A stretch of 64,000 nt of DNA, from contig CANLDW010000004.1 in assembly GCA_947489525.1 (NCBI GenBank), positions 124,001 to 188,000 on the forward strand. The letters run 5' to 3'. Below, one piece after another: positions 1 through 64,000 of the stretch. The position numbers and the translations under genes are program-made. How positions within the stretch are numbered: position 1 is the first letter of the stretch; every line of letters starts with the position of its first letter. The notes beneath the pieces were generated by a model. The model saw nothing but the letters and a program-made list of their open reading frames with translations, had not been told where the DNA came from and ran no database searches. The stretch comes from an uncultured Psychrobacter sp. Its GTDB lineage: Bacteria; Pseudomonadota; Gammaproteobacteria; Pseudomonadales; Moraxellaceae.

Positions 1-2
1 CG

Positions 3-161
3 CTAACTGATGATCTAAGAAGCTGTTCTGCTAGCCGTCAAGAAAACCAAAACTGCGGTCTGCATCCCTTTAGTGATTATCGTGTCAGCTTTGATGTATT
101 AATAGACAACGAAATACTAGAGAGCAAATCGTTCACCTTTAGAACAGGTGCTACCAACTAA
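3..161 (+). CDS. C-terminal fragment of an unidentified protein, truncated by the window edge
   Basis: Frame 3 is open from the window start to TAA at 159-161 (..NCGLHPFSDYRVSFDVLIDNEILESKSFTFRTGATN*). Confidence 0.5.
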   Translation, partial: LTDDLRSCSASRQENQNCGLHPFSDYRVSFDVLIDNEILESKSFTFRTGATN

Positions 162-252
162 ACTTATTTACAATACTGGTACTAGTTATAATACTGGTAT
201 TAAGTAGCTATATGACGTCTTCAAGTTATATTGTTTCTATAAAAATCGTTTC

Positions 253-294
253 TATAAAAAAGGTATTGATAACCATCTGTGTATCAATACCTTT
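253..294 (-). terminator. Rho-independent terminator downstream of the DUF924-like gene
   Basis: Perfect 13-bp inverted repeat AAAGGTATTGATA/TATCAATACCTTT (259-271/282-294) followed on the minus strand by TTTTTT. Confidence 0.85.
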
Positions 295-323
295 CGCTGT
301 CAAGGATTAAAACCTACTATCTG

Positions 324-989
324 CTAAAACGAGGAACTTGGCTGTTCTAAAAATGCTGACTCTTCTGGCGTTGAATCCCGATTTAACGTCTCATTGCGAT
401 GCGGATAGCGACCAAACCTATCGATGATCTCTTTATGACGTATCTCATAATCCAAGGTTTGTGGATCCTCTAATTGTTCAAATAAGGGCAGGTAGCGCTC
501 ATGGATCAGCGCGGACTCAGAGTGCATAAAGGGCATAATCATAAATTTGCGCCACGCTACAGGTAAACGAGCAAACTGAGGCTGATTGATCGCTTCTTGT
601 GCTAGTACCACTGCCATGCCATCTTGAGTAAACGCGCAAGGCTTATCACGGCACAAGTTACGTGAGAACTGATCGAGTACGATAATCTCCGCCAAGCGTC
701 CAGCAAGACTTGTGACCGAGGTGTTTACATCGGTGTGAGCCTCGGAGCGTCGCCATGTCGCACACTCTCCATTTGACGCCGCTTGCCATAGCTCACCAAA
801 TCTATCACGGATTTGCTTGTCAAAGTCACCGTTTTTTTCAAACCAATACGGCTCATTGTCTTTATTAAACCAAAAATCTAGCACGGCACAAGCATCCGAA
901 TTCAAGGCATCCAGATTGATATCTTTTACATCCATAGGGGCGTTATTCAGTCGACTGGCTGAGGTGGAGTAATCGGTAGAGAGCGACAT
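324..989 (-). CDS. DUF924 family protein
   Basis: Protein has FWF, LDQFSRNLCR and PFMHSE..HERY motifs typical of DUF924. Confidence 0.85.
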   Translation of the reverse strand: MSLSTDYSTSASRLNNAPMDVKDINLDALNSDACAVLDFWFNKDNEPYWFEKNGDFDKQIRDRFGELWQAASNGECATWRRSEAHTDVNTSVTSLAGRLAEIIVLDQFSRNLCRDKPCAFTQDGMAVVLAQEAINQPQFARLPVAWRKFMIMPFMHSESALIHERYLPLFEQLEDPQTLDYEIRHKEIIDRFGRYPHRNETLNRDSTPEESAFLEQPSSSF

Positions 990-1116
990 GGCATATTCTA
1001 TTTATAGTGAATTTGGCTTATCATAGCGTACTTATCTAAAGCTGTCATAACGCTATGATGAGCAATTGGTAAATGACGCTTAGATCGAATGCACTATCAT
1101 TATTAGGTTGTCTTCT

Positions 1117-2346
1117 ATGAGTAAAAAACAGGTCACCTCTTTGACTTCTATTCCCACCCCTTACTATCTGCTCGATGAAACGGCTATCGTCCGTAACATG
1201 CAGATTATCGCGCGCTTATGCGAGCTGTCAGGCGCTAAGGCTTTGCTTGCCCTTAAATGCTTTGCCTCATGGGGCGTGTTTGATGCCATGGCGCCTTACT
1301 TACATGGTACTACCTCATCATCACTCAATGAAGTACGCTTAGGTTTTGAAACCTTTGGCCGCAATAAGGACGCAAGCGATAATAATAAAGACACAAAAGA
1401 AACTCATGCCTATAGCGTCGCGTATAGCGCGGACGAGATAGCAGAAGTTTTAGACTATGCCGATAAGATTATTTTTAATTCCATCTCGCAGCTCAGCGCT
1501 TTTAAAGACCAAGCCCGCGCTAGAGATATCCCTGTAGGGTTACGCCTAAATCCCAAAACCAGCAATTCCTCCTTTATCATTGCTGATCCTGCGCGACCGT
1601 TTAGCCGCCTAGGTGAGCACGATAAAGATAAAATTGTTGATGTACTGGATGACATTACCGGGGTGATGGTTCATAACAACTGCGAAAATGACAGCTTTGA
1701 GGCTTTTAGCGAGAGCCTTGCAGATATTGAAGACAAATTTGGCGACATATTCGCTCAGCTTGACTGGGTAAGCCTCGGCGGTGGTATTCACTTTATTGCC
1801 CCGAATTATCCCCTAGAGAAGTTAGCCAAAAGGTTAAAAGACTTTAGTGAAAAGTACGGCGTGCAAGTCTATTTAGAACCTGGTGAGGCCAGTATTCACG
1901 GCGGCGGCACCTTGGTCACCACAGTGCTCGATACCATGCATAATGAAAAAAACATCGCCGTAGTCGACGCCTCTATCGAAGCGCATATGCTTGATTTACT
2001 CATTTATCGTGAGTCGGCGTCCATGACATCTATCAATAGTCAGTCCGTTGATATTGCACCCACGAATACTGAACAAAAAAATGACGCCTCCCACAATACC
2101 ATTATCTGCGGACGCTCCTGTTTGGCTGGTGATATCTTTGGCGAATACGACTTAGTCAATGCTAAGCAAAAACCGCTACAGATAGGTGACAAAATCGCTT
2201 TTGGCAATGCAGCAGGCTATACTCTGGTAAAGAAAAACTGGTTTAATGGCGTGAACATGCCAGCAATTGTGATTCGCCGGCTAGATGGCAGCATTGATAT
2301 CCAGCGCGAGTTTGATTACCAAGATTACAAGGCCAGTCTGTCTTAA
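1117..2346 (+). CDS. nspC: Carboxynorspermidine decarboxylase
   Basis: PLP decarboxylase fold: TPYYLLDE, ALKCFASW, SLGGGIHF, YLEPGEA, CGRSCLAGD. ATG at 1117 preferred over the TTG at 1108. Confidence 0.85.
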   Translation: MSKKQVTSLTSIPTPYYLLDETAIVRNMQIIARLCELSGAKALLALKCFASWGVFDAMAPYLHGTTSSSLNEVRLGFETFGRNKDASDNNKDTKETHAYSVAYSADEIAEVLDYADKIIFNSISQLSAFKDQARARDIPVGLRLNPKTSNSSFIIADPARPFSRLGEHDKDKIVDVLDDITGVMVHNNCENDSFEAFSESLADIEDKFGDIFAQLDWVSLGGGIHFIAPNYPLEKLAKRLKDFSEKYGVQVYLEPGEASIHGGGTLVTTVLDTMHNEKNIAVVDASIEAHMLDLLIYRESASMTSINSQSVDIAPTNTEQKNDASHNTIICGRSCLAGDIFGEYDLVNAKQKPLQIGDKIAFGNAAGYTLVKKNWFNGVNMPAIVIRRLDGSIDIQREFDYQDYKASLS

Positions 2347-2554
2347 CGTCCACGCTATTATTTACTGCTAAAATCTTATAAAAATTGTTATAATTGTCAT
2401 GGGCAAAATGCTGCTCATAAAGTGCTAGCATTTGCCCGTCGGGTGCGTGGGTTTTCCTCGGTCTTCCTTTTTAATTCACGCACATCATTCATCTGTTGCT
2501 GTTTTGCATAGCCATATCATTGGCATCGACAGGAACATAAAGGAGGATTGTTCA

Positions 2555-3826
2555 TTGAACACCAATCAAACCAGCTCAAATAAAAAAGACGTACTCATTA
2601 TCGGTGCAGGCGGTGTGGCGCAAGTGGTCGCCCATAAATGCGCCATGCATAACGATATCTTAGGCGAGATCCATATTGCCTCACGTACTAAGACTAAATG
2701 CGAGGCTATCGCCAAAAGCGTGCAGGACAAAGCCAGCTTTAAAATACCAGCAACTTTGCACACCCATCAAATAGATGCACTGGATACCCAAGCCGTCATC
2801 GATCTTATTAAGGATACGGGCATTCAGATTGTTATCAATGTCGGCTCGGCTTTTATCAACATGAGCGTATTAGAAGCCTGCATTGAGACGGGAGTGGCTT
2901 ATATTGATACTGCCATTCACGAAGATCCGCGTAAGATTTGCGAGACCCCGCCGTGGTACAACAACTACGAGTGGCAACGCCGCCAGCGCTGCGCTGATAA
3001 CAATATCACGGCCATCTTAGGTGCAGGCTTTGATCCAGGTGTGGTCAATGCGTACGCGCGTATTGGTTATGACATGATGGATAAAGGCTCAGTGACCGAT
3101 ATCGATATCATCGATATCAATGCAGGCGATCACGGCAAATATTTCGCCACAAACTTTGACCCGGAGATTAACTTTCGCGAGTTCACCGGTACCGTTTACT
3201 CTTGGCAAAACAGCCAGTGGCAGACCAATGATATGTTTGAGGTCAAACGCAGCGATGATCTCCCTGTCGTTGGCGTACAAAACAGCTATCTTAGCGGACA
3301 TGACGAGATTCATTCCTTATCGGCCAATTTAGACGTGCCTAATATTCGCTTTTGGATGGGCTTTGGCGAGCGCTATATCACTGTCTTTACCGTACTCAAA
3401 AACCTAGGACTATTATCTGAGCAACCCGTGATCACTGCCGAAGGGCAAGAAGTCGTTCCGCTAAAAGTCGTCAAAGCGGTCTTGCCAGACCCAAGCTCGC
3501 TTGCGCCCGATTATACCGGCAACACTTGTATCGGCGACAAGGTCAAAGGTCAGATAAACGGCGTCGATAGCGAGGTCTTTATCTATAACGTCTCCGATCA
3601 TAAAGACGCTTATAACGAGGTCGGTAGCCAAGGCATTTCCTATACCGCAGGCGTGCCGCCCGTTGCAGCCGCGATATTGGTCGCAACTGGCGAGTGGGAC
3701 GCGGGCAAAATGGTTAATGTCGAAGAGCTCGACCCCAAGCCCTTTATCAATACCTTAAATCAGATGGGTCTGCCCACCCGTATCCAAGACGCGGACGGGG
3801 ATAGGGCGCTTGAGTTTGATATTTAG
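2555..3826 (+). CDS. Saccharopine dehydrogenase family / carboxynorspermidine synthase
   Basis: N-terminal VLIIGAGGVAQVVAHKCA Rossmann motif. TTG start at 2555 preceded by AGGAGG; the ORF track's 2432 start adds an unlikely 41-aa extension. Confidence 0.85.
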   Translation: MNTNQTSSNKKDVLIIGAGGVAQVVAHKCAMHNDILGEIHIASRTKTKCEAIAKSVQDKASFKIPATLHTHQIDALDTQAVIDLIKDTGIQIVINVGSAFINMSVLEACIETGVAYIDTAIHEDPRKICETPPWYNNYEWQRRQRCADNNITAILGAGFDPGVVNAYARIGYDMMDKGSVTDIDIIDINAGDHGKYFATNFDPEINFREFTGTVYSWQNSQWQTNDMFEVKRSDDLPVVGVQNSYLSGHDEIHSLSANLDVPNIRFWMGFGERYITVFTVLKNLGLLSEQPVITAEGQEVVPLKVVKAVLPDPSSLAPDYTGNTCIGDKVKGQINGVDSEVFIYNVSDHKDAYNEVGSQGISYTAGVPPVAAAILVATGEWDAGKMVNVEELDPKPFINTLNQMGLPTRIQDADGDRALEFDI

Positions 3827-3837
3827 TTTTGTATAGT

Positions 3838-3869
3838 AAAAGCTTATCTGTGATGGATAAGCTTTTTTT
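3838..3869 (+). terminator. Rho-independent terminator after the saccharopine-dehydrogenase-like gene
   Basis: AAAAGCTTATC/GATAAGCTTTT stem ending in TTTTTTT. Confidence 0.85.
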
Positions 3870-3903
3870 ACGGTCACTGTATAACGTAGTAATCTATCAG
3901 AGA

Positions 3904-3938
3904 ATAGGGGATAGGGGATAGGGGATATGGGATAGGGG
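3904..3938. repeat. Heptanucleotide tandem repeat (ATAGGGG)n
   Basis: ATAGGGG x3, ATATGGG, ATAGGGG directly readable. Confidence 0.85.
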
Positions 3939-3953
3939 AGCTACTCCCGCCAT

Positions 3954-4103
3954 CCGCTATTATCGACCCCCTTGGGCAGGGCGCGGACACGCTTTGGCGC
4001 ATTCCTGCTAGGCGCGAGACTACGCCAAAACCTAGCCCGCGCAGCCTGCCCAAGTCAGTCGGATAACCGCTACTGTCGGGGCTAAACAGCCGTGTGGTAG
4101 CGG
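3954..4103. repeat. GC-rich foldback element with nested inverted repeats
   Basis: CTTGGGCAGG (3971-3980) is an exact inverted match to CCTGCCCAAG (4045-4054), flanked inside by GCGCGG/CCGCGC and outside by CCGCTAt/GTAGCGG. Confidence 0.6.
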
Positions 4104-4360
4104 CATTTGTTTTTATAATCAGCGTGCGCCTTATAATCAATACTTTGAGGATACCTATGTTACTTAGTACTACAAAATTCACTGGACATAAATGTTTCGA
4201 GTTACAGTACTATGAGTACTTATAAACATATAGAACGAGCGGCAACAAGCCTCAAAGCGGGGCGGGGTAGTCGCTTGCGAGGTTGCTGGCGATAGAGTGC
4301 TCGTTTCTGGCGCTGCGGCACCGTATTTGACCGGGTTTATTAGTGTTGAGAGCGACTAAC

Positions 4361-4406
4361 TTACTGTGACCTTATTTACAGCGACCTTAAATTTACAGTG
4401 ACCTTA
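4361..4406. repeat. Tandem repeat of about 15 bp, 3 copies (TTACagTGACCTTAt)
   Basis: TTACTGTGACCTTAT / TTACAGCGACCTTAAA / TTTACAGTGACCTTA. Confidence 0.75.
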
Positions 4407-4443
4407 GAGCTTTAGATTCTACTTAGAATAGGAGTCAAGAATT

Positions 4444-4776
4444 TTGCCTGAGCTAAAAACCGTGAGTCTGTTTTTTCTAACCGCATTGGCAGAGATTATA
4501 GGTTGTTATCTGCCTTATCTTTGGCTACGCGAAGGCAAGACTATTTGGCTTTTAGTGCCAGGAGCGCTGAGTTTGGCAGCTTTTGTATGGCTATTGACCC
4601 TACATCCTACTGCCGTGGGTAGAGTTTATGCGGCTTATGGCGGAGTGTATGTTTTTACGGCTATCTTATGGCTTTGGTTTGTAGAAGGCATTCGTCCGAC
4701 AATATGGGATATAGTGGGTGTGACAATCGCGCTGTTTGGTATGGTGGTTATTATGTTTGCGCCGCGTACGTCATAA
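4444..4776 (+). CDS. YnfA/UPF0060 family small membrane protein
   Basis: 110 aa, 4 [48 protein letters not shown] start with upstream AGGAG. Confidence 0.9.
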
Positions 4777-4990
4777 ACGGCTTACAATCGAACATTCAAT
4801 AAATCTCATTCTAATAAACCCGATACCAGTCTCAAATGACTAAAACTGATAATAGTGTTTATAAGTGCTTACTTACGAAGCTATAAGGGTTTGATATAAT
4901 AAGCCATTAGATAAGCGTTCGATGTTACCCCTTATTATTTATTATCGAGCCGACTCACAACAATACTCACCTCTTTGGTTAATCTATTTT

Positions 4991-5647
4991 ATGCGTATCC
5001 GTAAACTTTTTAAATTTGAAAATGCTCACATCGTGCGCAATTGTAGCTCCGAGCGCTGCAAACATTCCATTCATGGGCACAGTTATCAGATCGAACTGAT
5101 TTTAGAAGCTCAGCGCCTTGATCATGGACAAATGGTCTATGATTTTGGCCTATTAAAGTCGTCGATCAAAGATATTATCGATAGCTTCGATCATGCGATC
5201 TGCTTTTGGAACCAAGATGATCCTGAATATATTGCCGCCTGCAAAAAATTTAGCGCGCGCTGGATAAGCCTGCCCGTATCACCATCGGCGGAGCAGTTCT
5301 CACGGGTGATATTTTTTTGGGCTGAGCAAATCCTGCAGCAGACGCAAATGCAAAATGGCGAGGCAGATGTCAGCGTGTATTCCGTTATTGCGCACGAAAC
5401 GGCAACAGGCTACGCGCAGTGCTTCGCGGACGATGTGGTAAACGAGCAAATGGGCAAGCTTGAACTTGCTGATTTTGAGTTTAGTGAGCAAGTCCGTAAT
5501 GAGTGGCATGATCCTGATATGTACGCCAAGCTAATACGCGGCGAGCGCTTTATTAATCCAACCGTCACTATGCAAGTCGGCGTACTAGACAATGCCAGCA
5601 CTGACCATGCCAGCGTTAATCATGTTAGCAATGAAGGTATGCGCTGA
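4991..5647 (+). CDS. queD: 6-pyruvoyl-tetrahydropterin synthase / QueD family
   Basis: FENAHIVRNCSSERCKHSIHGHSYQIEL with Zn-binding HxH; DFGLLKSSIKDIIDSFDHA. Confidence 0.8.
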   Translation: MRIRKLFKFENAHIVRNCSSERCKHSIHGHSYQIELILEAQRLDHGQMVYDFGLLKSSIKDIIDSFDHAICFWNQDDPEYIAACKKFSARWISLPVSPSAEQFSRVIFFWAEQILQQTQMQNGEADVSVYSVIAHETATGYAQCFADDVVNEQMGKLELADFEFSEQVRNEWHDPDMYAKLIRGERFINPTVTMQVGVLDNASTDHASVNHVSNEGMR

Positions 5648-6213
5648 TGTCTATTGCTAACGATAATAATCACTTAGGTAACAACCCAAATAGTGCAGCG
5701 GATACAGTAAGTATTACTTTGCATTCAGAATCCGCTACTAAGGCATTGGCAGAGCGCCTTGCTGCCTTACCATTATCGGGTAGTGTTTGGTTATCAGGCG
5801 ATCTAGGCGCAGGCAAGACCACATTGACGCGTTATTGGTTACAAGCGCTCGGTCATAAGGGCGCAGTAAAAAGCCCCACTTATACGCTCGTTGAGCCGTA
5901 TCAAATTAAGCAAAGTGATGGTGCTATCAAGCCTGTTTACCATGCGGACTTGTACCGCTTGCAAGACCCAGAGGAGCTGTCCTTTATTGGCTTTGATGAA
6001 TATCTTGATGAGCCAAATGCGCTCGTTATCATTGAGTGGGCAAGTCGCGCCGACGACTATTTGCCGCCGCCGGCGTTATTTATTGATATAACTGCTAGCA
6101 CCGATAACAATGAGGGCACTAATAGCAGCAATACAGAGACGCGCAACGTGGTCATCCAACTCTCAAAAGTAGGTCAGTCGCAAACGCTAGATCTATCTTC
6201 ACTTAACGCCTAA
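5647..6213 (+). CDS. tsaE: tRNA threonylcarbamoyladenosine biosynthesis ATPase TsaE
   Basis: LSGDLGAGKTTLTRYWLQALG, VKSPTYTLVEPY, HADLYRL. Confidence 0.93.
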   Translation: MSIANDNNHLGNNPNSAADTVSITLHSESATKALAERLAALPLSGSVWLSGDLGAGKTTLTRYWLQALGHKGAVKSPTYTLVEPYQIKQSDGAIKPVYHADLYRLQDPEELSFIGFDEYLDEPNALVIIEWASRADDYLPPPALFIDITASTDNNEGTNSSNTETRNVVIQLSKVGQSQTLDLSSLNA

Positions 6214-6297
6214 TGCTGTATATGAATTGATAAGCAGTATAGCTTCTAAATTTATGGTTTATCCTATCCTTAACCTCATAATTGTCATCCTTATACT

Positions 6298-8076
6298 ATG
6301 TCAGATTCTACTCCGCACACGCGTATCAAAAAACTATCGCCGCTGCTGATTAATCAGTTAGCTGCAGGTGAGGTTGTGACGCGTCCTGCGGCAGTGGTTA
6401 AGGAGCTGCTAGAGAACGCCATTGATGCCGGTGCGACCCATATTGAGATACGTATTACGCAAGGCGGCACGGGACTCATAGAAGTAGCCGACAACGGAGA
6501 CGGTATTCATCCTGATGATATGATCATGGCAATTACCCGTCATGCTACTAGTAAAGTTGCTGATGTCGCGCATCTGCATGGTATCGAGACTTTGGGCTTT
6601 CGCGGTGAAGCGCTAGCAGCAACGGCAGCAGTTTCTCGCTTAACCTTGACCAGTAGCCATGACGACACGGGCATTGGTCGCCAGCTGCATGTTGCAGGTG
6701 TGCTGGAGGATACGCCAACGCTTACCCCAGTGGTGCATAATCGCGGTACAAGGGTGACGGTAAGAGACTTATATTTCAATGTGCCGGCACGCCGCGGCAA
6801 TCTTAAATCCATCGCGACCGAATTTGCGCATATAGAAACTATCGTGCGTGAAGTTGCCCTAGCGCGTGCTGATGTGACGCTCAGTCTTTATCATGATAAT
6901 AAACAGCGTCTGCTACTATCAGCAGATGCTGATAATACCTTGGGCGATGATAGCACGCCGCGATTACCGCTCTCGCGGCTTGAGCAAGCATTAGGAGTGG
7001 TGCTGACTGCTAATAGTGATAACGTGCTACCTATACGGGTGGATTTATCGAGCTTACTACAGCAAAGCACCTCTACATCCAATGTAGAGGCTTGGGCAGA
7101 GATGAGTTTCAAACCTAATATTAGCGGTTGGTTATGGTCGTCAAGTGACAAACAAGAGACCCTGCCAAAGCTGCTATACATAAACGGTCGATTAATAAAA
7201 GAGCCGATCATTAGCAATCAGATACGTCAACTTGCAGAGCGCGATGAGCTTGCAGCAATAGGCTACGCGCTATATTTTGAGCTGCCACCTCAGTGGCTCA
7301 ATCTCAACGTACACCCTGCCAAACAGCGCATCAAGATAAGCTCGCTGAACAATATTATGGCGCACCTTAATCACAGTGTTCTCTTAAAGCTTAAAGCACT
7401 TAATAGATCGACATTTACAAATACTCAGGTCTCAACAAAACCATCTATAGACCAAAGCGATACATTTAATAGCGCGTATACCGTCTTACCGTTATCACAG
7501 CAAGTACAGTCAAACCGGCAAATGTATGAGCACACAAACAACCTACAACAAGCGAATGACTTATCAGCACAGCCTCTAGAATCTACAACAGATACGAGTG
7601 TACCAAGTGCTTATGGCTCTCAGCTTAATACTGTTACCCATACGCTGAGTGCCACTCAAGATGATGATACATCGCTTATCAATAGCTACCATTCCTTGCC
7701 GTATTGTCTAGACGTCGTAGACACTTTCAATCACGACTCTCACGTATATAGGTCAACTAAAATACAAGCATTTGAAGCACCGTCTGATCTTGTTTGGCTA
7801 CTGTTTTATCATAAGAGCCAACTGCAGCTTATAAGTCAACAAGACTGGCAGACTCACTTTAGGCTGATGTTTGCAGCGGATAGGTTCAAAGTAGATAACT
7901 GGTCAACTAAAGCTGCTGTTATCAATCAGCAGCTTGCTAATATGGCAGCCCAAATGTCCACACCTGATTTCATAGCTTTTATAGCTGACCTTGAGACGTT
8001 ACTCAATAACCATTCGTCTACTACTACAGATAGCCAGCAGTTAATCGCATTTATGTTATCCTCAAAAGCAAAATAA
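6298..8076 (+). CDS. mutL: DNA mismatch repair protein MutL
   Basis: INQLAAGEVVTRPAAVVKELLENAIDAGA, GFRGEALAA, GTRVTVRDLYFNVPAR. Confidence 0.95.
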   Translation: MSDSTPHTRIKKLSPLLINQLAAGEVVTRPAAVVKELLENAIDAGATHIEIRITQGGTGLIEVADNGDGIHPDDMIMAITRHATSKVADVAHLHGIETLGFRGEALAATAAVSRLTLTSSHDDTGIGRQLHVAGVLEDTPTLTPVVHNRGTRVTVRDLYFNVPARRGNLKSIATEFAHIETIVREVALARADVTLSLYHDNKQRLLLSADADNTLGDDSTPRLPLSRLEQALGVVLTANSDNVLPIRVDLSSLLQQSTSTSNVEAWAEMSFKPNISGWLWSSSDKQETLPKLLYINGRLIKEPIISNQIRQLAERDELAAIGYALYFELPPQWLNLNVHPAKQRIKISSLNNIMAHLNHSVLLKLKALNRSTFTNTQVSTKPSIDQSDTFNSAYTVLPLSQQVQSNRQMYEHTNNLQQANDLSAQPLESTTDTSVPSAYGSQLNTVTHTLSATQDDDTSLINSYHSLPYCLDVVDTFNHDSHVYRSTKIQAFEAPSDLVWLLFYHKSQLQLISQQDWQTHFRLMFAADRFKVDNWSTKAAVINQQLANMAAQMSTPDFIAFIADLETLLNNHSSTTTDSQQLIAFMLSSKAK

Positions 8077-8106
8077 CTGCTCTGTACGACCTATAAAGGC
8101 ACTGCT

Positions 8107-9225
8107 ATGGCTGCTTTATCGTTTAATATTCCATCCAACGATTTCTCTGAAAAACTGCATACCAATAGCGTTGTTTGCTTGATGGCGCCGACCGCTAGCG
8201 GCAAAACTGCGCTTGCTTATGAGCTGTATGATACTGGTCGTTATGAGCTGATATCGGTTGATTCAGCTCTTATCTACCGCGATATGAATATCGGTACTGC
8301 CAAGCCAAGCGCCTCTGAGCTTGAGCGCTATCCGCACCATTTGGTCAATATCGTTGATCCCACACAAACGTATAGCGTCGCCGAGTTTGTCAGCGATGTC
8401 GCGGCACTGATTAATCAGTGTCATAGCGGTGGCAAGATTCCGTTATTAGTCGGCGGTACGATGATGTATTACATGGCGCTACTTGAGGGATTATCCCCCG
8501 TTCCTGATAGCGATGAGGCAGTACGCCAGCAGGTAGAGCAGTGGCGACAGGATGAGGGTATTGCTGCGCTATACACGTATTTAGCAACAGTTGATCCAAT
8601 CAGTCATAAACGGCTAAAGCCTGCCGATACCCAGCGTATCACTCGCGCCGTTGAGGTGTACCTGCAGACTCAAATACCGCTAAGCGACTGGCAGCAGCAG
8701 CCCAAACACGCATTAGCGCACAATCCAAACCAAAATTGGCACGCGCTTGCCGTCATGCCTGAGCGCGCTTGGCTACATGAGCGCATCGCCAAGCGTTTGG
8801 ATATCATGTGGCAGGAGGGACTAGTTACAGAAGTTATCGATTTATTAGACAGCTATAGGTTAACGCCTACTATACCCGCTATGCGCTGCGTCGGATATCG
8901 ACAAGTGCTTGAGTATTTAGTAGCGATACAGCATCCTGTATTTGAGCAGGAACATCTAGACAAGTCGCAATTTTATGAGGCTTTTGCGGCTGAAACTAAC
9001 AACCCTGAACAAGGCAGTAGTTCAACTAGCATTTTAGAACATGAGAGCAGAGCTTATTTACAAATGCAAAACAAAACTTTGTATGCCACAAGGCAGCTTG
9101 CTAAGCGTCAGTATACGTGGCTACGCAAACTTACTCAGATCAACCAGCAACAAGCTACGACCTCTTATCCTTTATCAGTCACTTCCATAATGACTATGAC
9201 AGAGGTCAGAGACTATTTAAAATAA
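8107..9225 (+). CDS. miaA: tRNA dimethylallyltransferase MiaA
   Basis: MAPTASGKTALAYEL, ISVDSALIYRDMNIGTAKP, VGGTMMYY, RCVGYRQ. Confidence 0.95.
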   Translation: MAALSFNIPSNDFSEKLHTNSVVCLMAPTASGKTALAYELYDTGRYELISVDSALIYRDMNIGTAKPSASELERYPHHLVNIVDPTQTYSVAEFVSDVAALINQCHSGGKIPLLVGGTMMYYMALLEGLSPVPDSDEAVRQQVEQWRQDEGIAALYTYLATVDPISHKRLKPADTQRITRAVEVYLQTQIPLSDWQQQPKHALAHNPNQNWHALAVMPERAWLHERIAKRLDIMWQEGLVTEVIDLLDSYRLTPTIPAMRCVGYRQVLEYLVAIQHPVFEQEHLDKSQFYEAFAAETNNPEQGSSSTSILEHESRAYLQMQNKTLYATRQLAKRQYTWLRKLTQINQQQATTSYPLSVTSIMTMTEVRDYLK

Positions 9226-9718
9226 AAAAGTAGATGAAGTGCTTACATAGGATGTGGTTTACAACGAAGCGTACTATTTATACTAATAGTTATATGTTAA
9301 CGAGTAATTATAACAAATGACAATAAGTTTCAAATTATTGTAATAATAGCTGCTATAATAGCGAAGTATGAGTGTGTGATGCACTTTGAAAGAAGATTAA
9401 ACTGAGCTGTATTTTAAGCCATTTAACAGTGTCTGATTAAAAATAAATAAGTAAAACAAATAAGTAGCGACGCTTACAATGATAACATAGTTAAAATAGA
9501 GTAGCAGAACTCACGAAAAACTAGCCCTCTTAGATATATGTTTCATAAATAAAATACATTATTGTATTGTACTTAATCGCTATACTATTAAACACTACGC
9601 TGAATGTCGTTAAATACTACTATACTGAATACAGCACTGATAATACGCTACTTAGAATAATTAGACGCAAAAAAACTAGTACTCAAAATATAACTATATA
9701 AAATTTAGGAGAAGCCTC

Positions 9719-10231
9719 ATGTCAAAGGGACAAACATTACAAGATCCGTTCTTAAACTCGTTGCGTAAAGATCGCATTCCAGTTTCTATTTTTTTGGTTA
9801 ACGGTATTAAATTACAAGGGCAGATAGAGTCATTTGACCAATACGTTGTACTGCTCAAAAATACAGTGAGTCAAATGGTATATAAACACGCCATCTCGAC
9901 TGTCGTTCCAGCGCGTAATCCACGTAGCAGTACGACACCAGGCTCAAGCACTAGTCAAGGTACAAGCTATCAAGATCGCGGCTTTGAGCGTGGCGGCAAT
10001 CCGAGTAATTCAGGCGGTTTTGAGGAACGTGGTTTTGCTTCTAGTCGTAGCGGATTCAATCGCGGCGGTTTTGGTCAAGAGCGTGGTTTTGAGCGTGGAA
10101 GCTTCGGACAAGGACAAGATCGCGGCTTTGAGCGCGGTGGTTTTGGTCAAGAGCGTGGTTTTGATACTGGCTCTGATAACAGTAATGGTGATGACCGCGC
10201 TAGTAATAGCGACAACCGCGATGATAACTAA
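9719..10231 (+). CDS. hfq: RNA chaperone Hfq with long Gly/Arg-rich C-terminal extension
   Basis: Sm core [63 protein letters not shown], then [10 protein letters not shown] repeats. Confidence 0.97.
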
Positions 10232-10302
10232 ACTGACCAAATTAAAAACGTTTAGAGTAAAAATATATACGAAAAGTTAATACTGATTTGATTGCCTACA
10301 AG

Positions 10303-10327
10303 ACCTACTGTGATAGTAGGTTTTTTT
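10303..10327 (+). terminator. hfq terminator
   Basis: ACCTACT gtgat AGTAGGT followed by T7. Confidence 0.9.
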
Positions 10328-10564
10328 ATGCAAAAAAGCGCAAAAGATGATCTCGCCAGCGAATAATCAATTACAGGATTAAGTAGGCAATACGATTAAT
10401 GAACGTTATTAAGTCTTAGTAAACATCACTAAGCATTATTAATCATAGGTATAGTATAGTAAAATACCAAGAGCATTAATTTAGACCCAGTGCTAACATA
10501 GAAGGGTTAAATCCAAATACCTAGCGACCTTGTAAGTCTTCTCATATTATGGATAGTTGTCAAT

Positions 10565-11593
10565 ATGAATAGTAGTGAACCAAATATGCCTCACACCGTA
10601 CAGCGTGATAAAAAGGATAACTTGACGCATCAGCAGTTCATTCGCACAGCTATTGAAGCTATCAATACTGAAAAAGCGGCGCTTACACTGCTCACAGAAC
10701 AGATTGATGAGCGCTTTGCAGAAGCTTGCGATATCATACTGGCTTGTCAAGGTCGCGTAGTAGTGACAGGTATGGGCAAGTCAGGACTCATCGGGCGCAA
10801 GATTGCTGCAACTTTTGCCTCAACAGGGACGCCTGCTTTTTTTATGCATCCTGGGGAGGCAGGACACGGCGATTTGGGTATGCTGGTAAAAGGCGACGTG
10901 CTGCTTGCTATTTCTAATTCTGGTGAGTCGGATGAGATAAAGATGCTACTGCCAGTGGTTAAGCGTTTGGGTATTCCGCTTATCAGTATTAGCCGTGATA
11001 AGCGCGGTATGTTACCGCGCGCCGCTAATATTGTACTGACTCTTGGGCACTCGCAAGAAGCGTGTCCGCTAAATCTTGCACCGACTTCAAGTACAACGGC
11101 GACGCTTGCTCTAGGTGACGCGCTGGCAGTCGCTTTGGTACACGCACGTAATTTTACCTCTGAGGATTTTGCGCTCTCACACCCTGCTGGCGCACTGGGT
11201 CGTCAGCTATTGACGCGGGTTGAGGATCTCATGCATAGCGATTCTAGAAGCTTGCCTGTTATCGATCAGCAAGCGCCGCTGCAAGACGCACTGTTTACAA
11301 TGTCGGCAGGTCGGCTGGGTATGACCGTCATTATCGATAATAAGAAAAAGGTCGTTGGCGTCTTTACTGATGGTGATTTGCGCCGTGGTTTAGAGAAAGG
11401 CGTCGATCTAGCTACACCAATGCACAAGCTTATGATGACCAATCCGCGTCAAGTGAGTAAGACTATGCGCGCCTCAGATGCGCTTAGCGTCATGAACGAA
11501 AATGCTATCAGTCAATTATTGGTCATTGATGACGATGGACACTTAGAAGCTATCATTACGCTACACGATTTGCTACAAGCGGGCGTCAAATAA
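10565..11593 (+). CDS. kdsD: Arabinose-5-phosphate isomerase (KdsD/KpsF/GutQ family)
   Basis: VTGMGKSGLIGRKIAATFASTGTPAFFMHPGEAGHGDLGM plus two CBS domains. Confidence 0.93.
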   Translation: MNSSEPNMPHTVQRDKKDNLTHQQFIRTAIEAINTEKAALTLLTEQIDERFAEACDIILACQGRVVVTGMGKSGLIGRKIAATFASTGTPAFFMHPGEAGHGDLGMLVKGDVLLAISNSGESDEIKMLLPVVKRLGIPLISISRDKRGMLPRAANIVLTLGHSQEACPLNLAPTSSTTATLALGDALAVALVHARNFTSEDFALSHPAGALGRQLLTRVEDLMHSDSRSLPVIDQQAPLQDALFTMSAGRLGMTVIIDNKKKVVGVFTDGDLRRGLEKGVDLATPMHKLMMTNPRQVSKTMRASDALSVMNENAISQLLVIDDDGHLEAIITLHDLLQAGVK

Positions 11594-11662
11594 TCTAATG
11601 TCTACTATATTGAGCAGTCATTTATCTTATGTTGATTATAGGTCTTTAGTTAGAGAATACTT

Positions 11663-12232
11663 ATGCAAGATTTATTAAAAAAAGCAGGCCAGGTCAAACT
11701 CTTGGTGTTAGATGTAGATGGTATTTTATCAAATGGACAGATAATATACGATGCTAACGGTGCTGAGACCAAGGCCTTTTCAGTGCAGGATGGTATCGGT
11801 ATCAAGTCGCTTGCACGCTACGGTATTTTAGCTGCAATTATTACCGGTCGCAGTAGTCCAATGGTTGATAGACGCGCCTCTGAGATCGGCATCGATTACG
11901 TCGTACAAGGACGCGATGACAAGCTTGTGGCACTAAATGAGCTGCTGGCGACACTGGATCCTAAGCTAAACATAAGCGCGGCTGATTGTGCTTATATGGG
12001 TGATGATCTGCCAGATATAAAAGCGATGCAAACCGTCGGATTTGCAGCCACTGTACCGAATGCACACTCTGAGGTGATCAATCGCAGTGATATGGTGACC
12101 ACGCGTGCTGGAGGGTATGGCGCAGTACGTGAGGTATGTGATCTTATCTTAAAGGGTCACGGTCACTACGAGGATTTTATAGCGACTTATACGCTAAATG
12201 ATACTCAGAACTTGCAGGATAATGCATTGTGA
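11663..12232 (+). CDS. kdsC: KDO-8-phosphate phosphatase KdsC
   Basis: HAD motif LLVLDVDGILSNGQI, IITGR, YMGDDLPDIKAM; adjacent to kdsD and lptC. Confidence 0.93.
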   Translation: MQDLLKKAGQVKLLVLDVDGILSNGQIIYDANGAETKAFSVQDGIGIKSLARYGILAAIITGRSSPMVDRRASEIGIDYVVQGRDDKLVALNELLATLDPKLNISAADCAYMGDDLPDIKAMQTVGFAATVPNAHSEVINRSDMVTTRAGGYGAVREVCDLILKGHGHYEDFIATYTLNDTQNLQDNAL

Positions 12233-12816
12233 ATACTCGTATATTAATTGTCTTAGCCCTAATTATTGCTGGTATTGCTGGCTGGTTTTTTCAGCAACAA
12301 GGGGAGATGACCTCACCTGTCAATATTGAAACCACGGATGTCGATTATGAAGCGAGTGATATCAAGGCCGTGCAAACCAATGATCAAGGCGAAACGGAGT
12401 ACGAGCTAAGCGCTGACTCCCTGACCCACAATCCTGAGACTAATCAAGATGAGATGTCAGGTATCACCATGAATTGGGAACCCTCTGCTGAGCAGCGCTA
12501 TCGTATTGAAGCGGGTACTGCGACGATTAACCAGCAAACAGGCGAGATCAGTCTATCAGGTGGTTTTACGTTAGTGAGTGAAGACAAAGCGGATAACAGT
12601 AATGAAGTGGCGCCTATCAAAGTAATGGGCAGTACCTTAAAAGGTAATACAAAGACAGGACAGGTCTACAGTGAAGAGCCCGTTAAAATCGAGCAGGGGA
12701 TGAACCGTTTTGAAGCGTCTAAAATGACGGCCAATCTAGAGGCAGGCGAGTACGAGTTTGGTCAAGTAGCGGTCGCGTTTACGCCGTCTGATCGTCAAGA
12801 TAAGGCGCTTTTTTAA
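12229..12816 (+). CDS. lptC: LPS export protein LptC
   Basis: N-terminal TM, DVDYEASDIKAVQTNDQGETEYELSADSLTH; overlaps kdsC stop; operon position. Confidence 0.9.
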   Translation: MNTRILIVLALIIAGIAGWFFQQQGEMTSPVNIETTDVDYEASDIKAVQTNDQGETEYELSADSLTHNPETNQDEMSGITMNWEPSAEQRYRIEAGTATINQQTGEISLSGGFTLVSEDKADNSNEVAPIKVMGSTLKGNTKTGQVYSEEPVKIEQGMNRFEASKMTANLEAGEYEFGQVAVAFTPSDRQDKALF

Positions 12817-12951
12817 ATACGTTATATGCTACATTCACTATATGCCATACTGATTTGCTATATGCCCATGTCTTACTATTGCTACAGATTAGCGCTAAAA
12901 ATCGATACAACTCAACGATAACACCTATTAATTATAAAAAGAGTACTTTTC

Positions 12952-13509
12952 ATGACCCTCAAACATTCGCAGCTTATGCTCTTGCAACACATTAATATCT
13001 CAAGTCTACGCACGTTGTCAGTAGCTGCCCTTTTGGTTCTGCCATTGTATAGTCATGCGCTACCCTCAGATGCCAACCAAGAGGTCAAATTGTTAGCGGA
13101 CAAAGCGACCTATAGCGAGCGCACTGGCGTGACCAGCTACTCAGGTAATGTCATTATTACTCAAGGTACGCTTAAGATGACGGCAGATAATATTACGGTT
13201 AATTTATCGCCGCAGCGCAGTATCAATTCAGCGGTAGCAACGGGCAGCCCCGCTACCATGCAGCAAGTGATCACAAGAGAAAAAGGTCTTGCTAAAGGTC
13301 AAGCGAATAAGATTGATTACAATGCTGTGACAGGGATTATAACCTTGACGGGCAATGCCAAACTCACCCAAAACGGTGCAAGCTTTGCAGGTAATGTCAT
13401 AAGATATAGTCTCAAAGCAGGAGACGTAGAGGCAACAGCAGGTGGCAATCAGCGCGTTGAGTTAGTCTTTCCGCCGAGTGATGACAACAGTCGGACGAGT
13501 ATTCGTTAA
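12952..13509 (+). CDS. lptA: LPS transport periplasmic protein LptA
   Basis: Signal peptide, LLADKATYSERTGVTSYSGNVIITQGTLKMTADNITV OstA-like fold; operon position. Confidence 0.92.
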   Translation: MTLKHSQLMLLQHINISSLRTLSVAALLVLPLYSHALPSDANQEVKLLADKATYSERTGVTSYSGNVIITQGTLKMTADNITVNLSPQRSINSAVATGSPATMQQVITREKGLAKGQANKIDYNAVTGIITLTGNAKLTQNGASFAGNVIRYSLKAGDVEATAGGNQRVELVFPPSDDNSRTSIR

Positions 13510-13579
13510 ACGTTTGGCAATTTATAGTTGCTAGCGTCAGACTAGTCTTAGCTACTAATCTAAATAATAAGAGTAAGTT

Positions 13580-14386
13580 ATGAGTGGTATCGAGTCTTTA
13601 GATAACAAAGGTGGCTTTAATAACAAAGAATATCTTGATAGTAAAAGCCCTACTATCGCGCCTCAGCGCTTGAGCATGCAAAATCTAGGTAAGCGCTATG
13701 GTAAGCGCTGGGTTGTCAAGGATGTCTCATTTTCAGTGGAACAAGGGCAAGTCGTTGGTTTATTGGGACCAAATGGTGCTGGTAAAACGACAAGCTTTTA
13801 TATGGTAGTCGGTCTAGTCAATATGGATAAGGGCCGCGTGTCTTTAGGCAATATGGACCTATCAAAATACGCCATGCATGAGCGTGCAAGCTATGGCATT
13901 GGCTACCTACCACAAGAAGCGTCAATCTTTCGTAAGCTGTCTATTGAAGATAATATCTTAGCAATCTTGCAGACGCGTCGCGAATTAGATGCAGGTCAGC
14001 AGCGTGCTGAGCTTGAAAAACTAATCGCTGAGTTCCATTTAGAACACGTACGTAATTCTTTAGGGATGAGCGTATCAGGCGGGGAGCGTCGTCGCTGCGA
14101 GATTGCTCGCGCGCTTGCCGCAGATCCTAAGTTTATTTTGCTTGATGAGCCCTTCGCTGGGGTGGATCCGATCTCAGTCGGCGATATTAAAGAGGTAATA
14201 TTGGCTCTAAAAAACCGCGGAATTGGTGTGCTTATTACTGATCACAACGTCCGTGATACGCTATCTATTTGTGACAAGGCTTATATTGTCTCAGAGGGTT
14301 CAATCATCGCCGAAGGTTCAGCTTGTGATGTCTTAGATGATGAGCTTGTGAAGTCCGTTTATTTAGGTAAGGATTTTAGAGTTTAA
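13580..14386 (+). CDS. lptB: LPS export ABC transporter ATP-binding protein LptB
   Basis: Walker [55 protein letters not shown]. Confidence 0.96.
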
Positions 14387-14389
14387 CGC

Positions 14390-14432
14390 CAATCATAGTC
14401 TTAACCATAGCCATAATCATAGCCATAGCCAT
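14390..14432. repeat. Hexamer-type tandem repeat (CATAGC/CATAAT)
   Basis: cATAGtcttaaCCATAGCCATAATCATAGCCATAGCCATAAGG directly after lptB. Confidence 0.6.
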
Positions 14433-14702
14433 AAGGTGTATTGATACATATATTGGTAGGTCGTACTCAATGATAGTGGCACTACTTTTTTATTCTCACC
14501 TCTGACAGTGTTTAATACTCCACGACTTCTGACAACTCAATATTAGCAGTACTTTAAAGCATGTCGTATTATCTATTCCATTCATATTAGTCAGTCTTTT
14601 TCTAATCCATTTATGCTTGGCTTTGATGCCTTTATGAGTCGTTTGCCAAGTTAGCACTAACGTTTATTTTTTTAGTTGTAACCTGAACAAGGTTTATATC
14701 CT

Positions 14703-16139
14703 ATGGCAAAAAACAAAAGCAGCTATGTCTGTCAAAACTGCGGCGCCCACTTTGGTAAGTGGGCCGGGCAGTGTACTGATTGCGGCGAGTGGAACAGCTT
14801 AGTTGAAGCGCCAAACGTCAGCATGCCTCATCACAATAAGACCAGTAGCCAGTCCAATAAAACGACTTCTCGCAGTAGTACGGCGGCGGCAGGGAACTAC
14901 TCAGGTACGCACAGCGCCGTTATGCCGCTCAATGCGGTGAGCGTTACCCTAGATACGCGCCTGCCGACAGGTATTAGCGAGTTTGATCGGGTGCTCGGTG
15001 GCGGGTTGGTTGCAGGCTCAGTGGTGCTTATCGGTGGCGATCCTGGTATCGGTAAATCAACTATTTTACTCCAAACGGCGACCAATATGGCGCGCGTTGA
15101 TTCACTAGCTGGTAGTGCTCTATACGTCACAGGCGAGGAGTCGCTTGCACAAGTGGCGATGCGTGCCAAGCGCTTGGATCTACCGGCAGATCGCCTGCGC
15201 GTACTCGCTGAGACTAACGTTGAAACTATCTGCGCGGCGCTAACCCAAGAGCAGCCAGCGATCGCTATTATTGACTCGATCCAGACTATTTATACCGACG
15301 CTATAAATTCCGCGCCAGGCGGTGTGAGTCAGATTCGTGAGTCAGCCGCTATCTTGACCCGCTATGCCAAACAGACGGGTACGGCGCTGTTCTTAGTTGG
15401 GCATGTGACCAAAGAGGGAACGCTGGCAGGACCACGCGTGCTTGAGCATATGGTTGATACTGTGTTGTACTTTGAGGGGCAGTCTGATGCGCGCTTTCGT
15501 ATGATCCGCGCGGTCAAAAACCGTTTTGGCGCAGTCAATGAGCTAGGTATCTTTGGCATGACAGATATGGGTCTCAAAGAAGTGGCTAATCCCTCAGCGA
15601 TATTTTTGAGTCGTTATGATAAGCCAGTAGCAGGTTCCATCGTTATGGTGAGCCGTGAGGGTACGCGGCCGCTATTGGTTGAGGTGCAAGCTTTAGTCGA
15701 TGACTCTCAAGGGCAGCCAAGACGTATGGCTTTAGGGCTTGATTTTCAGCGCTTATCCATGCTGCTAGCAGTTATGCATCGTCACGGCGGTATTCATACC
15801 AGTGGTCAAGACGTCTATGTCAACGTTGTCGGCGGGGTCAAAGTCATTGAGACCGGCTCCGACTTAGCAGTGTTACTGGCCTGTGCCTCAAGCATTAAAG
15901 AAAAACCTTTACCTTCGTCATTAGCCGTGTTTGGTGAAGTTGGGCTTTCGGGCGAGATTCGACCTGTACCTAATGGTCAAGAACGTTTAAAAGAAGCCAT
16001 GAAGCATGGGTTTAAGCACGCTATTGTGCCAAAAGCCAATGCGCCCGCAGCGAACTCACCTCAGTTTAAGGGCATAAATATCATAGCCGTTGAGCGCTTG
16101 GACGATGCGATTCAAAACGCTTTTGAGATTGACGATTAA
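14703..16139 (+). CDS. radA: DNA repair protein RadA
   Basis: Zn finger CQNCGAHFGKWAGQCTDCGEWNS, GGDPGIGKSTILLQ, KNRFG motif, Lon-like C-terminus. Confidence 0.97.
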   Translation: MAKNKSSYVCQNCGAHFGKWAGQCTDCGEWNSLVEAPNVSMPHHNKTSSQSNKTTSRSSTAAAGNYSGTHSAVMPLNAVSVTLDTRLPTGISEFDRVLGGGLVAGSVVLIGGDPGIGKSTILLQTATNMARVDSLAGSALYVTGEESLAQVAMRAKRLDLPADRLRVLAETNVETICAALTQEQPAIAIIDSIQTIYTDAINSAPGGVSQIRESAAILTRYAKQTGTALFLVGHVTKEGTLAGPRVLEHMVDTVLYFEGQSDARFRMIRAVKNRFGAVNELGIFGMTDMGLKEVANPSAIFLSRYDKPVAGSIVMVSREGTRPLLVEVQALVDDSQGQPRRMALGLDFQRLSMLLAVMHRHGGIHTSGQDVYVNVVGGVKVIETGSDLAVLLACASSIKEKPLPSSLAVFGEVGLSGEIRPVPNGQERLKEAMKHGFKHAIVPKANAPAANSPQFKGINIIAVERLDDAIQNAFEIDD

Positions 16140-16178
16140 ATCTGCTTAACTTGCTATAAAAAATCGATGCCTACAATC

Positions 16179-16218
16179 AAAAGCCGCGCTTAACTGTGTA
16201 AGTTAAGCGCGGCTTTTT
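16179..16218. terminator. Bidirectional terminator between convergent radA and rlpA
   Basis: AAAAGCCGCGCTTAAC tgtgta GTTAAGCGCGGCTTTTT. Confidence 0.93.
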
Positions 16219-16250
16219 AGTGATCTACAAGCTAAAAAGTAAGCGGTTAT

Positions 16251-16856
16251 CTAAGGGCCTGAAACACGCTCGATAGAGACATTGCCGACGCCTTTATTGG
16301 TAATACCTAGCTTTTTGGCTGCACCATAAGAGAGATCCATAACGCGGTTACCATGGAAAGGACCACGGTCATTGACTTTTACCACGACACTTTTGCCATT
16401 GGTCTTATTTGTCACTTTTACGTAGCAGTTTAGCGGTAGTGAGCGATGTGCAGCAGTTAATGCATTCATATCAAAAGTATCGCCACTGGCAGTTTTACGG
16501 CCATGGAACTTACGACCATACCAAGACGCCAGACCTGTTTGTTTAAACTTACTTACTGAGTTTGAGGCTACTGCGGTTAAGCGCTCTAAAACATCTTCAT
16601 CGTTACTCACCTCCTCGCTGTTACTTGTTAGTAACGAGCTATTCAAGGCGAGGGAGGCAGGCTGACGGGCTGATTTGACCAAGCTTGATGCACTATCATG
16701 CTGACGACTAAGCTCACTGAGTACACGATCAATATGAGAGGCGTTGTCCTGTGAGAGCACGGTTTGCGCTTCTACTGCTTGAGCTTCGACAGCAAACGCA
16801 GAACCTGCAAATAACACTACAGACATTGTGAGTAAACCAGATAAACGCTTATTCAT
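16251..16856 (-). CDS. rlpA: RlpA-like septal ring lytic transglycosylase (DPBB domain)
   Basis: GLASWYGRKFHGRKTASGDTFDMNALTAAHRSLPLNCYVKVTN..VVKVNDRGPF. Confidence 0.88.
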   Translation of the reverse strand: MNKRLSGLLTMSVVLFAGSAFAVEAQAVEAQTVLSQDNASHIDRVLSELSRQHDSASSLVKSARQPASLALNSSLLTSNSEEVSNDEDVLERLTAVASNSVSKFKQTGLASWYGRKFHGRKTASGDTFDMNALTAAHRSLPLNCYVKVTNKTNGKSVVVKVNDRGPFHGNRVMDLSYGAAKKLGITNKGVGNVSIERVSGP

Positions 16857-17516
16857 AACTACCTCATAACATATACTAAAAGAGTCAATTCTAAATCGCT
16901 TAGAGTAAGCATAATATCGTCAGACCAATTCTATGATATATGCGTCAGAGCTTTTGTATTGACCAGATATCATTAAGCTTTGATCACTACACGAACTAGC
17001 TCTTATGACTCTTACGTATGATAATGATACTATTTTAAAATATTACTCTTAGATACTGTTCTTATTTTATTCAAGTAAGCGCTGGCATAACTGGCTCTAA
17101 CTTGAAGACTGATAACTATACGATTACCCTATCGCTACAATATGATTAAATGCTAACTTCTTTAGTAGCTATGTAGAGGTTATGTATCTAAAGCACTTAA
17201 ACGAGAGTACCCCATATTTTTATAAAAGACAAGCGTTATCCCTTTATCCATAAAAGCGAATAATTGGTAAATTAAAACATATTAAAAACTTGACTATAAT
17301 ACAAAAATGATCATTGTAATCAAGTATTTAAACCCTAGTGTAGTTTATTAAGGTAGCCGCATTTTTATTTATATCATCTTATTTATTTTTTTATAAAAAA
17401 TAAATTTGCATAACTTAAAGTCTTAGTCTAGAGGACTCAACTCTAATAATGACTAAACGGCGTTTAAACTAAGTGCAGTAAAATACGTGATTTTAATCTT
17501 AGTCCATTTTTAATCA

Positions 17517-18659
17517 CTAAGTCGCCTTGTGCGTATGAATGGACATGAGTAATCCAAAACCTGCCATCAAAGTGACGATTGCTGTGCCGCCATAGCTAAT
17601 AAAAGGCAGCGGCACACCCACTACCGGTAAGATACCGCCAACCATGCCAACATTGACAAACACATAAACGAAAAAAGACATCGCAATAGCGCCAGCGAGT
17701 AGTCGGCTATAAGTATCCGGATGCGTAAAGGCGATATAGAGGGCTCGCATTAAGAGACAAGCATAGATAAACATGAGTAGGGCGACGCCCAGTAGCCCAA
17801 ACTCCTCAGAAAAAGCGGCAATAATAAAATCTGTATGCCCCTCAGGTAAGAAGTGCAAGTGCGACTGCGTACCGTCTAAATACCCCTTGCCAGTTAGTCC
17901 GCCTGCACCGATCGCCGTCTTTGATTGAATAATGTTCCAACCTGCGCCTTGAACATCGGCTTCTGGATTAAGTAAGGTCAGTACTCGCGTGCGCTGATAA
18001 TCATGTAATAAGAATTGCCAAGCAACTGCAACTAAGGGAATAGATAAAGCTATCGCGCCTGAGATCATACGCCAAGACAGTCCAGCTAAGAACAATACAA
18101 AGATGCCACTTGCTGCAACCAGCAGTGATGTGCCAAGATCAGGCTCTTTAGCAATCAGTAGCACAGGGACGATAATCAAAGCTAAAGTGATTGTGACACT
18201 AGAGGACGAGGGCGGCAGCTCGCGCTTGGATAAAAACCAAGCACACATCATAGGCATGCCAAGCTTCATAAATTCTGAGGGCTGCACGCTCCCAAAGCCG
18301 GGTAAATTAATCCAGCGCTGCGCGCCCATACGCACCTCGCCAATAATATCAACGAGTACCAGCAATATTAAACCCAGTACATAAAAAATTGGCGTAAAAG
18401 AGCGATAAAGACTGGGCGGAATCTGCGCCATAACTACCATAACAACAAAGGCCACGCCATAACTGACCATCTGGCGTAGCACCATACTGCCATTTTGTGT
18501 AGAGGCACTATATAAAATCGTCAAACCGATACAACAAATAGTCAGTAGCAGTAAGGTCAACCAAGGATCAATGTGGATGCGCTGCCATAGCGTTGGCTCT
18601 TGGCGCTGCCCAAGATGATGGCTTTGACGAGAAAAGCGGTACTGTAAGTTTGTGGCCAT
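17517..18659 (-). CDS. rodA: Rod-shape SEDS glycosyltransferase RodA
   Basis: Multi-TM, PSEFMKLGMPM, KEPDLGTSLL, PEGHTDFIIAAFSEEFG, PLPFISYGGTA. Confidence 0.93.
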   Translation of the reverse strand: MATNLQYRFSRQSHHLGQRQEPTLWQRIHIDPWLTLLLLTICCIGLTILYSASTQNGSMVLRQMVSYGVAFVVMVVMAQIPPSLYRSFTPIFYVLGLILLVLVDIIGEVRMGAQRWINLPGFGSVQPSEFMKLGMPMMCAWFLSKRELPPSSSSVTITLALIIVPVLLIAKEPDLGTSLLVAASGIFVLFLAGLSWRMISGAIALSIPLVAVAWQFLLHDYQRTRVLTLLNPEADVQGAGWNIIQSKTAIGAGGLTGKGYLDGTQSHLHFLPEGHTDFIIAAFSEEFGLLGVALLMFIYACLLMRALYIAFTHPDTYSRLLAGAIAMSFFVYVFVNVGMVGGILPVVGVPLPFISYGGTAIVTLMAGFGLLMSIHTHKAT

Positions 18660-19009
18660 AATTTTTGAATCAGGTTTAATGTATAAGTTGCTAACTATAG
18701 ATAAGAGGACGAGACGCTAAGGCATGCACGCGATCAACAATGAATCGTTGATAACTGGAGAGACTTATTACGCGCTTTTTTTATGACCCTTGTCAAAAGC
18801 CATTTTGCAAGCTACTTTGAAAGTCCTTTTTAAAAGTCACTCAATTATAAATATGATAAGTATAAGTGTTAATAACCAAGAGGTTGGCATAAAATGATGA
18901 CGATAGTTTAGCTTGCTTGCTTAAAATTTGATAGTATCATTGGGATATTTTTGATGACGTATCTTACCGTGTGCCTAGTCACTTCATTGCCGCTTAAGTA
19001 AGGATAAAT

Positions 19010-20053
19010 GTGCAAAACCCTCAATACACTCACGAGCATACTTGTAACACTACTAAATCTTTTGGCGCTTGTAACCATTTAGCTTCGCGTCTTATGGCAG
19101 GGCTGTTAAACTGGCATGCACTAAGAGGTTGTGCATCAGTGCTACTAATGTGTAGCCTCAGCGTTAGCAGTTACGCTGCTATTTTGACTGACAGTAGTGA
19201 GCAGCGTATACAGATTCGCTACGGTACTAACCCAAGTAAAGACGTCTCGAATGGCTATAGTTACCTAAGCAATGTTTATCCAAGCACGGTTTATCAAAGC
19301 ACAACTTCAAACGCAAGTACCCGTCAGATAACGGGCGATAGTATGCAAGGGCTCATTGAACAAAAACAGCGCCAAGCTGGGCTCGATAGTCGATTATCGA
19401 TAGAGGAGAGTCAGCGTATCAATCGCGCTCAACCTTTAACACGCTACAACACCACTTATATCAATGAGTACCCAACAGCAACTAATACTTATGCTGGGTT
19501 TGGCGTTACAGATTTTAGTACGTGGCTTAATAGCGATCTCTACCGCCGTCAACAAGTCGCTGATTATCAGCGTTACCTAAGTGCGCAGTTGGGCGCGCAA
19601 AATGTTCCGCCTATGTCGCAGCTTCTAACGACTGCGCGTAGCTGGGATAAGTGCGGCTATGAGCCTTATCAACTGCCGCCGCGAGAGCTTTGGTCCAATA
19701 TGGTACCGACCCTACGTTTGTACAGCGAACTCAAAAGTCAGGGTATCTTGCCACCTACTAGCGAGATACGTTCAGTGTATCGTAGCCCTGGGCTTAACGA
19801 CTGCGCTGGCGGAGCAGATAGTAGTAAGCATATGAGTGCCAGCGCCATGGATATTTGGGTACCTGAATACGACGACAATCAATGGCAGCTGAGCCGTATG
19901 CAGGACGGTTTATGCCAGTTCTGGCAGTATCAAGGCGGCATGCATAACTTTGGTCTAGGGCTGTACTCAACGGGAGCCATTCACCTTGATACTGATGGCT
20001 ACCGTAAGTGGGGCTTCACTCATGCTAGCAGTAGCTCCTCTTGCCGCTACTAA
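19010..20053 (+). CDS. Peptidase M15-like (D-Ala-D-Ala carboxypeptidase fold) exported protein
   Basis: Signal-like segment near residue 45-55; IRSVYRSPGLNDCAGGADSSKHMSASAMDIWVPEY and HLDTDGYRKWG metal-site motifs. Confidence 0.65.
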   Translation: MQNPQYTHEHTCNTTKSFGACNHLASRLMAGLLNWHALRGCASVLLMCSLSVSSYAAILTDSSEQRIQIRYGTNPSKDVSNGYSYLSNVYPSTVYQSTTSNASTRQITGDSMQGLIEQKQRQAGLDSRLSIEESQRINRAQPLTRYNTTYINEYPTATNTYAGFGVTDFSTWLNSDLYRRQQVADYQRYLSAQLGAQNVPPMSQLLTTARSWDKCGYEPYQLPPRELWSNMVPTLRLYSELKSQGILPPTSEIRSVYRSPGLNDCAGGADSSKHMSASAMDIWVPEYDDNQWQLSRMQDGLCQFWQYQGGMHNFGLGLYSTGAIHLDTDGYRKWGFTHASSSSSCRY

Positions 20054-20187
20054 GGGTAGCCATTAAGTGTAGCCACGCTAAAATACGAGTTAATACAAAT
20101 AGATATATAGACGTTAAAGTCATTTAAACCCAATTTATGCTATTTAACTTATGTTTTAATAACCCTAATTTAATAATCCTAAATATT

Positions 20188-20799
20188 ATGGGTAGGTTTG
20201 TACCTCTTAATAACGAGGTTATAAGTATAAGTGAGGATAGTGACGACATGTATGTAGCGCTACAACAGAAAGACACGACCAGCACAGCTGCAGCATACTC
20301 AAAGTACCGCCCCATCTTCTATAGTATAGCGCTATCCGCACTACTATCAACGAGCGCCTGTAGCTCTGATACAGATAATACCGCTCGAACGCCTGAGATA
20401 AAGAGTGAAAACCCTTTACGACATAAGCAGCAAGAAGCGGCTATGATAGAAGATAGTATTATCAACTCCTATGCCCGCCTTGCTGCTAAACGTTCCGATG
20501 TTTGTCCTAAGCTTGTCCAAAAGAACGTTGATGAAAATACGATCGTGCGGGTCGCTGAGATTATGGTTGATAGTCACTGCGATTACTTTTTGTACCCCAA
20601 AATCGGTCAATATCTTGATGTAACCGTTGATAGCCGTGACATCGAAGCCTTGCTCATCGTTCCTACCTTGCATAACTTTGCTAATGGCAGCTATGAAGTA
20701 CAAGCATACGATAAACACGTTATCCGGTTGAATTATAAAGGGGCAACGTACAAGCCCAAACGCCTACGCTACGACATCGCCATTGCGGTTATGGATTAG
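20188..20799 (+). CDS. Hypothetical protein with lipobox-like segment (start uncertain)
   Basis: Open frame with IALSALLSTSACSSD; no recognised family. True start may be 20188 or 20248. Confidence 0.5.
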   Translation: MGRFVPLNNEVISISEDSDDMYVALQQKDTTSTAAAYSKYRPIFYSIALSALLSTSACSSDTDNTARTPEIKSENPLRHKQQEAAMIEDSIINSYARLAAKRSDVCPKLVQKNVDENTIVRVAEIMVDSHCDYFLYPKIGQYLDVTVDSRDIEALLIVPTLHNFANGSYEVQAYDKHVIRLNYKGATYKPKRLRYDIAIAVMD

Positions 20800-22354
20800 C
20801 CTGGTCTTGATCATCAGCCCAAGGGTCAATCTCTCCAACTGTGACAATCAAAAACTTTTCGGGCGTAAGCGTATCGCGTAGGGTCTGATTTACCTCATCT
20901 AATTCAACGTTATCAATACGGGTCATGTAGTTGGTCAAGTAAGTATCTGGCAACTGATAAAAATTCATCATACCAAGTAAACCGTTGATACCAGCATTGC
21001 TTGCAAAGCTCATCGGAAAGCTATTTTTTAGATTATCTGTTGTAAGACGCATCTCATCCGCTGTAATCCCTTTATCTAAAGTCTCGTTAATGACATCTAA
21101 GCTGGCATCAATAGCAGCGCGCGACTTATCGTTACGCGTTGAAAATCCGATTTGATAAGGGCCGCGGGTTAGCATCGGACTCATAGCGCCGGATATGCCA
21201 TAAGTGTAACCAAGGTTTTGTCTGATTTGAGTCATCAGACGCGCATTAAAATCGCTACCAGCTAATACATCGTTACCGATAGCAAAGTTGGTTTGCTGCT
21301 GTTGTTCTTGGGGATTGGTGGCTCGTTTTTCACCCAATTGTCCCATGAGTACCGTGGTCTGCGAGCTTGGAAAAGGGATATGGATCTTTTTGGATGTTGT
21401 TAGTGGTGCAGGCTCAGGTAGGGGATCAGCGGCGCGGCCTGCGGGCAAGCTTGAAGTAATCGACTCAGCCAACGCTTTGGCTTGCGCTAACGTTAAGTTG
21501 CCTGTCATCGCAAGCGAGGCGTTATTTGCGACCAAATAGCGCTTTTGAAAGTCTATCAAATCTTGACGCGAGATATCAGGGACGCTCTCAAGCGTACCGG
21601 ATGAAGGATGGGCATAAGGATGCTTACCGTATAGCGCTTCGCTAAAAGCTAAGCTAGCAAGACTTCCGGGGTCTTGTTTTTGCTGCTGTAGTCCTACTAG
21701 CAGGCGCGCTTTATTGCGCTCCAAAATTTGCGTATCAAAGCTTGGCGATTCGAGCATCTGCGTCATAAGCGCGGTGGCAGGCAACAGATGCTCGTCATCT
21801 GACAAGCTGCGGAGTGAGACAATAAACATATCTTTGTACGCGCTACTACCTAAATTGATCCCCAAGCTCTCAGTAGCGCGCGTAAATGCTTCTTCATCTA
21901 ACTGTTTTGATCCTTGCGTGAGCATAGTGGCTGTCATATTAGCGATACCAAAGCCTTGCTCACGGATACGATCATCTCTTGCGCTGCCTGCATTAAAGCG
22001 CAGATCGATATCGACGATAGGTAGGGTAGTGGTCTGCACAAAAGAGACTGGAACGCCAGCTGAGGTCTCAAAGTGCTGTATATCAGGCACACTAATAGTC
22101 AAAGGTTTGACGTCATTTAAGCTACTCAATGTATCAAGCGCTTTGATCGGAGCGCTGATATCCACCGTACTTGTCGAGCGATACTCTTCGCTATTCTGCA
22201 AAGCAGCTTGGGCAGCCTGGGCAGCATGTACAGGTATGCCAGCACTTGCCAGTAGCGCAGCTAGCAGCAGTACTGAGCGCATACACAAAGCGGATTTTAT
22301 ACCAGTAGTAGGCGCGCTTGATTGAGATGAATTAAATAAAGATTGAGGTGTCAT
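20789..22354 (-). CDS. M16 family peptidase-like protein lacking the HxxEH zinc motif
   Basis: M16 C-terminal features (R..YTYGISGAMSP) with GFGIANMTATMLTQGS where HxxEH would lie. Confidence 0.85.
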   Translation of the reverse strand: MTPQSLFNSSQSSAPTTGIKSALCMRSVLLLAALLASAGIPVHAAQAAQAALQNSEEYRSTSTVDISAPIKALDTLSSLNDVKPLTISVPDIQHFETSAGVPVSFVQTTTLPIVDIDLRFNAGSARDDRIREQGFGIANMTATMLTQGSKQLDEEAFTRATESLGINLGSSAYKDMFIVSLRSLSDDEHLLPATALMTQMLESPSFDTQILERNKARLLVGLQQQKQDPGSLASLAFSEALYGKHPYAHPSSGTLESVPDISRQDLIDFQKRYLVANNASLAMTGNLTLAQAKALAESITSSLPAGRAADPLPEPAPLTTSKKIHIPFPSSQTTVLMGQLGEKRATNPQEQQQQTNFAIGNDVLAGSDFNARLMTQIRQNLGYTYGISGAMSPMLTRGPYQIGFSTRNDKSRAAIDASLDVINETLDKGITADEMRLTTDNLKNSFPMSFASNAGINGLLGMMNFYQLPDTYLTNYMTRIDNVELDEVNQTLRDTLTPEKFLIVTVGEIDPWADDQDQANP

Positions 22355-22403
22355 AGCAGTCTTCTAGGTTAGCTTAGGGTTCATAAAGGGTGCACTGCGC
22401 AAA

Positions 22404-23864
22404 TTAATCGGTACCGGTTACATCCGCTGGTGGTACAACGTACATCACCGTCAGATTGTCATCGACCAAGTAGCGTTTGGCGACCGCTTGGATATCAGCG
22501 CGGCTGATCTCATCGAGTTTGGCAGGCAAGCGTGCTATCAAGCTGTCATCAAGACCAATCGTTTGCAGGGAGCCTATCATTCGCGCCTGTCCGCTCATAC
22601 TATCTTGAGCGTAGATTAGCCCCGTTAGCGTATTGGTTTTAGCGCGGCTGATCTCATCGGCGTCAATAGGATCAGTAGCGAGTTTGCGGATCTCAGTAGT
22701 GATTGCCGCTTGCGCCTGCGCTAAGCTTACGCCCTCACGCGGCGTCGCTTGTATCATAAATAGACCATCACCGCGATCGAACAAGTCGTATGAAGTGCCA
22801 ACGCTTGCTAGTAGACCTTGCTCGCGTACCAAGCGCTGCTCAAGCCTTGCCGATAGGCCGCCATCTAATACATCTTGCGCAAGTGATAACGCGTAAGCTT
22901 CTGAGCTATCTTGTCCTGCGGTGATAAGGCTAGGTACGTTATAGCCCATAAATAGGACCGGTACTTGTACTGCCTGCTCAGACTCGACTTGCTGATAACC
23001 GCGAAAGCCTTTTTGGCGTACTGAAGGGCGTTTAGGTAGCGGACGCGCCTTTAGATCGCCAAAGTAGCGTTTAACCTCGGCTAACGCTGCGGCCGGTTCG
23101 ACGTCGCCGACGATCACAAGTGTGGCATTATTAGGGGTATACCACGTCTGATACCAGTCTTTTAGTTCAGGTAGGGTGATGGACTCAAGCTCGCTCATAG
23201 GTCCGATAACAGACTCGCCTTTGGGGCTATCGGGTAGGGCAAGCAGTCGATATGACTCGTAAGCTTTGGCTAGTGGATTGTCATCGGTACGCTGGCGACG
23301 CTCCTCCATAACGACTTGGTGCTCTTTGGCAAACTGCGCCTCATCAAAGATAATATTTGTCATGCGATCCGCTTCAAGCTCTAATGCCAGCGCTAGTCTA
23401 TTAGCAGGAAATAGCTCGTAGTAACCGGTGTAATCATAACTGGTAAAGGCGTTATTACTACCGCCAAACTTAGCAATAAGGCGCTCATAATCATCGCTTG
23501 AGACGTTGCTAGTGCCTTTGAACATCATGTGCTCAAGCAAGTGTGAGATACCGCCCTTATTGGCGGGCTCATCTGCCGAACCTACCCGGTACCAAATTTG
23601 GGTCATGACGACAGGCGCGCGGTGATCTTCTTTAATAATCACTTTAAGGCCATTGTCCAGCTCGTACTCATGACGATTGGTCATATCTATGGTCAGTGCT
23701 GAGGTGTCTGGTGCATCAGGCGGCGCGACTTTTTGATGCATGGTTTGGTAATCAGGATGGTTCGGATCTAATGTATTAGTGCTAATTTGACTGGTTTGGC
23801 AAGCGGCTACAGCCGTACTCATGGCAAGCAAGCAAGCAAGACGTAGTTTCAAAGATAAAGGCAT
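22404..23864 (-). CDS. M16 family zinc peptidase (lipoprotein)
   Basis: GISHLLEHMMFKGT (HxxEH); lipobox AVAACQTS. Confidence 0.92.
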   Translation of the reverse strand: MPLSLKLRLACLLAMSTAVAACQTSQISTNTLDPNHPDYQTMHQKVAPPDAPDTSALTIDMTNRHEYELDNGLKVIIKEDHRAPVVMTQIWYRVGSADEPANKGGISHLLEHMMFKGTSNVSSDDYERLIAKFGGSNNAFTSYDYTGYYELFPANRLALALELEADRMTNIIFDEAQFAKEHQVVMEERRQRTDDNPLAKAYESYRLLALPDSPKGESVIGPMSELESITLPELKDWYQTWYTPNNATLVIVGDVEPAAALAEVKRYFGDLKARPLPKRPSVRQKGFRGYQQVESEQAVQVPVLFMGYNVPSLITAGQDSSEAYALSLAQDVLDGGLSARLEQRLVREQGLLASVGTSYDLFDRGDGLFMIQATPREGVSLAQAQAAITTEIRKLATDPIDADEISRAKTNTLTGLIYAQDSMSGQARMIGSLQTIGLDDSLIARLPAKLDEISRADIQAVAKRYLVDDNLTVMYVVPPADVTGTD

Positions 23865-23983
23865 AGTACTCTCTGTAAATGAGCTGACAATTAATGTAAA
23901 AGAAAAGCATCTATAAGCGATAGTACGTATAGGCGATTATATTGATACAGGTTAGTATTTATGTCGGAATATAGCTGAGCCTA

Positions 23984-24187
23984 CTACAGTATTTTGCTGA
24001 CGTCAGAGATTAAATCGGCAGTGGGCTCTAACGCTTCAAGCGTCGTACAACCAAGCGCTGACATAGAGAAGACTAGGACGATAACAGCGGTTTTGACGAA
24101 GCTTGCGCCTGTGATATGAGATACGTACTGGTACGGCTTTTTTAATAAAACGTGTGTACGTAAGCAAAAAGGTAGCAAATAGGCCAT
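23984..24187 (-). CDS. Small putative lipoprotein (start uncertain)
   Basis: VLVFSMSALGCTTLEALEPTADLISDVSKIL lipobox-like segment. Confidence 0.5.
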   Translation of the reverse strand: MAYLLPFCLRTHVLLKKPYQYVSHITGASFVKTAVIVLVFSMSALGCTTLEALEPTADLISDVSKIL

Positions 24188-24240
24188 AAGGGACTCAACT
24201 ATTAAATACTGGTCTGTTTAAACGATAGCGAGGACAACAC

Positions 24241-24390
24241 TCATAACGACGTTGTCGCGCCAGCCATCACACTAGCGGTCGGTCTAAATTCAGAAGTCGT
24301 ACTACAACCAACCGACGATACGGCTATCAACAGCATAGCACTGATACCTAACGCTTTTTTACTATACTGACTATAAAAAGTTAAACGCAT
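24241..24390 (-). CDS. 49-aa putative lipoprotein, not in the ORF track
   Basis: Reverse-strand translation MRLTFYSQYSKKALGISAMLLIAVSSVGCSTTSEFRPTASVMAGATTSL*, with GAGGA just upstream of ATG and lipobox SVGC. Confidence 0.6.
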   Translation of the reverse strand: MRLTFYSQYSKKALGISAMLLIAVSSVGCSTTSEFRPTASVMAGATTSL

Positions 24391-24675
24391 CCGTTGTGTC
24401 CTCATTTAGAGTGATTTATTTAGCAAAGACTAGGTTTGTCATAGTGACAAAAGAGACTAGTAAGCCTAGACGAAAATGGACGTTAGGCGCGTTAATTTTT
24501 TGTATGCAAACCTTAAGCACAGCTTTCTTATTACAGGCTCTATCCTAAATCCTCTACTCCTTATAAACTCAATGTTAGCGCTGAGCTTGTACTCAACTAT
24601 GCTAAACTAGTACGATATATCTCACCATTACTCTCATTTTACGACTTTGACCGTGATAATTTTTAGGGCAAATTT

Positions 24676-26007
24676 ATGAATAATTCCAATAATGCCAACC
24701 GCGTCGTCATCAACCTTGACGGTAGCCTTGATGATCTAGATGACGATGATATTACCCTACCCAGCATGCCAGCGCAATCAGTGCCTATCATTGACGATAG
24801 CGCAGATGATATAGCCGATAGTGCATCCAAACCCGCTGAAGATATTGCCCTCGGCGCGCCGCTAAGCACGCCTGAGACTCAGCGTGCTCTGCAAAAGTCC
24901 ACTCAAGTAGAGACGAGCAGTAATCCAGCAACGACAACTGTGCCAGTTATGCCGCTACAAGAAAACCTAAGCACAGCGAGTAGTACAAAGTCTGAGGCTG
25001 CTAATCGCTCACAACCGCAGCAAGCGCCAGTCAATAACGCAGCCTCTGAAGATAAAAAATCTGAAGGGAAGCAAAAAGGCAGCTGGTTTAATCGCATGAA
25101 ATCAGGCTTGTCAAAATCGCGCAAAAACTTAGCTGAAGGCATGGTCAATATCCTGATCGGTGGCAAAGAGATTGACGATGAGCTGTTAGAAGAGGTCGAA
25201 GATCAGTTACTGGTGGCAGATATTGGCGTCAGTGCGACCAATCGCATTATCAAGAGTCTCACCGAGCAGACCGCGCGTGGTGATTTGATCTACGCGCACT
25301 CGCTATACAAAGCACTACAAACTGAGCTGGTTGAGATCCTAGCGCCAAAAGTTGCGCCCTTAGTCATAGATACCAGCAAAAAGCCCTTTGTGATTTTGGT
25401 CGTCGGCGTCAATGGCGTTGGTAAAACGACGACCATTGGTAAGCTTGCTAAGCGCTTACAAGGTGAAGGTAAATCCGTCATGCTGGCCGCAGGCGATACC
25501 TTCCGCGCCGCCGCTACTGAGCAGCTCCAAATCTGGGGCGAGCGCAATGATATCCCTGTCATCGCTCAAGGACATGGCTCCGACAGCGCCTCGGTTATCT
25601 TTGATGCAATGCAATCTGCCAAAGCCAAAAATGTCGATGTACTGATTGCTGATACCGCAGGACGCCTGCAAAACAAGACGCACCTTATGGCTGAATTAGA
25701 AAAAGTTGTGCGCGTGATGCGTAAAGCCGATGAGAGCGCACCGCATGAAGGTATGATTGTCCTTGACGCGGGTACAGGACAGAACGCTATCAACCAAGTC
25801 GAGATATTCAATCAAGCGGTACCTCTAACGGGTATTACCATTACGAAGCTTGATGGTACTGCAAAAGGCGGCGTGGTGTTCAACATCGCTGAAACGACCG
25901 ATATTCCTATTCGCTACATCGGTGTTGGCGAAACCATTGATGATTTGCGCGCCTTTAGTCCTAAGCAGTTTGTCGCCGCCTTATTTGAGACTGATGACAA
26001 AGCGTAA
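24676..26007 (+). CDS. ftsY: Signal recognition particle receptor FtsY
   Basis: VVGVNGVGKTTTIGKLAKRL, AAGDTFRAAATEQL, ADTAGRLQNK, TKLDGTAKGG. Confidence 0.97.
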   Translation: MNNSNNANRVVINLDGSLDDLDDDDITLPSMPAQSVPIIDDSADDIADSASKPAEDIALGAPLSTPETQRALQKSTQVETSSNPATTTVPVMPLQENLSTASSTKSEAANRSQPQQAPVNNAASEDKKSEGKQKGSWFNRMKSGLSKSRKNLAEGMVNILIGGKEIDDELLEEVEDQLLVADIGVSATNRIIKSLTEQTARGDLIYAHSLYKALQTELVEILAPKVAPLVIDTSKKPFVILVVGVNGVGKTTTIGKLAKRLQGEGKSVMLAAGDTFRAAATEQLQIWGERNDIPVIAQGHGSDSASVIFDAMQSAKAKNVDVLIADTAGRLQNKTHLMAELEKVVRVMRKADESAPHEGMIVLDAGTGQNAINQVEIFNQAVPLTGITITKLDGTAKGGVVFNIAETTDIPIRYIGVGETIDDLRAFSPKQFVAALFETDDKA

Positions 26008-26017
26008 GTCATAATGA

Positions 26018-26059
26018 TTTGATAGATTCTGTTTGATAAATGCTGTTTGATAGATAAGG
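26018..26059. repeat. 14-bp tandem repeat, 3 copies
   Basis: TTTGATAGATTCTG / TTTGATAAATGCTG / TTTGATAGATAAGG. Confidence 0.75.
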
Positions 26060-26066
26060 AGCCACC

Positions 26067-26651
26067 ATGCTGGTGACGATGACCAAGCTACAAACCTATC
26101 CCTTAGTGTTAATGGCAAAAAAGACCCATACTGGTGCCTCTATAGCGGAACCAAAACTTGCTGAGGTAAGCTGGCTTGCTGAAGATGAGTGGTGGACAGA
26201 CTCAAAATCATTTACCAAACTTAAAAAGTTTTATAGTTTAAAGGACAGCGACTTTAAGTTTATTGACAAAAATAGCCTAAGCAAAGAAGATCCTGCGCAA
26301 GCTGTGCTATTAGAGACGATTAAGCAGATCCATGAGTACGCGCAGGAACAAAGAGAAGTGTTTGACTTGCCGTTAGATCTATCACTAGGCACGCTGTTTC
26401 AGCAAAAGGTATGGCGCGCCTTACAAGAGATTAAACACGGTGAGACGATAAGTTATGCCACTTTAGCAGATCGTATTGGTCAGCCGACAGCTTATCGCGC
26501 CGTTGCTGGTGCTAACAGTAAAAACCCTTTTAGCCTTATAATTCCTTGTCACCGCGTTATTACAAGCGATGGCAAGCTTGGCGGCTACACCGGTGGTTTG
26601 GATAAAAAAGAGTATTTACTAGCACTTGAGGGTGTTAAGTGTAAGATGTAG
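26067..26651 (+). CDS. ogt: Methylated-DNA--[protein]-cysteine S-methyltransferase
   Basis: GTLFQQKVWRALQEIKHGETISYATLADRIG, NPFSLIIPCHRVI, GGYTGG. Confidence 0.93.
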   Translation: MLVTMTKLQTYPLVLMAKKTHTGASIAEPKLAEVSWLAEDEWWTDSKSFTKLKKFYSLKDSDFKFIDKNSLSKEDPAQAVLLETIKQIHEYAQEQREVFDLPLDLSLGTLFQQKVWRALQEIKHGETISYATLADRIGQPTAYRAVAGANSKNPFSLIIPCHRVITSDGKLGGYTGGLDKKEYLLALEGVKCKM

Positions 26652-26660
26652 TCTCACAAA

Positions 26661-26692
26661 GACGCCAAACCTATTATCCAGCGTTTGGCGTC
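26661..26692. terminator. Candidate hairpin between convergent ogt and yebC
   Basis: GACGCCAAAC/GTTTGGCGTC perfect 10-bp arms; no strong T-run. Confidence 0.5.
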
Positions 26693-26754
26693 ATTATGGC
26701 TACTATATAGTGGTAGATGCATTATTCTTTAAACTGCGCTATTTTTTGAATGCG

Positions 26755-27504
26755 CTACGCTTCTAACTGTGCCAGCACCTCATCAGAGAAGTTGACGTTA
26801 GTATAGACTTCTTGTACATCATCTAAGTCCTCAAGCATATCGATCATCTTCATGACTTTTTCAGCATCGTCGACGTTGTCAATCTCAGCACTGGTTGTTG
26901 GTGACATAGTGACCTCAGCGCTGTCTGAAACCAGTCCAGCTTTATTTAGCGCGTCTTTGACTTCACCAAAGCGCTCCCACTCAGTAATGACTAACAAGGT
27001 TTCGCCATCGTTTTCAATATCTATAGCGCCTGCGTCTAGAGCAGTGAGCATAACCTCATCCTCTAAGCTGACATCAATGAAGCGAATCTCGCCGCGCTTA
27101 TTAAACAGATAGGCGACTGAGCCTGAGGTGCCAAGATTGCCGTCGTATTTGGTAAAGGCATGACGCACTTCACTGACGGTTCGATTGAGATTGTCGGTCA
27201 TGGTCTCAACTAATACGGCTACGCCGCCGATACCGTAGCCCTCATAGCTGACCTCTTCCATATTTTCGTTATCACCGCCGCCAGTACCGCGATCCACTGC
27301 ACGATTAATGGTGTCACGTGTCATATTGACCGATAGCGCTTTTTCAATAGCAGCGCGCAGACGTGGGTTTTTATCTGGATCAGGATCGCCTTGCTTGGCG
27401 GCGGAGACAATCTCTCGAATGACTTTGGTAAAGACTTTGCCTTTTACCGCATCTTGACGGGCTTTACGGTGTTTGATGTTTGCCCATTTTGAATGACCTG
27501 CCAT
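26755..27504 (-). CDS. yebC: YebC/PmpR family DNA-binding regulatory protein
   Basis: [40 protein letters not shown]. Confidence 0.96.
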
Positions 27505-27800
27505 GTAATATCCTTAAATACGAATGATTATACTAAAAACGATTGCTTATTATTCATGAACTGTATTTTGAGTTTCTAGTAGTTTTAATGCCTGTCTGCA
27601 GGCTTATGCAAGGAGCCGTGATTTGTATGTTGTTCAGGGCTGTTTTTTGCTACACTGTTTTGCTAGCAGACGGCAAAAAGCTGCGCCAATATTATAAACC
27701 ACTTTTATCCATTTTGACTAACGGACGCTGATGTCAATATGCAAAGACGTCAGCTAACTCAGACGCGTAGACTCGCTGAATTTATAAAGCTACTGACCTT

Positions 27801-28631
27801 ATGAAGCAACCTAAGACCGAAGCCATCACTCATTTACGTAACCGTATCCATATCGTTATTGAAGGCACAGATACCCGTTTGGGTAAGCTCTTTGATATTG
27901 TGTTGTTAATTGCGATCTTAGCGAGTGTGGCTATAGTGATGCTCGACAGCGTACTTTATATGCGCCTCCAGTACGGTACATTGTTCTTGTATGCGGAGTG
28001 GTTTTTTACGATTTTGTTTACGATTGAGTACGCTCTAAGACTGTTCTCAGCACCCAATAGATTTCGTTACGCGTTTAGCTTTTTTGGTATTGTGGATTTA
28101 CTATCGGTATTGCCAAGCTATTTGAGTCTTATTTTCGCAGGTACGCAGTACTTAATCGTCATTCGTATTCTACGTATTTTACGAGTGTTTCGTGTCCTTA
28201 AGCTCAAAAACTATATGCAGCAAGCAGGGTTTTTGGCCTCAGCACTAAGAACCAGTCAACAAAAGATAACGGTGTTCTTTTTATCACTGGTGCTTTTGGT
28301 CACGATATTTGGCTCAGTAGTATACGTGGTCGAGGGGCCAGAAAATGGCTTTACGAGTATTCCGCTCTCCATTTATTGGGCGGTTGTGACGATGACGACG
28401 GTAGGCTATGGCGATATTTCGCCAAAGACGCCGCTTGGTCAGGCTATTGCAACGCTGGTGATGATTACAGGTTACTCAATTATTGCCGTACCCACTGGTA
28501 TATTTACCTCAGAGCTGGCGCGTAATATGCGTCCACAGCTCAATCCTGTTACGTGTCCTAACTGCGGTAAGTTCGGCCATGCAGTCGGTGCTACTTTTTG
28601 TGATCGCTGTGGGCATGCATTGCATATATAA
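27801..28631 (+). CDS. Voltage-gated-type K+ channel with C-terminal zinc ribbon
   Basis: S4-like VIRILRILRVFRVLKLK, filter TMTTVGYGDISP, C-terminal CPNCGKFGHAVGATFCDRCG. Confidence 0.92.
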   Translation: MKQPKTEAITHLRNRIHIVIEGTDTRLGKLFDIVLLIAILASVAIVMLDSVLYMRLQYGTLFLYAEWFFTILFTIEYALRLFSAPNRFRYAFSFFGIVDLLSVLPSYLSLIFAGTQYLIVIRILRILRVFRVLKLKNYMQQAGFLASALRTSQQKITVFFLSLVLLVTIFGSVVYVVEGPENGFTSIPLSIYWAVVTMTTVGYGDISPKTPLGQAIATLVMITGYSIIAVPTGIFTSELARNMRPQLNPVTCPNCGKFGHAVGATFCDRCGHALHI

Positions 28632-28672
28632 CATAGCAATAGAGGCTGTTTAATGATCTTAAACAAGTAGTC

Positions 28673-29989
28673 TTAGGCTGGCATATCTATATAATCAAAG
28701 ACCATAGGGGAGAGATCAATCTCGACTCCTAAGTTGACCAAGTTCCAGTACTGACCCGATACGGTACGATCTAGCATCATCGTCGTTGCTGAGGGCTGAA
28801 ACTGACCAAAGTACTTTAAAGACGTGCGCATCTGATTGATAGCCTCGTGATGCACTTGACTGCTACCAAAATCAAAGCTGCCCGTATGATAAGGCGCAAT
28901 GGATAGGGGTTTAAGACCGATCTGTAACCACTGCTCATAAAACTCGCCCGGTACGTCCTTGTCGTCTTCGCGGCGTATATCAAGGGCAATAAGATCTTGC
29001 TCAAGAGCGGTGACATCGCTTTTAATCGCGTGCCGAGCAAAGCGGCGAAACAATTGAACTTCACTATCGCTATAACTGCGCACACCGCCAAAATCATAGG
29101 CAATCACGCTACCGTCTTCACGAAAGGCAAAGTTGCCAGGATGCGGGTCACAGTGCATACGGTACAGCTCAAACAGCTGCCCGGCGCTAAAATGAAAGAG
29201 ACGTGCTGCAATTTTTCGTTTAATCTCATTATCCCACGTTGCCGCGACCGCAAGTGGTTCTCCCATCTCCTCAGTCAGCGTCAAGATACGCTTAGTTGAA
29301 TGACTACTGATGACTTTGGGAATAATAAGACCGTCATCGTCAGCGTGAAAAGCACCGAAAACACGAAGGTTGTTGGCCTCTTTGATATAGTCAAGCTCAT
29401 CGTGTAAGCTTTGGCGAATCTCATTAAACAGCTGATCTTGTAACTCGCGGCTCATGTTGAGCACGCCTGCAATCTTGAGCGCCATACGCACCTGTTTGAG
29501 ATCGCTATCACAGTTTTTATCGACATCAGGATACTGTACTTTGACCACGACCTTTTGACCTGAAGGCAAGGTGGCCTTATGTACTTGTCCAATGGAGGCG
29601 GCAGCAAAAGGCTCAGTCTCAAAAGCTGTGAATAGCTTATCAATATCATCACCAAGTTCACGCTCAACTTGGGTTTTTATTTGCGCATAGGGCATCGCTG
29701 GCGCATCTTTTTGTAGTTTTTCAAGAGCCGTTGCCACCTCAGGCGGGAACACATCCTTGTACTGTGAGGCGATCTGTCCCACTTTCATAACCGCGCCTTT
29801 CATCTCCCCAAGCGTATCAGCGATTTGCACGCCCACATCTTGCATAAGCTCTGAGCGCGCCTGTATGCGTTTTTCCTCGTCGCTCGATAGATGCCTTAAA
29901 GAGTTTTTGGCGGCTTTTCCTGCAATGCTTGCTGTCATACCAGCAAGCTTCATAAAGCGTTTTCCGGACGATTTTGCCATTCCTATCAC
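28673..29989 (-). CDS. ABC1/AarF/UbiB family kinase-like protein
   Basis: KVGQIASQ, PFAAASIGQVHKATLPSGQKVVVKVQYP, HCDPHPGNF. Confidence 0.93.
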   Translation of the reverse strand: MIGMAKSSGKRFMKLAGMTASIAGKAAKNSLRHLSSDEEKRIQARSELMQDVGVQIADTLGEMKGAVMKVGQIASQYKDVFPPEVATALEKLQKDAPAMPYAQIKTQVERELGDDIDKLFTAFETEPFAAASIGQVHKATLPSGQKVVVKVQYPDVDKNCDSDLKQVRMALKIAGVLNMSRELQDQLFNEIRQSLHDELDYIKEANNLRVFGAFHADDDGLIIPKVISSHSTKRILTLTEEMGEPLAVAATWDNEIKRKIAARLFHFSAGQLFELYRMHCDPHPGNFAFREDGSVIAYDFGGVRSYSDSEVQLFRRFARHAIKSDVTALEQDLIALDIRREDDKDVPGEFYEQWLQIGLKPLSIAPYHTGSFDFGSSQVHHEAINQMRTSLKYFGQFQPSATTMMLDRTVSGQYWNLVNLGVEIDLSPMVFDYIDMPA

Positions 29990-30147
29990 CTGTAGTGAGT
30001 GTTTGAGCTACTGCCGCAATGAGTGGACATTAGATATCAATATTTTATTTTAATGCAGAGGTACATGTTTCACCAGTCCGCTTCGGTTACCAACATTAGC
30101 GCTAGTACGCCGATAGATAATTAAGATGTTACTTAGCTAATCTCCTA

Positions 30148-30681
30148 TTATATGGGCGATTTTGCGTAAGTGTGCACGAGCCAATAGTCCAGCGCCATCT
30201 GATAGCCCAAATGACCAAGACCACAGATAACGCCAACGGCCGCATCACTAAAATAGGAATGCTGGCGAAAGGGCTCGCGGGCGTGAACATTAGATAAATG
30301 CACTTCAATAAAAGGTTTTTTGGTAGCCACTAACGCATCACGCAGTGCCACTGAACTGTGAGTAAAAGCAGCAGGATTAATGATGATAGCATCTATCTGA
30401 GCTGATGCTTTGGCGAGTAAGCCATAATGCTGAACGTTATCCACAAGCTCGCCCTCATGGTTTGATTGAATACAAATAAGCTCAACACCGTAGTTAGCGG
30501 CACGGGTGGTTAACTTTTTTTCAATGTCAGCCAGGGTAGTGTGCCCATAAATCTCAGGTTCACGCTTGCCAAGCAGATTAAGATTGACGCCGTTAATCAG
30601 TAGGACTCTATTGGTAAGCGCTTGCTTGTGATCTATAGCAGCTTGATTATCAGACGTATTAAGTTGCGAAGTTGTAGGCAT
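30148..30681 (-). CDS. aroQ: 3-dehydroquinate dehydratase type II
   Basis: [46 protein letters not shown]. Confidence 0.95.
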
Positions 30682-30894
30682 AGTAGTCTCTAGTGCTCAT
30701 GAATCTCAAAATAACTAGACGAAGATTATTGATGACTTGTAATAAAAAATTTAAGTATTTACAAGTTTTATGTTCAGTTCTGATTTTAATCATCATCATA
30801 ACAGTTTGCTCGTAAAAGTATAAAAAAATATGATGAAGCTTTATGAGCGTCCTAAAAAACCTATGAAAACACTTTAAGTTACAAAAAACCCGTG

Positions 30895-31070
30895 CTATGA
30901 TATTTTTCAGACAACAAATATTGGATATTCGTTGCTGGTATTTATGATTAAATCATAATTAAATAAGGTAATTCACCCTTACTTAAATTTTATGACCTTA
31001 TATTCCCTATGTTACGCGCAAGCACATAACATAATAAAGAATACAAGGACGACGTACACTTTTAGGAAAT
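30895..31070 (+). promoter_or_regulatory. Candidate cold-shock gene promoter and ~165-nt 5' leader
   Basis: TTTAAG-N17-TATGAT with extended TGC; leader contains palindrome TTATGATTAAATCATAA (30942-30958). Confidence 0.4.
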
Positions 31071-31292
31071 ATGATTATGTCAGATCGCGAACAAGGTATT
31101 GTTAAGTGGTTTAATGATGCAAAAGGTTTTGGTTTCATCCAACGTGACGGGGGCGAAGATATTTTTGTTCATTTTCGTGCCATTCAGGGTGACGGATATC
31201 GCTCATTAAAGGATGGTGAGAAAGTTGAGTTTAGCGTCGTAGAAGGCGAAAAAGGTCTACAAGCCGAAGAAGTCAGAAAAGTAGACGAATAG
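31071..31292 (+). CDS. Cold shock protein (CspA family)
   Basis: [30 protein letters not shown] motifs. Confidence 0.95.
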
Positions 31293-31374
31293 CTCAACAG
31301 ATAGCTCAAATCTTAGTCTACACGTCATCACTTGTACAGATTGTATTGACAATACTGTGGTATGGTCTACCGCT

Positions 31375-31420
31375 TTATTAACTATTGCATTTATTGCATC
31401 ACCATTGAAATAGTTAATAA
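31375..31420. repeat. Perfect 12-bp inverted repeat (hairpin) downstream of the cold shock gene
   Basis: TTATTAACTATT (31375-31386) and AATAGTTAATAA (31409-31420). Confidence 0.7.
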
Positions 31421-31461
31421 CTAGGGTAATGAGTCGCATCTGTGCTAACTACTGCTATACT

Positions 31462-31536
31462 AAGCCAAGTTTATCACCTACTACCAGTGCAGCCTGCGTT
31501 CTGCTTATAGTAGTAGATGATAGCTTGGCTTTTTTG
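31462..31536 (+). terminator. Long stem-loop with T-tract between csp and DEAD-box helicase genes (terminator, attenuator or sRNA 3' end)
   Basis: AAGCCAAGTTTATCACCTACTAC pairs with GTAGTAGATGATAGCTTGGCTT over about 22 bp, then TTTTTT. Confidence 0.75.
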
Positions 31537-31585
31537 CTATGGGTATTTGTCTACGGCACTCACTATTTAATAGAAGGATATTTTT

Positions 31586-32740
31586 TTGAGTCATTTTACC
31601 GCCTTTACTGATTTGCCATTGTCTGCGCCAACATTGCACGCTATCAAAGATTTAGGCTTTACTGAGTTGACGCCCATACAAGCAAAGATACTACCGCATA
31701 CGCTGGCACATCAAGATGCGATTGGACAGGCGCAAACGGGCACAGGTAAGACGGCAACGTTTTTGATTACCATTATGGAAGCATTATTACAGCGTCCTTT
31801 TAAAGCCGACGAGAGTCGTTATTTGGGTGAGCCGCGCGCCGTAGTTATGGCGCCTACGCGTGAGCTTGCTCAGCAAATATTTGCTGACTGCATAGCGTTG
31901 ACCAAATATACGGACTTGCATAGCGTGTGTATCATGGGCGGTACTCACTATGATACGCAGCAGCGCGAGCTTGAACGTCAATACGTTGATATCTTAATTG
32001 CAACTCCAGGGCGTCTGATTGACCTTATGCAAAAGGGCATGGTCTATCTGGATCGGGTAGAAGTGTTGGTGTTAGATGAAGCGGATCGTATGCTGGATAT
32101 GGGGTTTATTCCTGATATCAAACGCCTCGTTGGACGTATGCCGGCCAACACCGATAGGCAAAGCTTGTTGTTCTCAGCGACCTTTAATCAAGATGTGATG
32201 AATCTGGCATATCGCTGGTTACACGAACCGCAGTTTGTAGAGATCGAACCTGAGCACAAGACCAGTGAGTTAGTTGATCAGCATTTTTACCTTTTAACCG
32301 AAGATCAAAAGCTGACAGCGCTCAAACGTATTATTGCCGATAAGACGGTAGACAAAGTAATCATCTTTGCTAATCGCAAAGATCAGGTCAAGCGCCTCTA
32401 TCATAAGCTGCGCCAAGCTTATCAAATCGTGATGCTATCAGGCGACGTGATTCAGCAAAAGCGTGAGAAGTATTTGCAGCGTTTTAAACAGGGTCAGGCT
32501 TCTATTTTAGTTGCGACCGATGTAGCAGGACGCGGCATCCATGTCGATGATGTCAGCCATGTCGTCAATTATACTTTACCTGATCAGCCGGATGATTACG
32601 TGCATCGTATAGGTCGTACGGGACGCGCTGGACAAACTGGTATTAGTATAAGCTTTGTGAGTGAAGATGATGCTTTTAACTTGCCAGCGCTTGAAAAGCA
32701 CCTCGATACGAAGTTTGTGCTGGAGCAGTGGCAACAGTAG
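31586..32740 (+). CDS. DEAD-box ATP-dependent RNA helicase (RhlB-like)
   Basis: GQAQTGTGKTA, APTRELAQQI, DEADRML, SAT, HRIGRTGRAG. TTG start. Confidence 0.93.
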   Translation: MSHFTAFTDLPLSAPTLHAIKDLGFTELTPIQAKILPHTLAHQDAIGQAQTGTGKTATFLITIMEALLQRPFKADESRYLGEPRAVVMAPTRELAQQIFADCIALTKYTDLHSVCIMGGTHYDTQQRELERQYVDILIATPGRLIDLMQKGMVYLDRVEVLVLDEADRMLDMGFIPDIKRLVGRMPANTDRQSLLFSATFNQDVMNLAYRWLHEPQFVEIEPEHKTSELVDQHFYLLTEDQKLTALKRIIADKTVDKVIIFANRKDQVKRLYHKLRQAYQIVMLSGDVIQQKREKYLQRFKQGQASILVATDVAGRGIHVDDVSHVVNYTLPDQPDDYVHRIGRTGRAGQTGISISFVSEDDAFNLPALEKHLDTKFVLEQWQQ

Positions 32741-32756
32741 CGTTTTAACTTAAGTT

Positions 32757-33620
32757 TTAATTACTCATACTATGATCCATGTCGTGTGTGCTATGGTTCA
32801 TACCAGCGTGGCTGGTATGGGAATCGTGAGTATCAGTACTGGGATCCATTGTATTGGGATTCATTGTATGCTGCATCTCACTGTGTTCAATATGCGCACT
32901 ATGCGACATCGAACCATCAGCCATTGCCATATCGCCGTGTCCAGTATGCAAGTTTGCCATCACTAAGGGCACGACAATAACCGCTAGACCTGAGAGCATC
33001 ATCAGCGCGCCATTCATTTGGCGCAGGCGCAGACGGCCAATCTGATTGCGCAGCCAGCTCACCGTACTGTGCGTCGCGACAAGCATCGGTACGGTACCTA
33101 TGCCGAACACAAACATCAGCGCTGCACCGCTTAGCGGATCATGAGCGACAACAGCGATGAGCAGCGCTCCATACACCAGCCCGCAAGGTAAAAACCCCCA
33201 TAATAGGCCTGCCGATAGCGCGCGCGGATAAGTATTGAGTGGAAATACTTTTTTGCGTAGTGGAGCAAGCGCCTGCCAAAAGCGCATACCGACGCGCTCA
33301 AGCTTGGCTAAAAACGGCAGACCAAGCATAGTCATACCAACAAACACCAGTACTAAGCCAAGCAAGATACGCGGCATACTATTGCCAACCAGCAGTGGCG
33401 AAAGTACAGCCGTACCGATCAGACCTGCTACTAAACCTAAGGTGGCATAACTTAGTAAGCGGCCAGCATGATAGGTCGCAACCAAACGGCGACGTTTTGC
33501 AGCGCTGGCATCCTTCATGGATAAACCGAACGCGGTGACAAGCCCGCCGCACATACCCAAGCAATGAGGCGAACCAAAAAAGCCCATAAATAATGCGGCA
33601 ATGAGTAATGCTGTGGTCAT
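32757..33620 (-). CDS. TauE/SafE-like (UreH domain) membrane protein with Met/His-rich C-terminus
   Basis: GFFGSPHCLGMCGGLV, WGFLPCGLVYGAL; tail HTGHGDMAMADGSMSHSAHIEHSEMQHTMN..HSTHDMDHSMSN. Confidence 0.88.
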   Translation of the reverse strand: MTTALLIAALFMGFFGSPHCLGMCGGLVTAFGLSMKDASAAKRRRLVATYHAGRLLSYATLGLVAGLIGTAVLSPLLVGNSMPRILLGLVLVFVGMTMLGLPFLAKLERVGMRFWQALAPLRKKVFPLNTYPRALSAGLLWGFLPCGLVYGALLIAVVAHDPLSGAALMFVFGIGTVPMLVATHSTVSWLRNQIGRLRLRQMNGALMMLSGLAVIVVPLVMANLHTGHGDMAMADGSMSHSAHIEHSEMQHTMNPNTMDPSTDTHDSHTSHAGMNHSTHDMDHSMSN

Positions 33621-33689
33621 AAAGAGTATCTCTTAGTCTAACTGACTCAAAAAGGGGTATGAAAAAGGGGGCTAAAAGCGGCGACTTAC

Positions 33690-33935
33690 TCAATGCGTAG
33701 TATGATCAGTATCAGAATTTTCGCCAGTTGCTTTAGGAGCATCAGTATCACTATCAGATACACTGGTATGCGCTTGCAAGGTTTGTCTGCGCTCTTGGCG
33801 ATCATCTAATATAATACGCTGTGAGGCATTATCAAGATCTTCGAACTGATTGGATTTGACCGCGTAACTTACTGCCCAAATAGCCACAACGAACAGCATA
33901 AGACTTAAAGGAATCAATAAAAATATACTGAGCAT
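33690..33935 (-). CDS. ccoS: cbb3-type cytochrome oxidase assembly protein CcoS
   Basis: Single TM then AVKSNQFEDLDNASQRIILDD. Confidence 0.88.
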   Translation of the reverse strand: MLSIFLLIPLSLMLFVVAIWAVSYAVKSNQFEDLDNASQRIILDDRQERRQTLQAHTSVSDSDTDAPKATGENSDTDHTTH

Positions 33936-34030
33936 AATAGCCCCTTATCATAGCGACTTTATAATATTATACGCTGATTGCAGGTAGATTGAGTGACTAA
34001 TAGCCTAACTGAGTAAGTAAGGCTTAAGAT

Positions 34031-34849
34031 CTAATTAGCGCGCTTACTTGCGTCTCCTCGCGGGGTAAGTAGCTGTTCGGTTGTGATCTCGTCTGCACGA
34101 CGACAGTTGACCTGTGGACGTAGTACATCACGCACATAAGCGGCAATCTCGTAGACTGCACGCCTTGAATGGGTAAGATTCTGTGCAGGCATCATCCAAT
34201 CACGCTTAACCGGTAGCGGCGCACTAAGAGGCGTGCTATTAATACCATTTAGAGCAAACTGCCGACGCGCGCGCGCCATATGATAATTATCTGTCACCAG
34301 ATATACGTGGTGGAGCGGTGTACGTTTGGCGGTAAAGCGCGCATTTTCACACGTATTCATGCTGGCGTTTTCACTGATCAAGCCATTGATACCGTGTTCA
34401 ATGAGCCATTGGCCAAGCCACGGCGCTTCAGCGCCACTTAATACAATAGGCAGGGGCTCATCGTGATAAGCGGCTGCCACTGTGCGCACTCGGTTTAAAC
34501 TAAAGCGATTGAGTATAATCTGATTGTTATTATCATTAGTCAAACCGCCGCCCAATACCACGTAAGCACTAGGCGGTGCGTTTAGAGCCGTAGGCGTCAA
34601 ACGAGTCAAGGGTAGATGATTGAGCACATAAATAGCAACGGCTGAGAATATCGGTGTAAATAGGCTAATAATGGTCAAAACGATAAATGTCGTACCAACC
34701 AAAAAGGTAATATTGATAATCCGAAACAGTTTGAGCATACGCTCAGCTGAGCGCAGATAATGTCGCCATAACTGCTTAGAAAATGACTGCTTAGACCGCA
34801 TGCTCATCAAGTCCAATAGTGCCATCAGCATTGACCCAAATAGGTTCAC
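34031..34849 (-). CDS. YdcF/DUF218 family membrane protein
   Basis: YVVLGGGLTNDN, VLSGAEAPW, NARFTAKR..VYLVTDNYHMARARRQF. Start overlaps murB; internal ATG near 34801 is plausible. Confidence 0.85.
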   Translation of the reverse strand: MNLFGSMLMALLDLMSMRSKQSFSKQLWRHYLRSAERMLKLFRIINITFLVGTTFIVLTIISLFTPIFSAVAIYVLNHLPLTRLTPTALNAPPSAYVVLGGGLTNDNNNQIILNRFSLNRVRTVAAAYHDEPLPIVLSGAEAPWLGQWLIEHGINGLISENASMNTCENARFTAKRTPLHHVYLVTDNYHMARARRQFALNGINSTPLSAPLPVKRDWMMPAQNLTHSRRAVYEIAAYVRDVLRPQVNCRRADEITTEQLLTPRGDASKRAN

Positions 34850-35879
34850 GCGTCAACTTAATACCGAATTGGGCGTAGACGCGGCGAACGATATAATCTT
34901 GAGCTTTTGCGACATCAGCTTGAGTTGCTTGATACGGCGCATGATTAGTAAGTACGAGGGCTTGCTTATCATGCGTTGCAATCGGAGCGACGCCTTGACC
35001 CTTTAAACCTGCGCGCTCAATTAGCCAGCCTGCCGCTACCTTAATAGTTGAGTCGGGCATTGGATAGCCAACAATATGAGGGTACGTCTCTTTTAAGCTA
35101 GCAAACTGCTCACAACTAATGATTGGGTTTTGAAAAAAACTGCCGCAGTTGGGAAGCTGCTTGGGATCAGGAAGTTTTTGCTGACGAATATCAATGATCG
35201 CTTGCATCACATCAACAGGTGCATAGGTCGTACGTCCTTGTCCCTGAGCATAATGCTGAGCCACATTTTTTACATCACCATAATCGACAGAAACGTTTGA
35301 CGGATCAGTATGCAGACGAAAACCAACGCGGCTTATAAGCCAAGTATTAGGCTCACGCTTAAACAAACTATCGCGATAACCGAACTGACATTCAGTGAGT
35401 GATAACTGTTGCCAGTGCTTGGTTGGCAAATGATAAGCTCGTACGTAGCGCAAGCAGTCCTCTAACTGGACACCATAAGCGCCGATGTTTTGCACGGGAG
35501 CGGCGCCTGTCAAGCCCGGGATCAGTGCTAAATTCTCTAAGCCGTACCAGCCCTGCGACACGGTATAGACCACTAAGTCATGCCAGTTTTCACCTGCCAT
35601 CACTTCGATGTCGACGTACTCTGCTGTTTGCGCTATGACTTCGATACCGCGCATCACAGGAAGTAGTACAGTCGCATGCAATACCGATGGCAATAAAACA
35701 TTGCTACCGCCAGACAGTACCAGCAGGGGCATTGACTCACTGTACTGCGTGACAAAAGTATCGATTTGCGCCTCATCGCTAAATTTTACAACCATATCAG
35801 CAGTAGAGGCCAGTGCCATAGTATTAGCACCAGACAAGTCGTAAAAACTACTAGTAACAGGGCACAACGCTTGAGTCAT
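34791..35879 (-). CDS. murB: UDP-N-acetylmuramate dehydrogenase MurB
   Basis: LVLSGGSNVLLP, GLENLALIPGLTGAAPVQNIGAYGVQ, PNCGSFFQNP. Confidence 0.96.
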   Translation of the reverse strand: MTQALCPVTSSFYDLSGANTMALASTADMVVKFSDEAQIDTFVTQYSESMPLLVLSGGSNVLLPSVLHATVLLPVMRGIEVIAQTAEYVDIEVMAGENWHDLVVYTVSQGWYGLENLALIPGLTGAAPVQNIGAYGVQLEDCLRYVRAYHLPTKHWQQLSLTECQFGYRDSLFKREPNTWLISRVGFRLHTDPSNVSVDYGDVKNVAQHYAQGQGRTTYAPVDVMQAIIDIRQQKLPDPKQLPNCGSFFQNPIISCEQFASLKETYPHIVGYPMPDSTIKVAAGWLIERAGLKGQGVAPIATHDKQALVLTNHAPYQATQADVAKAQDYIVRRVYAQFGIKLTREPIWVNADGTIGLDEHAV

Positions 35880-35999
35880 AATAGGGTCTATAAGTAAAAG
35901 GTTGGGTTAAATAAAGTTAAGCTAAGACAGTTGGCGCAATGAACCATTACACATAAAGTAAAAAGGCATTTGAGAGTAGAGCGCTAAACGTCGCTGTCG

Positions 36000-36497
36000 C
36001 TAAGCGTGCTTCCAGCTCTCAATCCACGCCTTGACGCTTGACTCGATACGCTTAATCACGTGTTCAAAATCATCACCGTCACCAGTATAGGGATCTGGTA
36101 CGTCATCGCCGCCGTAAGTGGGATCCTCTTCACTAAACAAAGCCAGCCGTGCCAAACTGCCATCGACGTTTGCAATATCATCTTTTATGGCTTGCAGATC
36201 CGCTAAGTTCTGACTATCCATCGCTAGTATTAAATCAAAATTGCGAAAATCATCAGCGCTCACTTGTCTTGACACGAGCTTACTTAAATTATAGCCATTA
36301 GCTTTGGCATGATTTTGCGCACGTATATCAGGCGCCTCACCTAGGTGCCAATCTCCAGTCCCCGCTGAGTCTATTTTAATATCAAGACCAGCGATGGCCG
36401 CTTGCTGCCGAAAGATCTCCTCTGCCGTCGGCGAGCGGCAAATATTCCCTAAACAGACCAAAAGGATAGAGGAAGGTGCAGATATTTTAGTAGACAT
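36000..36497 (-). CDS. Low molecular weight protein tyrosine phosphatase
   Basis: LLVCLGNICRSPTAEEIF; VPDPYTGDGDDF. MSTKIS start preferred over the longer ORF. Confidence 0.92.
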   Translation of the reverse strand: MSTKISAPSSILLVCLGNICRSPTAEEIFRQQAAIAGLDIKIDSAGTGDWHLGEAPDIRAQNHAKANGYNLSKLVSRQVSADDFRNFDLILAMDSQNLADLQAIKDDIANVDGSLARLALFSEEDPTYGGDDVPDPYTGDGDDFEHVIKRIESSVKAWIESWKHA

Positions 36498-36716
36498 ATA
36501 ATAACCTTTTTTACGACAAAGCACTCTACAAAAACCAATAGTATGAGTGGAAGTTATGAATATAGTGGGGCAAATGGTGACAGCATTTAACCTAATAGTT
36601 GGTGTATTAAATGGCAAGAGTGGTAATCAAATAATAGGGTGATATGTGGTTAGAGGCTTATTGTAACCGCCAATAAGTAACTTCTATACCAATATACGGC
36701 TCTAAATACCGAGATG

Positions 36717-37160
36717 CTAATCTTGATTTTTTCTAAAGCGTTCAAGATCGCGCCGCTCTTTTTTATTGGGTTTGTTATCAGGACGCGCAAGGTTAGCAAG
36801 TTTGCGCTGCTCGGCATAATAAGCACGGCGCGCAATGCTCTCCTCAGTCTCAGAGTACAGCATTTGGGCAGCAGTTGCATTGCCGCGCTGGGCGGTAAGT
36901 GCTTCTACCACGACGGTTTTTTCCGTCATCGCAGTCGCTGAGCCTTGCCGAATATTGAGCTCATCACCGACGCTAATCTCTTTACTGGTTTTTACGCGGC
37001 TACCCGCATAGTGCACCCGCCCGCTTTCAATAGCTTCTTTAGCCAGCGTACGGGTGCGATAAAAACGCGCCGCCCACAACCATTTATCGATACGCATACG
37101 CTCAGCATTAGCTTCACTATGGTTGGGCTGGCTGTGGTTTTTATTCATTTTCTTCATCAA
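36717..37160 (-). CDS. hslR: Heat shock protein 15 / S4 RNA-binding protein
   Basis: MRIDKWLWAARFYRTRTLAKEAIESGRVHYAGSRVKTSKEI. Confidence 0.9.
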   Translation of the reverse strand: MMKKMNKNHSQPNHSEANAERMRIDKWLWAARFYRTRTLAKEAIESGRVHYAGSRVKTSKEISVGDELNIRQGSATAMTEKTVVVEALTAQRGNATAAQMLYSETEESIARRAYYAEQRKLANLARPDNKPNKKERRDLERFRKNQD

Positions 37161-37293
37161 AACCTCGTTGATAACTCTATTAATAACAATGAGATAAGGT
37201 TTAAATGGAGGCTTATCTAATAATTAAAAGGTAAGCGCAAAATCTGAGCGTTTAAAACTATATATTTAAAGCTGTGCGTTTACGTCTTGGTCT

Positions 37294-38847
37294 TTATTTT
37301 AAAAACAACTGATAGCCAATATTATCGCTGAGTATAGTACAATCGTAACCGATATCAAGCAGGGCATCTTGCAATTGACGCGAATTGTCCTTAGTAGCCT
37401 GTACGCCTACTAATACGCGGCCCTCCGCAGCGCCGTGATTGCGATAATGGAATAAGGTGATATTAAAGTCGTTTCCTAATTTCTCCAAAAAGCTAAGTAG
37501 CGCTCCTGGACGTTCAGGGAAAGTCACTTTTAATAGCTGCTCGTTTTCGACGTGGGCGTGACCACCAATTAGATGGCGGATATGTGACTTGGCAATATCG
37601 TCTTCTGTTAAATCATACGCGGTATAGCCATCCTCTGCCAGCTGGCGACTGATGGTTTGGCGCTCTTTTTCGCCTTCTTTTAGCGCAATACCGACAAAGA
37701 TAGCGGCCGGATCTAAAGAATCGGGCGAGCGCTTGTTATCAGCGCGGTAATTAAATTCTGTGATATTACGTCCGTGCAAACTGCGGCAAAAGTCTAAAAA
37801 TGCACCAGTACGCTCAGGAATAGTGACAGCAAAGATGGCTTCTTTTTTCTCACCGATCTCAGTACGCTCAGCGATGTAGCGCAAGCGATCGAAGTTCATG
37901 TTAGCGCCGCAGACGATACCAACACAGTTCTTGCCTTGTAAGTTGTGAGTATTAATGTACTTTTTCATGCCTGCAACAGATAGCGCGCCTGCTGGCTCAA
38001 CGATACTGCGATTCTCTTCAAATATATCTTTGATAGCTGCACATACCTCATCGTTAGTGCAAGTGACGACCTCAGGCTCAACGATCGGATCTGAGCCATC
38101 CCGTTTAGGTAGGCGTACCACATCAAAAGGCAACTTGCCAATTTGCGCAACGGCAACGCCATCGACAAAGAGCCCGACCTGTTCTAGCTTGACGCGCTCG
38201 CCTGTCGCTAGAGCAGCTTGCAGGCAAGCGGACTGTTCCGATTCGACCGCGATAACCTTGACGTGCGGCGCCACTTCCCCTAAAAAGGCGGCGACTCCTG
38301 AGATTAAGCCGCCGCCGCCCACCGCGACAAATACATAATCCATATTGCGCCACTGCTGGGTCAGCTCAAGGCCGATTGTACCTTGACCTGCAATGACCAG
38401 CTCATCATCGTAAGGCGGAATAAAGGTGAGGCCTTCAGTCTCGGCCCGGTTGATGGCATAACGATTGGCTTCATCAAAGTTATCGCCATACAAATCAACA
38501 TTACCGCCTAGCGCTTTGACCGCTGCAACTTTTATATCAGGTGTTGTTTTTGGCATAACGATAATGTTGTTTAAAGAGAGCATGCGAGCAGAGTAGGCAA
38601 CTCCTTGAGCGTGGTTGCCCGCTGAGGCACAAATCACACCGCGCGCTTTTTGTTCATCATCTAACTGGCTGATACGATTGTAGGCGCCGCGCAGCTTAAA
38701 CGAGAAGACAGGTTGCAGATCTTCGCGCTTAAAGCGAATGTCATTAGCAAAGCGCTGGGTCAACTTCGGTGCTTGCTCAAGGGGCGTTTGAATAGCCACA
38801 TCATAGACAGTAGCTTGCAGGACGGCGCGTACCCAGTATGACAACAT
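37294..38847 (-). CDS. ilvA: Threonine ammonia-lyase, biosynthetic, long form (two ACT domains)
   Basis: FKREDLQPVFSFKLRGAYN, SAGNHAQGVAYSA, VGGGGLISG. MLSYWVRA start preferred. Confidence 0.95.
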   Translation of the reverse strand: MLSYWVRAVLQATVYDVAIQTPLEQAPKLTQRFANDIRFKREDLQPVFSFKLRGAYNRISQLDDEQKARGVICASAGNHAQGVAYSARMLSLNNIIVMPKTTPDIKVAAVKALGGNVDLYGDNFDEANRYAINRAETEGLTFIPPYDDELVIAGQGTIGLELTQQWRNMDYVFVAVGGGGLISGVAAFLGEVAPHVKVIAVESEQSACLQAALATGERVKLEQVGLFVDGVAVAQIGKLPFDVVRLPKRDGSDPIVEPEVVTCTNDEVCAAIKDIFEENRSIVEPAGALSVAGMKKYINTHNLQGKNCVGIVCGANMNFDRLRYIAERTEIGEKKEAIFAVTIPERTGAFLDFCRSLHGRNITEFNYRADNKRSPDSLDPAAIFVGIALKEGEKERQTISRQLAEDGYTAYDLTEDDIAKSHIRHLIGGHAHVENEQLLKVTFPERPGALLSFLEKLGNDFNITLFHYRNHGAAEGRVLVGVQATKDNSRQLQDALLDIGYDCTILSDNIGYQLFLK

Positions 38848-39021
38848 AGTAGTTCCTAAAAACGATGGATAAAAAGAGAGGATTAGCCTAAGCTGATTTT
38901 GATTAGGTTGCAAGGTTCAATTAAGATTTTTGCTAAGATTTTATGGTTTTCTAGATGTTATATTGCTATTGAATTATTGTTCTAGGTAAGATGGTATTTT
39001 GCAATGATTGACCAAAGGGTA

Positions 39022-39058
39022 TTGACGAGTTTTGATATGTCTGTATTATTGGACATAT
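39022..39058 (+). promoter_or_regulatory. arsR promoter/operator
   Basis: TTGACG-N16-TATTAT (39022-39049) overlapped by inverted repeat ATATGTC (39035-39041)/GACATAT (39052-39058). Confidence 0.6.
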
Positions 39059-39419
39059 GGAAATAACTAATGCTATCGCAAGCTTTGCTGCCCTCTCTCA
39101 AGACACTCGCCTAAAGGCCTTTCGATTGCTCGTCAATCAAGAGCCAGAAGGCCTGCCTGCCGGTGAAATCGCCCGTCAGCTGTCTGTGCCCCACAATACC
39201 ATGTCTGCCCATTTAGCTGTGCTCTCACGTGCAGGTTGGGTGGTCTCACGACGGCAAAGCCGGCAGATTATCTATCGCGCGTCGCTTAAGCATATGGAGG
39301 CTGTCGTTCAGTTCTTATTGCAAGATTGCTGCGCCGGACATCCAGAATTGTGTGCCTCTCTCATGGACAGTTTGAGCGGAGGGGAGAGTGCCAAATCTAA
39401 TAAACAAGACAGTTTTTAG
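39057..39419 (+). CDS. arsR: ArsR-family metalloregulator
   Basis: wHTH FAALSQDTRLKAFRLLV, LSVPHNTMSAHLAVLSRAGWV; C-terminal DCCAGHPELC. Confidence 0.93.
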   Translation: MEITNAIASFAALSQDTRLKAFRLLVNQEPEGLPAGEIARQLSVPHNTMSAHLAVLSRAGWVVSRRQSRQIIYRASLKHMEAVVQFLLQDCCAGHPELCASLMDSLSGGESAKSNKQDSF

Positions 39420-39518
39420 GGCAAGCGCTAAGCTAAGCAGCTAGCTACTTTAATAAACATCTTCTTAATAACTATAGTCGATTCTAAATAAAACAAATAC
39501 ATTATATGTCAACGTGGA

Positions 39519-39608
39519 ACTGGTATAAATTTTTCTGGCGTGCTGTGCCTGCGTAGACAGAGGCTGCGCAACCCATGTTTTAAAAAAAGCATCCCAGTCC
39601 CACTGTAT
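39519..39608 (+). repeat. Dispersed intergenic repeat, copy 1
   Basis: ACTGGTATAAATTTTTCTGGCGTGCTG..ACAGAGGCTGCGCAACCCATGTTTTAAAAAAAGCATCCCAGTCCCACTGTAT matches the reverse complement of 42206-42290. Confidence 0.85.
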
Positions 39609-39657
39609 CGTTTTTATGCTGAGTTCTCTATAGATTCAAAAAATAGGTGAAATTGCT

Positions 39658-40056
39658 ATGAAACCATTAATTTTTCATAATCCTAACTGCGGTACTTCTC
39701 GTAATACTTTAGCCATTATGAAAGCATCAGGCGAGCAGCCAGAAGTAGTGGAGTATCTAAAAAATCCGCCAACCCGTGATGAGTTGGTGACGTTGTTGGC
39801 AAAAATGAACCTCTCGCCAAGAGAGTTACTACGTAGTAAAGAAGCCCTCAATGATGAGCTAGGCTTAGATAATCCTGCACTATCTGATGATCAAATTATC
39901 GATGCCATGATTGCTCATCCTATTTTAATCAACCGTCCTGTTGTGGTCACGGATAAGGGCGCAGCCTTGTGCAGACCTTCGGAGCGAGTGTTTGAATTGT
40001 TAGAAAATCCAGTAAGTCGCTTTACTAAAGAAGGTGGAGAGGTTATTCATTGTTAG
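39658..40056 (+). CDS. arsC: Arsenate reductase, glutaredoxin-linked
   Basis: [45 protein letters not shown]. Confidence 0.96.
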
Positions 40057-41360
40057 CACTCGTTATTTTTATCGTCACTTTGGTTCTGGTCATCTGGCAG
40101 CCTAAAGGCTTGGGGATTGGTTGGAGCGCGCTGGGCGGGGCATTGGTTGCCTTAGCTTTTGGCGTAGTACAGTTAGCCGACGTTGGTGTTGTATGGGACA
40201 TCGTTTGGGATGCGACCTTTACCTTTGTGGCACTTATCATCATCTCGCTTATTTTAGATAAAGCAGGTTTTTTTGGTTGGGCGGCTCTGCATGTGGCGAG
40301 ACTTGGCAATGGGCAAGGGCGGTTGTTGTTTCCCATGATTGTGATATTGGGCGCGTTTATCTCCGCGTTTTTTGCCAATGATGGCGCAGCATTACTCCTG
40401 ACACCGATTGTCATCGCTATCTTATTACGGCTTAAGTTTTCACCGCCATCGGCATTGGCTTTTATTGTAGCGACTGGCTTTATTGCTGATACCGCCAGTC
40501 TGCCGTTAGTCACTTCTAATCTAGTCAATATCGTTAGCGCCAATTATTTTGATATTGGCTTTGGGCGTTATGCAGCAGTAATGGTGCCAGTAAATATCGT
40601 TTCTGTCATCGCGACATTAGCAGTGCTATGGATGGTATATGCACGCCAAATCCCAAAACACTATTCCATTGCCAATCTTAGCGCACCAGAATCCGCTATC
40701 GAAGATCCGTTAGTTTTTAGAGCGGCTTTTCCGCTGCTTTTCTTGTTATTGGTTGCTTATTTTGCGACTGAGTCATTAGGCATTCCTATCTCCCTCGTCA
40801 CTGGCGCTGCTGCGCTAGTGCTTATGGCGATTGCCGGACGCTGGTGGCAAGGTGGTCGGGATGCTGTTGTTTCTGTGCCTGACGTCTTACGTAAAGCGCC
40901 TTGGCAAATCGTATTGTTTTCAATCGGTATGTACTTGGTGGTGTATGGTTTGGGTAATGCAGGGTTAACGGCTTATGGTGCTCAGATACTCAATTGGTTA
41001 GGGCAGCAGGGCAATGTCATCGCTACATTAGGGACTGGATTCCTTTCAGCGATCGTGGCTTCTATCATGAATAATATGCCATCGACCTTGGTAGGCGCGC
41101 TGGCTATTGATAGCGCGCAAGTACCGACTGCCACTCGCGAGCTGATGATTTATGCCAATGTCATTGGTAATGATTTGGGGCCGAAGTTTACGCCCATCGG
41201 TAGCCTTGCGACCTTGTTATGGCTTCATGTATTGGCAGAGAAAGACTATAAAATCAGCTGGGGGCAGTATATGAAAATCGGCCTGCTCATTACGCCGCCG
41301 GTACTATTGGCGACGCTGTTGGCTTTGGTGTTTTGGTTGCCGATGCTGCCGAGTTGTTAA
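40050..41360 (+). CDS. arsB: Arsenical efflux membrane protein ArsB
   Basis: Multi-[74 protein letters not shown]. Confidence 0.95.
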
Positions 41361-41523
41361 GAAAATAGTGAGAAGCTATTTATAAGTCATTTAAAGGATA
41401 TCAGTTACAGTTGGAATATCTCATTATTAGAATTGGTTTTACGCTGACATCTATCAAAGTCATCAGTTATAATAGCCGCGCCTTGTATCAGATTTTAATG
41501 AGTACCTTTATATTATAGGATTT

Positions 41524-42186
41524 ATGATGAGTGATCAGCACGCCCAAAAGCAAGCCGCTGCCAAAGCCGCCTTAAGCTATATTGAAGACGATATGATATT
41601 AGGAGTGGGAACGGGCAGTACGGTCAACTGTCTGATTGAATTATTACCACAAGTAAAGTTGGCAGGTGCAGTTGCAAGCTCACAAGTCACAGAAGACAAA
41701 CTACGTGCGCTAGGTATAGAGATTGTTGATCTAAACTTTGCAGGTCAGCTCGATGTCTATATCGACGGCGCGGATGAGGTCAACGCGCAGTTGCAACTCA
41801 TCAAAGGCGGCGGCGGCGCGCTAACCCGTGAAAAAATCGTCGCAGCGGCGTCCAAAACCTTTGTCTGTATGGTGGATGCCAGCAAAAGCGTTGAGACATT
41901 AGGTCGCGCCTTTCCTGTACCCATAGAGGTGCTACCACAAGCACGCTCTTATGTGGCGCGCGAGCTTGCGCAAATGGGCGGCGAGCCTGTATACCGCGAA
42001 GGCTTTGTGACCGATTACGGTAATGTTATCTTAGATACTTATGACTTAGATGTTACCAATCCCATTGCCCTTGAAAAGCAGCTTAACAACATCGTCGGTG
42101 TTGTCTGTAACGGTGTTTTTGCCGCTAACCAAGCAGATGTGCTGCTAAAAGCAGGGAGCAGCGGCGTTGAGACGTTAACGCGCTGA
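41524..42186 (+). CDS. rpiA: Ribose-5-phosphate isomerase A
   Basis: [40 protein letters not shown]. Confidence 0.96.
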
Positions 42187-42205
42187 TTACAGTCAATCCA
42201 CTATA

Positions 42206-42290
42206 ATACAGGGCGACTGAAATGCTTTCTTTTAAAACGTGGGTTGCGCCGCCTCTGTGATAACAGCACGCAAGGAGAATTTATACCAGT
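42206..42290 (-). repeat. Dispersed intergenic repeat, copy 2 (inverted relative to copy 1)
   Basis: TACAGGGCGACTGAAATGCTTTCTTTTAAAACGTGGGTTGCGCCGCCTCTGTGATAACAGCACGCAAGGAGAATTTATACCAGT. Confidence 0.85.
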
Positions 42291-42349
42291 AGCACGTTAT
42301 AATAGCTGTAATCCTTTTATTTAGGGCTAACTATATATGAAGCGCATCA

Positions 42350-42390
42350 AAAAAGCAGAGTATAAGTTATAATCTGCTACTTTTTATTTT
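42350..42390. terminator. Bidirectional terminator serving argF (minus)
   Basis: AGCAGAgTATA..TATAaTCTGCT stem with T-runs on both strands. Confidence 0.7.
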
Positions 42391-42436
42391 ACGAGCTTTA
42401 CAAGCTTTGATACAGAAACCAGCGTATTAAATATAC

Positions 42437-43360
42437 TTACGCTGATAGTTTGATTTTGTCTTTAAGTAAAAACTCCATGAGCGCCTTTTGCGCATGCAAG
42501 CGGTTTTCAGCCTCATGCCAGACTACTGAGCGCGGGTCGTCGAGCATATCGTAGGAGATCTCTTCACCGCGATGCGCAGGCAAACAGTGCATAAAGATAA
42601 CCTCAGGATCCGCCTTGTCAAGCAGTGATGGCGTAACCTGATAAGGCGCGAAGCGGCGCGCGCGCGTGTTTTGCTCAGACTCTTGCCCCATACTCGCCCA
42701 AACATCGGTGACGATAAGATGCGAGTCTTTCGCCGCGTCCTGTACATCCTCGACTAAGCTTACGCAGTGAGAGAAGCGCGCCATAAGCTCAGGGTCGGGC
42801 TCGAATCCATAGGGTGCCGCTATGCGCAGCTCAAAGCCAAACTGACTCGCCGCTTGCATATAGGAGGAGCACATATTGTTGCCATCACCAACCCAAGTGA
42901 CGATTCTATTCTCGATACTGCCGCGATGCTCATAAAAGGTCTGCATATCGGCGAGTAGCTGGCAGGGATGAAACTCATCGGTCAAGGCATTGATGATAGG
43001 CACGCTTGAGTACTCCGCAAAGGTCTCGACCTTTTCGTGACCAAAGGTGCGAATCATAATAATATCAACCATGCTAGAGATGACCCGTGCTGAGTCTTCA
43101 AGCGGCTCACCGCGACCAAGCTGAGTGTCGTTGGGCGATAAAAAAATGGCACTACCACCGAACTGACCCATGCCAGTCTCAAAAGAGATACGCGTACGGG
43201 TCGATGACTTCTCAAAGATCATGCCAAGCGTCCGACCTACAAAAGGCTGGTAAATCTCACCTGAGTGTTGCATCTGGCGTAGCTCGCTTGCGCGTTTAAT
43301 TAAAGTTTCTAGCTCTTGTTTGGTTAAATCAGATAGGGTCAAAAAGTGGCGCAAACTCAT
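42437..43360 (-). CDS. argF: Ornithine carbamoyltransferase
   Basis: [39 protein letters not shown]. Confidence 0.96.
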
Positions 43361-43545
43361 AGCAATCCTAGCAGTCGATCACAGTCAATGAACAATAAAG
43401 GTTATCTACTCTAGCAGTGTTAAGTCCTGTTTAGAGCAAACTTTTAGTATAGCGTAATTCCCTTTAATGTAAATGCTCAATTTGACGCTATTGTCAGGGT
43501 ATAAGTCTTGCGCGTTTTACTTGAGCTCACATCGCTATGCGGCGC

Positions 43546-44643
43546 TTACAGACGCAGCGGACGGGCGCTTAAACGACACAGTAGCTCATAGCTTATGGTC
43601 CCAGCGCTTGCGGCGACTTCATCGACGTGCGGCACCTCTCCCCACAGGATTACGGTGCTATCTAGGGCTACCTCTGGCAACGTGCTAATATCAATGACCA
43701 GCATATCCATAGCAACGCGGCCGATTACAGGACAGACAAACCGCTCAATGCCAGCAACAACTTGCACGTAAGCGCTATCGTCGACCACACGTGGATAGCC
43801 GTCACCGTAGCCGACGCTAACCAGTGCCGTTCTAGTATCGGTTGCTGCAATCCAGCGGCTGCCGTAGCCAATAGCGTCGCCTGCTTTTACTGTTTGTAGC
43901 GCCATAATCTGAGCGCTAAACGTCATGACCGCCTGCAAATCAAGCATGTCTGCGGACTGATCGCTCACCGGTGAGCTGCCATATAACATAATGCCGGGAC
44001 GCACCCAATCGCAGTGATATTCAGGGAAATTCACAATTGCTGCTGAATTGCACAGTGACGCTTTTAGGTCTTGGTCTAGCATCGTTTGTAGGGTGTCAAA
44101 CACTTTTGAGAAACGCTGAATTTGCAGGCTATTTAGAGGATGCTCACGCACATCGGCATTGGCAAAGTGAGTGGTTAGTATCAGCTGATAACCTGCATCA
44201 TCAAGACGTTTGGCGGCTTCGATGACCTGCTCTTCGTTAAAGCCTAAGCGGTTCATACCAGTGTTGTATTTTAGCCACACCAGCTTTGTTGCGCTATGTG
44301 TCGGGGGCAGTGCCTCCAATGCCCATTTAAGCTGCGGCGCGTGATGAATAACGCAGCTTAAGTCATTAGCAATCGCTTGTTGCCACTCTTGAGCGCTAAA
44401 TACCCCTTCAACCAAGCCAATAGCTTTACTCCAGCCAAGCTGACGTGCCTCTAGCGCTTCAGTTAGGGTAGCGACCCCAATCCCATCCGCTTGTTTAAGG
44501 GCTGGTAGAACCGCCTTTACACTGTGACCGTAAGCATTGGACTTAACCATGGCCAGTATCTTGGCGTGCGGCGCTATCGCCTTAACACGGTTAAGATTGT
44601 GAGTCAGAGCACTAGGGTTGATGGTAATAGTAGCAGTACGCAT
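43546..44643 (-). CDS. alr: Alanine racemase
   Basis: ILAMVKSNAYGHSVKAVLPAL, IGYGSRWIA, ISYELLCRLSARPLRL. Confidence 0.95.
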   Translation of the reverse strand: MRTATITINPSALTHNLNRVKAIAPHAKILAMVKSNAYGHSVKAVLPALKQADGIGVATLTEALEARQLGWSKAIGLVEGVFSAQEWQQAIANDLSCVIHHAPQLKWALEALPPTHSATKLVWLKYNTGMNRLGFNEEQVIEAAKRLDDAGYQLILTTHFANADVREHPLNSLQIQRFSKVFDTLQTMLDQDLKASLCNSAAIVNFPEYHCDWVRPGIMLYGSSPVSDQSADMLDLQAVMTFSAQIMALQTVKAGDAIGYGSRWIAATDTRTALVSVGYGDGYPRVVDDSAYVQVVAGIERFVCPVIGRVAMDMLVIDISTLPEVALDSTVILWGEVPHVDEVAASAGTISYELLCRLSARPLRL

Positions 44644-44731
44644 AGTGGACGTCTTAGATAATGAGATTTATACAAACCTTATTGAGTGGTAGCGTATTTG
44701 TGAGTAGGTAGGTTCTGACTAAAAAGCGAGA

Positions 44732-46132
44732 TTACTCATCATCGAAACTTACGCCTTGATAGTATTCGGGGGTGAGATTGATAAAGCGGGTAAACTGACC
44801 CTCAAAGCCCAAACGTATAGTACCAATAGGGCCATTACGCTGTTTACCGATGATGATCTCAGCGACGCCTTTGTGGTCAGAATTTTCATTGTAGACCTCA
44901 TCACGGTAGATGAACATAATCAAATCGGCGTCCTGCTCAATAGCGCCCGATTCGCGCAGATCCGACATAATAGGGCGCTTATTAGGACGGTTCTCAAGGC
45001 TACGGTTAAGCTGGGAGAGGGCGATAACCGGGCATTCAAGCTCGCGCGCGAGCGCCTTTAGACTACGAGATATCTCAGATATCTCACCGACGCGATTACC
45101 ATCAAGGCTCGGCACTTTCATCAGCTGCAGATAATCGACAACGATAGCGCCGAGACGGCCATCGTGGTTTTTGGCGATACGGCGACACCGTGAGCGCAGC
45201 TCTGAGGGCGGCAGCGCGGTACTATCATCGATGTATAAATGCTTGGACTGTAAATGTTGAATAGCATTCATCATCTTAGCCCACTCATCCTCATTCATCT
45301 GTCCTGAGCGCAGATGCGTCTGATTGATTGCGCCCCACGACGATAGCAGACGCATAACAATGGATTCTGCTGGCATCTCCATCGAAAACACGACGACAGG
45401 CAGATCCTCATTGAACAAAATACCTTCGGCTAAGTTCATCGCAAAGGTAGTCTTACCCATAGAAGGACGCGCCGCGACAATAATCAAATCGCCGGCTTGC
45501 AAGCCTTGGGTTTTGTTATTGAGCTCGACAAACGGCGTTTGTAAACCAATCATGCCATCAGGATTAGATTTTAGCTCTTGAATCTTATCAATGACATTAG
45601 TCAAAACGGAGGTGATACCGACAGGGCCGCGTTGTTCGGCGCGTTTATTATGCTGCTCGTTGATACTAAATATCTTGGCCTCAACATTATCCAAGATATC
45701 ACTGACCGTCTGATCTTTGGGATTATAGGCAAGCGTGAGCATATCGTTGCCTGTTGTAATCAATTGCCGCAAAGTGGACAGCTCACGCACGCGCTGTGCG
45801 TAGGCGGTTAGGTTAAACAAGGTAGCTGGGCTTTGGCTCAAAATATCAGCCAAATAACCATCGCCGCCTGCGGTTTTAAGTAGCTTTTGCGCCTCCAGCC
45901 AATCGTGTACCATAACCGTATCGTATGGCTCATTCACTGCCGCTAGATGCGCGATCGCATCAAAGATGTACTGATGACGACCCGCATAAAAATCGTCTTT
46001 GGTCACAATGTCAGCGATTTTGTCATACGCCTCCTCAATACTCATCAAAGAGGCGAGCAGTGCCTTTTCAATATCAATATTGTGCGGCGGCGTCTGAGTA
46101 AGTAAATCGTCGGTTTTATTGGTATCTGCCAT
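44732..46132 (-). CDS. dnaB: Replicative DNA helicase DnaB
   Basis: NIDIEKALLASLM, IVAARPSMGKTTFAMNLAE, VVDYLQLM, LRESGAIEQDAD. No intein. Confidence 0.97.
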   Translation of the reverse strand: MADTNKTDDLLTQTPPHNIDIEKALLASLMSIEEAYDKIADIVTKDDFYAGRHQYIFDAIAHLAAVNEPYDTVMVHDWLEAQKLLKTAGGDGYLADILSQSPATLFNLTAYAQRVRELSTLRQLITTGNDMLTLAYNPKDQTVSDILDNVEAKIFSINEQHNKRAEQRGPVGITSVLTNVIDKIQELKSNPDGMIGLQTPFVELNNKTQGLQAGDLIIVAARPSMGKTTFAMNLAEGILFNEDLPVVVFSMEMPAESIVMRLLSSWGAINQTHLRSGQMNEDEWAKMMNAIQHLQSKHLYIDDSTALPPSELRSRCRRIAKNHDGRLGAIVVDYLQLMKVPSLDGNRVGEISEISRSLKALARELECPVIALSQLNRSLENRPNKRPIMSDLRESGAIEQDADLIMFIYRDEVYNENSDHKGVAEIIIGKQRNGPIGTIRLGFEGQFTRFINLTPEYYQGVSFDDE

Positions 46133-46498
46133 GAGTGCCTAGTGTTGTAGAATCGGGATAAGAGGGTAAACTTTTATTGTATAAGTGCAGTCGATTTTGG
46201 GGTAAGGTACTGCTAATTGCTTCGTTCAAATATAACCAAGTATTGAGTAAAACAGCGCAGTTGGCAAAAGAGTTATTTCTATAACAAAAGCTGAACTGCG
46301 CTGAAAGTTTAACACAAGATTTTTGAGAAGTATGAGAGATTGCTATTCAAGAGCTGCTCGTTAAGCGTTGTCAGTTTAAGGTCGTTACCATTGGCTCTGT
46401 TATGCAAGACGCGAGCACATGTTATCCTAGCAGATTATAAGCCTAATAAACTAGACCCTAACGATGCGATTAATAGAAATAAGAAGGATGAGAGTCAC

Positions 46499-47584
46499 AT
46501 GCAAACAAAGCCGTTATTAATAACGACAGGTGAGCCTGCGGGTATTGGTATGGATATCGTACTTATGCTGGCACAAGAGGGTAAGCTGCAGCACTTTAAC
46601 AGGCCCATCTGGATCACTGCAGATGCTGGCGCGCTGCAACAACGAGCTGATGAGTTACTGGCTGCTAAAGCACTTGATAAGTGCCCATCATGGCACAGCG
46701 TTACTACAAATGCCGCAGACTCAGCGCCTGACATTGCAGCGCAATTAGCGGCGCTGCATACAGATCGAACCAATAGTTTTATTGTCATTAACACGCCTTG
46801 CAACGCACCCGTAAGCGCCGGTCATATCGATACCCATAATTCAGCGATGGTTGCCAAGCAGCTGGAGCTTGCGCACAAGCTTGCTATAGAGGAGCAGGTA
46901 GCAGCTATTGTGACCGGGCCGCTGCAAAAGTCAGCCCTGATCGATGCAGGTATTCAGTTACCTGATGGTACGATGTTTAGTGGTCACACTGAATACTTTA
47001 TGCAGCAAAGCGCGCGCGATAAAGTCGTGATGATGCTGGCCAATCAAACCATGAAAGTCGCTTTAGTGACGATTCATTTAGCTCTAAAAGACGTCCCTGC
47101 CGCTATTACTAAAGACAACGTACGGCGCACGGTACAGATCGTGCTCGATGATATGCGCAGTAAATTTGGTATTGCAAAACCGCGCATCTTAGTATGCGGA
47201 CTCAATCCCCATGCAGGCGAGGGTGGACACTTAGGGCTTGAGGAGATTGAGATTATCAATCCAGTATTACAAGAGTTTATTGCCGCAGGCGCAACTATCT
47301 CTGAGGCTATGCCTGCTGATACCTTGTTTACCACTCGGCATCTTGCAAACTGCGATGCGGTCATTGCTATGTATCACGATCAGGGTCTGCCAGTGCTTAA
47401 GTCGCACGGCTTTGGTGATACGGTCAACTTAACGCTAGGACTGCCTTATATTCGCACCTCTGTTGATCACGGTACAGCGCTGGATCTGGCAGGTCGCGGA
47501 GGTGCCAGTGACACCAGCTTATATCAAGCACTCCTGATGGCAAATGAGATGGCGGACAAAGCACAGGCTACCGCCGTTTTATAG
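46499..47584 (+). CDS. pdxA: 4-hydroxythreonine-4-phosphate dehydrogenase PdxA
   Basis: TTGEPAGIGMDIV, GLNPHAGEGGHLG, YHDQGLPVLK, SVDHGTALDLAG. MQTKPLL start preferred. Confidence 0.95.
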   Translation: MQTKPLLITTGEPAGIGMDIVLMLAQEGKLQHFNRPIWITADAGALQQRADELLAAKALDKCPSWHSVTTNAADSAPDIAAQLAALHTDRTNSFIVINTPCNAPVSAGHIDTHNSAMVAKQLELAHKLAIEEQVAAIVTGPLQKSALIDAGIQLPDGTMFSGHTEYFMQQSARDKVVMMLANQTMKVALVTIHLALKDVPAAITKDNVRRTVQIVLDDMRSKFGIAKPRILVCGLNPHAGEGGHLGLEEIEIINPVLQEFIAAGATISEAMPADTLFTTRHLANCDAVIAMYHDQGLPVLKSHGFGDTVNLTLGLPYIRTSVDHGTALDLAGRGGASDTSLYQALLMANEMADKAQATAVL

Positions 47585-47665
47585 CTGTGATACAATAACA
47601 GCTATCATTTATTGCCTAGCTCATCAGTATAGACTTCTCCTTATTTTATTGATTAAGACTCTTTT

Positions 47666-48532
47666 ATGTCCAAAAACTCGTTCGATGCGCCCTCTATTGC
47701 AAACAGTTTACGCACAGCCAAACACCAGCCGCGCAAGCGCTTTGGTCAAAACTTCCTTCATGATACCAGCATCATTCGCCAAATTGTGGATAGCGTACGC
47801 CTTGAGCGTGATGATAATCTTGTTGAGATTGGTCCTGGTATGGGCGCGTTGACCGAGCCGCTTTTGGCTGAGGTCGATGCCATGACCGTCATTGAGCTTG
47901 ATCGCGATTTAGCTGATAGCCTACGTATTCGTATTGGCGCTAACAGTCATCCTAATTTTACAATCATCAAAGCCAATGCGATGGAGGTGGACTACCGCGA
48001 GCTTTATAGTGAGACGCGCGGGAAGCTACGAGTCGTGGGTAACCTGCCTTACAACATATCGACGCCGATATTGTTTCATTTGTTAAGCTTCGCTGATGTT
48101 ATCCAAGACATGCATTTTATGCTACAAAAAGAAGTCGTAGAGCGCATTACCGCAGATGTGGGCAGCAAGACCTATGGTCGCCTATCCGTCATCATGCAGT
48201 ACTACTGCGCGACCGACTATCTACTCACCGTACCGCGCGGGGCTTTTAACCCGCCGCCTAAAGTGACCAGCGCTGTGTTTCGCTTGACGCCGCATACTGA
48301 TAAGCCAGTCGTAGCAGACGATGAAGCCCACTTCGCTATTGTCGTACGCGAAACCTTTAATCATCGCCGTAAGACTCTGCGTGCGATCTTTAAAAAATCT
48401 GCAATACTGCCTACGCTGAGCGAAGAGGATTTTTTGGCGTGTCACATCGATCCGCAGGCGCGTCCCGAGACTTTGAGCGTGAGCGACTTTGTAGCCCTCA
48501 GCAACTATGCAAAAACAATAGACGTGTCTTAA
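47666..48532 (+). CDS. rsmA: 16S rRNA (adenine1518-N6/1519-N6) dimethyltransferase
   Basis: [41 protein letters not shown]. Confidence 0.97.
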
Positions 48533-48551
48533 GTCATTGTATTGAGGAATT

Positions 48552-49388
48552 ATGAGCTTTCGTCATCAGTACGTCATCGGCGATTTGCAAGGCTGCTACG
48601 CGGCGTACTTGCAACTGCTAGAAGTCTTAGATTTTGACCCAGACCAAGACAAACTATGGTTTGCAGGGGATATCGTTGCGCGCGGTGAGGACTCATTGAG
48701 CACCCTACGCGCTGTTAAGGCCTTGTGCGAGCGCGGCGCGGCAGCGATTGTGCTTGGCAATCATGATATCAATTTGCTAGCAGTATGGCGCAGCGCGGCT
48801 AGTCTTAGAAAAAAGGATAAGACAGCGCCTATATTTGCGGCTAAAGATGTCGATGAGCTACTTGAGTGGTTACGTCGTCAGCCAATCTTAGCTTATCCTG
48901 ACGAGCAAACTGTACTCGTACATGCAGGTATCCCGCCACATTGGAGTATCCTTGAGGCGGCAGACTATGCTAAGCAGGTAGAAGCGCAGCTACAAAGTAG
49001 CTTAAAACAACTGGATCGCCTGCTCCCGCATCTGTACAGCAAAGGCGCGGACGACTGGCACAATGATATCCACGGTTACACCAAGATCCGGGCGATTACC
49101 AACTACTTCACACGTATGCGCCTGTGCAAACAGGATGGTACGCTGGAGTTTAGCTTTAGCGCTGGTCTTGATGAACCTATGCCTAAGAATTTTTTACCGT
49201 GGTTTGAGTGGCAAGTACCGCGCACGCGTAAGGTGCTGTTTGGGCACTGGGCAGCACTCAAGGGTCAGATTGACCTACCTCATGCTAAGGCATTAGACGG
49301 CGGCTGCGTATGGGGTAATTATCTGCTCGCGTATCGCTTAAGCGATGGTAAGGTGATTACCTCAAGCAAAGGCTGCCCTATCTCTTAA
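48552..49388 (+). CDS. apaH: Symmetrical bis(5'-nucleosyl)-tetraphosphatase
   Basis: YVIGDLQGCYAAY, FAGDIVARGEDSL, VLGNHDINLLA, HAGIPP. Confidence 0.95.
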   Translation: MSFRHQYVIGDLQGCYAAYLQLLEVLDFDPDQDKLWFAGDIVARGEDSLSTLRAVKALCERGAAAIVLGNHDINLLAVWRSAASLRKKDKTAPIFAAKDVDELLEWLRRQPILAYPDEQTVLVHAGIPPHWSILEAADYAKQVEAQLQSSLKQLDRLLPHLYSKGADDWHNDIHGYTKIRAITNYFTRMRLCKQDGTLEFSFSAGLDEPMPKNFLPWFEWQVPRTRKVLFGHWAALKGQIDLPHAKALDGGCVWGNYLLAYRLSDGKVITSSKGCPIS

Positions 49389-49438
49389 TACCTTCTTTTA
49401 GAGCTATTCTTTAAGCTAAAAACGCTTTATCTGAGATA

Positions 49439-49480
49439 GGGTCTATTCAAACAGGCCCTACTCAAATAGATCCTATCAAT
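49439..49480. repeat. About 15-bp imperfect tandem repeat between convergent apaH and the Gcr-like gene
   Basis: GGGTCTATTCAAACA / GGCCCTACTCAAATA / GATCCTATCAAT. Confidence 0.55.
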
Positions 49481-51944
49481 CGGGAAGTTTTGGCGGTTTT
49501 TTGGGTTTAGGTAAAGGCGTCTTCGCATTGTCGAGTCCTTTATCTTCATCAAACCCGCCAAGCGTTTTAGTGGCCTTATCGTATTGAATATCATCACTGT
49601 AAGGGACACTGTTTAGCTCCTCATCGACTAAGCCATCATCCAAATCGACGGTCTTTTTGGGTTTATTGTTATTATGAGCACTGAGTTCCGTGCGCCCGCC
49701 ATGCCTACTGCTACCAGTTGTACCATCTGACGGCGGACGATCTAAAGTATTGTCACTGTTTTGTCCATAGTGGATATTAGTCATCGCCTCATTGCTTTGT
49801 ACGTGCGCGCGAATGGACTCAGGCGATATCTTGACGTCCGATAAACGGCGCACGACGTAGTTGTCAGGTATGACGCCATCTGTTTTTTGTAGCGTGGTGT
49901 CATCAAAGATAATATGACCTTGACTATCTATGCGAGCGTAATTCATGGGTTTATCACGTGGCCAAAAAAAGTCTGAGGGATGGCTGATGACATGACCAAA
50001 AACAAGCTTTGTCAAACGACCCCATTCAAAAAACTGCACCTCTTTTGAGCGCAGAGCCACAAATAGCGCTAATGAGAAGCTCACCAGCAAATTGACGATA
50101 CCGATAAGGGCAACGCCTAATATGGATACTAGTACTAGCGACCAGCTTATATCAGACGCTGACAGATTAAATAAACCATGTGCTAAATTAGCTGAAGCAA
50201 ACGCAATATGACGAATATCGATAGGTAGACCAAAGATATAACCAAGGGTCGCGGTACTGCCTAAGAATACCCCAAACAAAAAATTGCCCATAATAGCGCC
50301 TAGATTGGCCTCAACGAAGCCACCTAGTCGCTGCAACCACCGTTTAGGCATAAGATACCTAAGCAGCCGGTGGCGCTGTATGCGCGCGCCTATGCTGTTG
50401 TAGACCGCTAAATTGTCGTAGTAACCGGCGATTAGACCTGATAAGAACAGGTAAACACCGGCGATAGCAGCATGAGGCAAAGCAAGGGAGCGAAACGGGT
50501 CGAGATCATGTAGCAGGTACGCCGCCTTATCATCATCAATCATTGGCACGCCATTATACTGTAGCCAAGCAAAAGAGATAATAAGCGCCACAGGAATCGC
50601 CAACATAACGTTACCCATAATCGCGATAAATTGTGTACGCAATATATCGACGACCAGCTCAGAGAGTTTTGTGAGCTGATGAGACTTTTTGCCAGAACCG
50701 TCAGAGATGGTCGAGGCGATCGCGGCAGCGGTCATCGCAGGCTGCTTGGTGGCGACCGTACCGTGAATGATGTGGATAAAAACAAAACCTAAGCCATAAA
50801 TCATGCTATTGACAAAGGCTTTGCCCATCGGTGCCAGTGCCAATTGATAGGCGAGTATCTTAATAGTTGCCATAAAGGCAATAACAAAGCCGCCGATAGA
50901 GGCTTTTTTAAACATTTTTTGATAGCCAGATTTGTCTGTGCTGATGTAATGCTCACCGACGCGACTGGCGTTTTCAGTAACTTTACGCGATAGTAGCTTA
51001 GTATTGTTATCGATCAGATGCCCGATACTGTAGCGCTGACTGGCAGTGGTCGTGAGTGTTTGAACCATCTCAATGATGGCTTGATCACGCTTGTCGTAAT
51101 TGTCTGCTACCAGCTCCGTCAAGATACGCATACGCTGCAAGCTTTGATCCAAACGCATCATCATATTCGTCAAGCGTATGGATATCCCAGTCTTATAAAT
51201 GCGCTTACGCACGGTCGCGACAATGTCTTCGCACTGATCAATCATAACCAAGAGTGGGGCGGGATCCACCGCTTGTTCAGGTGTAATATCGGTTAGAGTA
51301 TCAAGCTCATGCGCCTGCCGATACTGATTAACAAACAGTACTGCTTCTTGATTCTGTGCCACAAATGACGCTGAAAAATTGAGTATCTGCGGGTAGGATT
51401 CCATGAGCTCAGGATGTAGACCAATGCCGCTGATACGATACGATAAGATAATAATCGCGTTTAAAATACTGTTTTTAACGGTAGCAACGAGATCTAAATG
51501 ACGCTCTTTTACCTTAAGTAGCGCAATCAGCTCCTCCCATTTATCCTGTTCAATTAGCGCCAACCAACGCTCATCACCACGCTTATCAAACAAATAACCA
51601 ACCAACTCAACTATAGAATCTTCTTGAGGTAGTAAGGGCAAAAACCGATGCCCAACGAGACGCTTTAAGCTGCTAAAAAAACCTTGATCCGACATGATGC
51701 CGGTATCAGTATACAACGCAATTTGGCGATGCTGGATGATAAGCTTCAGTATAAAGCTGGCAAGGCCATCACCATACTCTGGATGATCGCGTAATATATC
51801 GATAAGCTTTTGCACTTTGTCATTGGCCAAAGCAGGTTCATTGTCATTCACCCGTAGTTCATTGACTAAGCGTTTAAGCACGTCTATATCAGGTACATCA
51901 CTTAGCGCAGTGATCTGCTGTAAAATACGTTTTATGTCTGGCAC
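49476..51944 (-). CDS. Multi-pass membrane protein of the family labelled 'site-specific recombinase Gcr'
   Basis: Several TM segments (GGFVIAFMATIKILAYQLALAPMGKAFVNSMIYGLGFVFIHI; GVYLFLSGLIAGYYDNLAVYN); recognised as Gcr-like from memory of the family. Confidence 0.75.
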   Translation of the reverse strand: MPDIKRILQQITALSDVPDIDVLKRLVNELRVNDNEPALANDKVQKLIDILRDHPEYGDGLASFILKLIIQHRQIALYTDTGIMSDQGFFSSLKRLVGHRFLPLLPQEDSIVELVGYLFDKRGDERWLALIEQDKWEELIALLKVKERHLDLVATVKNSILNAIIILSYRISGIGLHPELMESYPQILNFSASFVAQNQEAVLFVNQYRQAHELDTLTDITPEQAVDPAPLLVMIDQCEDIVATVRKRIYKTGISIRLTNMMMRLDQSLQRMRILTELVADNYDKRDQAIIEMVQTLTTTASQRYSIGHLIDNNTKLLSRKVTENASRVGEHYISTDKSGYQKMFKKASIGGFVIAFMATIKILAYQLALAPMGKAFVNSMIYGLGFVFIHIIHGTVATKQPAMTAAAIASTISDGSGKKSHQLTKLSELVVDILRTQFIAIMGNVMLAIPVALIISFAWLQYNGVPMIDDDKAAYLLHDLDPFRSLALPHAAIAGVYLFLSGLIAGYYDNLAVYNSIGARIQRHRLLRYLMPKRWLQRLGGFVEANLGAIMGNFLFGVFLGSTATLGYIFGLPIDIRHIAFASANLAHGLFNLSASDISWSLVLVSILGVALIGIVNLLVSFSLALFVALRSKEVQFFEWGRLTKLVFGHVISHPSDFFWPRDKPMNYARIDSQGHIIFDDTTLQKTDGVIPDNYVVRRLSDVKISPESIRAHVQSNEAMTNIHYGQNSDNTLDRPPSDGTTGSSRHGGRTELSAHNNNKPKKTVDLDDGLVDEELNSVPYSDDIQYDKATKTLGGFDEDKGLDNAKTPLPKPKKPPKLPD

Positions 51945-52056
51945 GTCGTAGCCTTTATAATTGATGTCACAGTGAGCATTATTTTAATCGTAACACAGGT
52001 GGCGCGTTCAAATATTTTGTAAGCGCGGTAGTTCAGAATACGGCAAAAAAGATCGA

Positions 52057-52090
52057 AAAAAAAGGACAGTCACAAGACTATCCTTTTTAC
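52057..52090 (-). terminator. Terminator of the downstream acyl-CoA dehydrogenase gene
   Basis: Minus strand AAAAAGGATAGTC ttgt GACTGTCC followed by TTTTTTTT. Confidence 0.85.
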
Positions 52091-52106
52091 TATTGTCTAC
52101 TGGTTA

Positions 52107-53897
52107 TTAACTGGCTTCAGCATTGAAGTACTCAAGATCGAAGTTCATCATCGGATCACTGCCGGCTTTGACCATTTGCGCGTGAGCGTCAATACGCGGC
52201 AAGATACGACCCACAAAGTAATCTGCAAGCTTGGCTTTGTTGGTATAAAAATCACCATCACGACCATCTGCAGCTTCTACCATCATGGCAAACATATACG
52301 AGTAGCATAAATAACCTACTGCATGCATGTAATCGACCGCGCAGCCATTAATCTCGCTCTTACGCTCGCTGATATTAGCGAGTACGGTATGGGTTAATTC
52401 TTCAACAGTAGCCGCCGCATCTAGTGTTGCTTGCTTGATACCGTGATCAGCTTGCATAGCATCGACAAAGTCGCGAATCTCACCTAAGAAATGCGTGATA
52501 TATTTACCGCCATTACGAGCAACCTTACGCCCTAAAAGATCAAGCGCTTGAATACCATTAGCACCTTCATAGATCTGCGCAATACGCGTATCACGAACGA
52601 TCTGCTCCATGCCCCATTCACGCACATAACCGTGACCACCAAAGACCTGCTGGCAATCGACAGTGGCTTCTAAGGCTTTGTCAGTCAAAAAGGCTTTTGC
52701 CACTGGTGTTAGTAGGGCAACGCGTGCTGCCGCTGCTTGTGCTGCTTCAGGATCAGTACTGAACTTTTCGGTATCGAGCTGTTTGGCAACATACATCGCA
52801 AAGCAGCGTGAAGCCTCGGAGTTCGCTTTAGCATTGAGTAGCATACGGCGGACGTCTGCGTGATGAATGATGGCATCAGCAGGTTTCTCTGGACTTTGTA
52901 GCTGCGTATCACTGCGACCTTGCGCGCGCTCATTGGCGTATATTACTGCGTTTTGATAAGCCAGCTCACTACCACCCAGACCTTGTAGGCCCATAGTGAG
53001 ACGCTCATAGTTCATCATGATGAACATTGAGGCAAGTCCCGTGTTTTCAGCACCAATCATCCAGCCTTTAGCATTATCAAAGTTCATCACACAGGTGGCT
53101 GAGGCTTTGATACCCATTTTATGCTCGATAGAGCCCACGGCGAGCGTATTACGCTCGCCTAAGCTACCATCGTCGTTGACTAGGAATTTTGGTACGACGA
53201 ACAAGGAGATACCTTTTGAACCTGCTGGCGCATCTGGTGTTTTGGCAAGGACTAAATGAATAATATTATCCGTCAGGTCATGCTCGCCGCCTGTGATAAA
53301 AATCTTAGTACCTGAGATATTATAGCTACCATCATCATTGGGTACGGCTTTAGTCTTAATAATACCCAAGTCAGTACCGGCATGGGGTTCAGTTAGACAC
53401 ATCGTTCCTGACCATTCACCGGCGTACATTTTTTCAAGATACGTCTGTTTTTGCTCTTCACTAGCTGCAGCGTTCAAACAAAGTGTCGCGCCAACAGTAA
53501 GGTTAGGGTAGAGGGCAAACGACTGATTCGCCGTAAAAATCATCTCTTCAGCGAGCATCGTTACCATCTTAGGAAAACCTTGACCGCCGTATTCAGGGTT
53601 ACCACCAAGACCGATCCAGCCTGCTTCTGCATACTGCTTATAAGCGTCTTTAAAGCCCTCAGGTGTCGTCACAACGCCATCACCTTCAAACGTTGCGCCT
53701 TCTTCATCACCACTGCGATTAATGGGTAACATCACGTTTTTAGAGAGCTTAGCCATCTCTTCTAAAATCATATCAACGGTTTGCATATCAACATGGGCTA
53801 AGTTGTCGTTTTTTTGCCAAAATTCAGGCGCTTTAAACACATCGCTTAAGATGAAGCGCATGTCGTTGAGCGGAGCATTATAAACTGACATAAACAT
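52107..53897 (-). CDS. Acyl-CoA dehydrogenase (DmdC-like, with extended C-terminal domain)
   Basis: GTMCLTEPHAGTDLG, KIFITGGEHDL, QVFGGHGYVREWGMEQIVRDTRIAQIYEGANGIQALDL. Confidence 0.92.
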   Translation of the reverse strand: MFMSVYNAPLNDMRFILSDVFKAPEFWQKNDNLAHVDMQTVDMILEEMAKLSKNVMLPINRSGDEEGATFEGDGVVTTPEGFKDAYKQYAEAGWIGLGGNPEYGGQGFPKMVTMLAEEMIFTANQSFALYPNLTVGATLCLNAAASEEQKQTYLEKMYAGEWSGTMCLTEPHAGTDLGIIKTKAVPNDDGSYNISGTKIFITGGEHDLTDNIIHLVLAKTPDAPAGSKGISLFVVPKFLVNDDGSLGERNTLAVGSIEHKMGIKASATCVMNFDNAKGWMIGAENTGLASMFIMMNYERLTMGLQGLGGSELAYQNAVIYANERAQGRSDTQLQSPEKPADAIIHHADVRRMLLNAKANSEASRCFAMYVAKQLDTEKFSTDPEAAQAAAARVALLTPVAKAFLTDKALEATVDCQQVFGGHGYVREWGMEQIVRDTRIAQIYEGANGIQALDLLGRKVARNGGKYITHFLGEIRDFVDAMQADHGIKQATLDAAATVEELTHTVLANISERKSEINGCAVDYMHAVGYLCYSYMFAMMVEAADGRDGDFYTNKAKLADYFVGRILPRIDAHAQMVKAGSDPMMNFDLEYFNAEAS

Positions 53898-54011
53898 TCC
53901 TTTTGTATGAGATAAAATAAATAGATGTGAAATAAATAGGTATGAGACAAATTAAATGTGCGAGCCCCTTGCACAAATCAACAAAAAAATTCATCGACGC
54001 TAATCACTGAT

Positions 54012-54070
54012 TAAAGATAGCGTTGCAATTACAAAAACAGCGATGCAATTAAAGATAGCATCACAATTTT
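54012..54070. repeat. Imperfect 18-20 bp tandem repeat, 3 copies
   Basis: TTAAAGATAGCGTTGCAA / TTACAAAAACAGCGATGCAA / TTAAAGATAGCATCACAA. Confidence 0.6.
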
Positions 54071-54289
54071 GCAGACTTATATTACAAAAATTAGTTGAGA
54101 ATAAGCGCATCACTACAAGCGCTATAAGGGTCAACCATAAGGTAAAGTTTACCAAATTAGTAGGTTATCTTGTGAATTAGTTCGTGAATACTGGGTACAC
54201 CAAAAGTTAATATTGATGCTTGTAGTCTTTAAAGGGATTAAAAGATAGCAGTTTATCTTGAAGAGGAGGTAATCACAGAAGTCGCATAT

Positions 54290-54328
54290 TAATAAAAATC
54301 GACAACATACCTAAAGGTACATTGCCGA
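54290..54328 (-). terminator. Terminator of the second acyl-CoA dehydrogenase gene
   Basis: Minus strand CGGCAATGTACC ttta GGTATGTTGTCG followed by ATTTTTATT (G-U tolerant stem). Confidence 0.65.
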
Positions 54329-54360
54329 TGAATACAACTAAGTGTTATAAAATATTTAAA

Positions 54361-56154
54361 TTAAAACTCGAACTGTTCAACATCCATTGTCATAAATGGC
54401 TCGACACCAGTGCTAATACGCTGAACATGAGTGGTAGTACGCGGTAAGATCTTGGCAAAGTAGAACTGCGCGGTTTTAACTTTTGCATCGTAAAACGCTT
54501 TTTCACTGTTGCCGTTTTTGATCTCGTTTTGCGCGACGAGTGCCATACGTGCCCATAAGTAAGCAAGCGTGACATAGCCACTGAAGTACATGTAATCGAC
54601 CGCTGCACCGCCGACCGCTTGTGGGTTTTCAGTCGCTTGCATCCCAATACGAGCCGTTAAATCACCCCACTCTTTAATATGCTTGAGTAGGGGACGGGTA
54701 AACTGACCCATATCGTCATTGTCTTTGTTATCAGCGCAAAAGTCTTGAATGACTTTAGTAAAGTTAGCAAGCAACTTACCTTGTGAGCCTAATACTTTAC
54801 GGCCGATAAGATCAAGTGATTGAATCTGGGTCGTACCCTCATAAATACAAGCAATAGTCGTGTCGCGGACGTTTTGCTCAAGACCGTATTCAGTACAAAA
54901 GCCGCTACCGCCCATAGCTTGCACGCCGTGATGTGAAGCCTCTAAACCCGTTTCAGTCAAAAAGGCTTTACCGATAGGAGTGAGTAGTGACAACATCTGA
55001 TCCGCGTATTTACGTGCGTCGCCTTCACCTTTAGCTACGGTATCGGCAAACTGTGACATATAACCAATCAGCGCACGACCACCCTCAGCAAAAGCTTTAG
55101 TCGTCAAAATCATGTCACGAACCGCAGGATGTACAATGATAGGATCAGCAGGCAGTTTAGGCGCTTTAACGCCATCTAAGGAGCGAAACGCTAAGCGGTC
55201 TTTAGCAAAAGCCAATGCACCTTGGAAGGCATATTGAGAGGCGGTAACCCCTTGGATAGCGGTGCCGATACGTGCCACGTTCATAAAGGTGAACATTGCG
55301 TTTAGACCCCGGTTCTTTTCACCGATTAGGTAACCAATAGCACCGTCATAGTTCATCGCACAAGTCGCTGAGGCTTTGATACCCATTTTGTGTTCAATTG
55401 AGCCACAAGATACGGCATTGCGCTCGCCTAGGCTGCCATCATCGTTGACCATAAATTTAGGTACAACGAATAAAGATAAGCCTTTAGTACCTTCTGGTGC
55501 ATCAGGAAGACGAGCTAAAACGATATGAATGATGTTCTCAGACATATCGTGCTCGCCAGCTGAGATCCAGATCTTATTACCTTTGATACTATAAGTACCA
55601 TCGTCCTGTGGTTCAGCTTTAGTGCGCACTAAGTTCAGATCAGACCCGCACTGCGGCTCGGTCAAGCACATAACGCCTGTCCAAACACCAGAGATTAGAT
55701 CTGGCAGGTATTTATTTTTTTGCTCTTCAGTACCGTGATGCTCAAGGGTAGAGATACAACCCTCAGATAGACCAGGGTACATACCAAATGACCAGTTGGC
55801 AGTACCCATAAACTCAGAGATGGCAGAATTGAGTGACATTGGCATATTTTGACCGCCAAATTCTTCTTCACCAGTAAGTGACGTAAAGCCAAGCTCACAA
55901 TACTGTTTATAGGCTTCTTTAAAGCCTTTAGGTGTTGTCACTTCGCCATTACTAAAGTGACAGCCTTCCGCATCGCCGCTTTGATTTAGGGGTGACAACT
56001 CGTTTTCAGCAAAACTTGCGGCAGTCTCAAGGTAGCTATCTACGATGTCCGCTTCAATGTGCGAGTACGCATCTATAGTTTGGTAATGAGCGGTGCTGTC
56101 TAAAAGCTCATGCATGACAAATTTCATATCACGAACTGGGGCTTTATATTGCAT
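54361..56154 (-). CDS. Acyl-CoA dehydrogenase paralog (DmdC-like)
   Basis: GVMCLTEPQCGSDLNLV, KIWISAGEHDMSENIIH, QAMGGSGFCTEYGLEQNVRDTTIACIYEGTTQIQSLDLIGRK. Confidence 0.92.
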   Translation of the reverse strand: MQYKAPVRDMKFVMHELLDSTAHYQTIDAYSHIEADIVDSYLETAASFAENELSPLNQSGDAEGCHFSNGEVTTPKGFKEAYKQYCELGFTSLTGEEEFGGQNMPMSLNSAISEFMGTANWSFGMYPGLSEGCISTLEHHGTEEQKNKYLPDLISGVWTGVMCLTEPQCGSDLNLVRTKAEPQDDGTYSIKGNKIWISAGEHDMSENIIHIVLARLPDAPEGTKGLSLFVVPKFMVNDDGSLGERNAVSCGSIEHKMGIKASATCAMNYDGAIGYLIGEKNRGLNAMFTFMNVARIGTAIQGVTASQYAFQGALAFAKDRLAFRSLDGVKAPKLPADPIIVHPAVRDMILTTKAFAEGGRALIGYMSQFADTVAKGEGDARKYADQMLSLLTPIGKAFLTETGLEASHHGVQAMGGSGFCTEYGLEQNVRDTTIACIYEGTTQIQSLDLIGRKVLGSQGKLLANFTKVIQDFCADNKDNDDMGQFTRPLLKHIKEWGDLTARIGMQATENPQAVGGAAVDYMYFSGYVTLAYLWARMALVAQNEIKNGNSEKAFYDAKVKTAQFYFAKILPRTTTHVQRISTGVEPFMTMDVEQFEF

Positions 56155-56466
56155 GGTTTCCTATCCTTTTTGGAATACTAAAGTGTTACTGAGCGTATCT
56201 GCGCCATTGATAGTACAGAAGAGTAGTCATTGTCAGAGCCAGTTGAACGTTTAGGTCCTCTAACAAATTCAAGGTAAAAGATAGGCTTTCATAGATGAAT
56301 ATACAAGGTTGGTCACAGCACTGATAAGTCATCAACCTATCTTGCATCCCAAAGGCTAAGATATTTGATTTAACCATTTCATATAGATTGAATGATTATC
56401 TCTAGAGCACTCGTCTTGAGCGGCGATAAGAGGGGATGTAGTGAATAGTTTAAAGTTATACTCCAA

Positions 56467-58188
56467 TTACTTACCGTATTGGGCGCTTAACATGGCGGTA
56501 GCAGCTTCGGCAGTTACAGGTTTGCTAAACCAATAGCCTTGACCGTACTTACAGCCCATATCTGAGAGCAAATCACGTTGCGCCTCAGTTTCTATGCCTT
56601 CGGCGATAACTTGCATGTCAAGTGCTGCTGCCAGATCTAGTATCGCTTTCACAATTGCATGCTGCGTACAATCGTTGACAATCTTTGAGATAAAGCTTTT
56701 ATCAATCTTGATAAAGTCAAAAGGATACTCTTGCAGATAGCTTAGTGACGCATAACCCGTACCAAAATCATCAAGTGCTAAACAGATTCCGAGCGCTTTG
56801 AGCGCCGCGAGTTGATTTTTGACATTGGTATGACGCTGGATAAGCGACGATTCGGTCACTTCGATATGTAGCTGGCTGGCTTGGATGTTGTATTCAGTGA
56901 ATAAACCGCTGACTACGGCATAAAATTCAGAATAAGTAAATTCTGCGGCATCAGCATTAATACAAATGTGCTGATCAAACCCCATAGTTTGCCACAAAGA
57001 CAACTGTTTAGTGATTTGTACGATCATTTGTGAGAACAGCTCAAACGATAACTTATTGGTGACAATAGCTTCGATAAAGTTGCTGGGACTAAGTAAGCCG
57101 CGCGTCGGATGCTGCCACCGCACTAGCGCCTCAAAGCCGGTGATCTTACCGCTTGCCAGCTCGATTTTAGGTTGATAATAAGGGACGAGTTGCCCAAGAT
57201 CTATCGCTGTGCGTAGTTCAGCTTCGAGTTGTAAGCTATTGGCGGCGGCTTCATCAATAGTCATATCGAACCAACGGATATCATCGCCGCCTTGCTGCTT
57301 GACGTAGTGCAGCGCCTTTTCAGCCTTAGTTAACAGGCCAGAAAACTGACTGTCGTCCTTTGGATAATAGCTGACCCCAGCTGAAATACGGCAATAGATA
57401 GGGGTTTGTTTTGCGTCCTCGTCATTGAGTATAAAAGGACGCTCACACGTTTGCATCAGTCTATCGAGCTGATGACGTACCATATTAGCATCATTAGACT
57501 CAAACAATAGACCGAAGTCATCACCACCAAAGTGAGAAAAACAGCGTAACCCATCAAGTTTAAGCTCGTTAATACGCCCTACAAACCGTTTGATAAGCTC
57601 ATTGATACCATCGGGTCCCAGCATACTTGATAGGCTGCGATAACGATCAATATTGAGACGGATGATGACGACCTCTTGGAAGGTATCCAGCAATAGCTCA
57701 CTGGTCTGACTCAAAAACACCTTACGATTAGGCAGACCGGTGAGCTGATCGAAATTAAGCAGGTGAGTCAGTTGTCTTTTGTCTTTGACCTCAGAGGACA
57801 TATCGCGCACCTTACCGATGTAGTAAGGCTTATCATCTACATATAGTTTGCGATAGATAATATGACAATCGAGCGTTTGACCATAGCGCGTTGATAACGA
57901 AAACTTGCCCTCATAAAATCCAGTGCTATCTAAGCGATTGCTCAAATCTTGTAAGACAGCTTGCTCATTTTCTGATAAAAATTCAGCAGCGTATATACCA
58001 AGTGGACGTCCTAATAAAAAGTCTTCATGATAGCCAAGAATAATCTCATAAGTTGCGTTTACCGACAGGTAACGTAGGTTTTCATCTAAAATGAAGATAG
58101 CATCTTGCGACTGCTCACACAGCGTCGTTAAGAGCTGCTGCTTGACTGCACATGAGATTGGCGTAAAGTTCATCATAAGGCGGTTCAC
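56467..58188 (-). CDS. PAS-GGDEF-EAL protein, predicted c-di-GMP phosphodiesterase
   Basis: PAS-like N-terminus, degenerate GGDDF, intact EALVRW, DDFGTGYASL and VIAEGIET. Confidence 0.93.
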   Translation of the reverse strand: MNRLMMNFTPISCAVKQQLLTTLCEQSQDAIFILDENLRYLSVNATYEIILGYHEDFLLGRPLGIYAAEFLSENEQAVLQDLSNRLDSTGFYEGKFSLSTRYGQTLDCHIIYRKLYVDDKPYYIGKVRDMSSEVKDKRQLTHLLNFDQLTGLPNRKVFLSQTSELLLDTFQEVVIIRLNIDRYRSLSSMLGPDGINELIKRFVGRINELKLDGLRCFSHFGGDDFGLLFESNDANMVRHQLDRLMQTCERPFILNDEDAKQTPIYCRISAGVSYYPKDDSQFSGLLTKAEKALHYVKQQGGDDIRWFDMTIDEAAANSLQLEAELRTAIDLGQLVPYYQPKIELASGKITGFEALVRWQHPTRGLLSPSNFIEAIVTNKLSFELFSQMIVQITKQLSLWQTMGFDQHICINADAAEFTYSEFYAVVSGLFTEYNIQASQLHIEVTESSLIQRHTNVKNQLAALKALGICLALDDFGTGYASLSYLQEYPFDFIKIDKSFISKIVNDCTQHAIVKAILDLAAALDMQVIAEGIETEAQRDLLSDMGCKYGQGYWFSKPVTAEAATAMLSAQYGK

Positions 58189-58504
58189 AAATTAAAATAA
58201 CGCTGGTATAAAGGGGAGAATACTCAATCGTTAAACTGCTATTAACCCTCTACTTATTATCATTAATAAGTCCAAATGATAGGTCGAAGCACAAATATAA
58301 CGTCAAAAAATAATATCTTAAAGTTTAAAGATAAGCTATCAGTTCTATTTAAATAGACTTAATATTTATTATATTATTAATAACATAAAAAGCCGAATTT
58401 TAGCAAAATTTTGTTGGTATAAAACCCTTAACTCTTAACCTTAGCATAATGAAGGTGCTTAAACATTAGCAGGACAGTGTAGCCATCATTATAGTAGCTC
58501 GATA

Positions 58505-58580
58505 ATATTTGACTTTGCTTATATTTGACTTTGCTTATATTTGACTTTGCTTATATTTGACTTTGCTTATATTTAACTTA
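58505..58580. repeat. 16-bp tandem repeat (ATATTTGACTTTGCTT), 4 perfect copies plus a partial fifth
   Basis: Directly readable; the fifth, diverged copy (ATATTTAACTTA) runs into the rsmE stop codon. Confidence 0.95.
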
Positions 58581-59457
58581 GTAGGGCATGTAAGGTAGCT
58601 AAGGCAACTACTGGCGCCGTTTCAGTACGTAATACACGGTTACCGATCTGCCAAGGCTCAAAACCAACTTGTATCGCATTCAAGCGCTCATCGGCACTAA
58701 GCCCGCCTTCAGGACCAATCAAAAGCTCGATGATAGGTTTAGGCTTTGATAATGTGTCTAAAAGAACTGTTGGCGTTATCCCTTCATCATCAGGTACGCT
58801 CAGCACTAAACGCATATCTGCTGGCATGCCAAGCTTATAGTATGGCTGGGTTGCAATTTCGGCAACGATAGGATCGAGTGCATACTGTACGTGCTCAATG
58901 CGGTGAGCACTCTTTGAATCAGGTTCTGCACGCTGCGACAGCCAAGTATCGATGGGCATAGGCGCAAGGATAAGCGGTGGACGATTAAGACCGCATTGCT
59001 CGCATGCCGCTATAGCGACTTGTTGCCAATGTGCTCGTTTTTTATCTACTTGAGCCGGCTTGAGATTGACCTCGCCGTGATGGCTGCTCAGTAATTGAAT
59101 CACACTAACGCCCAGCTCACACGACTTTTGAATAGCGTAGTCCATACGCTCGCCGCGGCTCATTACTAAGGCTATCTTGCTAGTGATAGGTGCGCTACGG
59201 TCACTTTCATCATATGCCAGCAAAGTAGCCGTTGCCTGCTTTTTACTTATGGTTTGCAAGCGCACGGTATATTCACCGCCAAAACCATCAAATAAGACCC
59301 CCTTGTCACCAACATTAGCGCGCAGCACTCGGCACCAGTGGTGAGTGATACTATCAGGTAGTGCAAGGTTTGCGCCTAAGGATAACTCGCCAAGTTTAGG
59401 ATAAGGGCTCTTAGCACTGCTATCTGAGTGACTGGTAGCATAAAAAAAACGTCGCAC
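58573..59457 (-). CDS. rsmE: 16S rRNA (uracil1498-N3)-methyltransferase
   Basis: HWCRVLRANVGDKGVLFDGFGGEY, IELLIGPEGGLSADE, LGNRVLRTETAP-like motif. Confidence 0.93.
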   Translation of the reverse strand: MRRFFYATSHSDSSAKSPYPKLGELSLGANLALPDSITHHWCRVLRANVGDKGVLFDGFGGEYTVRLQTISKKQATATLLAYDESDRSAPITSKIALVMSRGERMDYAIQKSCELGVSVIQLLSSHHGEVNLKPAQVDKKRAHWQQVAIAACEQCGLNRPPLILAPMPIDTWLSQRAEPDSKSAHRIEHVQYALDPIVAEIATQPYYKLGMPADMRLVLSVPDDEGITPTVLLDTLSKPKPIIELLIGPEGGLSADERLNAIQVGFEPWQIGNRVLRTETAPVVALATLHALLS

Positions 59458-59639
59458 TATTTATTATTCCTGTGGTCTAGCCAATTTTAAGCGCTAATAT
59501 CATAACAGAATATTAATATTATGATAGGGTTGACACTGTCCATATTTTTGCTTCAACACATCTAAACTACTTTTGGAGACCATAAAAAATGGCACTCCAA
59601 AGAGTACCATTAATGCAATACAAAAGAATAAGCTATTAG

Positions 59640-60512
59640 TTAATCTAACAGCCCTAACGCCTCTACCAAACGCTTATTGGGTTCAATCTTGTTCATACTA
59701 TAAAAGTGTATAGCAGGTAAGCCCTCAGCGATTAAACGCTCGCACAGACGGTAGACCACATCAAAACCAAACTCACGAATTGCCTGACGATCATCACCAA
59801 AATCCGCGAGCTGTTTACGAATGTAACGCGGTATATCCGCGCCGCAGCTATCAGCAAAGCGGATTAAATTGCTAGAGTTGGTAATCGGCATGATGCCAGC
59901 AACTAAAGGCTGGGCGGCCGTATCAATACCGCGTTTCTCAAGCGTATCACGCAAGTATAAGTAGCTATCAGCGTTATAAAAAAACTGCGTAATAGCCGCA
60001 TCTGCGCCTGCTTTATACTTATTAACTAAGTTGTCTACATCGAACAAAAAGCTACGTGCTTGTGGATGCATCTCAGGATACGCGGCCACTTCAATACGAA
60101 AGTGATCACCTGAGTGCTCACGAATGAACGCAACCAAATCAACGGCAAAAGGCAGCTCACCCATACCGACTTGTCCTGAAGGTAAATCACCGCGCAGGGC
60201 GACCAAACGCCTAATGCCAAGCTCTTTGTAGAGATCCAATAACTCGCCAATCTCGGCTTTATCATCACCGATACAAGACATGTGCGGGGCAATTTCAGTA
60301 GCACTACGCACGCTGAGCGCCTTGACGATATCTAGTGTACGCCCGCGTGTGGAACCGCCGGCACCATAAGTGACTGAAAAATAGGCAGGCGACAACTCAT
60401 TGAGCTCATCAAAGGTGTTCAGCAGCTTTTCTTGCCCTTGTTCTGTTTTAGCAGGAAAAAACTCAAAGGAAAAAGCAGGCTTAGACATAGACAAAGTCCT
60501 TGTTTGCGTCAA
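59640..60512 (-). CDS. metF: Methylenetetrahydrofolate reductase
   Basis: FSFEFFPAKTEQGQEKL, SVTYGAGGSTRGRTLD, ALRGDLP, ITQFFY, GIMPI. Confidence 0.96.
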   Translation of the reverse strand: MTQTRTLSMSKPAFSFEFFPAKTEQGQEKLLNTFDELNELSPAYFSVTYGAGGSTRGRTLDIVKALSVRSATEIAPHMSCIGDDKAEIGELLDLYKELGIRRLVALRGDLPSGQVGMGELPFAVDLVAFIREHSGDHFRIEVAAYPEMHPQARSFLFDVDNLVNKYKAGADAAITQFFYNADSYLYLRDTLEKRGIDTAAQPLVAGIMPITNSSNLIRFADSCGADIPRYIRKQLADFGDDRQAIREFGFDVVYRLCERLIAEGLPAIHFYSMNKIEPNKRLVEALGLLD

Positions 60513-60530
60513 CGTTGTTTGATAGTAGCA

Positions 60531-61955
60531 TTAGTATTTGTACTGCTCAGGCTTAAATGGCCCTTCAACCGGCACACCTAAGTACTCCGCTTGCTTATCA
60601 GTCAGCTTAGTTAGCGTACCGTTAAAGCCTGCCACCATTGCAGCTGCGACCTCTTCGTCAAGTTTTTTAGGTAGCACTTTGACGTACAGATTGTCAAAAC
60701 GATCATCAACGGGTAGCTCAGCAAAACGCTCTTCATATAGATACATTTGTGCCAGCACTTGGTTGGCAAAGGAGCCATCCATTACCCGTGAAGGGTGACC
60801 GGTCGCATTACCTAAGTTAACCAGACGACCTTCGGCGAGCAAAATCAGATAGTCATCATCATCGCCTGAGCGGAAGATTTGATGCACTTGCGGCTTAATC
60901 TCAACCCAGCGCCAGTTGTCACGCATAAACTGGGTGTCAATCTCGGTATCGAAGTGGCCAATGTTACAAACGACAGCGCCAGGCTTAAGTGCTGCTAGCA
61001 TGTGCTTATCGCACACATGATAGTTACCTGTAGTCGTGACAATCATGTCGGTATCTTCTAGCAGGCGGGTATTAATGCTATCAGCGCCGCCTGTATTATC
61101 ACCGTCAATATAAGGTGAGAGTACTTCATAGCCATCCATACAAGCTTGCATTGCACAAATCGGATCAATCTCTGAGATACGTACGATCATGCCTTCTTGA
61201 CGTAGGCTTTGGGCTGAACCCTTACCCACGTCACCGTAACCAATGACGAGTGCGCGGCGACCCGCTAAAAACATATCGGTGGCGCGTTTGATCGCATCGT
61301 TTAGACTGTGACGACAGCCGTATTTATTGTCGTTTTTCGATTTAGTAACCGCATCATTGACATTAATAGCAGGCACTTTTAGCGTGCCTTTATTCAACAT
61401 CTCAACTAAGCGGTGGACGCCTGTCGTAGTCTCTTCTGAGATACCGTGAATACGGTCAAGCATCTGCGGGTAGTCATTGTGGATCAGAGCTGTTAAATCG
61501 CCGCCATCATCAAGGATGAGGTTAGCCTCCCAAAGCTCGCCTGATTCTTCTCCGCCCACGTGGACTTGTTGGCGCAGACACCACTCGTATTCCTCTTCGG
61601 TCTCGCCCTTCCAAGCATAGACAGGAATACCAGCCGCCGCGATAGCTGCCGCGGCGTGATCTTGGGTTGAAAAGATATTACAGGATGTCCAGCGTACTTC
61701 AGCACCAAGCGCAGTTAGGGTCTCGATTAGAACCGCTGTCTGAATAGTCATGTGAATACAGCCAGCGATTTTTGCGCCTTTGAGCGGCTGCTCATCTTGA
61801 TAGCGACGACGCAAACCCATCAGGGCAGGCATCTCAGCTTCGGCAAGGGTAATCTCACGGCGACCGTAATCAGCAAGGCTAATATCAGCTACTTTGTAGT
61901 CGGTGAAAGAGGGATCGATTGTATGGGCAGAGGGTATGTTCGACACTGCGTCCAT
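60531..61955 (-). CDS. ahcY: Adenosylhomocysteinase
   Basis: [62 protein letters not shown]-terminal FKPEQYKY. Confidence 0.97.
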
Positions 61956-61994
61956 AATATGCTCCTATCGTTAAGTTGATAAAAAGAATAAAAA

Positions 61995-62100
61995 CGCAGG
62001 TGTCGTTGTTTACGCTGTCCACTGACTAGGTAGTCGTCAATGAAGAGTTACCGAGCCTAACACAGCTTATTGATCGCTGTGGTGCAACACCTCTCGGAGG
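61995..62100 (-). promoter_or_regulatory. S-adenosylhomocysteine (SAH) riboswitch in the ahcY leader
   Basis: Minus strand CCTCCGAGAGGTGTTGCACCACAGCGATCAATAAGCTGTGTTAGGCTCGG...CAACGACACCTGCG: P1 CCGAG/CTCGG, hairpin CACAGC/GCTGTG, conserved GCA and AGGCTCGG, pseudoknot AGGTGT/ACACCT. Confidence 0.88.
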
Positions 62101-62104
62101 AAGT

Positions 62105-62133
62105 ATTGTAATGGATGAGAGGACTGTTGTCAC
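62105..62133 (-). promoter_or_regulatory. Predicted sigma70 promoter for the SAH riboswitch-ahcY-metF transcript
   Basis: GTGACA-N17-TACAAT on the minus strand, placing the start a few nt before the aptamer P1. Confidence 0.7.
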
Positions 62134-62134
62134 C

Positions 62135-62156
62135 TATTGACTCTCAGTAGTCAATA
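62135..62156. promoter_or_regulatory. Palindrome immediately upstream of the ahcY -35 box
   Basis: TATTGACT ctcagt AGTCAATA, perfect 8-bp arms. Confidence 0.5.
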
Positions 62157-62170
62157 ATGGGAAATACGCC

Positions 62171-63976
62171 CTAATACCAATTATAAGTTAAAGAGGTAAA
62201 AAAATTAGTACCATCGGTATTGTAATTTGGCGCTGTTACGTATTTTTCATTAGTTACATTATTTAAGCGTGCTGTTAAAATTAGATTAGGATTTAGCTGA
62301 TAGTTACCACTGATGTTAAACAAGCTGTAATCTTCGACCAACTGTGTGTCTGCGTTAGAGATACTATAATAATAATCGTCAACGTACTGATACTCAGCGC
62401 GAATATCTAATTTTGGTAATCGATAACCTACATAAAAAAGACCTTTATGTTCTGGACGAATAGGCAAGACATTTCCATCATTAATGCCATTACTATCATC
62501 TTCAGCTTTTTGATAATCGTAGCTACCGCCGATCAAGTAATCGTTAATCTCCCAATCTGAAGTGAGGGTAATACCCCTAATCTTGGCCTTTTCAATATTC
62601 TGACTATTACCACCTATGTAGTTATTGTCATCATCAAATCTTGCAACAAAGTTTATTAAGTCGTCCACTTTATTATAATAACCTGTCAAGCGAGTAGACT
62701 GGCGTAGCGTAGTGTATGAAGCAGATAGTTCATAGTTATCGCTCGTTTCTGGATCCAAATCTATATTAGTTTCAGTACCAGAATAAATATCGTAAAAAGT
62801 AGGGGCGCGGAACCCCTTTGCGTAGCTGACACCAAGCTTCAGATCAGGAGTGATATAGTAAGCGCCGCCTACATTATAAGTAGTTTCATCGCCAAACTGA
62901 GAATTGTCGTCGAAACGAACGTTAATCTGTCCATCGAACTGCTTTTTATTTAAAAGATAGCCCAAAAATGCGCTTTTGACATACCTATTGTCTGCATCAT
63001 AAGCGGTGGTATCGATAATTTGTCTAAGATATTCTGCCCCATAAATCCCTTTACCAACAGGTAGTAGATGTTGACCGATAAGGCTAATTTGATCTTGTTT
63101 GCTATCGTAAGTGCTACTAAAGTTGCTATAAGTTTCACTCTCATCAATTGAGTGACCATATTGTAGTTTTACAGATGAGTCCGGGCTATAGCGCCAATCG
63201 ACGAACGCTTGCGCAGCGCCATTTTTCTGATCGGAGTAAGCGTCTTGAATACCAGAGTCAAATTCAGAGGTTGATTTGTTATATATGGCGCTAGCGCCGG
63301 CAAGCCACTGCTCGTTAATACGCTTATTTAATGAGAGACTAAAGTTGTTACTATCGTAACCATCATCGTCTATATTGTAGTTAAATGAGTTTGAAGGAAG
63401 GGTTGCGTTAATGCCATCGGTTTCGTTGTGACTGGCAGATAAGCTTAAAGCTGTACCGTTGCCATCGGTCAATTGCGCGGTTGCACCATACAGATATTGA
63501 TCATTTGATCCGGCCCCTGTAGTCACAGAAAATTGGTTACGTCTGACATCATCACCCTTGGTAAAGACTTGAATGACTCCGCCCATAGCGTCTGCGCCAT
63601 AAATACTAGAACCCGATGCACCATATACAATCTCAATACGATCAATTTGATCAATTGGGAGTAAGTTAAGAGTAGCGCTACCGTCACTCAAAGCGCTATA
63701 GCGAATGCCATCTATAAGGACTAATATCTGATTACCAGCATAACCGCGCATATAAAAATTGTTTTTCTTATCCATACCCCCATTGCCGTAGTAACTGATT
63801 CCTGGTTGTCTAGTTAAGACCTCCAGCACCGTTTGACCTTGATAACGCTGTAGCTCTTCTTGATCAATGACCCGAGTTTGTGCAATGGTATTACTAACAC
63901 GAGTTGGCGTGCGGGTCGCCGTGACGACGATCTCATCAAGCTCAACCTCTGGTACTGTACTCGTCACTCCACTCAT
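62171..63976 (-). CDS. TonB-dependent outer membrane receptor, BtuB-like; N-terminus continues beyond the window
   Basis: EIVVTATRTPTRVSN TonB box/plug, GSSIYGADAMGGVIQVFTK, beta-barrel ending in Trp-Tyr. Frame remains open upstream of 63976 (..TAVLAETNMSGV). Confidence 0.88.
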   Translation of the reverse strand: MSGVTSTVPEVELDEIVVTATRTPTRVSNTIAQTRVIDQEELQRYQGQTVLEVLTRQPGISYYGNGGMDKKNNFYMRGYAGNQILVLIDGIRYSALSDGSATLNLLPIDQIDRIEIVYGASGSSIYGADAMGGVIQVFTKGDDVRRNQFSVTTGAGSNDQYLYGATAQLTDGNGTALSLSASHNETDGINATLPSNSFNYNIDDDGYDSNNFSLSLNKRINEQWLAGASAIYNKSTSEFDSGIQDAYSDQKNGAAQAFVDWRYSPDSSVKLQYGHSIDESETYSNFSSTYDSKQDQISLIGQHLLPVGKGIYGAEYLRQIIDTTAYDADNRYVKSAFLGYLLNKKQFDGQINVRFDDNSQFGDETTYNVGGAYYITPDLKLGVSYAKGFRAPTFYDIYSGTETNIDLDPETSDNYELSASYTTLRQSTRLTGYYNKVDDLINFVARFDDDNNYIGGNSQNIEKAKIRGITLTSDWEINDYLIGGSYDYQKAEDDSNGINDGNVLPIRPEHKGLFYVGYRLPKLDIRAEYQYVDDYYYSISNADTQLVEDYSLFNISGNYQLNPNLILTARLNNVTNEKYVTAPNYNTDGTNFFTSLTYNWY

Positions 63977-64000
63977 ATTGGTTTCTGCAAGTACGGCAGT

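Follow-up and report, generated by a model that had tools for sequence, protein, structure and literature searches.

Upstream of ahcY and metF, the Psychrobacter DNA analysed here (a stretch of 64,000 nucleotides, hereafter the window) carries an SAH riboswitch that, judging from its sequence and from modelled folds, probably operates as a translational ON switch, in which the 3′ strand of the P4 pseudoknot alternates between its partner in the aptamer and the start of ahcY. Without SAH, this strand would be held in a start-site hairpin and translation would be low; SAH would stabilise P4 and thereby remove six nucleotides from the hairpin, lowering its stability by about half, and the weakened hairpin would allow ribosomes to start ahcY. 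The AhcY enzyme would then remove SAH, and metF would rise alongside because it lies on the same mRNA. We infer that expression is raised upon SAH binding because P4 and the outer stem of the start-site hairpin are mutually exclusive. This provides a concrete and testable ON mechanism for the SAH riboswitches of Moraxellaceae, one in which a metabolite-sensing RNA would limit the choice of synonymous codons in an enzyme gene and even where its start codon lies. The proposed platform reaches into the coding sequence and shows covariation across more than 200 species. The aptamer itself belongs to a known class and is ordinary; the start-site expression platform is the new part, its novelty being provisional.

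All parts of the element lie on the minus strand (Table 1) and follow one another from 62133 to 61941 in the order promoter, P1 5′ strand, P4 5′ strand, TGC, P2 hairpin, TTAGGCTCGG, P3 hairpin and AACAACG, then the P4 3′ strand ACACCT, GCGTTTTTATTCTTTTTATC, the Shine-Dalgarno sequence GATAGGAG and the ahcY start. The ACACCT strand, exact complement of AGGTGT, is found 47 nt past P1. The promoter, P1, P2, AGGCTCGG and both pseudoknot strands were located where the original prediction had placed them, and its proposal that the element has a promoter of its own agrees with the fact that 55 of the 68 distinct Psychrobacter leaders retain both hexamers and their 17-nt spacer. Transcription would be expected to start near 62098. 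An inverted repeat (TATTGACT/AGTCAATA, window positions 62135–62155, minus strand) directly precedes the −35 hexamer; we rejected it as a candidate operator, as it is not kept in the other Psychrobacter leaders seen. A search of the rest of the genome for a second copy with the core pattern found none. The P2 hairpin is much longer in many Psychrobacter, and in five leaders of this genus (L142–L145 and L148) the P3 region is unusually long, with up to 241 bases between the P1 3′ and P4 3′ strands.

Table 1. Features of the ahcY-metF leader and of the genes downstream (window positions).
Feature	Position	Strand	Remarks
−35 hexamer GTGACA	62128..62133	−	Read from the sequence; 17 nt spacer to −10
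−10 hexamer TACAAT	62105..62110	−	Read from the sequence
P1 5′ strand CCGAG	62093..62097	−	Two-sided changes in 4/6 P1 pairs in Moraxellaceae
P4 (pseudoknot) 5′ strand AGGTGT	62087..62092	−	Every P4 cell paired; 3/6 pairs with two-sided changes
P2 hairpin CACAGC-loop-GCTGTG	62061..62081	−	Stem halves 62081–62076 and 62066–62061
Conserved TTAGGCTCGG	62051..62060	−	Includes P1 3′ strand CTCGG (62055–62051)
P3 hairpin	62018..62044	−	27 bases; variable in length and sequence
P4 3′ strand ACACCT	61998..62003	−	Predicted switching strand; partner AGGTGT or ahcY codons 3–5
Start-site hairpin, 5′ side CGACAC(C)UGCGUUU	61992..62005	−	P4 3′ strand and the bases after it
U-rich tract UUUUUAUC	61978..61985	−	Inner stem, partner of the Shine-Dalgarno sequence
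Shine-Dalgarno GAUAGGAG	61962..61969	−	3′ side of the inner stem
Start-site hairpin, 3′ side GGACGCAGUGUCG	61941..61953	−	Within ahcY, from the third base of AUG to codon 5
ahcY, adenosylhomocysteinase	60531..61955	−	TIGR00936 above cut-off, PF05221, PF00670
metF, methylenetetrahydrofolate reductase	59640..60488	−	PF02219; ATG at 60488 with Shine-Dalgarno AAGGA
Terminator-like hairpin 3′ of metF	59588..59611	−	Between metF and rsmE
rsmE, 16S rRNA (uracil1498-N3) methyltransferase	58573..59457	−	

That the aptamer is of the SAH type is settled by sequence comparison, the binding of SAH being predicted. Homologous leaders are present in 96 of the 106 Psychrobacter genomes, and wherever a P4 3′ strand exists (157 loci) it is accompanied by the 5′ half of the aptamer and by the P1 3′ strand. 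Among 46 distinct Moraxellaceae rows, 96.4% of the P1 and P4 cells are paired, versus 27–38% for slid partners; P4 has no unpaired cell, and two-sided changes affect 7 of the 12 pairs (four in P1, three in P4), counts that are not independent events since the rows are related by descent. As in the Rfam family RF01057 (ahcY motif), P1, whose covariation is noted above, encloses a conserved TGC, the P2 hairpin and AGGCUCGG, the P4 pseudoknot joins the strand after P1 with a downstream CAACG-R-C... strand, in which CAACG precedes the P4 3′ strand, and the whole is placed 5′ of ahcY and then metF. It differs from RF01057 by its long variable P3, an optional part of the aptamer, by a P1 of only 5 pairs and by the P4 strands AGGUGU/RCACCU; P2 is also long in many Psychrobacter. 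Two Moraxella loci depart from the common pattern: in L176 (G337) the element is lost, and in L186 (G327) it lies 226 bases from the start and codon 4 has changed from GTG to GCG. The record BMPS01000002.1 (L038), entitled Streptomyces cinereus JCM 3040, also carries a Moraxellaceae ahcY with this leader; the record as such equals G301, a genome of the window's family, and is mislabelled or contaminated.

The Rfam search suggested with the original prediction fell short, as RF01057 reached 22.2 bits against a gathering score of 37 bits, a curated cut-off that is a database criterion and not a structural feature. At gathering cut-offs, Rfam gave no match in the window and the family search of the whole genome gave none either; RF01057 was the sole match among 4227 families in a narrow search (E 0.03 for 241 bases) and alone matched at E up to 10, with no model match to the SAM/SAH riboswitch RF01727. 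The score is low because the 27-base P3 hairpin precedes the last strand and the alignment misplaces the P4 3′ strand, so that the miss reflects a limit of the model and not the absence of the element. The search itself works, since 159 of 401 genomes across the class exceed the RF01057 cut-off with the same tool. All scored Psychrobacter leaders stay below it (the best of the others reaches 30.3 bits), as might be expected if this were a conserved leader of unrelated function, for example in protein binding. That reading is extremely improbable in view of the conserved aptamer core, the P4 covariation and the relatives of the same family that pass the cut-off. Scores above it were obtained in Alkanindiges (39.0 bits), Perlucidibaca (57.0), two other genera of Moraxellaceae (G314, 57.5; G340, 58.2) and Pseudomonas (59.2). 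The comparative evidence thus fits the SAH riboswitch identity originally put forward, and the curated cut-off has a blind spot that overlooks these elements in Psychrobacter and several of the relatives scanned.

The P4 3′ strand, together with the GCGUUU that comes after it, is complementary to ahcY codons 2–5. The resulting start-site hairpin (62010–61935) has a minimum free energy of −21.8 kcal/mol (z −5.15), and 0 of 200 shuffles were as stable. Folding the leader without the coding start is uninformative and even misleading, as it yields P4 as a nested helix with a z of only −1.7; with the ahcY start added, z is −3.1. When the six P4 bases are blocked, the hairpin drops from −21.8 to −10.8 kcal/mol. 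A duplex estimate gives P4 alone −6.8 to −10.0 kcal/mol, so that the two states would be close and the ligand could tip the balance. In the model, the Shine-Dalgarno sequence has an unpaired probability of 0.04 in both states and only codons 2–5 open, from 0.01 to 0.38; because the inner stem, whose U-rich tract is almost invariant in most Psychrobacter, still covers the Shine-Dalgarno sequence with P4 formed, the ribosome must melt the residual −10.8 kcal/mol hairpin, which counts against the proposed switch. Occupation of the P4 strand makes opening of the start site cheaper in 49/49 Psychrobacter, 15/17 Moraxella and 24/26 Acinetobacter sequences, as well as in 5/6 g8, 3/3 Alkanindiges and 4/4 other leaders.

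The position of the Shine-Dalgarno sequence in the inner stem of the fold is equally what would be seen if an SAH aptamer regulated through the Shine-Dalgarno/U-tract stem alone, the start of ahcY being kept for the N-terminus of the protein or for translation efficiency, and MDAVS is indeed conserved as protein in Psychrobacter. We regard this scheme as unlikely, as the conservation reaches synonymous bases: every one of 90 Psychrobacter sequences has GCA as codon 3 and GTG as codon 4, and 88 have GAC as codon 2, whereas the third base of codon 5, which takes no part in the pairing with the leader G, is variable. Conserved Val and Ala codons further inside ahcY vary freely in the same genus. 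Codon 3 also follows the leader, being GCA or GCG according to the base at 61998, with U-A in 32 rows, C-G in 14 and no broken pair. An exact pattern search of 179 Acinetobacter genomes retrieved CCGCG with CGCGG in 158 and CUGCG with CGCAG in 1, each mismatched combination being found in 0; the CUGCG leader is identical to that in a named A. qingfengensis record (L046). Furthermore, the start ATG[AG][AG]CGC is lacking in all 28 of the ahcY loci in which no P4 strand could be recognised, a comparison confounded by phylogeny.

Energies of leader and start lead in the same direction as these codon patterns. Leaders pair better with their own starts than with shuffled ones (which preserve base composition only) in Psychrobacter (−15.9 versus −8.2) and Moraxella (−15.5 versus −6.5), and by a smaller margin in Acinetobacter (−12.1 versus −7.8, 6% of shuffles being as good). 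For each of the leader classes CUGCG, CCGCG and AUCUG, the strongest pairing is with starts of the same class (−15.9, −13.0 and −16.9 when matched, versus −7.8 to −11.8 when swapped). Of the 192 synonymous ways of writing codons 2–5, a single alternative equals or exceeds the real one in stability, and ahcY ranks third among the 2536 ORF starts of its genome (picked by a simple rule) in complementarity to the P4 3′ strand region. Two-sided covariation of the start-site helix itself is confined to one base pair, with two or more events, and to the relocation that Moraxella and a related genus show (L167, L168, L170, L175, L177 and L184). The relocated class has the leader GACAUCUG(U) and the start (A)CAGAUGUC or UAGAUGUC, with the AUG itself inside the helix; other Moraxella-type loci appear to use a GTG start within GACGCAGTGTC. 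The pairing is absent in four leaders: in L166, CUUAUA pairs with the Shine-Dalgarno sequence instead; pairing is slight in L180; L192 and L198, from small genomes of the Acinetobacter group (G256 and G257), keep the aptamer and have a long hairpin beside the P4 strand, possibly a transcriptional platform. Seven other genomes of the Acinetobacter genus group (G108, G110, G115, G165, G177, G187 and G253), of 2.4–2.8 Mb, gave no AhcY match at 1e-100.

The same leaders bear on the idea, advanced with the original prediction, that a local AACG/CGTTTTT hairpin competes with the pseudoknot. Both AACG and CGUU are present in Psychrobacter and in most Moraxella, and the hairpin is seen in some folds with P4 blocked; it is nonetheless a very improbable competitor, as AACG belongs to the aptamer and persists where CGUU has been lost (L167, L168, L170, L177 and L184), CGUU is absent from Acinetobacter and Alkanindiges, and its stability is far below that of the start-site hairpin. 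In those five Moraxella-type leaders, the loss of CGTT coincides with a change of the ahcY start from GACGCAGTGTC to ACAGATGTC: as far as sequence comparison goes, it is the coding start, and not AACG, that the leader sequence after P4 tracks. We consider it just as improbable that P4 and the U-rich tract form an intrinsic terminator, with SAH turning transcription off. A GC-containing helix followed by GCG and UUUUUAUUCUUUUU has the look of one, but no terminator was called at P4 and the U-tract, this tract is missing in Acinetobacter and Alkanindiges while the remainder is kept, and repression by SAH of the gene that removes SAH would contradict the logic of the pathway.

A btuB-like receptor gene lies upstream of the element. 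The distance of 18 nt formerly given between ahcY and metF relied on a TTG start (60512); the ATG listed in Table 1 is likelier and lies 42 nt past the ahcY stop. Control of both genes by one SAH riboswitch, as first proposed, is consistent with all the comparative evidence and with a previous regulon analysis (Leyn et al. 2014, PMC4239095), which reported SAH riboswitches in two of the four Moraxellaceae genomes analysed, so that the presence of the element in this family was already known. That study, based on scanning with Rfam profiles, gives a Moraxellaceae SAH regulon with ahcY and metF as its core and rsmE (COG1385) as a taxon-specific member, and the portion of its text consulted is silent on the switching mechanism. 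The window shares all three members with that regulon, with the difference that metF and rsmE have a terminator-like hairpin between them; rsmE may consequently fall outside the regulated mRNA.

The proposed switch resembles the SAM/SAH riboswitch RF01727 (PMC7367207) in its pseudoknot fold and translational control. RF01727 has another structure, controls metK in Rhodobacterales and is an OFF switch in which the ligand hides the ribosome site, whereas the window element would be ON. With translational ON riboswitches (PMC10907184) it would share a sequester hairpin that covers the ribosome site in the absence of ligand and opens when the ligand binds. In that scheme the sequester hairpin spans the RBS and AUG; in the window, by contrast, the pseudoknot strand of the aptamer pairs inside codons 2–5 and would constrain synonymous codons. 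We found no description of pairing with ahcY codons in the literature searched, the coverage of which did not extend to the original experimental and crystal papers (PubMed 18374645, 20864509).

Whether the first ahcY codons are part of the riboswitch across beta- and gammaproteobacterial SAH riboswitches, with N-terminal codons (MDAV, MNAV) held by the RNA, seems to us evenly balanced. Such a wider start-codon principle is suggested by the folds of loci above the Rfam cut-off. In several of them, starts of the ATGAACGCTGT type pair with CGGCG or CGUUC located at P4 or 3′ of it. Pseudomonas-type loci usually have a CCAUUCG/CGAAUGG(AG) hairpin as their platform, which shares bases with the P4 3′ strand and extends to the Shine-Dalgarno sequence, and some of these loci have further pairing to the start.
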